Shown here in pieces: positions 1 to 64,000 of a stretch of DNA of 64,000 nt. Each line of letters begins with the position of its first letter. The stretch's first letter is position 1. The notes beneath the pieces were generated by a model. That model saw only the letters and a program-made list of their open reading frames with translations. It was not told the origin of the DNA and did no database searches. Both the position numbers and the translations under genes were made by a program. Source of the stretch: Coffea arabica (Eukaryota > Streptophyta > Magnoliopsida > Gentianales > Rubiaceae); the NCBI RefSeq assembly GCF_036785885.1, contig NC_092323.1, forward strand, positions 8,192,501 through 8,256,500. The letters are read 5' to 3'.

Positions 1-2001
1 GTTTTCTTGGCGGTGTCTCGTGACATGTTCTTTGCACTTTTGTGATGTTATCTTTGATTTCACACTGGTTTATCTATGATAGTTTTAATGTTAGAAGTGT
101 ATGCAGCAGCTTTAAATTTTAGGGACTGAGTACAAGATTGAAATTTATATAGTAGATGAAATGATATTTATTCACTAGAAAGAATCATGCACAGGAAATT
201 CTGATTCCGTATGCATGGAATTTGCCGGTGAATATAGGGTTCCCACTTTTAAATTGGTGTTAAGGTTGTGTACGCTTATTTAGTATTAGGGGGATATTGT
301 CAATTTTTGAACTTGAAATTATGTTTAGAAGGTCGAATTTCTTGGACAATAAAAAGATGCTTTTGGAAAAGATTTCAGTGTAGGTGCAGATTTGATGACT
401 AGGAAAAAAGTAAAACTTTATGATAGTACAAAATTTGCATATGAGAGTTGTACTTTCTTTGGGGAGGTCGTCATAGTTTATTTCTGAACTCTTCTGCCCG
501 AAATATCTTTGTGCAACAGCAATAGTATGTTAATCCTTCATGCATCTCTTCAGAAAAGTAGTAAAATGTGGTAAATAATGCCTAAAGGCAATTCAAGTGG
601 CATAGTTGGACCAAGAAAACTAGCAGAGTCACTTGCAAGGGTATGAGCTTGTATAGTACGTAGTTTGTGTGCATGCATTTGGCGACTCTATGATACAGAC
701 GAGCTTAGTGGATGAAAATGTTTTAGAGGGAGAAACACTTGACTTTAGCTAGTTATACTATGAAAATTGAACTGACTTGGGTTCCAGACTTTTAAAATTA
801 CTAATCAGATCTTGGAGATATGATGTTATAGATAACCCTGCAGGGTTGTCTTCAAGAAGATACAATTTTGACTTATCGAACTTTATTTTAGGTAACAAGA
901 CCCATAAGGGTCGATTGAGGCTCATCAGTTTGCATTTATAAATCTAAGATGCTGTACTTTTTTTTTACAATACAAGTATCATATCTTTAGAATACAGTCC
1001 CTCCTTTTACATGGTATGACTACACTAAAGCAGCTTTTCTAACAACCACTTAAAATAATTTGTGTAACATCTGTTAGGTATTGAGAAAGAGCAACTTGGT
1101 TTCTTGTAATATCATCCTACTAGGATTTTCAAACATGGAGAGCAGATTAGATAGAATTTTATCAGGGCAGACACAAGGTGAACTTTTACCTGATATATGA
1201 GGCTGGATACTTCTCATTATATACAATACAATCATGTAATAATCAGTTTAAGAGGCAAAGAAGAAATTAGCTGAAATGTGAGAAAGAACCAGTGGCCAAA
1301 TAATCTTCTAATTTGAGTTTGGCAGTGGTGTCCATGATGTCTACTTGGTCATGTTCACTTTGGGTTGGCTTGTAGTGCCATCTTGGTGCGAGTTTTGTCC
1401 AAATTAGTTGCTCATTGAATATATCCTTGCAATTGAGTCATATATTGAACACATGAGATGGAGTGTTTATTCTGCACCAAGTTTTGCAACATTTAGAACA
1501 CTTGAATGACAATATGCCTTATTTAGTCAAAACAGATCATCACTGTCTTGTAACTTTAATGAGTTAATGCATATGTTAGAGTAATAAACTGAATAAGCAC
1601 CTAAGATTTCCAAATTTACAGTGACAGACTTGTGCTTGATTTTGTATATGGAAAGTCAGCTCACTCTTTGCACTAACTTTCTTTTCCAAATGATCCAGGG
1701 AGAACCTTGAAATAGAATTAGTGTTCTAATACTGAATATTAAAGCTCTTTATAAATGAAGATCATTGGCACCATCCTCTTAGATATGAAATCATCAAATA
1801 AACTTTATCTGTCAAAAACTTATTCCGTTCATGTCTAATTTGGCGAAAGAAACTAAACTTTCCTCTCAGTTGCATTATGCATTTGGTAGCTGGCATGATC
1901 CTGAGGTTCTTAAACTTTCATTATTCCAAGTTTTGCTGATGTCTATGTGGAGGTTTCACCTTGAATTTTCTGAACTCTTTTTAATGGAGAATGCATTCCA
2001 G
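1..2001 (+). other. Intronic sequence upstream of the first visible kinase exon
   Basis: No coding exon, RNA gene or repeat is recognisable here. The first kinase exon begins at an acceptor (CAG ending at 2001) with one base completing a split codon, so at least one coding exon lies further upstream. The glycine-rich nucleotide loop expected just before the VAVKVI strand is missing from these 2 kb. This stretch is therefore probably the 3' part of a long intron; the rest of the gene is outside the window. Confidence 0.6.
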
Positions 2002-3930
2002 ATATAATTCTGTTCCTGTAGCTGTCAAAGTAATTCAGCCAGACATCTCCTCAAATGTTAGTCCTGAGCGCATGGAAAAGTTTGAGAGGGAGGCTGTGAT
2101 GCTGTCCAGGGTGAAGCATGATAACATTGTCAAGGTATGTGACAAATAAAAAAGAATGGAATAAACAGGGTGCCGTTCCAAAATGCACCATTATTTATGC
2201 TGCATAAAAAAGTTGAATACTATATCCTAATTCTGCATTTGCCAAGGATATGATCTTGTGTTGAATAGTTCATTGGTGCGGCAATGGAACCTGCTTTGAT
2301 AGTACTCACAGAGCTTATGAAAGGTGGCACCCTTCAGAAATACCTGTGGAGCCTCCGTCCCAACTGCCCTGATATGAAGCTTTCTTTGAATTTAGCCTTG
2401 GGAATATCTCGGGCAATGCAATATTTGCATGCAAATGGCATAATCCATCGTGACTTGAAACCCAGTAATACTCTATACCGCTACAGATAAGTTTGCATGT
2501 TTAATTCTCCTCTAGTTCTTTTACTATATGGACTTACAGTGCAAGCATTTCAGATACAAGATTATTAAGACTTCTTAGTAACTCTTACTTCATGTTTTTC
2601 AGCTGACAAAACTTGTAATTTTCTGTATTGAGTTCATGTGAAGATATTTAATTTGACACACCGACACATTCATATTGTGAAGATGTAACATGTTATAGGA
2701 GATACAAACGTTTCAGGAAATTCATGCAATGTTTTCCACATAATCAATTTGCTGTATATTAGTTGATGTTCGTTTAACATGCTTCTTACTGGAATTTGTA
2801 GCTTCACTGCCATCAAGGAGCATAGATTTTCATGATTTTTCACTTAGTCAGTAGGGCTCCATCAATGGAGAAGAAGAAAAAACCTGCAGTTGCTGAATCT
2901 AAACCAACCAAAGACACACAAAAACTATTTACGTATTGCAAGACTCGAAATATTAAATTAACCAGTGAAATGGGTCAAACTCAAAGTCTAAACTTTGCTG
3001 GCCTTTTACTTGTTACTTAAATTTTTTCACTGTTTTGTAGGTAATCTACTCCTCACAGAAGATAAGAACAAGATCAAGCTAGCTGACTTTGGGCTAGCTA
3101 GGGAGGAGGCGGCTGGTGAAATGACTGCTGAGGCTGGTACCTATCGGTGGATGGCTCCTGAGGTAACTAATTTATTCCTCCTGATATACATTTAGAATCA
3201 GTCAAATTCTCGCAATGAGACTTTATTTATTTCCTAAATCAGTTGTTCAGTATTGACCCACTTAAACTTGGAGGGAAGAAGCCCTATAATCACAAGGTAG
3301 ATGTTTACAGTTTCTCAATTGTTTTGTGGGAGTTGCTGACAAACAGCACTCCATTCAAGGGGAGGGGCAACGTCATGGTGGCATATGCTGCAGCTGCGGT
3401 ACGTCCTTCATATGATCTAAGGATCAGGAACTTAGTGACTAATATCATGATGGATATTCTTGGCCCTTTATTTCATATACAATTTGTTTCGATATAGAAA
3501 ATATTTTTGACTGTTATCTTGGCATCGACCAAATCTACTTCCTTTGCATATTTGTTCTTGCTCAAATTGTTGCAACAGTAATCTAGTTTCTAGTGATCGA
3601 TTGACTACTATGCTCTGGATTGACTTTTCTTTTCAGAACCTAAGGCCTAACATGGATAACATTCCAACGGAGATTGTACCCCTCCTAAAATCATGCTGGG
3701 CTGCAGACCCTGCTGATCGACCAGAATTTGCACAAATTACAGATTTTCTTTCAAAGTTCATTGCCAACATGTGCTCAGTGCAGAAGACACTGCCGAATCT
3801 TTTCGACACAGAACATTCAAAGACGACAGGGGCTGAAGATTCTCTAGTTGCGGTCGAATGTTTGAGGAAGCGTAGGGGCAACAACAAGAAGAAAAGGAGT
3901 TTGTTGACTTGTTTCAGCAAGTGTGTTTGA
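2002..3930 (+). CDS. Raf-like (MAPKKK group C) Ser/Thr protein kinase, 5' end outside the window
   Basis: Exons 2002-2134, 2269-2464, 3041-3162, 3243-3398 and 3637-3930 (stop) give 299 residues in one frame. In order they encode the VAVKVI strand with the ATP lysine, a regulatory helix with [13 protein letters not shown], the hinge region ([10 protein letters not shown]), the catalytic loop HRDLKPSN (split by an intron inside the Ser codon), the DFG metal motif ([10 protein letters not shown]), an activation segment ending in YRWMAPE, and the C-lobe with [13 protein letters not shown] and the [10 protein letters not shown] motif. The glycine-rich loop lies upstream and is not visible. From memory the closest relatives are small Arabidopsis Raf-like kinases such as At3g50720 and At5g66710; I infer a cytosolic signalling kinase with unknown substrate. 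The C-terminus is basic ([10 protein letters not shown]) and cysteine-containing. All catalytic residues in view are intact. Confidence 0.88.
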
Positions 3931-4168
3931 TGTGGCTATGGATATGGACTCCTGGGTCTGGATGCATGGACAGCTCATCATCCTGGACATAAACTTGTGA
4001 TCATCCTGAATTAACTTATGATCTCAGTGTTGCTCTTTCCAAAATTAGATAAAATCTTAAAAAAGCATGACTTGAAACATGAAGTTTGAAGCAATTGCCT
4101 TGAGATCATAGGATATCAACCGAACAAGAATCTTAGTGGTTAAATTAGTGTATGTCTTGTTTTAGCAG

Positions 4169-4304
4169 GTTTCCCGCCCTGATTGAGGAACGAGATCGGT
4201 GGCGGGAAATGCAGAGAAAAAGAGAAGAGCTGCTGAGTATAAACGGTAGTTCCATAGGAGAAATTGAATTTTGCAGCAGACATGAAGAATCAGTTTTCAG
4301 CTAG
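4169..4304 (+). other. Possible alternative 3'-terminal coding exon of the kinase gene
   Basis: After a good acceptor (TTTTAGCAG ending 4168) the sequence is open for 44 codons and then stops at 4302-4304. It encodes a highly charged, probably helical stretch (EERDRWREMQRKREELL). A GTGTGT donor at 3921, eleven bases before the end of the normal stop codon, would join it in the correct phase and replace the last two residues and stop with this tail. This is inference from phase and splice signals only. It could equally be 3' UTR, or the end of an unrelated transcript. Confidence 0.3.
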
Positions 4305-5339
4305 TCCATCTTAAGAATGTTAAGAAGTTGTGTCAAACATTTTTGTTGTGATGATAAAGAGTGTACAGAAAAGGTTAGAAACATTAGAGAGCAGCTTATA
4401 GAAGCAGTGATGTTCCATTTTGTTGATTTTCTCCTTCCAACCAAGTTTTTGACCTTTTTACTCATTTTAATCATTTCCCGGGTCCCTCTTTATATTTTGA
4501 AGCTAATTGCTGCTCGAGAAATTTGCCGCAGTTGCAATCAGGTCTTATGAGCTAGTGACAAACCAGCCTTGTTTTTTGGGTTTTTACTAAATAAAAGACG
4601 CATCCTTACAGCAAAGTTCTTTGAATATCATGATGGTTTCTACGGAGGAGTTTGCAATTTTTTTCTCAAATCATCCAAATATCCGACAATGGTGTTAGTC
4701 ATCACTTCGAACTTCTAATTTCTTTTCTCATAAAAGCAAATACTCAAATAGAAGATTAACTCAAAGGAATATAGACGGCAGTGGATTGAGTTTCGCCAAT
4801 CCGTCGACAAAGATGAGTGACATGTATAATATTTTGCTCAATCTCCTCAAATCTAGCCTAGAAGATTGTAGTCCTCGCGGAGGTGTTCCATGTTTTCCAT
4901 ATCATGAAGTGAAAGTTGAAAGTTTTAGATGACAACAACATAAATCCGTAAAGCCGGGGATGAAGATCAAAAATTTTCTCTACATTTAAATGTATACCTC
5001 AACTTTGGGTGTCTGTAGAAAGAGTTTAAAGTCGAGCGTGTTTAGATAGAAAATTATTTAAAAATAACAATTATTGTAATGTTTTTCATAATATAGTTTA
5101 TATAAGATAAAAAAGATTGTTGAAAATACAAAAAATTGATTGAAACTTGTATCCACGGTGCATGTAAAATAATACTAGTCCACGACAAATATTTTGCCAT
5201 CCAAACAAACTCTTGCCCTATAGGTAAAACTATGAAGTGGCCACTGGCCGGTCATGAGGAGCCACACGAGGGCGGGAGAATGATTAGTGAAAGTTGGATA
5301 GTTAGGACGGAGACGTAAGGCAAGCAAAGAATGCAATTT
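4305..5339. other. Intergenic region downstream of the kinase
   Basis: No convincing gene is seen. It includes a short MITE-like copy at about 5036-5212 (listed separately). An open frame at 4317-4550 has no recognisable domain and is probably chance. Confidence 0.5.
5036..5212. mobile_element. Short MITE, TGTTTGGATT family, copy 1
   Basis: The ends are GTGTTTAGAT and ATCCAAACAAAC, an imperfect inverted repeat. The interior is AT-rich with the family's TTTATATAAGATAAAAAAGATTG-type core. The same ends and core recur at about 5629-5760, 34732-34880, 35346-35510, 42511-42650, 53606-53742 and 63650-63825. It is a non-autonomous element with no coding capacity. I could not define its target duplication. 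Confidence 0.5.
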
Positions 5340-5348
5340 AATAAATCA

Positions 5349-6667
5349 GGGCTAATTACATATGCCTCCGTTGAGGTTTGATCAAACTACCATTCAATCC
5401 CTGTGGTTTCGCCAAATTACAAGTACCTTCCTTCTCAATAACACCGTCAAAAGCCTTCAAACAAAAGCAATAAAATGACAATTTTATCCTCTTTGGTAAA
5501 AGCTTCGAGTGAAAAGTTGTAAGCTGTACTCCATTAGTATTAGGAATTATTAAAGAGTTTCTTACTCTAAGAAAAAACAAAACAAAAGGAACATATTCTT
5601 TCCTAAAAAATAGTTAGGTTGTGTTTGGATTGCATTTTCCGTCATTCTTCATGGAAAAATTACTGTAGCGATTTGATATATGTGAGGGAAAAGGTGATAG
5701 GAAAATGTGATCACGGAAAACGACAATATTTTCCGACGAAAACAAGCAATCCAAGCAAACATGTCAGTACTCTTTTCCGATCAAATATGATATATTACTT
5801 CAACAGTATATCCGCCAATGGGTCATTATAACTTTTTACTCTTCTGCCATTATTTCTTTAAATTTGAATTCTCCAACATGTTCCTTTTCCATGACCATTA
5901 GTTTTCTCACTTTGTCTTTCCACAACCATCACAATTATGTTGGCAAATCCATGCGCTAGCACAATCATAAAGCTCAATATTCTAGAGATCTAAAAGGTAT
6001 TAACACGAGAAATCTATTAGTACCATGAATCAATTATGCTTTTCTTTTTTTTTTTTTTTGGGGAAAAAGAAACATGAACTGTTTTGATACCTTGGGTATT
6101 ATGGGCTACAACTAATGGATTTTCTAGTGATTTGATATAGGTTGGTTATTGGTGTGTGATATTTTTCAATGGTTTATTTCTTTTTTTTTTTTTTAATTAG
6201 AGTTAAAGGAAGCAATTGGTAGATATCGCAGATGACGACAGAGAAAAATGATGCGGCAATTAATTTCCTTAACTACTATAATATTAACATTGAAAATGTT
6301 TTTGCCTAAAAATGTTGAGTCTACTGTACTGTTGCTTGGACTGAAACCTTAAGAAGGATAATTCGTGCTGATTGTTGCTTTGCTATGACTCTGTCAATGA
6401 AGGTAAACATAGGACGAGACTTTTGACTTACAAAATAACTGCAACAACTTGAAGGAGGCGACTGTGCTGTTGTGGGCAATGTTGGGATCTCAGTAAAAAT
6501 GCATGCTGACATAATCTAAACACTAACGGTCAAAGTCAATTGACTAACAAGAGGGGTGTATTTGTCATACAATTTTTAGATTGAGGGACCTTTTTGTAGT
6601 TTGACCAAAATTCAAGGTGTAAATGGTAATTTGATCAAACCTCAAGGAAGATAAATGTAATTAAACC
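5349..6667. mobile_element. Mutator-like (MULE) non-autonomous element with long terminal inverted repeats
   Basis: The left end reads GGGCTAATTACATATGCCTC. The right end, read on the minus strand, is GGTTTAATTACATTTATCTT. The two ends stay similar for roughly 50-100 bases, including the shared block GAGGTTTGATCAAA. Flanks are AATAAATCA (5340-5348) and AATAAATTA (6668-6676), a 9-bp target duplication with one mismatch, which is the length made by Mutator-type transposases. The 1.3-kb interior encodes no transposase and I recognise no captured gene. A second small MITE sits inside it near 5629-5760. Confidence 0.7.
5629..5760. mobile_element. Short MITE, TGTTTGGATT family, copy 2, nested in the MULE
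   Basis: The left end is GTGTTTGGATTGCATTTTCC and the right end is GCAATCCAAGCAAAC, giving inverted ends of about 12 bases. The interior holds the family block TACTGTAGCGATTTGATATA. Its position inside the Mutator-like element shows it inserted after that element, or was carried with it. Confidence 0.55.
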
Positions 6668-6880
6668 AATAAATTAAGCTATCAAAAACAAGGAGTTTGC
6701 GGGGTCATGCCTATCCATCCAATGCATGCCAGCTAGATGCCTCTTTTCGTTCACGTGTCACATTCTCCAAACCCCCCTATTCCCTACGCCCTCCAGCGGC
6801 ATCCATCCGCTCCCAGAAGTCCATCTTACTTATCAGCTTCCCAAAGCCCAACCACGGTTTAAACAACATCGGGGCACCGC

Positions 6881-7246
6881 TAGGGCTGCAAATGAATAGA
6901 ACCGTTTGCAAACAAGTCAAGTTGGATCAATATCGAATCCGAGTTAATCAAGTCGAATTACAATTAAAAAATACTCAACTTGTTAGTTCACGATTCAATT
7001 CGATTATATATATATATATATATTATTTTAATAGTAAAATTACATATATATATTTTTTATTATTTGTTAATAAAAATTATTATTTTATTCATTTTTAAAA
7101 TTTAAAATAATTATTATTTTTTATTTTTTTAAAACTTGAGCTCGACTTGAATTTGGATCAATCTCGAACTCAAACTTTACATTAAGAATTCATCAAACTT
7201 GTGCTCGAATTCGATTTTCATTCGACTCGACTCGTTTGCACCTCTA
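6881..7246. mobile_element. hAT-type MITE, TAGGGSTG family, copy A
   Basis: The ends are TAGGGCTGCAAATG and, on the minus strand, TAGAGGTGCAAACGAGTCG. Subterminal sequence is rich in GAGCTCGA/ACTCGACTCG repeats around an AT-rich core. The core (AATAGTAAAATTACATATAT, then ATTATTTGTTAA) is shared with the copy at 45277-45634. No clear 8-bp duplication remains at the flanks (GGCACCGC versus CACTCCAT), so this copy is old or its edges are altered. It has no coding capacity. Confidence 0.65.
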
Positions 7247-8560
7247 CACTCCATCATGAATTGGTTTCAGACCCCATAAACAGCACGGATATGACACAAT
7301 TCTTTATCAAATTTTTTTTTAAAAATTTTTTGAGCTTGTCTAATAGGGGGTGTCCGCTAGGAGAGTTTATTTCTTGTAACAGTGAAATTAATTACAATAT
7401 AAAGTGTTTGAATATAGGAGTACAATAAATTTGAGTATACACATTCGCGTAATAGATTTATATAATTTAGGCTACCTGTTAGAGAATTTTTAAATTTTTT
7501 TAATAGTTAATTCCTGGGTTAGTAGCACGTATTAAGATAATAGTTCACTCAAAATTTTTTAAAAAAATAAAGTTAATTAAGAAAATGTATAAATATAACA
7601 AACGGTATTAATAGTTAACAATAAGTCAGATTTGATCTAGGTTTGTATTCGCGAGCACTTGGAATGGACATCCATTAAGGTAAAAAAAAAAAGGAAAGAA
7701 CCTTAAGTCCAGTCCAACAACACAACAACATTAATGAGCACTAATAACAAGTCAAGTACTTGCATGGTAAGTAGTGATAAGAGAGTTACTATCCACAGTA
7801 GGGCTAGAAGTAGTATAAGAAAAAGACTTTAATTGAGAAGAAAAGAATCCAGCGAAGCCGCTGCCCACCATTTCCATCTTACATGGGTCAAAGTCAAAAT
7901 TTGAGGAGAGGGACCGGGAGGGGTGGTCGTGTCATCGTGTGTGTGTCGACGTAGATAGTGCCGCCGTGTCGTTTTCCTTCTCTGTCCTTCTTCCGTCTAA
8001 GTGATAAATGAGAGAGTAGAGTGTAATTCCTTCCGTTTCCCTGATAGTAACAGTTCTTTCCTGCCACTGCCCTGAGCTAAAGATAAGAGTGGATAATATA
8101 AAGTACTATAATATTACTATTAATGAGTATTCATTCATTCGTGGCTGAGTAGTAGCGTATTAAGAAGCATGATTCAGAATAATAAAAATCTGAACCCCAG
8201 ACAGACAGATATTCCAACAAAATCACCGGCGTAGGGGATATATTATCCACTCTTTTTTGTTCTTCTAAAAAAAAAAAAAGAACTACTAAACAAAAGTATT
8301 ACTACTTAACTAACAACCCTAGCTTCCCAACCGTTGGATCTCAGTCGGACTCCTCTATCTTTTACAGTACTAGTAGAAGTAGTAGACTAGTAGCAGTTAA
8401 TAATAATAAATGTTTTCTCGTTGGTACGAACTGGGAAGCTAAAGGACTTACAACAAAAGACTCTCAGTACACAGGCAGGTTTGTTGCTACGCTAAACCGA
8501 AAAAAAGAAAAGGGGTTGTATTTGTAGTAGGGGTGTTGTTGTTAGTCTAAATCTAAATCT
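7247..8560. other. Intergenic and promoter region of the bZIP gene
   Basis: No gene is seen. Sequence upstream of about 8560 is the likely promoter of the bZIP gene. I could not place a convincing TATA box. Confidence 0.4.
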
Positions 8561-8574
8561 ATCCGAGTTGGAGT

Positions 8575-11500
8575 GTGTTTGGGCGTTCCACCTCATCCCT
8601 CCTCTCAGACTCTCTCTCTTTCTTCTTCGCATACCACACCCACACCACCACCTCAGGTCTGTTTTCTCTGTGTCTTTCTCTCTCTCTCTCTCCCCCTTCC
8701 CCTCCCCGCTCTCTCCCTCGTTCTTTCCGTCTCCCTTCATTTTTATTATTCTTTTCTCTGCTTCTTTGCCTTTTTTTTTTTCTCTCTCTTGCATATACCC
8801 ATATCCACACACGCGCGCACACCCACACACACCGTCTATGTAGGACTCGTGATAAACGCAGTTGAATTTCGTCGGCTTCTGTTTTTGCTTTATTTGTTCC
8901 TTTTCTTATCGTTGTTTCGGATTAATGAGTATAATTTGTTTGCTGCGGGTGTGAATTGTTGAATTTAACTGCTTTTCTGTCTTTGAAATTTTGAGTTGTT
9001 AAGGAAGGACAATAGTCGAGTGAATTTAGTGGCCCGGAGGATTAGCGTATCATGTGATTCTATGGAGTTGTTCAGTAGGAAAGGAGAATTTTGCGTTTTG
9101 TATTTTAATTTTCGGGCCGAATTAGTGTTTTGGATTTCTATTAAAGAGGGAGGGCTAATGGAATGCGTAGTGATAACACTATTCAATTGCGGGTGCATAG
9201 CCTGCCGTAAAGTTGATGTGCTTATTTAGTTGTATTGGGTGTAGAACGTGGCGAAGCATAAAGAAATGTGCTTGGTTTTCGTCAGAACTCTAGTTATGAT
9301 TAATTGTTGATGCAAAAATATCATGTTTGTGTTGTGATTCATCATCATTCATAATATGTTATGCTGCTTGAATTCCTGTTCTCTTCATCAATTAATGCAT
9401 TTTAGGCAAGCTAACATCTAAGACGCGTTACACCCTTTTTTCTTTTTCCATGTTTCCTATTATTTTCTTTTCTTTTATTTTTTTCCTTTCCTGGTTTGAT
9501 TGTTTAGGGCCAGAATATCCTGGATCCCTAGCTTAGCTCTCTTGTAATCTTAGAGAAATGCTGAAAATGATAGAACGTTTGGTGACTTAAGAGTATGTGG
9601 TTGCTAGTAAACGTTACATAGATGTGATACAAGGTTTAGTACTTCTTGTGTTTTGGTATAACAGCTGAAGGACAATTGGAGCTGGAAGGAGCTGTGGTGT
9701 CTTCAGCCTGACATTTGCTAATATCTCATGCTGTCTTTGGCTTAATTGGTTTCGTGCTACGTATCTCTTGTTTTTTCAGCCTTCGGATGCTGCTGTGCTT
9801 CCGTTTGTGTAGAGCTTTGTTTCTGATTACAATAGTTCAGCCTTTTGGTCTGTCTTACAATTGGAAAATGATATTTGTGGCTTTATAACATAGAATATCA
9901 TGAAAGGATTCAAAAGAATAGGTTGCCCCTTAGAATTTAGGTGCTCTTTCTTTCTTGCTTGATTTGAAGAATATCAGCTTCCACAGAGAAACTTAGGATT
10001 ATAGTCATTGAGGTAATGATTGTATGCCACTGATGCTGATAATACTAATTGCTTCCAAATATTGATCCGAAAATATTCATTTTCATAATTTCATGCTATG
10101 CTTATGCATGCAGGTCCTTCTATATTTAAATTAAGGCTACAAGAACTCCTATTGTGGACTAATAGATAAGGCAGGTCATTGAATCTACAGTCCACTTGTC
10201 CAATGGGGACTGGGGAAGAAAGCACCCCTGCAAAGCCTTCAAAACCTACATCCACAAATCAGGTAAACTTCCTTTTATTTTCTCCATGTATTTAAGTAGG
10301 TTGAGACGTACGTTCTTTTCAACTCAGTCTTGAACAACATTTTCCTGAAACATACTTGTAGGAAACTCCTGCTACCCCTTCATATCCTGACTGGTCAACC
10401 TCTATGCAGGTTTTAATTTATTTTCTTCGTCAAATTTCATCTAATGCGCAACTAGGACAGGATATTCAGTACTTCCACATAGTAATACCTAACTGAACTT
10501 TCTCTTGTTAGGCTTACTATGGTGCTGGAGCTACTCCACCCTTTTTTGCATCAACTGTTGCTTCTCCTAGTCCCCATCCCTATTTATGGGGCAACCAGGT
10601 GAGAAGTTCCGTTAATCTTTTGCCCTTCCCTACCATTTTCTGACTTTGTAGGAGTTCTACTCTGGAGGACCTTGCTATGAATAACTAAAATCGTGACTTT
10701 ATGCACGTACTTTTCAGCATCCTCTGATGCCACCTTATGGCACTCCAGTTCCTTATCCAGCGCTATATCCAGGGGGAGTTTATGCTCATCCTAGCATGGC
10801 AATGGTAATCTGGACTAGAATTGTAGTTTTTTGATTGGTTAGCAGAAATCATGCCATGATGATGATGCCTAATTTGATTTGTTAGTTTTTGTCTTTGTCA
10901 ACTAATGGTGCTTCTTTTCTTTTATTTACTTGTTATGTATGTGTTAGGCTCCAGGAGCGGTACAGGCTCCTATAGAGTCGGATGCAAAAGCTCCTGATGG
11001 GAAAGACCGGAACACAAACAAAAAACTCAAGGGTCCTTCAGGAAACCCTGGGTTGATTGCTGTCAAGGCTGGGGAGAGTGGGAAAGCGGCTTCAGGCTCA
11101 GGAAATGATGGTGCAACTGATTGGCATGTTATTAAACTTGTCTTCTAACCTAAATTACATTTTTTTATCTTGTAATGCACTTGAATGAAAAGATATGCTT
11201 CATATGGTGGGTTGCTTATCACATCTGATAAGTTTGTCTGCTAAAATACAGTGCTGAAAGTGGAAGTGAAGGTTCATCTGATGGAAGTGATGAGAATAAT
11301 AACCATGTATGTCTTTTTCAGGCTATAGGAAAGGTAAATATAACGCTATGACTTTCTTCAACTGAGATCTTTCTGATTTTGTATCTCAGGAACTTTCTGC
11401 AACAAAGAAAGGCAGCTTTGATCAAATGCTTGCAGATGGTAAATTTTTTGTTGTCTCTACCTTTAATAATGCATATATTTAACTACACGTAATAAATTCT

Positions 11501-14500
11501 GTTTACTATATTGTCAGGAGCCACTGCACAGAACAATACTTCTGTAGCAAATTTTCAGAATTCAGTGCCTGGGAATCCTGTAGTCTCCGTGCCTGCTACT
11601 AATCTAAATATTGGAATGGACTTGTGGAATCCATCTTCTGCAGCTTCTGGAGCCATGAAGATGCGTCCAAATCCTGGTGTCTCACCTGCTGTTGTTCCTG
11701 GCATGATGACTGACCAGTGGATTCAGGTGTGAATCTTTCAAGTTCTGTCCATCTCATTGTGCGTCCCATTTTAATAAGTGATTGAAATATAGTCTTATCT
11801 GAATTAGTTACTGCTTAGTTAGTTTCCAATTATGGAATTGGTGGGTTTTGAAAATTGCTTTGGAACCAAAAATGAGTTGAAAAGCATGAATGTCCTTGGG
11901 TTATTTATTGCTTGTGCTACCTAATATCTAATTTTTTTAATGGTTTTAGGGAATTCTTAATGAGACAATAAAAATAGATTCTTTCCGTTGAATCTTGCTG
12001 TGTTTTTTGTCCAAAGATGAAATTCTTAATGATCTTACTGTCTTATGTATTTGCAATTTTTGTCAAGTACTTAAACTTTTGCTTGTAAGCTAATTTTCTT
12101 CAAGTTTGAATAGAGTCAAACCCGATCAAAGTATCCCCTCCAAAATCTAGATTTGATGATTAACTAACTTAATTGGCTATAGTGGTTGACAGCTGTCTGA
12201 AGTAAAATAAACATAAATTAGTAAAATATTTTGTAGTTTGATAAATCCTCCTACTATGTATGGTAAAATCCATATAATACCATTAACTTGTTTGATTTGA
12301 TTAGATCCCGAGTACATATTTTTTTGTTGATTTTCTTCCAGATTAAATGATAGTTAAACTTTCAATATAAAATTTGATACAGTTGGAGGGTTCACGGCAT
12401 CACACTTAGAATTTTATGATACTTGATTCTGGGTTGTTATCTTAAACTATCTGATTGACAGTTCTATGAACTTAAACTTGCTCTTAAAAGCGCTCTAATG
12501 CCCAAATTATTGCTCGAGAGTGTCTAGTTAGAGTTTTGTTTCAGTTACAGGTGTCTCTTATGTTATTACCATTTCCTTTTCATAGTTTAACATTTTTCTT
12601 CAGGATTATATTTCTATTTTCCTTTTTGGCTCAGCTATCAATGCATTATAGATAAGATTATCCATCGTATATTTGAGAGGTTCAATATTAGTTGTTTGCA
12701 CAATTTGGGACTATAAAGATCATAGACCTATATATTATTCTGAACATTTTGTAGTCATGACCTTTCACTTCACAGGATGAGCGAGAGTTGAAAAGACAGA
12801 AGCGAAAGCAATCTAATCGTGAGTCTGCCCGGAGATCAAGATTACGCAAACAGGTATGTATCTCAAGTTTTATGGCCATAAAATACATTTTCCAACATTT
12901 CTTTGTCATTGCCTTATTGATTCATGATGACACCTCATCTCCTTCAGCTCTTCTATTTGTATTGAGCACATATTACTGTGTTTTCACAAAATTTAGTTAC
13001 TTTTCCATGTTATGATTCTATGTGCTATGTGATACTTGTAAAAATGTGTAGATTTCACATTGGGTTTCGGATGAATGTAAATAATTTTATGCACATATGC
13101 TTTCCATTTAATTTAGATAGACCACAAAACACTCATGTTGTTTCCTGAGCGAATGTATATGCAAAATGAGCCACTATTCTCTATCTGTTTGTACTTATGA
13201 GGATTTATCTCCTTTTACTACTCCTTAGCTGTTAGCTCTAGGTCCTATTAATACTATATCCACTTTTCTGTCACAGTTACCAAGCTGATGTAGATTAAAA
13301 AAAAAAAATTGTGTCCCTCTACTGTTGTCAACCCCTCGAGGAGGTCATAAAAGAGCTGACCTTGAAATGAAGAGCTTTTGCAGGTTGTAGGTGGATTTTC
13401 GGGTGAATGGTCTTTTTGTATTGAGAATGTATAATACCTTTTGCAAGGAGATACTGCTATTCTTTTATTTTCTTGTGTTTTGACTTAGGACACCTCTAGT
13501 CCTTGGCAGAGGGACTTGAGTAGCTAACCATGAAAAGTATTGCTACAGCTGTACAGCCTGGAAATGATCTTTTAGTTACTGTGAGATTTTTCTTGTGGAA
13601 GTTATTTTTTGAAATTTTACGAGTCATTGAAGTGGGTTTCATCTGAAGGGAAGCAAAAGAGTGTTTTGTGATTATGATGAGATGAGCTCATGAGGTTTCT
13701 TAAGTTTGCCAAAATGTTAGAGATTGTTGGAATGATAATAATCTTGCTTAGGAAAAGATTTTAAAAGGTTTTTCTTCAGGAAAAGTGGGAAACAATTTAG
13801 AGGAAATATCTTACTAGGTTAATATGCATGGTTGCTTAGTTATAAGAAGATGGGTTGACTGTAACAAGAGCTCATTGAGATGCCTTGTAATGGCGCAAAG
13901 ACAGTTGTACTCCACTTGCTCATAGTGTCCTCTTATTTGATAAACTTGGGAAGAAGCAATTGGTGCATCATTTCACCTAAAAGGGTGATTTTCATTATTT
14001 GGAGGAATTAATACACTAACATTTATTTATATATGTCAGACGACTTTAAACTGTTTCTTCAAACTGTAATGTTACTTTGATGTGTCTTATTCTGAATCAT
14101 GGTGCTTTTCCTATTCTGCAAGCAACCAAGATAACAACCCTAGGATGCTGCACCTCTTGTACTGAGGACAATTAAGAGGAAAATTTCTCTAGATTTCTTA
14201 ACATGTAAAGTGAACTACGAATTACTGAATATTTAAGTCAGAAGGAGATCTTTTGATTGTTCTGCTTCAAATACTTGTTATTATCATTGATTCTCTTCTT
14301 TGACAATTTCTGAGATTAATTGCCTAAACTGAACAGATTTCCTGTATAAATTGTTTTTAACTGATGACAATTTCCTATTCTCACTAGGCTGAGTGCGAAG
14401 AGTTGCAGCAGAGAGTCGAGTCACTGAACAGTGAAAATCGTGCACTTAGGGATGAGCTACAAAAGGTTTCTGAGGAATGCGAGAAGCTTACATCCGAAAA

Positions 14501-14846
14501 TAACTCTATTAAGGTTGGTAAAATCACCTTCATGAAGTTTAAGATGTTTATATCGTGTTGTATCTGTCGCTCGCCACTAGTTATTTCATGCAACAACTGT
14601 TTTCAGCACAGTATTCTACATTGTGCTTTCCGTTCTGGATGTTTATGTCTCAGTTTATTAACACGTCTATTTCCTGGCTGCACCTATGGCCTCTTCGCCC
14701 ACAAAACTGTTCCATTGCTGCCTATGATGGATTTGCTGCTGAAACAGGAGGAGTTGACTAGGTTGTGTGGACCAGAGGCAGTAGCTAAATTAGAGAGCAG
14801 TAGCATCACCCAACTTGAGACAAATGGTGATGAAGATGACCATTGA
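8575..14846 (+). CDS. G-box-binding bZIP transcription factor (GBF type)
   Basis: Coding exons are 10203-10262, 10362-10409, 10512-10598, 10718-10804, 10948-11123, 11252-11306, 11390-11438, 11518-11726, 12776-12853, 14388-14513 and 14748-14846. They sum to 1074 bases (357 residues). A non-coding first exon (about 8575-8656, CT-rich) is inferred, spliced to 10114. The N-terminal third is the proline-rich multifunctional mosaic region of GBFs (TPFFASTVASP-like, YPGGVYAHP). A Ser/Gly/acidic stretch (SGSEGSSDGSDEN) and a DLWNPS segment follow. The basic region RKQSNRESARRSRLRKQ (about residues 267-283) has the invariant Asn and Arg, and a leucine zipper runs to about residue 330. GBF proteins bind CACGTG as homo- or heterodimers in the nucleus, mainly in light and ABA responses. 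The order matches the GBF3/CPRF1 type; I do not assign an exact orthologue. Confidence 0.9.
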
Positions 14847-15964
14847 GAGAAGTGATTTCAGATAAAGTGACTCAGTTTATAATTTGCCCGGAAGGAAATT
14901 ATGCAAAGTACCTGAGAAATTTATTACTCTAGGGTTGATTAGGTAAAGAATGTTTGGTTTCTACTAATTATACAGTTTAACCATATCTCAGTTGTAACTG
15001 TATCATTATACTGTCGAATTCCGACATGAGCTCAGTTTGTGCTCAGTTTGGTGTACTAGTAGTCAATTGGAGAAATAGAAGAAAGAGTAGTTTTTGGGTG
15101 ATTCTGTCGTCCATTTAAAGTTTTGTTTTCCCAGTTATATGCAATTTGATAATGCACAACTATTTCCAGCATAGTTCGGATGGGTGGAGACGTTGCATAC
15201 TTTGGTTTTATTATGTGGTCTTTGAAGGAGAAACTAGACAGCTGCAAGGCTCCTTCACCTGAAGTTCCAAATGGAAGAGGGTCGTTCGATTCTGATTGGA
15301 CTGTCAAAAACTTTGGGTTGATTCTAGTGGCAATCTAGTTTAAAGCTGTCTCAGAATTGCACATGTCTATGAGGCTTTGTGACTGATAGATTCCGAAGAT
15401 TGCCGGTTTTCGTTAAAAGGTCTAATGCTTTATGGTGAAAATGACAATCATCTTTTGAGGTGAATTAAAAGGATGTCAGAGGTGTGGTATGCAAAAGTTA
15501 CAAGATGTCAAAGCGGTTAACAAATGCATTCTGAAATTGAAGAGAGAAGAAGTTTTGAGAGTTAATAATATACTTGATGCAATTATGATAGCATTCAAGT
15601 CTTTTCATTTCATTCTTTAGCATTTGCAGCTTATAAGTGAAGTGAGTGGGTTCTTGGCCTCAGACATCAGTCAGTATATACGACAGTTCTTGCTGAAAAA
15701 CAAAAACAGTTAAAAACAGACAATGCTCAAAGCAAAGTGAAAGAAAGAAATACAAGTAGTAAACCAAAGGTAAGCTACATAAGCTAAAGCACAGGCATAA
15801 GCTACATAAGCTATACCTAAACCAAAGGTAATCCCAAGTTAAATTACATTGTACCCTTACCCAAATTACTAGTTTCATCACATGCTTCTACTTAATTTAA
15901 TCCCCCATCATCAGGTTTAAAAACTGCCGCTTATTCTACTAAGTTGTTGCTAGTATGCTTGCTG
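14847..15964. other. Convergent intergenic region between the bZIP and GRAS genes
   Basis: It holds the 3' UTRs of two genes pointing at each other, about 1.1 kb in total. A short near-repeat (AAGCTACATAAGCTA-like) lies at about 15770-15835. Nothing else is recognised. Confidence 0.5.
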
Positions 15965-17626
15965 CTAATACCTCCATGCTGACGTGGCAACGAGGGCCCT
16001 CTCATGCCAGCAAAGCAGCATCTCCGCCTGTCTCCTCGCCACGTGGAACCCCCTCACCTGTACTCTCCTTATCAAACACTCGGCTTGGAAGTCAGCAAAC
16101 TGGCTCAGCGCCACCGGCCTCAGACCGGCCGCCACAAAAGCCTCCCTCCACGGAGCTCCACGGCGGCCGGCCACCCCGACCGCCTCCAGGATCTTTGGAT
16201 AAATGACAAAACTCTCCATTTTATTCATCCAATCATCGGCACCCCCACCACCGTTCGCAGCCTCCAAGGACTCCAACAGCGTCGAGTAAAACTCCAGCCC
16301 GTCTATCAAAGTCTGCCTGAAAGACATCGTTCCGAACCCGATTAACCCTTCGCAATCCAAATGCACCACGACATGCGGCGAAACGCGGCGTAGATCGCTC
16401 AAGAATCCTGTCCCGACGCGCCGAAAAATAGTTGGAGATAAAAGAATAGCAACCTTCTCACCCTCCATGAATTTGATAGCTTTAAAGGAACAAAACTCAA
16501 ATGTACGTACTAAAACGAAGTCCAAATCGAAGCCGATATTGAGTTCTCTCGCGAACTGAGAAAGATTTTCTCTGATCAACTTAGACTCCATTGCATACTC
16601 CTCTCCGACCACAGCGGTAATCCTGAGAACCGGCGGGGCTGCTTTGCGCAACTCGGCTTTATCAGCTAGCTCTTTCATGAAGGAAGCCCAGTGGCCTCCG
16701 AGGCCGATGTCGAAGTCGATGACGTGGATGAGCATGGAGCCATCAACAGCTTCGAGGACGGCTTGGTTGGCCGTGAAGCTGGAGAACATGGGTACAGGGG
16801 AGATGTTGGAGAAGGCCTTATGGGCTTTGATGCTCTGGATAACCTCGGAAGAAGTGGATGGCTGAGTTAGACGGGTTGACCCGGTGAGTAGGGTTTGCAG
16901 AGCTTCCTTGAAGTAGAAGGCAGCTCGTTGGAGTGGCTTCCCTGTTGGACCTCGGAGGCGTTGGTTGAGCCGTCCCAGTATCACGTGAGTCAGGTGAAGC
17001 GAGTTGGTCTCAAAGCACTCGGCGAGTCGGATGAGTTCGTCGACGTAATCAAACCCTAGATTCCAGTCGAGACTGGTATTGTGATGATGAGTATCATGAG
17101 AGAGCCCGACAGAGTTGATGGAGCTATCGTTGAAAGACGACGGGTACGTAGAGATATCGGGGAGGGTGAAGTCGGAAGGGACAAAGAGAGTAGAATCAAA
17201 GGAGTTATGAGTCGGGGGAAACTCGGGAAGATTTTGGAACTGAACTTGAGACCCGCTTGGTGTGAGGGAATGACTAAAGGTAGTAGGTCTGGAAGTAGGG
17301 GTTGAATTAGAATCTTCAGGCAAGCCCAATTCTCTCATCAAAGAATCCCAGTCTTCTTCGAAATGATTCAGCACATGATCCTCCAGCTGAAGACCTGTGT
17401 CGTCCCAGACGGTGGAAATATCGGTATTTGAGGACGGAATTTCGGTGACTGGACTCGGACTTTGTCGGAGCTCGAGAACTGATTTTGGCTCGTAGCCCAG
17501 AAAAGTGTTGCTGTTGGTGGAGGTGGTGGTGGTGGTGGTGCGGAGGTCGTTGTTGTTGTCGTTGCAATTCACTTGTTTCGTTGAGTTCAATATTGATGGC
17601 TGATTTTGAATAAAGGGCACTTTCAT
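15965..17626 (-). CDS. SCL15: GRAS-domain transcription regulator, SCL15/HAM4 type
   Basis: A single uninterrupted frame encodes 553 residues, typical of intronless GRAS genes. The N-terminus is low-complexity (a Thr run around residues 30-36 from a GGT-type microsatellite). Next comes EDWDSLMRELGL (about residues 91-102), a segment I recall in the HAIRY MERISTEM group, where Arabidopsis SCL15 has a near-identical version. The GRAS domain follows: first leucine-rich part (LIRLAECFETN, ILGRLNQRLRGPTGKPLQ), the VHIID core as LIHVIDFDIGLGGHW, the PFYRE region, and a C-terminal SAW motif (WREAFVAAGLRPVALSQFAD, ending in SAWRY). HAM proteins act in the nucleus, maintain undifferentiated meristem cells and partner with WUSCHEL-type factors; SCL15 has been linked to silencing of seed genes in seedlings. 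The miR171 site used by other HAM genes is present only in eroded form (separate entry). Confidence 0.9.
   Translation of the reverse strand: MKVPFIQNQPSILNSTKQVNCNDNNNDLRTTTTTTSTNSNTFLGYEPKSVLELRQSPSPVTEIPSSNTDISTVWDDTGLQLEDHVLNHFEEDWDSLMRELGLPEDSNSTPTSRPTTFSHSLTPSGSQVQFQNLPEFPPTHNSFDSTLFVPSDFTLPDISTYPSSFNDSSINSVGLSHDTHHHNTSLDWNLGFDYVDELIRLAECFETNSLHLTHVILGRLNQRLRGPTGKPLQRAAFYFKEALQTLLTGSTRLTQPSTSSEVIQSIKAHKAFSNISPVPMFSSFTANQAVLEAVDGSMLIHVIDFDIGLGGHWASFMKELADKAELRKAAPPVLRITAVVGEEYAMESKLIRENLSQFARELNIGFDLDFVLVRTFEFCSFKAIKFMEGEKVAILLSPTIFRRVGTGFLSDLRRVSPHVVVHLDCEGLIGFGTMSFRQTLIDGLEFYSTLLESLEAANGGGGADDWMNKMESFVIYPKILEAVGVAGRRGAPWREAFVAAGLRPVALSQFADFQAECLIRRVQVRGFHVARRQAEMLLCWHERALVATSAWRY
16962..16982 (-). 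promoter_or_regulatory. Degenerate miR171 target-like site
   Basis: On the minus strand this 21-base site reads GATACTGGGACGGCTCAACC plus a final A. Compared with the classical miR171 target of HAM genes it has four differences (site positions 5, 9, 10 and 19) and codes for ILGRLN instead of ILARLN. Arabidopsis SCL15/HAM4 is known to lack miR171 control. I infer that regulation here is lost or weak. Confidence 0.55.
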
Positions 17627-17704
17627 TTCTCGGTAAGAAGAAGAGGATAATAAAAGTCACCAAGAACGCCTAAGTAAGAAAATAAATCTCTCTTTCTCCC
17701 TCTC

Positions 17705-17712
17705 TATATATA
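17705..17712 (-). promoter_or_regulatory. TATA box candidate of the SCL15-type gene
   Basis: TATATATA on the minus strand lies about 80 bases before the start codon. That would allow a short pyrimidine-rich leader (TTTCTC repeats) starting near 17675. No experimental start is available. Confidence 0.45.
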
Positions 17713-20700
17713 CTATAAGATATCTGTACGGCTCTGTTTAGCCTGTACTATGTGTGTTTGTTTGGTTGGCTTGTTCAGTTTTTGTAATGTTGAAGTTAGA
17801 AATGTGTGGGAAAAATGAAGAGCTAGAGGGAAGGAGGGGGAGGGAGGGGGGGGCCTTTTGGAGGTTATGATTGTGGGCTTTTTATAAACTATCTTTGTTT
17901 GGTTTGCGTGCGTGCGTGCGTGCGGTCGTGGGTGCATGAGAAGTATGGGATGATGAGGGTTATGGGGTGGGATAGAGATGAGAGAATGTTGGATTGATAT
18001 TGGAGTGGGGAGTGGAGAGTCATGGAAGGCATAACAGACATGTATATGTGGACAATACATGAAGAAAAGGGACACGAGTCAGAAGATTGATGAGGGAGTT
18101 GATTGGATTGATCTATCTTTCGGAAGCTTCTTGTTCAAGTCTCCAAAGCCATTGTATACTCCTTTGAAGTTGAGGTGATGAGTAACCTTTTTTTGATTCT
18201 CGGCGTTCAGATTTTAACTTGGTTTTTCCTCTACTTTTGCTTTCTAACTTATCTTTTTGGTTTCTGGCTCTGGCAATAGGCCTTTCTTGTGGTGCAATGT
18301 CATTTACTAGTATTTTCTTGACGTAGAAAGGGCTGTCACGCCTTTGCATTACACTACTAGTAGTAGTATTTAGAACCAGTGGTTGTGTATACTCCACGGA
18401 AGGAAAAACAACTGAAAAGGAAGAGTTGATGGCTCTTTCTGTTTCTGGCTTCCATCCTGTCAATTCGAGAAAGGCATATGTTTTAGTGGAGGTCTGGCTG
18501 TATTGATGGTCTGGCATATGGGAGCTGAAATGGGCTGCGAAAATTGCTAAAAAAGAACAAGAAGAACTTGAGTTCTTGATTTATTGTTGGCGTTTTTGAC
18601 TTCTCTAAAGAGCATTGTACAACGAACGATGGAATTCCGAAACTATTTAAGATGAACTAGTAGCTGCTTCGTTTTTGTTTAATAAAGTGCTAATAAACAA
18701 GGGTGATGCACATAGCTAGCTAGAGACAATTGAATCCAGAAGCCAATTCTCGAAATTGTTGGTTTTGTTCATCGTTTAGCTGACCTTCGTCTTAGTCTTT
18801 TTGGACTTTTGAGGATCCTGAATGTCTCCTAGTGGCCAGTGACCACATCTTGCACAGTTCTCCTTACTTTCTGCGAGGGTAATTCACTATTCTCACTCTT
18901 TTCTTTCCTTACAACTTACAACTTACGCAGACTAATTGCATTATGGGCAGTGGGAACCTCTGGACTGGAAGAAACCCTGCCTGAAAAGTCCAACCCCATG
19001 ACATAACCCAAAGGTTGCCTAACCATACATTGTACAATGCGAACCACCCAGCTTTAGCTAGCTCTGTGACTACCAGAAAGGAATTACATCCCTTTTTGAA
19101 CTGCAGATCAAGGTTTGAATCCTACTTATAGTTAAAAAAATTTTGGTATCATTTAAAACTTTGGTCTAGCCCAATCTATATAGTCCCTGATACAGTCTTT
19201 TAGATCAATACAATTTTTTTAGACTTTCCCTACCTACCTGTAGATAGTTTCTTTAAAAAAAGCTTTTCCTTCCCTGTAGATAATTTCTTTAAACTTCCTC
19301 TTCTTGTAAAATAAAATAGATTAAGTTATAGGAATCCTTAATATAGTTTCTTTAAAATTTCCCTTTTTTAGAATAAAACAGATTAAATTATAGGAATGGT
19401 ATTGTAGCAAAAAAAAAAAAAAAAGAAGACAAAAAATACATTGTATAATGCAGATTACTCGCTCCACAAGCAATTCACCATTACAAGGTATCGATTATGC
19501 TCTTTTAGACGCTCTGTTTTTTTACCTCTCGTCGACTTCTAATAGCAAAAGAAAATGCTACTATCTTATTCGTCGGAACTTAAGAATTTGGTATACAATG
19601 CAAACTAGTTCATTATTGATCACTATATATTATTTATACTAGTTTAGGATAGAATACAACGTCCATTTACAAAGCCAAAGATTTGGGGGATGTGGAATGG
19701 AACAGAATTTGAACTTTACTAGTAATTAATCAAAAGTTTGAACACTTTTTCTTTTTCTTTGTGCTGGCTTTCCATTTCTTTTTGACGGTGAGTTGTCTAT
19801 GATTCCATGCCGGTCGAAATTCTCTATTTCTTAGTGACTCCGGACACATGCAGAGATCCTAGTGGCTATCACTAATTTTTTTTTTTTTTTTGGTAAATTT
19901 AATGTAGACTACTTACCTCAGACTTGAGATGATCCGTGAGATCATCCTTGCCTTTCTCTAGAACAAGAACAAATCTTTCCTCATTAATTTCTTAAAACAA
20001 CTGCGGGAGGATCTTGCATGCATGCGTTCTTTTGTGAATCGCATGCATGCTATCAGGTCAAGGTTAGTAAATGATGGGCGCGGAGAATAAAGAGTCAGTA
20101 GCATGAGCAAAAACAAGAGAAGCACACCTCCAGTCAAATTTGCATGTTAATTAATGCCTGAAAGTGTGTTCGTGATTCACCGATTGCTCAGGTAAATTAA
20201 AAAGAAGTGGCTTGGAGAATGGAACCATTTTGAAGTGTCGTAGGATTCAGAGAAGAAAAGATCAAGATTCGGGAGATCAAATGTAGATCGTTGGATGATA
20301 CTGGACATTTAGCATCTAAGAATTTGTGTGTGTGACTGGTGAGACGATCAGACGCAATTATGCAGACATGCTCACTCAATCCTCTTGATGGAGGAGGTAC
20401 CTATATTCCAAAACCTGAAAAAGCCATTTATGAGGAAAGCTAAGCTTCTTCTGATATATTCCTTTTGACATAATTCAAGAAAAGATGACCTCTCCCCATG
20501 ACAGAGACTAAACATTGACCTGATTGGCCTTACCTGACCCTACCAAATTGGACCCATTTGCTTCTTTTGTCTGCAATGCCATGCCATGCTGATCCATCTC
20601 ACGTATATGTTCTATATATGATTGTAATCCGGCCCCTCAACTTCTTACTTCTTCCCTGCAATTTCTCTGCTCAGAAGAAATCCTGATCAAATTGCCCAGA

Positions 20701-22792
20701 GGGGATGTGGAAAGCAACTAAATCTGGCGGCTAAGACAGGGAATATGTTCTGCTGGTTATAATGCAATTAACAAACACACCACACCCATGACTCTTCCTC
20801 CCAACTATATCTGGACCTTCGTTTTTGCTTTGAACTTTAGTGGAAAAGCACGCATGAATAAAAGATGGTTAGAGGTCTTTCTTTAACAAGCAGAAATTGT
20901 TTTAAAATTGCGTAAAGGCAAAAAAAAAAAAAAATGTAGTATATGCTGCAATATTTAAAAAGGTTGTCTTGTCTTAATCAAACCAATGTGTTTCATTAAC
21001 AATTCTTGCCATCTCATCTTTCAGATTTTACTTTCAATATATTAATATAATATCGTTGATTTGAAGTGTGAACACTGATAGATGTTAATTAATAGAGTAT
21101 ATTAAGAATTATAACACAAGCTAGCTAGCTTTGTACGAAATCCTTTTAAGATTATCATGCTTAACTTTTCTTCCAATAATTACCTTTCTGTGTCACCCAG
21201 AAACAACTAGCTAGCTAACCCCTTTTCCAGTTGCTTCATACATTGGCCTACCTACAAACAATTGCTCAGGAAGACAACAGCACATACTCTATATGTTTTT
21301 CTCTCTTTTTTTTTTTTGGGTCTGTATATGTTATGTTTAATAGCTAGCTTAATAATGCATCTATGTATGTTTTTAGTTATCAGAATCGTCGGTCACAATT
21401 TTTAGTTACGACAAAAATTAAATGGACGGCGAGATGTTCCGGAAAAAAAATTAATAGTATATAAAGATAAAGTAGAACTTGCGATTATGATTTTGATTCT
21501 GATAACTCCAGACCTCTGGTGTCCTTATCAAGAAGAAGGTCAAACCGCAGCCTTTCTGCAGTTTCTTTAGTTTGAAACGGCACCAACATTTCAAAGGACT
21601 TGTGCACCAACAATTTGCCACTTTTAATTTCTGGGCTTCTTCTTCTTCTTCTTCCTCCTCCTCCTCCTCTTTGTTAGGAGTATTATTTTTTACATATGCA
21701 TTCCTGTTGGTTGGGGAAATGCTAGTTCTTACTAATCACTCTTTTTATTTGAATACATGCAGTTTTCATATTCGAATAAACAGCAGAAATGTTGATCGAT
21801 GGACTTGGAAACTGCAGCTTGGCATGCTATTGCTATAGGACATCCATGCTGCACAAAGTTACGGAAGAAAGAAGCAACGCGACATTTCATTGTGATGGTG
21901 ATTAAAGCATCTATCATTTGGAATATATGTCAAAAATTACACCAACTTTATAAATATGACGTAATGGCAGCTACCCGATAGCAAATTATATTCTCCTCTC
22001 AAGTTAACTCGTGATAAAAAGCAAACCCCACGCACGTTATGTTGTTATTCACAGCCAAATGATTGCAATCAGAAATCACATCTTTTTTCCTTTCTTCAAC
22101 CCAAATATTAATGGCTTTGAAGTTGATAATATAATAATTAAACGTATTCTGACAATTTTAATTAAGAATAATCTCAATTTCTTCCCATTTTGTCATGCGA
22201 ACAACAAAGAATGGACACCGTCATAGACCTTGGAAGTTAGATAACGAAATTTTTTGTTGGTGTTGGTGCATTCGCTGGCTAAATGATTGATCGATCATGT
22301 CAGAATTGAGCGTCTAGGAACTTCCTTCAAAAATGTTTCCGCTCATTCAAGATCACTTAAATATGCCACCAAATCAAATCTGTTGTTGGTCAAGAAAACT
22401 CGAAATTAATCCACCGTATGGGAGACACAAAGAATACAAATGCTCTCCAATAATACGACCAAAGTCAAGTACTTAGGAGCTAAGTTTCTAACAAGTACAC
22501 GGGACACACGCGGTGGAAAAGAAAGGAGGAACGGAGCCTTGTAGGTCACAAAAGATGGTTGGGTTGAGATTCTGATCGGCACCATTCATGTAAAGATTGT
22601 CACTCACCATTTAGCCAACTCCCACACAAAAGAATTTTTTTTTTTTTAAATAAAAAATAAAAATAAAAAAAAAGGGGCAAAGCCAAAAAGAGTTGAAACA
22701 GTGGAGTGGAGTGGAGGTGGATTGGCCATGACATTAGGGTATCTATCTCCTCCTTCTATCCCTGCTGTCCTTCCAATAAGCAAGCACCATGA
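17713..22792. other. Large intergenic region without a recognised gene
   Basis: About 5 kb with no supported gene. A 134-codon minus-strand frame at 18113-18517 matches no family I know and is not claimed. Visible sequence features are a GTGC-type microsatellite at about 17905-17925, imperfect repeats around 19300-19400 (TAGATTAAGTTATAGGAAT and a near copy), clustered CATGCATGC motifs near 20017-20050, and poly-A/T runs. Confidence 0.5.
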
Positions 22793-23064
22793 AACCAGCC
22801 ATATGTTTGTTGCTTTAGTGATCCATAAGGAAGTGCTATCCCGCCCCTCCTGGGCAGCTCGTTTGGTCACGACAGCTCCTTGGAAGTCGTTGTCCAGCTC
22901 CCCCATCAGGGATCGAGTCCTAGGGTTACCGTGTTCGGGGGGAAGGGGCCTCTCCTCCCGGGTCGGAGTGGGATTAGTCGGGCCCCGTAAGGATTGATCC
23001 AAACACCCACTCCGTCAGAAAAAAAAAAAAAAAAAAAAAAAAAAGGGAACCAGCCATATGCTTG
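22793..23064 (+). mobile_element. tRNA-derived SINE with poly-A tail and flanking target duplication
   Basis: The body is about 22810-23047. It has a box A-like segment (GGCAGCTCGTTTGGTCACG, about 22853-22871) and a box B match (GGATCGAGTCC, 22910-22920), as in RNA polymerase III promoters of tRNA-derived SINEs. A GC-rich body and a tail of about 26 A (23019-23044) follow. Matching 17-base sequences AACCAGCCATATGTTTG (22793-22809) and AACCAGCCATATGCTTG (23048-23064) differ by one base and form the target duplication. About 45 bases lie between the 5' duplication and box A, more than usual, so the exact 5' end is uncertain. The GC-rich body contrasts with the AT-rich surroundings. Confidence 0.7.
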
Positions 23065-24290
23065 CATTTTTTTTTTTATATATATGCATGGTTACGAAAC
23101 GAGTGATGGTGGTCCAATCGCTTATACCAGATGGTACTACTACTAGTAGTAGTATAATACTGCTCTACTGATACGAATATATGATCATCGATTCTCCGGA
23201 TATGTTAATTTCACTTTGAAAATACCTTTGATTCAAATAGTATTCTTTTTTCTTTCTTTCCGAGCTGTGACCACTATGATCGTTAATTTGTAGTTTATGG
23301 GCAGTGATTCCATCATATTTCACATGTGGCATTTGGCATCTCTCTTCCCCCTCAACTTGCACTTGAATGGTGCAAATCAATGGATATTTATAAGTCCCCA
23401 CTTTCTCATAATTGGCTTCTGTCAATGGTCGGCATATTTTCAATGGTATTCTGCAAAACCCTAAAACGTAGCCACCATTTCTACCATAAATGTCGTGATA
23501 TATGATGCTCTTTGGATCCTTTTTGCTTGAGGAAACACGAAGGGATGTGATTCAGGCAATTGTAAACGCTTTCATGTCAAAATTTGGCTATTTTATCCAT
23601 AAATCATCTTCATTAATTGTACTTGAATTTTCTAGCAAATGGTACCGTCACAATCTAATTTTATTTCCACATTGAAATGGCAAAATCACCTACTTTAAGA
23701 CCAAATTGTTTCTTGGAGTTTTTTTTTTTTTTTTGACAAAACTTCACTTAAAAAAAAGGATGAAATTTAAGGAGATGAGAGGGAAAAGAAAATTTAAATT
23801 CAAGACCTCTACGTCGTCTCCCTTTCCTGGAGTTGAGAAAATTGAGAAAAGGAAGTTGGGTATTTATTTCCGTGCCTGTGGAAATAAAATTTGAACTGGG
23901 TCATTAATGGCAGCGAGTTTTCTAGCTGTAATGGGGCTGAAGCCCAAATTGTAACAGTTTTTATTACAGATACGGAGGGACGGCTGTGCATCAATGGCGG
24001 TTGCACAATGGAATCAACCCAACTCAATTCGCGGAGCGTTGATTCGATTGCGTTGATGCCATGAAGTCCAAAACCCAAAGTAAATAAATCTTGCTTTGGG
24101 CCGGATAGAGGCATTTATTTTGTCTTCTTATCCAGCTGAATGAGTTACTTAGACCTTAGACCCAAAAGAGACTGGTACCGTGACAGCGTCCGTACACAGA
24201 CACAAACCAAGAGAAACGGAAGCTGCGAGACTGTGAAGGTGCCAAGAAACCTCGTCGGTCATCATTTTATGGAGCTTTCATCCCCTCCAG
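23065..24290. other. Intergenic region upstream of the globulin pair
   Basis: No gene is seen. A 20-base perfect palindrome of TAC/TAG units lies at 23135-23154. Poly-T runs occur near 23721. Confidence 0.5.
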
Positions 24291-24296
24291 CATGCA
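24291..24296 (+). promoter_or_regulatory. RY element (CATGCA) upstream of the first vicilin-like gene
   Basis: CATGCA lies about 115 bases before the chosen start codon and runs straight into an ACGT core (CATGCACGTC). A further GCCACGTAG lies just downstream. RY elements bind B3 factors (ABI3, FUS3, LEC2) in embryos, and ACGT cores bind bZIPs. Presence is seen; function is inferred. Confidence 0.45.
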
Positions 24297-24408
24297 CGTC
24301 TGAATGGCGAAGCCACGTAGATTTGTCGCCTTCTTCGTCATGTCCCCCCTTTTTATTCATTCAACGCCACCTCTTCCAAGCTTACATTTTCGTCATCTTG
24401 CTCAGAAA

Positions 24409-26465
24409 ATGTCTCAGAAAATTTTTATGATCTCGCCATTTTCGTTCATCATATGCTTAATCTTAGTTTTATGTTTCACCTGCATAAATGTGGGAGCTGC
24501 TTCCGATGAGGAGAGTGAATCCTATTTGGGATCTTTGGTGAAGAAGAAAGATGAACGGAAGCTAATTTCTTCGAGTGAATATGGAGAGATTTCAGGGGTT
24601 AGTGTTAGAGAGCGGACGGATTTGTCGTATCACCTTCAGTTCATCACCTTGAAGCCATTTGCTCTTTTCCTCCCCGTTGTATTACATGCAAATATGGTTT
24701 TCTATGTGCAAACAGGTAAGCAAAACAAGAGCCTAGAGTTTATCCAATTAAATCTTCATTGCATGTCGCAGTCTCTAAAAGGACTCGTACTATTGCTAAT
24801 TTTTGGTGCATTATTAAGTTACTATATATTGGTGTGTGAAACATGGGATGAGGTGATTCAGATTCAGCAGGCCATGAATTCAGAATTTCTCTTTTTCCCC
24901 ACAATTTTGAAGTCGTGGCCTAAAACTTTGCCATGAAATATGAGAGTGTTGCAGGTTCTGGGAAGCTGAGTTACACTAACGAAGCGGGCCGCATGCTGAC
25001 AAAGACGTTGAGACAAGGACATACTTTGGAACTCAATCCAGGGACTATTTTCTTCATGGAGGCCATCCACTGTGTGGACGAACTAAGAGTTTACGCTATC
25101 TTTGGTAATTTGAGGGAACATTTCCGCGTAAGAACTTTCAACGCCCCTGAATTTGTTTCTTTTATCTTATACTAATTTGTAACTCTTCAGTTGGATTTCC
25201 ATAGGGACCGGCAACGACAGCACCATACTCTAGTTTCCGCCACCTGATCCTCGGCTTTGATAAAATGATTCTGCAACTAACCTTCAAGGTACATCAGAAT
25301 TTGGGTTTATTTAGTGGGTGTAATTGCCTCCTTCCCAGTTAACTAGCATGTTTGGCTTGATTTAGGAAAAGAGACAGTATGCGGTTTGGATTAAGGGCTT
25401 CGATCTTGTTAAATGAATTTAGTGATGCAAAATTGTGTTTGAAGGTGCCTGAAGATGTGATTAAAGAGATAATGAATAAACCGAACCCACCGGCCATTGT
25501 TTCCAGCGTCTCGGGAACAATGGAAAAATTATGGGATTTGGAAGCTCGTTTCATTAAAGAATTAACAAGAAGCACGGGGCCCAACCTCCTCAACATGCTT
25601 GGCTTAGAACGAGATTGTGGGAACCATAATGGGTGGAGAACAACATCAAACAAGAAAAAGCTCCCATTTTTCAAAGGTTTCAAAGGTTCCAACTTTGGTG
25701 TTTCCGTAACAAATTTGACCAGAGTAAGTGTGGCTACAGTCAATTAGCTCTTAATTGGCTCCCTGCATTATGCTGCAATACCTCAAATAACTAATTATTT
25801 AAATCAGCAACAATTGACACATATGATGATTGACTCGAATGTTTATCTGACAAAATGCAAAATTCCAGGGATCGATGGTGGCGCCGCACTGGAATCAAAT
25901 GGCGACTGAGATAGTAATTGTTTTACAAGGAAAAGGAATTGTTCTAGTGGTTTGTTCTAGCATTTTTGCTAAACAAAATGAATGCAAAAACATGAGGTTT
26001 CAAGTGGGAGAAGGTGATGTGTTTGTCGTGCCAAGGTTCCATCCTGCAGCTCAAATGTCTTTCAGTGATGAAACATTTGTTTTCATGAGATTTAGTACCA
26101 CAAGAAAGAAAATTAGCCATCAATATCTGGTTGGAAAAACTTCCATTTTCAAGACCTTAGGCAAACGTATATTGGCAGCATCACTGGGTGTCAATGAAAC
26201 AATAGCAGACATGTTTATGGCTTCACAGAGGGAATCCGTAGTCTTGGATTGTAATTTGTGTGCAGAGGAAGAGTTAAGGATGATGGAGGAGGAAACAGAA
26301 AGGGCAAAACAGACGGAACCAGAAACCCCAGAAGCAGAAGTAGAAGCTGGAGAAGGAACTGAAAAACCAGAAGAAGAATCAGGGGAAGGGAAAGATCGAC
26401 CGGAGAAACCAGAAGCTAGAGCCAGGGAATATGAAAATGAAGACACAATCAAAGAAAAGAGATGA
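24409..26465 (+). CDS. Vicilin-like seed globulin (7S, bicupin), copy A
   Basis: Exons 24409-24715, 24955-25127, 25205-25288, 25445-25723 and 25869-26465 total 1440 bases (479 residues). A signal peptide occupies about residues 1-30 (hydrophobic core FSFIICLILVLCFTCI), implying entry to the secretory route and storage vacuole. The first cupin barrel includes LVKKKDERKLISSSEYGE and VLHANMVFYVQTGSG. The second begins near GSMVAPHWNQMATEIVIVLQ and includes GDVFVVPRFHPAAQMSF. The C-terminus is a short acidic tail of about 60 residues rich in Glu and Pro. It resembles Arabidopsis At2g18540-type vicilin-like proteins. An in-frame ATG at 24304 would hide the signal peptide, so the one at 24409 is preferred. 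All five exons match copy B in order and phase. Confidence 0.85.
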
Positions 26466-27430
26466 GCATGGGCTTGAAAGGGATGTAATTCAAAGTCAAT
26501 ATTCAGTTTTTATTGTTAATCAGATTTGCATTGCAGAAGTAATTAGTGTTTATTTCTATGTACAATTACCGATTTTTCACACAGAAAAGGTTGGTGGCAT
26601 TTGGGGGTGTGGTATTGTTCTGCATGGCAGACGACTCCTAGGACTCATATTTCAGTATGGTATATATATCTAGGAGCTGAGTAGCCTTTCAAACTTCTTA
26701 ATCACGCGCGTAGCAATATCATAAAATTGACCAAATCATCATCTACTTGTATTTCTGCATAAACTGATCTAATATCTTTCGTAACTTTTATCAGAGTATA
26801 ACATTTTGTGAATCATAGAGTAATGCAAAGCTAATTATTTCAGCTCCATTCTTGCCTTTGACTTTCATTTCGTAGTCAACTTATCAGCAAATTTACCGAA
26901 ATAATGTGCAAATGACAATGAAGAGAATCCAGCAGTGAAGTGCTACATTAGCATTTGTATCCATGTTATGCAGATACCCTTAAATGTGTTTGAAATTTCA
27001 AAACTTTGCCCTTCCAATTTGTAATTCCCAACTAGGTTCATGAGCAGCTGGGGGATTTCACAAATCTTAGAAGGGAAAGGAGAAAGAAAAGAGAGTCAAA
27101 TAAAAAATCTCAGAATCACATAACTTATGTTCCTGCTAGCCAAATTGAGTTTTCAGGACGGATAATTATTAATTTTTCTGTAAAAATAGAACGCAGCCCC
27201 CATTTTGCAGGTTGCTCTTTGTAATATACCTCGAAAGAATGGAAATGGAAGTATGGCCTTTTTTTTTTTTTTTTTTTGAATTTCAATAGAAAAACCCCAT
27301 TATCTATAATGGTCATGAATTGACCATTGCATAGAAGAGTTCAAGATCATTGCATCATTAGCCTACTCATAATCGGCGCCCTCGCCTGAAGACAAGTTTG
27401 AATAAAAACACCCAGCTAAGGCTAAGGTCT
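26466..27430. other. Spacer between the tandem globulin genes
   Basis: About 1 kb with the 3' UTR of copy A and the distal promoter of copy B. It is AT-rich with a poly-T run near 27260. No other gene is seen. Confidence 0.5.
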
Positions 27431-27513
27431 CATGCATTTTTGCATGAATGTTTCAACATGTTCAACACGAACAGCTGCCTCGTGGCACCTTCAAATTGCC
27501 CCGTGTCCATGCA
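27431..27513 (+). promoter_or_regulatory. RY element cluster of the second vicilin-like gene
   Basis: CATGCA at 27431-27436, its inverse TGCATG at 27441-27446, and CATGCA at 27508-27513 lie within 83 bases, 100-180 bases before the start codon. An ACGT core (CCACGTCG) follows the third copy. This layout is typical of embryo-specific seed protein promoters. Binding is inferred. Confidence 0.6.
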
Positions 27514-27548
27514 AAAGCCACGTCGCTTCTCTAATCCTCGTTTCCCCC

Positions 27549-27555
27549 TATAAAA
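27549..27555 (+). promoter_or_regulatory. TATA box of the second vicilin-like gene
   Basis: TATAAAA, in the context CCCCCTATAAAACC, is 57 bases before the start codon. This leaves room for a leader of about 25-30 bases. It is a canonical, strong box as expected for a storage protein gene. Confidence 0.65.
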
Positions 27556-27611
27556 CCACCGGTTCTGACCAGCTCCTTTCTTCGCTTCTCATTAGTCCAA
27601 AAATTTCAAAA

Positions 27612-30014
27612 ATGTCCACCGAAAAATTGTTGTCAGCATCTTCAATTTCGCTCTTAGGCTTTGGTTTATGCTTATTTCTCTGCGTGCATGCTACCGCTGG
27701 GGAAGATGGTCAGATTGCCCCCGGAGCAGGACATTTAGTAAAGAAAGGTGAAAGGCAGCCAATAATCTCAACTGAATTTGGAGAGGTCTCGGGAGTTAGA
27801 GTTAGCGATGGAAACGAGACTTTTAATATTCACCTCATCACCTTGGAGCCCAACTCCTTGTTTCTTCCTGTTATGCTGCATCAAGACATGGTGTTCTACG
27901 TTCATACAGGTAATTTTATTATTATTATGTTTTAAAGGTGCTTGGACTCGGGCTGAACCTTCAATTCAGCTGTATCTAATTAGTCTAATAGTGTCTATAT
28001 TATCAAGAACAAGAAATCACCAGTAGTGACTTGTCTTAATCATTGAATTTTGTCAAATTTTGCGGAGTTCATCCTGTTTGTGTACAGGGAGCGGAAATCT
28101 GAGCTACAGAGATGAACATAAAAGAGAGAATACGACCATAAGACGAGGAGATGTTTACCGTCTGGGATCAGGAAGCGTTTTCTTCATACAGAGCGACGTA
28201 GATCTGGAGAGACAGAAGCTAAGAATTTATGCCATATTTGGCAATGCAGGGGAGGACTTGAGAGTAAGAGACTAAAAGCACTATTTTTGTCATTTCACTG
28301 ATTTTGTCAATTGACAATGGATGCCTTCAGTTTTCATACGAGAGTGACCATGACCATGAATATTGCACCATCTAAACTTCTTAATCTTAGGAACCGACCG
28401 AATACGGACCATACTCGAGCATTCGCGACTTGGTTCTTGGATTTGATAAGAAAATTCTCCAGGAGACCTTCAAGGTATGTTATCTAATCTAGCATGTGGT
28501 AAAAAGAGTAAAGAAAGACAGGACTGTTTCTTGAAATCCCTCATTTTGGGTTGTAACCCCTGGTGCAAAATGGTACTCAAGGTTCCTGAAGAAGTGATAG
28601 AGGAAATCACAAGCGGAAGGAAGCCGGAAGCAATAGTTCGTGGATTGCCGGGCACTCAGGAAAAAACCATACGGGAGAGGGAGTATCAGTTCATCGAAGC
28701 CGTGTTTGGAAGCACAAGTATTTTCAGCATTTTCGAAACCAGCAACAAAGACAAGAAGAAGTCCAACATATTCAACATATTCCAAGAAAAACGAGATTTT
28801 GAGAATTGCAACGGGTGGAGCACAACAGTTACCCGGAAAAAGTATTCCGTCCTGAAGGGCTCCAAATATGGCCTTTTCATGGTGAACTTGACCCGCGTGA
28901 GTTTTCAATCTGAGTTTGCCTGAAATTTGTAGCTTGCAGTTAGCAATATGCAAGAATGTGCTACTTACCATACAAAATTTTCCCACTCTGTTCTTGGTCT
29001 GTGCTAGTAACGTAGTAGCCATGAGTAAATAGGTGATTGCTGATGGACTTTATTTTACTTTTTTTTTTTTTCTAGGGAGGGATGATGGGTCCTCACTGGA
29101 ATCCCGAGGCAACGGAGATAGCAGTAGTACTGCAAGGGAAGGGGATGGTTCGGGTAGTTTGCCCAAGTCTACCGAACAAAGCAGAGTGCAAAAACGCGAG
29201 GTTTGGGGTTGAAGAAGGCGACATTTTCGCCGTGCAGAGGTTCCATCCCATGGCGCAGATGGCTTTCAACAACGATACGCTCGTTTTCGTTGGTTTCAGT
29301 ACGTCAACGGAGAACAATCACCCACAGTATCTAGCAGGGAAGGCATCAGTCCTCAGGACTTTGGACAAGCACATCCTGGCAGCATCATTTGGAATAAATG
29401 AAACTACCTTCGACAGGCTTGTGAATCAACAACGCGAATCGGTTATCTTAGAATGCACCTCCTGCGCAGAGGAAGAATGGAGGATAATGGAGGAAGAGAT
29501 TGAGAGGGAAAGAGAGGAGGCAAGGCAGAGGGAAGAAGAGAGGAAAAGACAGGAAGAGGAAGCTGAGACGAGAGAAGAGGAGGCAGTTAGGGAGAGAGCA
29601 GAGGAGGAAAGGAAGAAGAGAGAGCAAGAAGAAGAGGAAGAGGCGGCACGGAGAAAGAGAGAGGAAGAGGCAGCACGAGAAAGGAGGGAACAAGAGGAAA
29701 GAGAACAAGAAGCAGCACAGATGGAAGAGAAAGAAAGGGAAGCAGCAGCAAGAAGGGAGGAGGAAGCAGCTAAGCGAGAAGAAGAAGAAGCAGCAGCACA
29801 AAGAAGACAAGAAGAATCTGGCCAGGGAGAAGGAGGGCGCCCACACGAAGGGGGCAGGGAAGCACGGCCGCCAGAGGAAGACGGAAGAGGAGGAGGAGTA
29901 GGAGCCAGGCAGGAGGAGGAAACTGCAAAGCAACAAGAAAAAGACATGGGACAAGAGGAGGAGCAGGGCAATGGCCAAGGATGGGGAAGAAGAATCCTTA
30001 AAAATGCTTCTTGA
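27612..30014 (+). CDS. Vicilin-like seed globulin (7S, bicupin) with long charged tail, copy B
   Basis: Exons 27612-27909, 28088-28263, 28391-28474, 28582-28896 and 29076-30014 total 1812 bases (603 residues). Residues 1 to about 27 form a signal peptide (ISLLGFGLCLFLCVHATA). Two cupin domains follow, with LITLEPNSLFLPVMLHQDMV in the first and MGPHWNPEATEIAVVLQGKG in the second. From about residue 421 to 590 the protein is almost entirely Glu, Arg, Gln, Lys and Ala (units such as REEEAARERREQEE), then Gly-rich. Such Glu/Arg tails are known in Arabidopsis At2g18540, which supports the assignment. Introns match copy A in place and phase, and exon 3 is 84 bases in both. The purine-rich tail DNA is prone to slippage. 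Expected role: storage globulin of the seed protein body, processed after secretion. Confidence 0.88.
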
Positions 30015-30766
30015 CTGTGTCTAGTAATGCTCAAAAGTAGACGTCTCCAGTGAGCATAAAGCTGAATAAGCAGTTTTGTTTCAGTCTTTGCTCTATTTTG
30101 TGTTTGCTTGTGAAATACCTTTTCAGTTGAGAGCTCCATTAGCGCATGGTGAAGTCCTTTAAAAGCCAGCTTATTGAATTCCTACGAATGAATGACTCCA
30201 ATTAATTCCTGCGATTGATCTATCTTAGAACTGCTTGAGCAAGACAGGTTTTCTCACATCATGGACAGGAATCCTAAACTCGAGCAATAAAGGAGTTTTC
30301 TATACTTACTTTTCTTACTTTTTGATGGATTGCAAGAGAGGAAATATGTCTCACAATGAACAATGGACGACGTAAACAGGTCCTCAAATAGCCCAAAAAG
30401 ATGAACAAAAAAAAAAAGGACAACGCTTGAATACCCCCACAGAAAGCATTTTCAAGCTACAATAGCACGCAGAAACGATTTTGTAAACATTCTCAGACTA
30501 TTAATACTCAATTAGATATCAGGGACGACCTCTGGGTTCAACGGCAGCTCAAAAAGCTAGGAAACTACTATCCATATCTTACAACTGTAACGGAACACCT
30601 TCATACGTATCAAATTTAGTATCAAATTTGCAAAAGAAGAGGGAGAAAGGGGGTGAGGAAATCTGGAAAATCTCGAAAGCTTTGTAAAGAGAACAAACAC
30701 CACGTATTCAAAGGCCAGAATGAGGAAAGGACTGTATAAAGTCAAATGTAAGAATTGTAAAAAAAT
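30015..30766. other. Convergent spacer between globulin copy B and the PP2C gene
   Basis: It contains the 3' UTRs of both genes. No other feature is recognised. Confidence 0.5.
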
Positions 30767-33700
30767 CTATGTTTCGGTCGAGCCTGATAAGTCAGAGACA
30801 TACGAAACAACCACCGTAATGTCATCAAGTTTTCCACCATAATAAGAGAATCCAATCTCTTGTGCTGCAGTAGAAAATGGAGTTTGCCTTTCCCTGTCCT
30901 GCGCTCGGTGGCGCGCCAAAGCTGCAACTTTTTGTGCTGTCAACTCAGGGGTGAAACCTGATGTCACTGCTGCACCAACAATTGTAGTTATTTCACGTTT
31001 ATACAAGTTATCAAATAGCCCATCTGTTCCGGCAACAATGACATCTCCCGGTAAAACTGAAATCTTGAAAACCTGGCCAAAATATTTAAATCTCATTTAG
31101 TATCTCGCCAAGTAGCAAGTAAATTTCAAGATATTCTGACTTCTGAAAGAAATTTACGAAGACTCCTGTCGGTGAAACACTATTAGCGTGAACAATTGAG
31201 ATGATATTCTTCTCGAGACATTCTTGATTATAAAAGCACCATGTATACAAATTCACTTGCACAAAAGATCAGTAAGGAGTGTTCCACTAAATTACCTGAC
31301 CGGAACTTGGAAGGTCACCCTTATTTCCTCTTTCCAGTTGATAGGGGAAATTGAATCCATGCTGCTGGACTGGAGACTCAAAGGTGGTGCTTCCATCTCT
31401 GACCACAATAAATCCACTGTCTCCAAGATTTATGGCATGCAGAAACTGTGGAAGAGAACAAATATGCACAGATGACCATCAGAGGCATCAAAACTCTTCT
31501 CAAGTTCAAAGAGGGAAAAAATTTGAAGTCTATGCAACCTCCAGTACAACAAACTAGTGTCTTAAAGAATCATTAGCTTTTTCATGATCGCTTTAGGCTG
31601 TAATGTGACAGCCAAACGAATCCAATATGCAAGAGTAGGTCTGAAGAATTGAACAAACACTAATCTACCAAAAGGCATGCAAAGAAAGAATGAAGAAAAT
31701 CAGGAGATTAAGTGTACTTAGGCAAACTAATGGCGCACTGTTCTTTCACTTGTACTCAAGTACAATAGCATAACCTTTGCCTTTAAAGTTATTTTCTGCA
31801 ACCTCCAATATTCTAGTGGTCCTCAGAGAGAATCTCCTTTCTACTCAGATATGAGGTTTGGTCTCTTGCAGCAAAAAGTATCAGTGCCAAACCGTCGTCC
31901 CCTCCATCTTATAGGAAAGATAAAACAGAATTTCCCATCTTTGCCTCCTCTATGTGCATGGCTCTGTGCATGTCTTTTACAAATATAACACGAGTCGTCA
32001 TCCATAAACACCACATAAATGTACTTCACGGTTTTACACTTTCTACACTTAGAACAGGAAAAAAAACACACCAAGAATGACATATTCTGCCTAAATTTGC
32101 CAAAACATCAGGATAATTCCCCTCTAATGAACCCCAACAAATACATTCATCTACAAATCAACAATCAAAAGTGGTCACATCCAAGTTGAAAATGTTACTA
32201 CAGCCGTTTTGTTGCGTGCACGTTGGAGCAATATTTTCAAAAGACGTAGTACAAGAAGAATATGTGTGCATGGACAAATATTTTTGGTATGAAGTTAGTA
32301 AGACCTGGTCTTTTAGCACAATGATGCAGGCTGTTGAGGAACCCACAGCATTTGTTTCCGAGTGTGCTTTCTCCAATACGCGAGCGGGATCAATAAACTC
32401 CCCGGGCTCATTTTTAATAGCATCCATCGAGTTAGACATGAGTTCACAAGCATATTCTCCAGCATTAATCCCAACCTCCGCCCAACCACCAACTCCATCT
32501 GCCACACCAATTGCTTGCTCATCCGAACAGATGAAATGAGCATCCTCTCCACCTGTTTTTTCTTTATCAGGATGGGGTAGGTAGCATGATCCAGAGTGTA
32601 GCTTCAGTGTTCTGTTGCTTAGAGATCTTCTGGATTCAGCAGTAGTAGCCAACCAACATTAAGGAAAATCACAATACTATATCGCCAAACTTATTAATGC
32701 TCAATGCGACTCCGACAAACACAGAACTGTGCATCTCTAATAAACTTAAATTGAAAAACCCATTCAGTAGAAAATTGAAGCAGGAAATGATCATCTTTGA
32801 CGCAACGACTCACTGCTAAGATTTATTTACCTAATAAGTAAAAAGACAAAATTCAAGCAATACCTTGTTTTGATTAAAAAACGTAAATATTTGATACTCA
32901 ACCCAGAATAACGAATCTCTACAATAGCCACAATATGTGAATATGCAAATCTTTGACTTTTCAACATCATGACGAAAGACAATGTTCTTTAGCTATCAGA
33001 GAGAAAGTTTCCCTTTAAAACATGCTAAAAATCAGAAACCATACAAAAGAGGAGAAAAATCCATTCCATTTTGAGAAACGATGGACACCCAAGTTCGACA
33101 ACTATGTCTTTTCACAAGTCACCACTTTCATCCTCCTTGAAACTCCATGACTTATATGAGTTGGAAGAAGCATAAATATAAAAAATCCTGTAAACACTGA
33201 GTCGAGGATCACATTATTTTTTTATTAAGTTCCGGCCTGCCGACAAGCTAAGCTCAACTAAAGAATTCTCTGTCTGACAGACAAACTGCTAATGTTGAAG
33301 GGTCACCAAATACGATCTTGACTGTTGGAATATAGGACCTGGATTATTGTTGAATATCCAAACTAATTTAAGGTCAATACATCGGGACCATACACGACTG
33401 GCCATCTGGTTTTATTTAATACAACACCTTGGCTAAATTTGAAGTTAAATGAACGCACCAAAAATTCTGCAGGGAACCGCTACCTTCTGGATTAACAAAT
33501 GTATTTAACTATAATCAATTTTGAACCATTGAGCATAATAAAGAAACTGCATACAAGAAAATTTTTTTGTTTCTAAAACTAACAAATAGATGGAAACAAC
33601 TGGATAAGACAACACAAAAGGTTAGAGCATTTACTGGTCTGGTGGTATAGCAAGACTTGATAGCTGTTCGTCGAATGAGGTTCCGTTGCAGAGTACATCA

Positions 33701-34257
33701 GATGCAGCCCCAGTCGAATAACATGGTGATGATGAGGAACTGCAGCTTCTAAACCACGACCCAACAAGGGCATTCGAGCTGCGGCATTTCCATCTACCTC
33801 CAAGCACAGAAAAAGCACGATCAGTGCAGCAGCTATTGGTTACCCCATTTCTCAAACTCAGACTAGCTTTTTGACAATTATCGAGACCTCTATTGCCAAA
33901 ATACATCACAACAGGTTTAGCAAAACTCGAAACATTCCCACAACCAGAGATAAAAGTATCCATAACAAGGTCTCCAGGGGCAGCCGTTGAACTAGAAACA
34001 GCCATGGCTCCACTAAATTTCCCAAAAGCTTGAGAAGACGGGCGCGATACAACACCACCACCACCACGTGTCTGAGAAAATGCCTCAACGGCAGAATGCT
34101 TGGTTCTACTGTAAGTATAACAAGCCCCAAATTTCTGACTTCTTTTTACTGCCAAAGATTCTATTAACTTGTGGGTTGGTGCTAGTTTCACTCTTAAACC
34201 TCTCTGAACCCCAAAATAAAAGGCAGAATTCGGTTTGGGAAGCAACCCTGATGACAT
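30767..34257 (-). CDS. Protein phosphatase 2C, PP2C55/PP2C80 type (PPTC7-like)
   Basis: Exons, in transcript order, are 34257-33635, 32629-32305, 31445-31296 and 31072-30767, 1404 bases in all (467 residues). The first 207 residues come from exon 1, are rich in Ser, Arg and Lys and poor in acids early on, and look like an organelle transit peptide plus a linker. The catalytic domain starts near residue 219. It carries GGEDAHF (about 234-240), [13 protein letters not shown] with metal-binding Asp, [23 protein letters not shown] and a terminal [10 protein letters not shown], which are the metal and core motifs of PP2C. It is close to Arabidopsis PP2C55 (At4g16580) by remembered sequence. The family dephosphorylates Ser/Thr in plastids or mitochondria; the substrate is unknown. 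Introns are 1005, 859 and 223 bases. Confidence 0.9.
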
Positions 34258-34731
34258 ATCCTATTCCCCCTCAGCTCAACCCAATTCGTCCATTAGATGA
34301 ACTCCAAACTTAGCAAGTCTGCATTGTGAGCCAATTCCCTTTAATCCTGAGAAACTTTACATCCTACTCAACGATAACTTTGCCTGCCCAAGCAGCAATT
34401 TCCCGCTACCTGATTACAAAAACAATTGCATTATAAAAAGATTCATTCGTTTTTCTTTTTCTTCTACTTTCGCAAGATGAAAAGAAAGATACAAGGGAAA
34501 AAGGAAGGCATGGGGAACCCGGGATTTCGGCAATTCGGGCTTGACTAGGGGCGGATCGAGAATCCTGTCTGGGGACAAAATTATCGTTGGAGAGAAGAAC
34601 AGCCGAAGTCCAGCGCTTAATGGGGGCTAATATCGCAGTCAGTCTCAAATTTCTAAGTTTGACGCCCGCCAGCCCAAAAAACTGAAAAACGGACAAAAAC
34701 GAAGCGGTGGCTCAGAATGAAGGGGAAATTG
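34258..34731 (-). promoter_or_regulatory. Leader and promoter region of the PP2C gene
   Basis: This is sequence upstream of the start codon. The leader probably lies in 34258-34440. A GC-richer block at 34500-34690 is visible. I could not place a TATA box. Confidence 0.35.
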
Positions 34732-34880
34732 GCGTTTGGATTTATATTTGTTTTTGGTGAGTTTTTTGGGAAATATTTTAGTGTAGCGTGTACTTAAGAT
34801 AAAAAAAAAGTGATTAAAAATTAGGTATATAAAAATATTTACAAAAAATGTAATAAAAAATTTCCAAAAATCACAATCCA
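34732..34880. mobile_element. Short MITE, TGTTTGGATT family, copy 3
   Basis: The ends are GCGTTTGGATTTATATTTG and CACAATCCAAATAAG. The internal TTAGTGTAGCGTGTACTTAAG block resembles the other copies. It lies about 0.5 kb upstream of the PP2C start codon, in its likely promoter. Confidence 0.5.
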
Positions 34881-35345
34881 AATAAGGCGTAATTTTTTAG
34901 TCCCTTTTTAATAAGAAATCATGTCAATTTTGTCCTATCAAGTTTTATTTTGATTAATGTATCACAACATAGTTTATAACACTGGAAGAAGATGACCTTT
35001 AACACTCATAAAAATTGATAGTAATTTTTGAAAAAAAAAAAAGAATTAAGAGGCATTGTGTGAATTGTCTAAAATACAGCAAGTATTATTATAGGGACTA
35101 GGGAGAGCGCAAAATTGGAACACAAATGTGCATTATTAATCCCCTGCTTGCAAAATTGTCTTTTTGTTGTTTATCCACAATTCCCGACTTTTGTGTCCCC
35201 CAACCCAACTTTTGGACGACATTAGGGGCTTATTTGTGCATGCAAAACTCGTGCACCAAGATGCTATCAGTGTGCAATACAACAACAGGCCCTGTGACAT
35301 GTAACACAACTCCAATTGTTTAATCCAGCACCAGCATGATTGTGT

Positions 35346-35510
35346 GTTTTAACAGTAGTGCCGTTTGTATTGTTATTTTTAAAAAATTTTATAAAAAAAA
35401 ATATTATAACGATTGGATTTAATATATATGAGTTAAAATAATAATAATTAAAAAATATTATATATATATATATTATTTTTTTTCTGTAAAAAATCACAAT
35501 TCAAGCAAGG
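35346..35510. mobile_element. Short MITE, TGTTTGGATT family, copy 4 (diverged)
   Basis: The ends are CGTTTGTATTGTTATTTTT and AAATCACAATTCAAGCAAG, an imperfect inverted pair around a very AT-rich interior with an ATATAT run. It is more diverged than the other copies. Confidence 0.4.
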
Positions 35511-35883
35511 GCGCTTGACGTTTACAGTAAAACGTAAAAGTTTTACCGTGGATGTACGAGATAAATGTTTTTTACACGCCACGTCGTGTTTAGAAGCACG
35601 AAGAAGCAGTGGCTTTGGCCTGCCATGAATTGTTCGCATGGAGTAGAGTAGAGTAGGTGACATGTTCCCTATACTATAGAGGCCGTGCTACTTGGCACGG
35701 AATTCTGAAATAAGTACAAAAGTTAAACCCCACTTTACTGCTCTCTAAAGGTCAATAATGTCTCTCACTCATCCTGATTACTCATTTTACTCAATCCGTC
35801 TGCTCTGCACAAAAACAATCACAAAATTACCATATTTGTTTTCATCAGGGCCCGCATTTCTAAAGAAATTCACCACCCCTAGC

Positions 35884-36377
35884 TAGAGCTGTTAATCGAA
35901 TCGGATAGCTCGCGAGCCAAGCTCGATTCGACTCGATAAGGGTTCGATTCGGCTCGTTTACTGAGAGAAACGAGCCGAGCTCGAGTTCAACTTTAGGCTC
36001 ATTTAATAGACGAGTCGAGTATAACTCGACTCGTTTAAACTCGACAGGCTCAAATAGTAGGGTCATTAGCGTCATTTCATTGTGTATTTGATATTTTTAC
36101 CTAATTCATTCTCAGTTTTTAGCCCTACTTTTTTATTTCCTCTTTCGGTTTTGCCCCTAATATTCATCTCCCAAACGAGCTAGAGCTTGATAAGCTCGGC
36201 TCGATTTTGAACTCGAATTCGAGTTCGAACTCGAATTTTCGATCGAGTACATCGAGTCAATCTCGAACAGCTTGTGAAGCTCGAATTACTAATCAAGCGA
36301 GCTCAAACTAACTCAATTAGATATTCAAATCGAGCTCGATTATCATGTGCTCGAATTCGACTCGATTAACAGCCCTA
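35884..36377. mobile_element. hAT-type MITE, TAGGGSTG family, copy B
   Basis: The ends are TAGAGCTGTTAATCGAATCG and, on the minus strand, TAGGGCTGTTAATCGAGTCG, a near-perfect inverted pair of about 20 bases. The 8-bp flanks are CCCCTAGC (35876-35883) and CTCCTAGC (36378-36385), one mismatch, the length made by hAT transposases. Inside are many ACTCGA/GAGCTCG units and no coding sequence. Confidence 0.8.
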
Positions 36378-37082
36378 CTCCTAGCTATCTCTTATGTATT
36401 TTTTTTTTTAACCCGACTCCACAAGAAGACATATAATGTTGAGTCAAAATAGTTATCCGTCCTACAAATGAGATACTCGTTCAAGCTTGGAGTGCAGAAG
36501 CAATTTCTTATTCGTGTAGTCTCTAGCAAGTAATGGAAATATGTTCATGCTTCCACCCCAAAAATAATTACTCCCCGGTTTTCTGGTTGAACCGTGTAGA
36601 AGAAAAAATTATTGGAGGCTCATGGGTCATGATGTCATAAATAAACCAGTAGTAATTAATCTAATCTGATCTTGGATTATCAGTAACCGTACCGAATACT
36701 GGACCATTCACCAACATTGTGGCCGATTGCTTTTACTCCTATCTTCTACACTATTATACTCACAAAAGTGCCACCATTTTAACATCATCTTACATATATA
36801 ATCAAAAGTGTTTAAAAGGTCTCTGGACCTTTGGCTACTCATATTTCACGGAAAGGGTCTCTTCAACCTTGATAGGCAGCAGAACAAATATTAAAACCGA
36901 CTCACTCTCACTGCCTATACTGTAATGCTTAATTTTTTAAGGAGCATCGCCGGGCCAAGAGTCGCTATTTGCTGCTGCAAGACTAATTGATAATAAAGCT
37001 CGATGCCACCTCACAAATCACACTTCCGAAATGTCAACTATGAAAGCCTTGACTTTCATGAAAACAAATGTTCTAATTGTTG
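36378..37082. other. Intergenic region downstream of the IDD gene
   Basis: It includes the 3' UTR of the IDD gene next to 37083. Nothing else is supported. Confidence 0.45.
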
Positions 37083-39355
37083 TCATGATCCCCTTCCCAT
37101 ATCTTTACCAGAGTACTCGCCGCTGCCACCAAATGATGCCGCTGCAGCAGCAGCAACATCAAGGCCGCCACCAATTGATGTCATTAAGGCAGAAAATCCG
37201 CCTGATGGGCCTCCACCAGCTGCCATCCCCAATCCAAGAAGGTCAAGGGTAGTATGCTTAGGACCGAATACAGATGGAGTCCCCAACATCAGTTCCTTCA
37301 AGCTAGACCCACCGTCACATGGCAGCCCAAGTCCCAGGCCTGCTGCCAATGATGCACTATCAGACTCAATTCCCCTCCCACTCCACTCCTGCTGCCCGCT
37401 CGAAGCTGACGCCGAAGAAACAATCCCGAACCCTCTCAGGAGTGAAGCATTAGTTGCTGCTGCTCCAATCTGAGCAGCTTTTTGCAGTAATGCTGTTGCA
37501 GACATGGCAGGTTGTGGTGCAGGCGCATACTGCCTACGTTCTTGCCCTGCTGTTCCAAAAATTGATGAACCGTGACTTGTAGCAAGACAGAGGGATATGG
37601 GTTCCGTAGAAGAAGACGCTACGACTTCAGATGCATTCTCAGGACGGGCCACAGCTCTAAACAAGTCGGTAAATTCAGGTGTTTGAGATTGCAAGCTTCC
37701 CGATGTTGTTGATGAGGCAAATAAGCTTGCAAACACGCTGCTGCTAGTACTTCCATGACTGCTTGAGCTGCTGCTGCTACCACAGCTGCCGGTTAAGCTG
37801 GTCACAACAGATGTTTCCTCTAGAATCTGAGGTGGAGCGGGACTTTGCGTGGGATTTTCAGGTCCCTCTGTTGAATTAAACAAATCATATAAAAAGAATG
37901 AGGGCAAAAAAAAAAAAAAAGAGCATTCCCTGGTAAAGAAGCAAGAAATGAAGAAAGTATAACCTTTCTTATTAAAGAGCTTTGTATATGATTAAAAGAG
38001 ATTCAATAATACCCTCCTTTCTCGGCATCAACTTTACTTTTAGCTTTTGGCTGGATCTCTGTCCATTCTCTACCAAAAGATTGCTTAGATTCAATCTCAA
38101 TTTTTTATTCATAGTTGAGATATGGTTTTCCCCAATTGAAGTTAGTAGTAGTTCATCCTTGTTCTTATAGTAACGGAGTAAATCTAGTCAACCATATATG
38201 CATATAACAACAAAGAAGAGGAACAGACAAAAACAACTAGACTCCAAGATTAATAGACAAAGAAACAACAACAACAACATTTTGCTTTTCTTTTCTTTTT
38301 TCCCGGCAAAAGTATGATATACATCCGACAAAACCCGGAGTACAGAGCTACATAACTACCCATCATCAGCAGTAGGTGGAGGAGGCTGAGCTACAAATTG
38401 GCAGTTTCGAGCAGAAATACCTGGATTTTGAACAGGCAAAGCTGAAGATGCTAAAGCAGCTGGTGGAGGAGGCTGAGCTGCTACCGAAGGTGGTGGTGAT
38501 GAGGATGCAAGTGTTTGAAGCTTCGGCTCCTCATCATCAGCAGTAGGAGCTGGAAGTGCCTCAACTGTCTGTGCTTTTGCACTCTCCTCAGCTAATGCAT
38601 CACAAAAAGCTCTATGTGTAATAAAGCTATCCCTCCTGCAATCATCAAACAGACATTAACATCATTCTTGAAAATAAAAAGAAAAACAGAGGGAAAAATT
38701 TATCTTAACAAGGTAGGGAAAATATCAGTTAACCTTGAAAACAGAGTCCCACAATCACATTTATATTCTCTAGTTCCACAAATCTTTGAATGAGCTTTCC
38801 AATCAGACTGAACAGCATATTTCTTCGAACACTTGTCGCATTTCCACTTCTTTTCGCCATGTTTTCTGCAGAAATGCTTCTTAATTCCGGTCAAATCGCC
38901 CAATGCTCGAGAAGGATCATGGTGAACACAGGTGAGTTCAGGGCATACATAAACTCTCTTCTTGACCTCTTTGCTCGATCTCTGCCTAAGTTTCCAAGGC
39001 AAATTATGTCCTCTCCGATGCAGCTGCAAATTCTGGTCCCTTTGGAACCCTTTATTGCAAATTTCGCACACAAATCTATTTGTTGCCAACAGAGTCTTTG
39101 GTGACAAAGCAATCACCTCTGCATCCGGATCTAAGAGAAAAACAAAATGAAACTTCAGCAATAAGCAAAAACAGATTACCAGTCTTTTATGTTTTCCTTT
39201 CTGGCTCTTTTACCTGGCATGCCTGGGAGATTTCGTTTTTTCTTGGCAGATGATGTAGGAGGGGCTGCCGCTTGATTGCCTGAAGAAGAAGCACTGGCAT
39301 CACCGGAAGCGGTAGAATCATTCATGACAGAAGAGTTATCCATATCGGCAGGCAT
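37083..39355 (-). CDS. INDETERMINATE DOMAIN (IDD) zinc-finger transcription factor, IDD4/IDD5 type
   Basis: Exons in transcript order are 39355-39214, 39130-38734, 38635-38421 and 37867-37083, 1539 bases (512 residues). A nuclear signal ([11 protein letters not shown], about residues 37-47) precedes the ID domain of four fingers. These are [10 protein letters not shown] (C2H2), [19 protein letters not shown] (C2H2), [19 protein letters not shown] (C2HC) and [18 protein letters not shown] (C2HC, split by an intron). The rest is Ser-, Ala- and Gly-rich. Near the C-terminus is [20 protein letters not shown] followed by LLGLGM, the variant of the TRDFLG motif I recall in the IDD4/5/6 clade. IDD proteins bind an AGACAA-type core and work with GRAS partners in the nucleus, in patterning, metabolism and hormone response. 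A short 3' readthrough form is possible (see findings). Confidence 0.9.
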
Positions 39356-41549
39356 GGAAAGAGTACTGGAGTTGTTAAAAGGGATTTTTAAGACTGCTAG
39401 AAAGAGAAATTTTGGGGCATTTATGCTGCAAAAAAACTTTTAGGATATAAAGCTCCTTTTTCCTTTCTACGGCTTATGGTCACAGCACTCAGCTCTCAGA
39501 CTTGTGTATCTATCCACCAGTCAATCTAATTTAAAAAAAAAAAAAAAAAAAATCTCCAACTACCAACTACGATCAACTTTTGACCACGACCAGATCAGAA
39601 AATGAGCTAATTAGCAAATCCCAGTTCACAGAACCACCACCTGTAAGCTCTGCAAATAACGGAATCAGAGTCGCCAGAGAATTATCGCCGGTGAGCATGA
39701 CATGAGTATCTTCAGCTAAAAGAAGATGAAATTTTGCTGTACTTCATGAGGTTTCTAGAACATGGACCTTAAATCTAGGCAGCTGTTCACCTGTCTAATA
39801 ACCAGAAAACATTTCAGCACCGAGCTTCTTGAATTTCCGATGAAGTTTTCTCCGATGAAAATGCCGGAAATTGGGCTGGGGAGCAGTACTTTCAAGAAGA
39901 CGGCTCAGAAAACTAGATGAAAGAGGAAATTTAGGAGGGCAGAGAAAGAGAGAAGAAGATGTGAAAGTCTTCTTGTGTTTGGTCTACAGTCGTGTATTGT
40001 TTAGATAGAACAGGTAGCCGATGTGGATTTGATTAAAGAAGAGCTAATAAATTAATTAGAAATCATCAACTGTAAATGGGGAGAAGGGCGAAAGATAATG
40101 ACGAGTTAAGTTTTGTGGCTCACTTTTTAACCACGGTTTCATTGTTGACCTGACCATATGGTGTGGTAGAGTTTCAGAAAAAAACAGAAGAGTTTAATGA
40201 TGGTGCAGAGTGCAGACTGCTAGTGCTGTTCAAAATGTTTTCGACGTGGGATTGGGACACGTACGTTTAGCTTTCGATAAAAATTAGTGATTATTGTAGT
40301 GTTTTTTCAGAAAAAAAAAAAGAAAGCTATAATATTTCAGAAATATTTTATTAGTGTAGTTTACAGAAATAATAGTGTATATTAAATTATGCAAAAATGC
40401 ATGGCAACCTTACAGTCATAATAGTGTCCGGACCCTTTTGATTTTTCTTGCCATGGCCTTTACAATTTTGACTTTCAATTATAAATTTCTGCACAATTTT
40501 ATTTTGTGATATATAATTTGTGTATTAAATTTTTAAAAACAAAATTTGGTAATTATTTGTTTCAATTAGGCTTCACGATGTATATTCAAAAACTCTCGTT
40601 TATTTGTTAAAATTTATTTGCTTACAATATCAATATATTTTTTAATTATTTTTTTATTTCGCATATATTATATCAAAAAAGAGTTACACCTACGTACGGC
40701 GAATATAAATGCATTCTCGTCTCTAAGTTGTAGAGCGAGCAAAAGGGTTTTATGCATAGCAATTATGTGTAATTTGCACCGTCGAGTGCAACCACTACAT
40801 TCTATTCTATTGTGGATTAAGAAATGAGGACATGTGTCATAAGTAATCATCCCATCCTCTTACTGATTTATGCTCTACGTCCAGTCTCCATTTTACACAT
40901 CCCCTGTAGCACCAAACGAAACATGAATCTGGCTCTCTAATTCCATCTCCTAATAAGTACTAATAAGTTGCTTTATTAAGACTAATCGTCTAATCATCAT
41001 TCACCCTGGAGGTTTTTTCCCAGTGAAAAATGCCTTATCCCACAAGAAAAGCATCGATATCATTATTGTTAGACTTTTGATGAGTGAGACCGTCTTTCAT
41101 TCTTTTCCTGCTCATATTCTCTCCGTCAATGCCAAGCTCTCTTTTTTTTTTTTGGTCCTTTATTTTTCTTTTCCATGACTTGCACAAGAGAAAAACGGAG
41201 CGGGAGATGGAATAGGCTGTGGGAATCAAATACCGGTTTGAAGATCAGAGAAATAAAACTCTCGCCCATTGGGCAGTGCGTAATTCTCTACTATTTTTCA
41301 ATTTACCTCAGCAATGAATACAATTCACAACAAGCAAGATTATGAATTTAGCTGAAATGATGCATAAACAGGCCGCCCGCATATTTCATGAATTATAGCT
41401 AAGCATAATCATCACGTCATCTTTGATAGAGAAGAGTTATTTCACTTCACTTACAAAAACAGATTTTGTCGGAGAGAGGTGACCAGTTTTTCGTGTTTAC
41501 TAAACAGAAAACTATACTCCTAGCAGAGATAAAAAGCAAAGGCTATACG
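39356..41549. other. IDD leader and promoter, and intergenic DNA
   Basis: Sequence from 39356 to about 39990 probably contains the IDD leader, perhaps with an intron, and CT-rich promoter DNA on the minus strand. The remainder to 41549 is AT-rich with no gene seen. Confidence 0.4.
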
Positions 41550-42421
41550 TAGCCTGTCAATCGAACCTAACGAGCGAGTTTTTATAAGCTTAAGTTCAGC
41601 TCATTTTATTTGAAATATTTTCGAGTTTCGGGCTATGAGTTTCGGGTTCATAAATGTGAAATTCATACTCAACTCACATAATATTCGGGTTGTGAGTCTT
41701 AATCGGATTTAGTCCAAACTCACTTATTACTCCTTAATTTTCTTAATATAATTACTATAATTATTAAATTGTAAAACTAATTTAACATTTACAATACTAT
41801 AATATTAAAACTAAACATGAACAAATAATAGTTCTTAAAAAGTGTATAAACCAAAAATTTTCAACAATATTTATATTTAATTCGTTCAAAATGCATGAAA
41901 AATAAGTAATAAAACATGCAATCATAAGTCAATACATATTTAAAAGTTGAAACTTTTTTTATAATCTTGTGATTTAAATCCAAATATGTTTGATGATTTG
42001 TGTTTGTAGACCAAAAAGAAATCAACCAATATTATGTCAATACAAAAATTTACTCAATCAATAAGAAAAGTTAGAGATTTAGTTATGCATTACTAATATT
42101 GGCTCTTAAGAAAGCTCCTGGAAAAGTCTTTAGATGTATTTTTGTGTTTTGTAATTTATATATATTTAGTATTTAGTAATAATATATTTGAATATATTAT
42201 TATACATAATATCAAATATAAATATTATATATATAGGTAATTAAAGGGCCGGACCTATATCGGGTTTGAACCTAATATGACCCAAACTTGACTCATATTT
42301 AATTCGGGCATAATTTTTAGGCTCAAACTCAGATCGGTTCACTAAAAGATCGGGTTCATCGGGCTTTTTGTCTGGCCGAACGAGTCGAGTTCAAGCTGAC
42401 CCAACCCCATTGACAGTCCTA
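41550..42421. mobile_element. hAT-type MITE, TAGGGSTG family, copy C (long form)
   Basis: The ends are TAGCCTGTCAATCGAACC and, on the minus strand, TAGGACTGTCAATGGGG. Flanks are GCTATACG (41542-41549) and GCTATACA (42422-42429), an 8-bp duplication with one mismatch. Subterminal parts carry GAGTTTCGGG and ACTCAACTCA-type motifs instead of the GAGCTCGA repeats of copies A, B and D, so it is a separate subfamily. The 0.87-kb interior is AT-rich without coding capacity. Confidence 0.75.
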
Positions 42422-42510
42422 GCTATACACTTTTAACAGAAGTGTTTTTGGAGTCGAGAATCGAAAATAGAACTAACGAAGTTCAATTAAGAAACATTAG
42501 GGTCCAATTA

Positions 42511-42650
42511 TTGTTTGGATATTGGTTTTTCACAGAAAATTTTTTACTTTTTTTGTGAATACATTTCTCAATCACCTTTTTATTTTACATATATCAAATT
42601 ATTGCAATACAATTTTTTAAAAAAATTTATAAAAATAGCAATCCAAACGG
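42511..42650. mobile_element. Short MITE, TGTTTGGATT family, copy 5
   Basis: The ends are ATTGTTTGGATATTGG and ATAGCAATCCAAACGGG, and the interior is TTTT/AAAA-rich. It lies 90 bases beyond hAT copy C. Confidence 0.55.
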
Positions 42651-45276
42651 GAGGGCAGCACCATAGTTTAAGTACAATTATCAATTATACTAAAGTACAC
42701 TTTCAATAATTATGCCAAAAGATAGTAAAAAATATATGTATAGTGATCTTTTTGTTCCTTTACTTATTGTTCTTAATGAAAGAATTGAAATCATTGCCAA
42801 AAAAGATGAGGGACGATCATATAAATTTGAGTGACCTAACAGTCTAGTTCAATTAAAATTTAACTAAGCATACTCTTAGTAGTGCTAATGGTATCATATA
42901 CCACGTTTTGATACTTTACCTGTAATTCTTTCTTGCCTTCATTCAGCTACCTGGGCTAAAACATCGTCTAGCTGATATCGACCGGGTCTTTGCATTCACA
43001 GCACTAGCATTGCTTGATGCGACTGGTAGCTAAGTTCGATCGATTTGAATCTGACCGTGACCGACCTTATCCTTTTCTTGTCGGGCAAAAAGATGTTGAA
43101 AATAACGCCAGAGGAATCGTACCTTATATATGTTACTTTGTTTAGCATTTAGGAAAAATAGGTTAAAATGTTTTTCACATTTCACCAATTAATTTTTTTT
43201 ATCATTCTCTTTCAAAACAGTGATTTTCCGTGCCCTACAAAATCAAGTTGATAAAATGTAATTACAACCTAAATTTCGACTACTTTTTTTATCACCAAAT
43301 CTATCACGTGACTCACACAACATATAGTCTCATTGTTTTAGGGATAACAAAATGTTAGATCCTATTTGTAGTTAAACAAATGATTTGATTCATATTCATT
43401 TTTATTTCTAAAAAAATTAGGATCCAACATGGATCATATTCATTTTTTCCCTAAAAAAGGGATGTGATTCAATCCATATTGATTTTTGCCACTAAAAAAA
43501 AGTAGGATGTTATCACATTGTATATAAAAAAATAACTGCATGTAGGTCGCATGGTGATTTTAGACTAAAAAGTGATAAAAAAACTTAGGTTGGGATCCAA
43601 TTTTGCTAACTTGAATTCGTAAGAGACGTAAAGTTAACATTTTAAATGTGAAGAATGAAAAAATTAATGTAATAAAATATAAAGGATGTTTTGAATAATT
43701 TTTCCTAGCATTTTCTTATACTAAATTTGCTTCATCAAACCAAAATAAGCTAGAATTAGAGAAATGAAAACCAACGACTGTGTATAAAGATGTGGCTCAA
43801 AAAAAAAAAGAAAAAAGAGAAGAGCTAGCTGCTTGTCATCCGGAAATAAGTTAGGTATAATTTTGCCGGGTTTATTGTTGGATTTTTGCTGTCATTCCCA
43901 CCTGAAATCCCTACAACAAAAAATGTGTTTTTGTACTATTCTTGATGTCTGTGTTGAATTTCAAAATTCAGAATGACAAGTTTTTCCCACCTGAAATCCC
44001 TGCCACAAAATGTGTTTTTGTACTTTTTCCTGATGCCTAAGTTGAATTTCAAAATACAGGATGACAAAAAAAAAAAAATTTTTGATGTCGTAAAATTGGT
44101 TGAAATTAAGGCCAAGTCTGATACTGATTGCTGTTTTGAGGATACAGTCTAGCTATTAATGGTTACAATTTACATCTACTAATCATTTTCCGATAACTGG
44201 TTTACTTTTTGCCTTACGTTTATATATTTTATTTCTTTGTTAGTACGTATTATTTAGAAGTTCAAAACATCTACAGTAAAGCTACTTATAGTGCTTGATT
44301 GTCATCATTGTCCATTACATTTCCAATTTTCTCCTAATTTGACATTTCAAACATTCGGCCAAAAAAAAAATCACCCTTGATGTTCTAATCACTTATGTCT
44401 ATTGTCTAATTTTTATTAACATATTAAACAACCGTTTTTTTTTTTTTAAGAAGATCAACAGTCCAGCAATAAGGGGTCAACATAGAAGATGGCAACGATA
44501 CGAGGCCGCTCGCGCTAGTGCTTGGTAGCTCGGTATCTCATTTCTCCGGCGAACTTTGCAACTTTATAAGACTAGTACAATAGAGACCTTTTGCTGTTCT
44601 TTCATTTTGATTCTTTTGATGAGTTAATTTGATGTTTTAGTTTCCTTAACCAAGATGGCATGCCATTAATTGAGATTCCAAGGAAATTGGCTTGACATTC
44701 AACAAAAGGGGCTGGCTGATCTCAAAAGTTTCAAGCCCTAGAAAGTTTACTTTTAGTTTCAGTCTTTCAGAAGAGGACGGAGGACCACCTCAATAATCAC
44801 GATGCTTCTTTTTTTTTATTTTTATAAATAAATATATATAAATTTTTAGCCTCCCAAAATAAAGAGAAAAGGGTCCGGGTTACTTTTATTTTGTTACCTG
44901 GAGCCCGGAGGATATGCCTGCAGTAGCATTTCGGCTACGCAAAGTCAATAACAATTCAAGGAAAAAGTGCAATTGCGAATATATTGATGCAGATAATTGA
45001 ACATATGGCATTTGTTCTATTCCAGGATGACAAAGATCTTTAGGTCTAAGCAAGTAAACAACACTTGGGGTTACAAGCCCTCCCAAGAATTTAGAAATTA
45101 CACTTCATTTCCTTCAAGTATTAAAGAGTTTTATTTACTTTATATTTGTATAAACAAAAAAAAAAGATTTTGTCCCTGAAAAGCATCCTAATTATCAGAG
45201 TTGAAGGATGGAGTCCTAATAAACTAATTATTTATTATTATTAAATCAAAAGTAAAGTTATAAACACGGTAGAGGG
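42651..45276. other. AT-rich intergenic region
   Basis: No gene is supported. It contains a two-copy tandem repeat (listed separately) and several poly-A/T runs. Short open frames here have no recognisable domain. Confidence 0.5.
43895..44068. repeat. Two-copy tandem duplication, period 89 bases
   Basis: Both units start TTCCCACCTGAAATCCCT and continue with TGTGTTTTTGTACT and GTTGAATTTCAAAAT. Copy 1 is 43895-43983 and copy 2 is 43984-44068, with roughly 10-15 differences. No coding role is seen. Confidence 0.75.
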
Positions 45277-45634
45277 TAGGGGTGTTCGAGCTTGACTCGA
45301 GTTTGAGCTAATTAAGTCGAACTCGAGCTCGAATTTGAGCTCAAAAACATTAAGCTCGTTGGCTTGCGAGCTTAATTATATATATATTTTTTATTTTTTA
45401 TTTTAATAGTAAAATTACATATATATCTATAATATTTTATTATTTGTTAAAAAATTATTATTTTATTTATTTTTAAAAATAAATAATTATTTTTTAAAAA
45501 AATAAATTTATTTTTATTTTTATTTTTATTTTTTAAACTCGAGCTCGAACTTGAGCTCGAGCTTCACAAAATTAACTGAAGGTTCGACTTGATTAGGTCA
45601 AAATTCGGCTCGATTCGACTCGTTTGCACCCCTA
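45277..45634. mobile_element. hAT-type MITE, TAGGGSTG family, copy D
   Basis: The ends are TAGGGGTGTTCGAGCTTGAC and, on the minus strand, TAGGGGTGCAAACGAGTCG. Flanks GTAGAGGG (45269-45276) and GCAGAGAG (45635-45642) agree at 6 of 8 positions. Subterminal GAGCTCGA repeats enclose an AT-rich core shared with copy A. It is non-coding. Confidence 0.7.
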
Positions 45635-46990
45635 GCAGAGAGTTGTCGTTTCATACTTGTGTGGTGGTCAAGATGAGAAAGAAATGGCAAAAAGGAGACG
45701 TGTGCACCGTCTAAAATTCAAAATTAAAGAAGGGACAAGGATGGGACAATGATCGAGTTTGAAGTACAAAAGCCAAAGTCTACTGTAGCGTAGTTTCTTA
45801 TGTTCTTTTTTGTTATAATAAGGAAAGAAAAACGTATGACTGCTTTCTAGTAAATAATTGCAAAACGCAGTAATAAAGTACTGTAAAAAGTTTCCTGATT
45901 TCACTTCAGAAAGGGTGCACGTTCTCCTACGTGTCTCAGAAATTTTTATTTTTTTATTTTTTGTTGTCGTCAGCATCAACTAGTTTCCATGATGCTGCTC
46001 TATCATACAAGTGTTTGCTTTCCATATTTATGAAGAAATACGTAGCAAGTAAGAATGGAAGACGAGGAGAATGGAAGATCTTGACTGTTTATCGTAAACA
46101 TAAATAATATGCTTATTTGTTGGGAGTTTAGGATCGGAAATGAAAGAAGAGAGAGTTTATCATAAAAGAGGAGAGGGCAGTAGGATGGGAATACTTGTCT
46201 GGGAGTAGCAGAAGAAGAAAGAACCACCGGTCCTTTTGGCTCGGTGGTCACCTATATGTGACTATTTTCAGTGACTCTCTTTTATGGAATTTCTACTCTC
46301 AACTCTATCTTTTCCCTAATTATGATAGTTTAAATTAAAAAAATATTACAGTTACTATAAAAAAAAAAGTAATAGAAGAAAAAAGGGAGAGAAAAAGTTT
46401 TCTCCTCTAGTATGTGGCTCGGTTTGACGGACAAATAGAACAATAATTATTTTCATAGACTTTAAATGACACAATCAAATTTCCTTTTTTATATCTAACC
46501 ACTTTTCAAGAGGGAGCTTTCTTCTTCTATTTCTCTCAATTAATTTTTTTTCTTTTCCCTCCACTTAAAAACCCTGAAACAAAGAAAAAATAAGCAATTT
46601 CTCATACTTTCCCTTCTCTTATCTCCATTTCCTACCATCCAAACGCCCTATGGTAAAATAAAACCAAAAAGAGGGACAGAGAGTATAAACTAGAGAGCGA
46701 AAATCATTTTCGATAATCATCATTTAGTGTAGGACTCTATGCCATGGTAACAACCACAAAGCCGGCATAAGACTTTTCTCAACATCCACATAATTAATTG
46801 CATTGACTTGGAACGCAATTGCTTTACCTTTTTTTCTTTTCTTCTTAAAAGAATTTGTCATATCATATTCAAACTTGTTATCATGCTGGACAGAAATGAT
46901 GGGCCTAGCCAAGCTGGATTTCTAGTGCAGTAAGGCACTCGTTTTCTTTATTCAAAAATCAAAATAGGAGGAGAGTATCGCAGGGAACCC
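45635..46990. other. Intergenic region before the Pack-MULE
   Basis: No gene is seen. Around 46500-46640 the sequence (CCACTTAAAAACCCTGAAAC) resembles a block near 54600 and 54945, suggesting a further low-copy repeat family. Confidence 0.45.
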
Positions 46991-47652
46991 TTTTCTTTTG
47001 GGTAAAATACACTAAACCCCCATGTAGTTTGGGTTATTATCATAAAGTCTCCTCATTATTTGAAAACCCCCAAAAAACCTCCTCGTGGTTTGGACTAATT
47101 TGGGTAATGGACTGAAATCGTCCAATTTGACGGGAAGTGAATTACACACGCTTGACAAGCGAGTGTGATAACAATACATCAAGGGTAATGTGGTAATTTT
47201 ACATTTTCTTTTCTTTTCTTTTTTTTTTCCTAGTTCTTCCTTGTTCTTCTTTCTCCTGAACTGAACCATCTGGAGTAGAAAAACTGAAGCAAAATCAACA
47301 CCAACCTTTGTTAATCCGGTGACACCCGGCAAAAGATTCCACCAACGGAATCCAGTATTTGCTTCAACCCTTCACCAACCGAAGCAACCCAACACCTCAA
47401 CCTTCAAACTCCTCGAAGCCTAAAACCATCTGCTTTTCCCAGTTGTTATAACTTGTACCACCAATTTGTAATTACAAATTTCTACTAGAAGGGGGAAAAA
47501 AAATTTCCCCGAACTCCTTCAGAATCATCATCATCTACCACCAAGTACAATTAAACTGGTTGGCCCGATACCTGCCCGGAGGCTGACGTGACCCAGACCC
47601 GTAAGCTCAACCGGACCCAGAGAAATCCGAGGACGAGACCACCCAGAAATGC

Positions 47653-47684
<32 letters not shown>

Positions 47685-48507
47685 ATATAAGGGTACCAAT
47701 AGTACCGTGGGTTAGTTGTTAATTTGTGTCAAACGTCCACTTTAGGGTTGGCTGCTTGGTGAAATTGAGGTTATTGTTATTGCCCTCGGAAGCGAAATAA
47801 TCGAAATCTACGACAAGGGATTTCAACCAAGTAAACTTACGAAGAAATTGTGGCAGATAATCCAGCACCAGGTAGTGATCGAAGGCACAATAGGGTGGCG
47901 AAAATGTCCACATGACGGAGTCATAGGCTGCCAGCTGAAGAAACACCATAGGATAGGTGACAGCATGGACCAGTTTGCCGGGAAAAGCAGCCAGTCGGAG
48001 TGTGGGATCACGTTGGATGAGTGAGATCTGAAGAGGGATTTTGAAAGAAACAGATTCGGATTTGTAAACAAGAGAAGAGAATCTTTTGGAGACTAAAGGA
48101 ACACCTAAAGAGATATTTGGCTTCAAAAACTTTGTCAAGAATGACGGAAACTATTGCATCTGGTAATCGCTTGAATGGATCAACAATTTCTTTTCCTCGA
48201 TGTTCTTCTACAGCGGCTGCTCCAAATTTTTGAAATTTTCAAATGAGCCACTTGATGTTTCTTTATTCTCAAATGAAGTGAAAAAGTTTCTAAAATCTTA
48301 TGTAAATCTTGAACTAACTTTTAGTATAGGTTGAAACAAGGTTAATATAGGAATTTCATATTTTCCGTTAAATTGGACGATTTCCATTCATTGCCCAAAT
48401 TAATCCAAACCACGAGGGGGTTCTTTGGGGGTTTTCAAATAATGAGGAGGCTTTATGATAATAACCCAAATCACAAGGAAATTTAGTGTATTTTACCCTT
48501 TTCTTTT
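46991..48507. mobile_element. Pack-MULE: Mutator-like element carrying a captured gene fragment
   Basis: The element is 47000-48498 (1499 bases). Both ends begin GGGTAAAATACACTAAA and are inverted copies for about 140 bases with scattered differences (shared blocks TTGGGTTATTATCATAAAG and CCTCCTCATTATTTGAAAAC). Both flanks are TTTTCTTTT (46991-46999 and 48499-48507), an exact 9-bp target duplication, which is the Mutator length. No transposase is encoded. The interior holds a decayed F-box gene fragment on the minus strand and a CAT microsatellite at about 47660-47682. A GC-richer block at about 47560-47650 may be a second acquired piece. An exact duplication with 140-base inverted ends suggests a fairly recent insertion. 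Confidence 0.82.
47719..48240 (-). pseudogene. Captured F-box gene fragment inside the Pack-MULE
   Basis: Reading leftward from about 48240, the minus strand encodes an acidic lead-in and then KEIVDPFKRLPDAIVSVILD, which fits the start of an F-box (xLPDxIVxxILxKVxxxK). The continuation VSKRFSSLVYKSES is the usual second half of an F-box, but it sits in another frame, so there is a frameshift near 48100. A 100-residue stretch (LIQRDPTLRLAAFPGKLVHA, VTYPMVFLQLAAYD, YLPQFLRKFTWLKSL) then runs to about 47760. I do not recognise the exact F-box subfamily. It has no introns in view and lacks the C-terminal part, consistent with a transduplicated piece of a host gene. Confidence 0.65.
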
Positions 48508-49884
48508 TAACTCTCCCAGCCCCTTTTATCATATGGAATGGAACGCGATCTTGACGGTGGTGATTGAAGGCCAATTCATTAAAAAAAAACTTTTTCCTTA
48601 AAAAAAAAAAATTTAATAAAAGCTATTGGGTGGGTAGGGGGATGATAGGTTGGTCTCAATCGATGAGGGGTCGATCAATTACCACCACACCACACCACAC
48701 CAGCTGAACAATTTCTGAGCAGAACACATGCATTCAATCCATGGGGCAGGCGGGCGGCGTCTGGCAGTTGACCAGCGGATGGCTGCAGCAGCATGCAATG
48801 CAATGCACGACTCCTTCATCGTCCATGTACGGGACACGATGACATGCCGAAGCCCTTTACTTGCGGAGGCACTTAATCCATACATACCACAAATTTCAAG
48901 TTTGATGATGATTAATTTCCCATGGACAAGTTTGATTTTTCGAAGGCACATATATTTGCTTTTGTGGAGAGGTTTTTGCTTCTACAATGACAGTTTCACA
49001 GATTTATTTAATGTATTTGCTTTTCCATCACTGTCCGTACTTTACTTTGCCCCTATCATATTCATTTTAACGCCGAGGAAGATTACTTACGCATGATTAT
49101 AAGGAACCAAGAGGAAGAAGAGTAAAAGAGATGGACGTTTAGTGTAATTAATCTTATGCAACGTATGGAGTTCTTGTTATAACACCCATCTACAAGGTGG
49201 TTACAAATTAAAATGAAGTTGCACTACTTTCTCGCAAGTTAAAATGCCAAGGGCTGAGAGAACTCTGAGGAGCAAGGACATGTGCAGGAATGACTTCCAA
49301 CTACTGACTGCAAATTTACCAAGTAGTAATGAAAAGGACGCAACAGTCTGTGACTACTATTCATGCACAGACCTTAACAGCCAGCTGCATCACCGTGCAA
49401 TATATATAACAGCCAGTTTTAGACTACTGTTACTGAAGACTACCGCAATATTTTATATACCAGAACAATTCATCGTGCGAATTTATGAAGGGGTGGCCCA
49501 ATTGTAAGGTGATCATCCGACCAGTTAGGTCCAAAATACTAATGCATCTATTTACCTCTTTATCAGGAATATCACTTCCCCAACTACCGTAGAATTTAAC
49601 CCAAAAAGGCTAAAGCATTGCCCCAATTTAACACAAAGGAATGACCAAAGACATGCCAGTGATAGGCAAAAGCATTATTGTATGTGAACGGTTTCAATTT
49701 TTTACATGGATGATCAAAATATGACAAACCACATAGTATTAGATATAGGGCCAATCTATAGGGTTGCAATCAAGACATCTTGGGATTGCCTGCTATATTT
49801 TTAGAGTATTTGACAGTGTGACCTGTGAAGCATTTCAAGACACATGTATAAAGTCAACTCATTTTATTGGTTCACTGAATTCCA
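48508..49884. other. Intergenic region after the Pack-MULE
   Basis: No gene is supported. A GC-richer block at about 48720-48870 is open in several frames but has no recognisable domain. Confidence 0.45.
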
Positions 49885-52800
49885 TCATGAGCTCTCCGGA
49901 AGATCTGAAACTTTTGGTTTTGGGACATCCAATCTTAAAGGTATGACATCTTGGGACTTTCCTTTTGCAGCCTCCTCCCTTTCCTCCAACTTCCTTGTTT
50001 CCCTAAACTCCGCATATGGGTAGTAATGCTGGTACATGTACAAGCAAAAGCCTCGACGACACAACTTGATTTGCATTTAGAGCTCATGCTTCCCATGTCT
50101 TCTAGAGAATCTTACCGCAAACCACCATTAAGAGAGAGCCAATGGCTATAATTCATTAATGGAGGTTACCAGAGGTTCTTTACTCTTTTTAATCAGAAAA
50201 CAAAGTCATCCAACGAAATAAAAACCTCCCACGTCTCCATATTCAAGTTTATCATGCATACTTTAGATGATCAAGGTTAAAAGGTGGTCATCTCATACAT
50301 TATTTGTCCATATCTTTTCCAGCACATCACCCTATTTAAGAAGTATTTACTCGGTCCTTTTTACAAAGACAAACCCTCCTCAAGTTTTGGCATTTCGTAC
50401 ATCACTGAACCCTATTCGAAATCTGGAGCCTTATCAAGAGAAAAATCACTGAGTCTTTTAACTTGTCACACCACCTTCTCTACTTGGTTTGTGTTATTGC
50501 TTACCATTTCCAGCTCAATATGAAGATCAACCAGCACTTACAAAATCAAACTCAGTTGCAGAAAATTTTCGTTCCAAATACGAAATATTAAGGAAAATAT
50601 CGTATGAGTTTCAACATCAAAAGAAGCAATTATGTTTAAGCTGTAACTGAAACATACAACGGCAATTTAGGCTGCGGTAAAGAAAACATAAAACGCAACT
50701 TCACGCACTTTAAGACATACTCATTTAAAGTTACAGCTGGTGCTAAAAGTTCTTGCAATTCCTGTGTTGCACAACAGTTCCCTGCAAAAACAAAATGGAT
50801 ACAATCTTAGTCATAAGCTACAACACATTATATCATTTGTCATGAGAAAAATTGGAGTCATTCACAACAACCAAAACCCTTCCCTGTCTATAACTTCTTG
50901 TAATTGACTCCAGTTTTCTTAACGAGGCCAATAATATGCATCCGCTAAGAATTAAAAACGAATCTTGCTAACATAAGCAGAAACAAGAAATCGCAGTATA
51001 ATTAGCAATACAGAAGCAATTTCGACAGAGAAATTTAAATAAATTTTATAGCATAGATGTAGGAGGTAAAAACAAGAGAATAAAGACGAGTATCATAACT
51101 GCCTACACTGTGCAAACTAAATTCGTACAAGTGCTAGCAGGATAATTGTGCTATTGAATCTGGATCTACTTTCCCTAAATTTATTTTACAGGCATATCAG
51201 AATATGAACCAACACTGATCCAGGAAATGAAAGAGGGATTCAATAGGTTTAAGAAATTTTCATCTGTATCAAATGGAAGGGAGTAGCAGCCGGTAAAAAG
51301 GTTGGTAAGCCAACACAGTGAACTATATCCTGGTGTTTTAGAATATACATCTTTCCTTAATTGAAGTCATATATAAGCATATTTCGCTACCATGATGTTG
51401 TGAATCAACATAAACCAGCCAAATTTTCTGACTTGTCCTTTGCAATCTGCATCACTCAGACCTGTCCAGCATTTTACCCATGAAGAAGAGTTTATGCCCA
51501 TTTAACCTCTCTGTACCTTTTCTTCACCAACATTTAATTGGAAACCTCATGCATTTCCTTCATGGAATTATCTAAGCAACTAAGCATTTTAATGTTTTCC
51601 ATGTATACAATATACAACCACAAAAGACCAAACTTAGCTTGAGTATTCTCAAACTTTGTCCTGAATATAACCATATAAGCCTTAATAAACTTTGTCACCT
51701 GCATCTGAGTTCCCTGTTTGCCACTTCCAGTATGGTAAAAAGTAGACCACCACAAAAGATCTAACATAGCTCAAGTGTTCTCATAAGTTGTTCTAAACAT
51801 AGTCGTACGAGACAAAAGAACTATTTCACTTGCTTCTGAGGTCGGGGAGTTCAACTTTCAATGTGTCCAAAGAAAGTTACAATGAAGGATTGCTAGGCCT
51901 CCTATTCTACTGAATTGCCCAATCAAGTGGAGTATATGAAAAATTAAAAAAATAATAATTTCTTTACCATTTCATTTATTTCTTCCACTGACTTTTAGCT
52001 GTTCTATCACATATGACTGCAAATATAGCTGTAGATGTGGAAACCTAGTATTAAGTACTTCCACACATGAACAAGACAAAAACCTACAACTCATCTCACT
52101 TCATTCATAACCGTTGAAGTTGCTCCTAACAAATATCATGCCACATCTAAGCAAATGCCAAGCTAGCCACATCACAAACTTTTTGTTTTTTCAATGCAAA
52201 AAGACATAATTTTTATCAACAAAAGGAGGCAGATACTTGCAAGGAAACAGCATACAGCATCCTTTTAACACAAGGACGGGAGGTATGGCTGAAGTTCAGC
52301 AATTTGGAGCAACCAACAACAATGAGAAGGGCATTCAAGATATGAGGAGTTCATATATTGACCACTCGATGGAAAAACAGCAAAAGAAATAGAGGTACTA
52401 AGAGAACTTCAGCAGCAGTATATAACATGCCCAATATATACCATGACTAGCAAATGCAGGATTGATGGAGAATTGGTTATTTCAAGATCCCAGCAAGGAA
52501 TCACAATTGCCTTGTACACAATTTTTAAGGAGCAAAGATTTCAATTTACATGAAAATTAAAAAGGAAAGAAAACACATAACCAGAAAAAGCCGATCACAA
52601 AAGAAAACAAAGCCAAATCATCCGCCCAACTTTTTATCGAAATTAGCAATTAAAATGTGATCTTGCAAAAACAAGCAATACTAAAATATTAGTACCTCCT
52701 ACAAAACTCGGCAAAATATCGGAAGCCATTGTAGAAAACAAACCACATCAAAACGACCACCAAGATATCTATCAAACTGTTAAGTATCCCACATCAATCA

Positions 52801-53193
52801 ACTCCAATAAAGATCCAAATTACAGCATAGAGGATTGCATTTAAAATTTACAGAAATCTAATCATTAAAGCTTATGAGGAAATGAATCAGCCAAAAGGAT
52901 ACTGAAGAGGCAACGTTCCCACCAGTCGAGCATGTAGAGTCCAAAAGTGACATTATATAAATAAATTTTACGTTGAAACCAATTCATTCTTTAATTTTGT
53001 GAGACGCTTATGAGAATGATATCAGAGAATCAGTTGAAAAATTTTCAACTAATTGAATGATATCAGAATCGAGTGAATCAAATTGAAGGATGAGAAAATT
53101 CAGCGGCGAATTTGTGTTACCTTGCTCTAGGAAATTTTTCCCAGCTGCACATCCGAAAGATGAGTTCAGACAATCGTTAACATTAGCCGCCAT
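49885..53193 (-). CDS. Candidate small multi-exon gene of unknown function
   Basis: I do not recognise this family. Exon 1 (53193-53121) starts MAANVNDCLNSSFGCAAGKN and ends at a GTAACA donor in phase 1. A downstream exon with a TTTTTGCAG acceptor starting at 50781 fits that phase and continues NCCATQELQELLAPAVTLNE. It then either runs to a stop at 50636 or splices at GTATGT or GTGAAG donors. A third open stretch (50076-49885) encodes a charged segment (RETRKLEEREEAAKGKSQ) ending in a stop and could be the last exon. A second ATG exon (52729-52696, MASDILPSFVG) also ends in phase 1 and might be an alternative first exon. The product would be about 70-120 residues with paired cysteines. The model rests on open frames, phases and splice signals only. 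Confidence 0.35.
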
Positions 53194-53605
53194 TTTAAGG
53201 AGTCGAGCTCGGATCAGATGGCTACAAAGGTTTTTTTTTTTTTTTTTTTCAGTTTACTTTTTTCTCTCTCTCTCTCTCGAGGACCTTAGGCTTTTTAGAA
53301 TGAATTTATTTTTGGTCAAATTCCTCGGACACCCTTCATGAGTTTTTTAAGGACCTTGGCTTTTTAGAATGAGTTTTTCTTAGGCTTTTTAGAATGAGTT
53401 TTTCTTCCACAAATATCTCCAAATCAACGTTTGCAATCTATAAAAAGTTTCGAATCATCATTATTGAGGTGCAAATGTTTGATCCTTTTTATAGAGGTAA
53501 ATGTTCATTTAGGAACTTTGAAAAAAAAATTACTAAGGTCTAATATTACTAGAAACAAAGTAATCAATTGCATCATTGGATTATGCATGGTTAAATTTTT
53601 CACTA

Positions 53606-53742
53606 ATATGTGTTTGGATTGTAAATTATTTAAGATAATTGTATGAAAAAGTACTGTAGCATTTTTTTGATATGATGTATGTGAGATAAAAAAATGATTG
53701 AAAAATGTGTTGATGATGCAAGCAAATCAGTGTGTGTAAAAT
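53606..53742. mobile_element. Short MITE, TGTTTGGATT family, copy 6
   Basis: It starts ATGTGTTTGGATTGTAAATT and carries the family core TACTGTAGCATTTTTTTGAT followed by ATGATGTATGTGAGATAAAA. The right end (GCAAGCAAATCAG) is eroded. Confidence 0.5.
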
Positions 53743-54666
53743 TTAAATTCAAAGTATAATGGGTATAAGTGGACATTTCAAACCATAAGAGATATGTCTT
53801 AAAATCACTTAACTATAAAGCGTGTATGTGAAATTGATCTTTTTATTGTTCGATGCAAATTTTTTTCCCTTTTTGTCATTTTGCCAATTACTCTCTTTTC
53901 ATTTTTTGGCTCATTTTCAGGAAAAGAGACGAGTTAGAAAATTCAAAATTATTTTCCAAAAAAAAGATTAAAATCAAGTAAATAATTGCCCATTACCCCA
54001 AAAAATGATGCGTCCTTGTGCATACATTGCCGTTGTAATTTGTAAGCAATTTGTTTTGTTGATCTCGCAATTACTATATATAAATTAAAAAAATTTACTA
54101 TTACATAATTAAAAGTAATTCAAATTTAAAAAAATAACACATCAAAACAGAGTTAATTAATTGTATAGTACCACAAATTAGCACTCCTATCTTTACATGC
54201 GATATGGAAAGCTAAGATGAAAGAAGTAAAAAAAAAAAAATTGTCTTCCTCTAAGCTATCGTCTTAAAAGTACGAGTCAAACGAAAAAAATGAATTTATT
54301 TAGAAAAAAGAATAATCACAACATTGTCTCAAATATGCTTAATATTTTTTATTTAAATTTTCAAGAAACAAATTTTGAAAACAAAAACCATCACCTGCCT
54401 GAGCCGACAAAAAAAAAAGAAATAATAAGTTATAAAAGAAAAGAAAAGAAATTTCTTTTCAAATTGATAGACAGATTAAAAAAGAAAAAAAATAATTGTA
54501 GATACATTAGATATTATCATTTTATTATTGAACATTTTATTCACAACTTTCTTTCCATTTCTTTCAACCTGTCCCTCCATTTCCTTTCTTTTTATTCCCA
54601 CTTAAAACTCCGAAACAAGAGAAATCCCTTCTTCTTCTTCTTCTTTTTCCTTCTTTGCTCTCCAAG

Positions 54667-55020
54667 GCTTAGTTTGGGAGTTTAGGATAGAAAAGAAAAG
54701 AAGGGAAAGCTTAAGTTATGAGAGAAGAGAAGAGATTGTTATGTTGTTTGGGAGTTTTGAGAATTAATGGAATAATTTTGGATATGAAAGTCATTAAATA
54801 TTTATTCAAGGCATTTTTAAGAACAAAATAGGTATTTTAGAAAAATTAATAAGTTTTCTCCAAACTTTCTCTCCATTTCTTTCCAATTTGGGAGGAAACA
54901 TTTTTGTCACTATCCATCATCTCATTTCATTTCTTTTCTTTCCTACTTAAAACTATCAAACAAAGGAAAATCAATCTTTCTCTTCTTTGCTATCCAAATC
55001 ATTCACTCCCAAATGAACCC
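54667..55020. mobile_element. MITE-like element with TTTGGGAGT inverted ends
   Basis: The left end is GCTTAGTTTGGGAGTTTAGG. The right end on the minus strand is GGGTTCATTTGGGAGTGAAT. Both then lead to GGATAG. The interior holds AAACTTTCTCTCCATTTCTTTCC, and related sequence just left of it (54545-54665) suggests a second, older or partial copy. The superfamily is not determined. Confidence 0.45.
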
Positions 55021-55222
55021 CAAATCTCACCTTCCAAAAAGGAGGGGGCAATTGAGTAATTAAACCCTGGACTAAACCCTTCCCGAGTAGAACAACGGCG
55101 GCAAAATTTTCGTGGAACTGTTCTTACATTCGAGCTTCCTTCAAAAATCTCTTCTTCCCCAGCTTTGCTCCGCATGCATTTTTCTTCACAGCTTTAGGCC
55201 AATACCATCAGTAGCGGCGGAC

Positions 55223-58200
55223 ATGGACTTTGACGACCTGGACGAGCCGAGCCAGGCTCCAACCCGGCCCTCTCGTTTCGCACCCAAGGGCTCCAAATTC
55301 AAACCTAAAACAGAGCCAGTTGCAGCAACCTCGAACTCCATTGCTAAAAAGGAGGAATTAGATTCCAAACCAGTATCACCGATTAATTCCTCCACCACCG
55401 CTGCCGCTGGAAAAGCTGAAGATGCAGCATCCGCTTCCGTTTCCCAATCCGTGGCAATGGATGTCGATGCGAAGGTGGAAGAAGAAGCAGAGCAACCGAA
55501 AGATGAACCGATGGAGTCGAGAGAAGAAGGAGAAGATGAAATTGTGAGAGAAATTGATGTTTATCTGACACCTTCTATTGATCCTAATACCAAGGTTAGT
55601 GTTTCTGCGTTAATTAATCTGTACAAAATGTTCTAGTGATTTTTTTTATTTGTTTACATTAGTTTCTATTTAATATTTCAGCTATACGTGTTGCAATATC
55701 CTCTGAGGCCATTGTGGCGGCCATATGAATTAAATGATAGATGCGAAGAGGTGCGTGTTTTTCCCTTTCTTACCTAACTTAGAATGATAGGCTGGGTTAA
55801 GTTTCATGAGTTGACATTCTTTTAGAAAAATTGAATCAAAGAGTGGAATGAACTGCTGTATAGGAAGGAATTTGATCCCATTCTTAGGTTGAGTACTAAA
55901 GGAGGGGTTTGGGATTGATTTGCAGGTGCGAGTGAAGTCTAAAAGTGCTGAAGTAGAAGTTGATTTGGCAGTTGATGTTGATTCCAAGAATTATGACTCT
56001 GATGCTGATCCTAGAGTTTCAATGACTAAGCAGGTAGCCTGTTTTCTAATTTCATTATTCATGTGTTCTGTCCAAATTATACAAGTGTGGCAAATTTTGA
56101 CAGAAATCAAGTCTTTTGATGTAGCGATTGCTTTTGAACACCTACTAAATGAAACCTTGCAACAGCACAGTGACATAGCTCATAGAGTTTATTGGATGAG
56201 GGACCTGATAAGGCCTCTCCAAGTCCATAAGAAGTATCTTTATAACTGATATACTTCCCAGCATATGCGCTAGACTTCCTGATTGCAAAATCTGTAGTCT
56301 CAATGGGCTTCCACATGATCCTGTGTTTTTTCTGATTAAATAAAGCTGATAGGATTCTTGAAGTATTAAAGTTCCTTGTAGCCGTTTGAAGTTTCCGTGA
56401 ACTACTAGCTAAATCATAGCTAAACTCCTATACCTTTTGTTTTTTTTTTTGGGGGTCCTAGATTGCCCATAGTTTGATAGAGTTTTATATTTTGTGATTG
56501 GATGATTTTCTTTGTCTTCAAAGAGTTTTTGTTTCATATCTTTATGCTATTAGTATGGCCGGGATTTGTTTTTCTGTGTGATTTCTGTTGAATCTCGTTT
56601 GATTTAGGTATATTACCAGTACAATCCATAATATGTTTGCCTGCGGTCCTTTCCAGACTCTTACCTCATCATGGAAGCCACCTGTCACAGCTGGATATGC
56701 TGTTGGAGTTCTTGTTGGAAACAAGGTATGCTCTTTTATCTCGTTGATTCTCATTTTACATGTATTTTGTGTTTTTCTATTTGGACTTATTGGACTCTAT
56801 GCTTTCTGTTTGCTTCTGTTATTTCTGGTTGTTTCTTGCCTTGACCTTCTTCTCGTCTAACATTATAAGCAATTGAAACTTAAAATTGTAGGTAATACTC
56901 ATGGTTATCTCACTATAGCAGTATGATAGCAGGACTCTACAAAGTTGAATTGCATTGCAAATTAAGAGAAATCAAATTCAACAAGAAAATTTTTGACATT
57001 TCTGGACATAAATGTGTAATGGCCTTACCAACTTTAGCAGGAGCATTGAAACAATGTATTCACTGAGAGGCAGACTGTCTATCTACCGCAGTTTTCCAAG
57101 AGACGAATCAATTAAATGACTAGTCACTGCATAAAACATCCACCTTTCTGTGAATCTATTTGCACTTGTCCAAGAGAAAGAGAAGGATAAAGATTGCGTA
57201 TTCATCATATCCACACTCATAAGCACAGACGGCAACTGACAGTTGAGAAAACTTCTGGCAGAACTATCACTGATAAACCCACAAGTCTTTATAGATAGTT
57301 ACTTATTTTCTGCTGATTTTGGGCGCTCCTCTCTAGAATACGGTGAAATTATTAGAAATGAATGGTTGTTGGTTGCCCTTTGCCCGTTTTAATTCTTGTT
57401 TGACTTTTGCTAAATGAAATTAGTTATAACAATACTCAATTAGAAGATTTTTCTTGTACGTGTGACTTGTTTCGCAGTTCTATATTGTAAAGTTCTATGA
57501 TTGCTTTTTTGTCATGCAGTTACACCTGAATCCTATTCATGCAGTTGTGCAGCTCCGACCTTCAATGCAGCATTATAAGCCTGAGAGTTCTAAACGGCGA
57601 ACTACTGCAAGCAGTAACCTTGAAGATAACACAAAGGGGGAAGAAGTAACTACTGGGTCATTGAAGAAGCAGGTTCTGCATTCTGCCCCTCTTTTCTCGT
57701 TTTGCCAGTGAAGCTACTATACCTTTTAGTCATAATTTTTATGAGGTCCAATGATCTGATGAAATGGAAGATGTAAAACATGCTCACTTTTAATGATGAT
57801 GAGGATACACTGGAATATTTGATTTATCCAAGCTTAATCTCTCTCAGGATTTAATCCCCTTGGTTAATTCTAGACTTCAAAGAGAGATGTATGGTGTTGG
57901 GGTCTTTGCTAGGCATCTAGACAGTGCTATTGCAGGCACTTTTGTAGGGCAAAGTTTTATGTATCATTTCTGGATTGAGTCATGCTAAATAAAGCATTTC
58001 TGAGTGTCCATTATCTGATCAGATCTTATAAACTTGGATTACTTCGTCTGCAGGGTAAGTCATCTGGGCCTGTGATTGAGCAGAACAAAGATACTAGAGA
58101 GGTATCCTTCCATTTGGTCTTTAAATTGTTCTTCAAGAAAAAATTCATTCATATTAATCTCAGCAACTATCGTTCATTTTAAAAATTCATTCATGCAATT

Positions 58201-61200
58201 GTCTTTAAATTGTTCTTCAAGAAAGAATTCATTCATTTTCCTCGCATAGGTTTGTCATTTTTATTATGACTACAGTCCTTGAAATAGAGATTAGATAACT
58301 ACAGTATTTTGTTAAAAATTCAAAAGCTGCAGTATTTTGTTTTGTGCTTTTTATTGTATGGAAAAATTGGTAAAGTGGATTATCAATCACGAGTGTGAAC
58401 AGCATATCTTTATGGATTGAGTGATTTATTTATTTATTTACTTTTTGCTTATTAAATGATAGATGCGCCTTTTACAACTTATCAGTCTCTTCATTCTTCT
58501 CTTCTCTTTCTCAGGATTGGATACCTCTCAACTACCATGGAGCAAGGAGTGATATTTCGATGAGATATGTGAGAAAAATGGTTGAACATGATTCTTCTCA
58601 TATACAATTTTCAATGAACAGGTATGATTCATTACTGTATTTTGTACCCTGTTAGTAATGAGTTAGAACCCACCTGGAATCTGCTGAGCAAAAATGTGGT
58701 GCAGCTTGAGTAGAAGACAGTTTAAAGAGTTTTAGCTTCTAAAGCTTTTCGCTTTAACCCCATTCGTCTTTTGTTTTCAATTTTGAAGGCATGACTATGT
58801 GAACACCTTGTGTCCTGGCACATCAAATGAGAATAATGGATCCAATGGGCCTTCGAGAAGGTATTTAACACATTAATTGAGTGATAGGTGACATAAGCAC
58901 TGATTTTTATGTTACAATGTCAATTTTTTTCTTTCTTAATTTCGAATTTTTTACATACAAACTCATTGGGGTTAAATTCTCTATCATACTGGATGACTTG
59001 TTGATTTCTATCAGTGGATAAGAAAATGTCTGTTTAGTGGATGAGTAATTTACATGCTCATTTGGCTTTGGCTGGTTAGAGTTGTACCTCATATGGTCCT
59101 TTAGCTTTCTTTAGATACGTTGATATCAGGTCATCCACTGTCATCTGTAGGAATACAATTTTGATGTTGCTTTGGTACAATACTTGTTGGCTTTTTGCTG
59201 TGGTGGTAGAATCGTGTTTCATTGCTTCACTCAAGTGATCTCATTGTCTGATTTTTTCCTGTTCCTGCCTTTACATCCCGTCTCAAGAGCCAGCAATGAC
59301 TGACATTTGGTGATAGGGACTCTCCAAATGCTCAGTTTCTTATGGAACTTATATTTATTTCTATTCCTGCATTTTCTTTTGGTGCCAATTTCTATTCGTG
59401 CTTTTGAGATTGTCTCTCTTTCTGAATTGTTGAGACTCCAGGGTTTTGCTCTCATTGCCACTTGAAGAACGATTTAGAACTTGGCTTCTTCAGGTACATT
59501 CTGCTTATTTGGACTCGTGAAATTCATTGAATGAATGAACTATAGATTTTTATTGGAACCTGAGTGATGACTGTAGTTGATCTGCTTTTAATTTTATGAA
59601 TTTAATTAGTTTTTTCAGTAATGCTGTTTCTTGTTTGGTTGTGTATATCTTTTGTAAATTTTCAATGTTCAACTTACACACTCTGCTCTTTGTTTGGACA
59701 TATAATCCTGTAGCAGAAACACTACCTAGAGTATGCATGGCAGACCCAAAAAATTGGTAATACCAAAGAATTTCATCCGTTGGCAAATGTGACCACAAAT
59801 ACTCTCTTGGCATTTCATTTACTGGTTGAGGATTTCTTAAAATTGTGAAACTTTGCAATGTCGCAATATGATACTATTTTATTGCCAATGTGTTCCATCT
59901 GACAGTATACAAATAATTGCTAGATATGCCATATTGAAGTATCAAAAGTCCAGATAGCCCTGGGTCAGTTATTACAGAAGTCATTAGCTTGTAATGGGAT
60001 TGCATAGCAAGCACTTTTTGCTAGGATCATCGGAGAGGTGCTTGTAAACCCAAAGCAGTAGCATGGTATACTGAAAAATTCATAGGACTTATTACTTAGA
60101 ACGATGGAATGCTATTTCTGTACCATCTGATTAACCTTGCTGGCAATAGATGCTCCGATTTCCTACTTGACTGCTGGTCAGCTCATTGAAGATCAAAATT
60201 CAACATGTTTGGAGTTTTAATTTTTAGCAGATTGGACATGGGTATAAAGTTTTTTGAGGGTTGTATCACCACAGCATTAATTCTTTTATCTGTTGCAGTT
60301 TCTGTTCACAATTCCCAGCTTCTGCCTACTTGGTTTTTAGTCATCATGGGAAGTTAGAGTTGATGACCTTGTACTTGTAATTCTGCTTTATAACTTTATT
60401 TGAAGTAATGTGGAGAAAAACCTTCACAAATGTGATGGTCCTGGGCCTCTGCACTTCTGTTCATCAACTTTCTCTTCTTCAATTTCAAACTTAATATGAC
60501 AAATAGATCTAGTATCTTGATGTACACAAGGGCCTTTCTAATCCAAAACTTTTGTCTGACATTACTGAATTGTTAGAAGTTAGCTACCCATCTCTGTTTT
60601 AGACAGATTGTTAAAGACGATTAAGAGATTTTTCATTGTAATGCTTCTCAATTATCCTCCTTTTTTTCCTTTATTGACATTTTTTAAAATTACTTTGTTG
60701 GTATACCTTAATTTGTTTATTCCCCGTTTAATCAGTTAGGTAGTTATTATTATTATTATTATTATTTCTATAGGGGCCTCCAATCCATCGTTTTGATGCT
60801 TTAAAGCATTTGGCACCTGATGCATCTGTCGAGGATATCTTGGCAGTCCTCAGCCAACATGCTCAATTAGTTCAAGGCTTGTGGATTCCCAAAAGTTCAC
60901 TGCTGTATGGAAAAGATCAAGGAATTGATGCTTTAGCGAGGGATTATGTTCTTCTTCTGTTTAGCAGGACTCCTATTATTAACAATTCACAACTACCACA
61001 ACAACAGAAACTCAATAGAGCTATGAGAGATGTACTTAACACAATAGCTTTTGAGAGAGCTTCTCTTAATGATTGGAAGTTCAAAGAGCCTCCTGACATG
61101 ACATTCATAAAACTTAACCCTAAGATTGTCAGAGAACAGGAACAAACTTGGGAACGCTTGGAGAAACTGATAACTGAAAAGATCTTTGGAGATAAAATCA

Positions 61201-63078
61201 GGCCTGCTACTAAAAACTCTTCAAGGCCTCTCACCACAAATAACCCTGCAACATCAAAGAGTTTAAGTAAGCATGCATCAAATTCTTCAAATGCAGGAGT
61301 GCCAAGGAGACCAATGTCAGAAGAAACTTGCGAGGCTTTACCAAAGGCCCTTCAGAAACTTTTTCAAAGTCACAAGGTTTGCAGGTGATTTTTTTTTTCC
61401 TGCCTTTGGTTAGATATTGCTAGTATTGTTAGCATTCTTAACTTCAGGTTATTATGTACGGTTCATGCCAACCACTTCTTCTTCTTTTCTTATTTAACGA
61501 AAAATGGTAGAAGGGAGTATCTACACAAAACAAGGGCAAGCATCAGTACTACAAACTGCTAAAGCAGCAGTGTGACAAAAACCAACCTACAAAACTAACA
61601 ACTGTTTACACAACAGCATTACATTAAAATATCTTCAGGCAATAATTTTTGCTCAAAAGTACTAGAAGGCAGGGTTCATCCAAGGGCCAGGGACCTATCA
61701 TCCTAAGTGCTTCGAATAACTTTCTAAGAAGCACACACACCTCTTACATTTGTTAACTGTATCAACACAGAGTTCAGGGATGCACACAGTAAATGTGTTG
61801 TAGCTGGTTTTGACCCAAGTAACAATTGATTTGCTAGTTTAGTCCCAGTGTATGGGATGTAGAACCATCTACTATGTATTTGTGATAGCTATAGAAATAG
61901 ATCTAGTTTCTCGACAGAAGTATGTGTTTTGCATGGGTGAGCAAGTTTATTGTTAGTCCCCTTTTCATGAAGTCTCCTATCTGCAACTCAGCCACTAATC
62001 AAGACATTAACTGTTTAATTGGATGGTTTTTTTTTTCTTCCCTGCTAGCAACTTAAGAAATATGTATTGACATTGACAGCTTCCAACAAATTTGCCAGCG
62101 TCTAAGGGAAATGGCAGTTTCCGAGTCTTCCCGTCCAAAGGGATTTGCTAGAGAAGCAATAGCTGCAGCACATGGTGTTGAAGCTCCTCCAGAGGAGCTT
62201 CAGGCAATCATTAGTCAAGTCGCAATTAACATTCATGGTGTTTATGTTTTGAAATCATCCCCAGTTCACCCCGAACATGATGAATTCAGGTTATTGCTAG
62301 ATCTCCAGCCCCTACACTTTTCCTATTTTTATTATTTACTCAGTGCATAGTCAAGATTAGTTTTCATTTGCAGGAAAGTTGTCATTGATCTTTTCATTGC
62401 TGAAGGACCAAACGCAAAGCTTAAGAAGGCCTCAATGATAGAAGCTGCTAAATTTCAGCTTAAAAGGGATATTAACAGCCTGGAATATCAAAAGGTCAAG
62501 CCTCAGAGCTTGAGTGCTTTATTTGTCTGTTTGCTATCCTTTTGGTTTATCCAGAGCAAAATTATTAGATGCGTATGGTCACGTCCATAAACCAACTTCA
62601 GTTTTTGCATGAGATAGATGCTTTTTCAAATGACAAAGTGGGAGCTGCATAATGAAGAATAAGTAGCATGTGACATATCTTAAAATTGAGTAGTAGTGCT
62701 TTGCTCTCTTTATTGGCTTAAGTGATGATGTAATAAGTAGATTATACTTTGAAGTAGGTAGGAACTCTACTGAATATGGGAGTGTAGGTGCTGTCTGAAA
62801 CTCTGGAACTGATAGAGCAAAACAAGAAAGCTATGCATTTGAAATACTATTAATAAATTGAGGTGCACAGTCTGGTCATCTTGCAAGTCTGTCCTTGCTT
62901 GTTGTAGTGGAGCATTGACAGTCTCATGGGTCACTCTTGAACAGATTTTACCTTACGCTTTTGTCGAATCTGCAGTTTAGCTAATCTTTTACCCTATTGT
63001 TTTCAGGTTGTACAGGAACTATGTGTATCTCAAGGTTCGGCTTGGGTCTTGAAAAGTGGTGATGGAAACCCGAAATGA
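55223..63078 (+). CDS. DNA-directed RNA polymerase III subunit RPC5 (Sin-like family)
   Basis: There are thirteen coding exons: 55223-55594, 55682-55750, 55926-56033, 56657-56725, 57520-57672, 58054-58101, 58515-58621, 58789-58860, 59442-59493, 60774-61384, 62080-62289, 62374-62494 and 63007-63078. They total 2064 bases (687 residues). The N-terminus is acidic and disordered-looking (MDFDDLDEPSQ, EEEAEQPKDEPMESREEGED). The family hallmark LYVLQYPLRPLWRPYELNDR follows, then GYAVGVLVGNKLHLNPIHAV and DWIPLNYHGARSDISMRYV. The large exon 10 encodes winged-helix-like segments (FDALKHLAPDASVEDILAVL), and the conserved end is VVIDLFIAEGPNAKLKKASM. RPC5 pairs with RPC4 in RNA polymerase III, which makes tRNAs and 5S rRNA, and helps initiation and termination. 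55223 is the first ATG in the frame. Only the 610-base exon 10 is long; most others are under 160 bases. Confidence 0.9.
60747..60770. repeat. ATT microsatellite at the RPC5 exon 10 acceptor
   Basis: A run of TTA/ATT units ends a few bases before the acceptor TTTCTATAG (60765-60773). It occupies the usual place of the polypyrimidine tract, so length changes could affect splicing. Confidence 0.7.
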
Positions 63079-63649
63079 TGCTTCCCCCATTCAGAATGTT
63101 TAAGGTACTAAAGTTAATTAACTCCAGAAGTCATATGATTGATTGTGGAAAAAATTTATGATAACTGCTGCACATTGGTTTGTCTGAGCACATGTTATGA
63201 AATGGTGACACACCTAGAGAATTACTTGTCTGATAGATTGATTTGTAAAAATGCCTGGAACCTTTGTTGCTTCTATGAATCTCGTTATACTTCCATCGAT
63301 GATGTCAATGGAGAATCACTTTTGACGATATAGCTGCATGGAACCTAAGAACACTTTTGTCGGTGGGAGTACTTTCTGAGTTTTGGGAAGTTACATCTGA
63401 TGGTAGGGGTGGAGTTTTTTCTGTGTTGTTGTACCATACAAAAACTAATTGGTTAAATTATAATTCCCATGAAGTGGTTGTCATTGCAGTAAATGATAAT
63501 ATAGGGGCTACTTCTTTAGCTGCTGAATGAGGTGGTTGTGTGGCACTGCTCATCCCATGCACGCTGGAAATATGATTTCCATTTTTCAATTTTCTGTTCT
63601 AGACATGAAACTGACCGTTCATGATGTAGCTTTAGAAAAAAATTTTGGT
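63079..63649 (+). other. 3' UTR and downstream flank of RPC5
   Basis: The RPC5 3' UTR is expected here. Nothing else is recognised. Confidence 0.4.
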
Positions 63650-63825
63650 GTTATTTACTGTAGCACCTTTTTGGTACAATGTATGCAAGATAAAATGGTA
63701 GTTTGATAACGTGTTTTGTGAATAATAAGAAACACATAGTTTGAAAATTGTACCTTTTTGGTACAATGTATGCAAGATAAAATGGTAGTTTGAAAACGTG
63801 TTTTCTAAATAATTCAATCCAAACG
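63650..63825. mobile_element. Short MITE, TGTTTGGATT family, copy 7, with internal duplication
   Basis: The family core TACTGTAGCACCTTTTTGGT then ACAATGTATGCAAGATAAAA is present twice, starting at about 63664 and 63751 (period 87). The right end is AATTCAATCCAAACG. The left inverted end is eroded (GGTGTTATTTACTG). Confidence 0.5.
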
Positions 63826-64000
63826 AACTCAAATGGCTTCCCTTTTCAGGTACTCGAGGTTGATTCAGTGTGATAGATTGCTCAAAAATGTCATCTGAGG
63901 GTGATTCTGTTTGATAGGTTGCTCAGAAAGGGTATCTGCTTAGGTCAACGGATGAGGTGATTATCACACTTCTTGTTTGGTAGGCATAATTTGTGCAAAT
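63826..64000. other. Right edge, no feature recognised
   Basis: Two similar phrases, GATTCAGTGTGATAGATTGCT and GATTCTGTTTGATAGGTTGC-like, form a short imperfect repeat at about 63861-63931. No coding signal is seen. Confidence 0.4.

Follow-up and report, generated by a model that had tools for sequence, protein, structure and literature searches.

Pack-MULEs, known from rice, tomato, Arabidopsis, and maize, are non-autonomous; they have long inverted ends, carry captured gene fragments, and are flanked by target-site duplications of 9-11 bp. The element described here shares all of these features, and only its pair of captured genes and its host differ. In the excerpted text of the tomato study, MULEs are given target-site duplications of 9-11 bp, and multicopy Pack-MULE families such as PM-ZIBP are described with differing duplications of 9-10 bp and with end identities of 87-95% among five tabulated rows (PMC3310237). 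According to the same excerpts, the PM-ZIBP family has mostly doubled ends, whereas the element studied here has single ends (PMC3310237). Single elements holding pieces from several loci are reported for rice, Arabidopsis, and maize in part of another account (PMC8903248), and gene capture is covered in a 2026 review, cited here from an excerpt (PMC13317346). Animal Pack-TIRs, as far as the excerpted report describes them, are similar in having captured DNA between their ends, microhomology at the breakpoints, and multiple copies made by repeated transposition, but many of them lie near the parental locus (PMC8277862), whereas the donors in the present case are on contigs other than that of the copy studied. 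Pack-CACTA elements also carry pieces of host genes in the excerpted description (PMC8903248). They belong to another superfamily, which the 9-bp duplications and the ends found here do not fit. CACTA elements differ from these both in duplication length and in end motif. We do not present an F-box Pack-MULE as a novelty in the literature, and knowledge of Pack-MULEs is unchanged by this element. It provides a well-resolved case, in a large plant genome, of capture from two genes, with donors, empty site, copies, and sisters at hand, in which the order of capture and spread can be read and which offers a clean test case for the action of small RNA back on donor genes.

The stretch of DNA analysed, hereafter the window, comprises 64,000 nucleotides (C14:8192501-8256500), and the genome searched comprised 1.198 billion bases in 131 contigs. 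The window contains a non-autonomous, chimeric Pack-MULE with two host-gene captures that has spread to at least five sites, an identification made with high confidence. The preliminary description had reported inverted ends of about 140 bases and identical 9-base flanks. The repeat finder measured ungapped arms of 137 nt with 88.3% complementarity (121/137 matching and 16/137 differing), and both flanks read TTTTCTTTT; the interval 46991-48507 includes both duplications in full and nothing beyond them. When the whole window was scanned for ungapped 137-nt arms matching at 103 or more positions within a span of up to 3 kb, this was the sole pair returned. Of 62,483 window positions, 10 showed an identical 9-mer 1,508 bases further on, and about five of these ten come from the element's own site because the flank identity there extends to 13 bases (ACCCTTTTCTTTT). 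The left flank ends in ACCC, as the element does, and the same ACCC is present in the C13 region described below. All 1,499 bp of the element were assigned to the ends, the two captures, and the bridge between them (Table 1). The G+C content was 0.46 and 0.43 in the captured pieces, compared with 0.37 and 0.31 in the element ends.

Table 1. Coordinates of the element and its parts in the window.
Feature	Position	Strand	Remark
Whole Pack-MULE, 1,499 bp	47000-48498	.	Repeat structure and alignment with copies
Left 9-bp target-site duplication, TTTTCTTTT	46991-46999	.	Single copy TTTTCCTTT in putative C13 empty site
Right 9-bp target-site duplication, TTTTCTTTT	48499-48507	.	
Left terminal inverted repeat, 137 bp	47000-47136	+	
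Right terminal inverted repeat, 137 bp	48362-48498	-	
Left element end common to sisters with other cargo	47000-47316	+	To about element base 317
Captured fragment 1, predicted leader/upstream DNA of ACC-synthase-like aminotransferase gene	47314-47684	+	Sense
39-bp bridge between captures	47689-47727	+	Recurs in C19 and C12 sisters
Captured fragment 2, F-box gene codons 12-179	47721-48223	-	Reversed, one extra base
Right element end, 274 bp, common to sisters	48225-48498	+	Includes right inverted repeat

The duplication of 9 bp is within the 9-11-bp range of MULEs, and the inverted repeats of 137 bp are within the typical range of 100-500 bp. Other TIR superfamilies, whose duplications differ in length from 9 bp, are ruled out by the 9-bp duplications. 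The interior contains no transposase but two host fragments with outside donors, and it moved as a unit, as is characteristic of Pack-MULEs. Profile search of three window frames gave no transposase match; the sole match of frame 47015-47371 was Ycf70 at 14.6 bits, below the cut-off of 25, and was taken as chance. No NCBIfam match was obtained for frame 47722-48150, and a search of a plasmid collection returned no match. For each donor locus (L039-L042), 8-10 kb of surrounding sequence contained no match to the element ends. The proposal of the preliminary description that a Mutator-type element had picked up a piece of an F-box gene and transposed with it is borne out by the ends, the duplication, the donor, the copies, and the C13 empty site.

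Captured fragment 1 (element bases 315-685, approximately 370 bp) showed 92% identity to C4:3108453-3108824 and 91% identity to C3:3088149-3088514 among the best 40 of 128 candidates. In both loci, the matched stretch stops about 31 bases before an ATG that opens a frame starting MRLVVPLQG. This downstream frame matched aminotransferase class I/II (PF00155, E 4.7e-61), its top PDB matches were plant ACC synthases (best E 5.8e-89), and its N-terminus presumably resembles the ACS10/ACS12 type. As judged from these alignments, fragment 1 derives from an ACC-synthase-like aminotransferase gene, from its leader and/or its proximal upstream DNA, and is a second capture that the earlier reader had overlooked. 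At four compared sites that differ between the C3 and C4 loci, all seven full-length copies of the element agree with C4 at two and with C3 at two, and 21 of 355 sites set all seven copies apart from both loci. A capture predating the C3/C4 locus split is weakly favoured. The pairs C3/C4, C13/C14, and C17/C18 are inferred to be homeologous on the strength of a few kb of sequence similarity rather than a synteny map.

Captured fragment 2 (element bases 722-1224, approximately 500 bp), when reversed, showed 93% DNA identity to C3:12510577-12511081; further relatives among the best 40 of 128 candidates were C3:12514295 and C4:12394603 (79%) and C4:55079079 (76%, partial). The fragment includes the F-box of the C3 donor frame, which scored 25.7 bits for F-box-like PF12937 (cut-off 24.3) and 24.1 bits for F-box PF00646 (cut-off 20.5). 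The two window frames of this piece gave no Pfam match, and the piece was identified by its DNA identity to the host gene, not by a domain match. The F-box gene piece that had been noticed in the middle of the element is real, and the search for its donor locus, which had been suggested as a check, was successful. The donor frame (C3:12.510 Mb, L039 4111-5220) is broken by an in-frame stop at a position where its neighbour reads on. This neighbour, a tandem paralogue, has an uninterrupted frame of 403 codons between stops; the C4 relative is divided between two frames. The preliminary description had named the lack of an intact F-box paralogue as evidence against capture; an open paralogue exists, although its F-box, at 18.2 bits, is below the Pfam cut-off of 20.5.

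The layout of the two fragments bears on a possible regulatory effect. With fragment 1 in sense orientation followed by fragment 2 reversed, a rightward transcript begun in the captured leader or in the left inverted repeat would hold antisense F-box sequence, and small RNAs derived from it could lower the expression of the F-box or aminotransferase donor; such a function would be added to the Pack-MULE identity and would not replace it. Perfect 21-mers shared with the window copy numbered 118 for the F-box donor, where the longest run was 63, and 81 and 71 for the two aminotransferase loci, where it was 45; the intact F-box paralogue had only 5, and the best-matching donor is the one with the in-frame stop. 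Promoters in MULE ends that drive Pack-MULE interiors, as well as Pack-MULE small RNAs, are reported in excerpts of two studies (PMC3310237, PMC8277862). However, 85 of the 116 private changes in the seven copies, with direction set by the majority among copies and no outgroup, were C>T or G>A, which hints at methylated, silent DNA. An effect on donor expression is considered unlikely. A broader version, in which the element would be a mobile antisense unit of host leader or promoter and reversed F-box at no fewer than five sites, tuning F-box and perhaps ethylene-synthase-like expression, appears quite improbable.

It is less probable again that the F-box piece still encodes a competitor of the full F-box protein. 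Most of the piece is spanned by a minus-strand open frame of 143 codons; however, 7/7 copies have one base more than the donor and both paralogues, an addition that breaks the F-box frame and separates the F-box from the remainder, and the window frames lack a Pfam match as noted above. A coding F-box product was rejected on the basis of this common frameshift. Since the extra base is in all seven copies, it most likely disrupted the frame before they diverged from their common ancestor. The chimera itself was formed before its spread. Most likely, no protein is made from the element, and it has no function for the host.

The search with the interior (47230-48350) gave at least seven full-length matches among the best 40 of 128 candidates, namely C14 (the window), C2, C12, C3, and three on C9. 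The six non-window copies showed 94-97% identity over the interior and 93.7-96.7% over the whole element. The genome DNA searches scored the best 40 of 329 and the best 40 of 128 candidates, and the copy numbers are lower bounds. There were at least five independent insertions, with 9-bp duplications that are exact and mutually different at C14, C2, C12, and C3. The duplication of the C9 insertion is degenerate, with 6/9 positions differing in an ungapped comparison, and one 9-mer pair is common to the three C9 copies, whose flanks (up to 3 kb on the left and 1.2 kb on the right) are 96.8-98.6% alike. The C9 copies are thus block duplicates of one insertion, as their flanks and 9-mer pair are common. 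The Pack-MULE-bearing block occurs in three copies over the 160 kb of C9:1.20-1.36 Mb.

Duplication of the 1.5 kb plus flanks at other loci had also been named in advance as evidence against a captured and transposed element. It applies to the C9 copies but fails for the window copy; apart from the C9 block duplicates, no flank matches between the five insertions were found at E 1e-10. Segmental duplication of a larger block, which does account for the C9 copies among themselves (flank identity about 97-98%), is hardly credible as the origin of the window copy and is refuted by its exact 9-bp duplication, by the C13 empty site, and by the lack of resemblance between its flanks and those of the other copies.

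The left flank of the window copy (46050-46990) aligned to C13:6443620-6444034 at 89% identity through the last base of the flank. Between the same neighbours, C13 reads TTTTCCTTT, a single copy of the 9-mer with one base changed from TTTTCTTTT. Against C13, the joined window flanks with one 9-mer aligned over 1,191 columns, of which 1,027 were identical, 42 mismatched, and 122 gapped. This paralogous C13 region is uninterrupted and looks like an unoccupied site, because of which the window insertion would be younger than the C13/C14 divergence; on this alignment, 42 of the 1,069 aligned bases are mismatched, and this divergence bounds the age of the insertion. In the seven-copy alignment, the window copy had private changes at 21 of 1,450 gap-free sites (1.4%), a value comparable in magnitude to one half of the divergence between the C13 and C14 flanks (approximately 2.0%), and no absolute insertion date is derivable from either value. 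The preliminary description had regarded the ends as near-identical and had taken them as a sign of a young insertion. Both points were abandoned, as 16 of 137 end positions differ. Moreover, divergence between the ends is not a clock for such elements.

Other elements with the same ends, which had been suggested as a further check, were found in the form of at least six further full-length copies and ten sisters. The first 22 bases of the left repeat had 57 exact genome matches on both strands, compared with 0 for a reversed control pattern. Twelve sister loci were fetched, and the ten with both ends recognised were used (L051 and L058 were left out). All ten match the window copy at both element ends but have other interiors, and the two captures are absent from them. 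Their 9-bp duplications were exact in 8/10, with one mismatch in one sister and two in another. Sisters on C18, C17, C8, and C3 (L043, L047, L044, and L049, respectively) have a common interior, and three others (two on C22 and one on C7) have another. The C18 sister (C18:29838500-29843500, element 1525-3037) contains a receptor-kinase-like protein-kinase fragment (PF00069, E 4.7e-19), indicating that the end family took up more than one host gene. The C17 and C18 sisters descend from one older insertion, since their flanks are 97% alike and they have one duplication in common. Sisters on C19 and C12 also contain the bridge, the former with all 39 bp (95%) and the latter with 35 bp (91%). The bridge is older element sequence that may itself be old cargo, and because such older sequence separates the two captures, they probably represent two events.

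In the proposed origin of the chimeric Pack-MULE, an element with these ends took up the aminotransferase leader/upstream DNA and, in the opposite orientation, the 5' coding part of the F-box gene. Uptake may have occurred at the DNA level via gap filling or template switching, both of which are discussed for Pack-TIRs and Pack-MULEs in excerpted text (PMC8277862). The breakpoints share about 3 and about 6 bases with the donors, as read by eye only. The finished chimera then moved to at least five sites, including the window, presumably mobilised in trans by a MULE transposase, and the copies may be silenced at present.

For the source of transposase, 150 of 2,147 candidate MULE-transposase frames in the genome were scored, and comparison by eye placed none of the scored matches closer than 50 kb to any of the 57 exact matches to the ends. 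A candidate element of 7.4 kb on C2 with two such ends (L065, C2:25829900-25837700) carries instead a frame with the transposase-associated domain PF13963. This frame is probably a nested insertion, which we take to be a CACTA-type piece.

In the window, the Pack-MULE lies between a BIRD-IDD zinc-finger frame (38703-39209, minus strand) and an RPC5 frame (60774-61385, plus strand), several kb from each. Other window frames with domain matches were GRAS and cupin, and these four kinds of match together indicate plant DNA. The cupin frame (29076-30011, PF00190) has a long charged tail, and frame 25851-26462 is similar to it by eye, suggesting a tandem pair.
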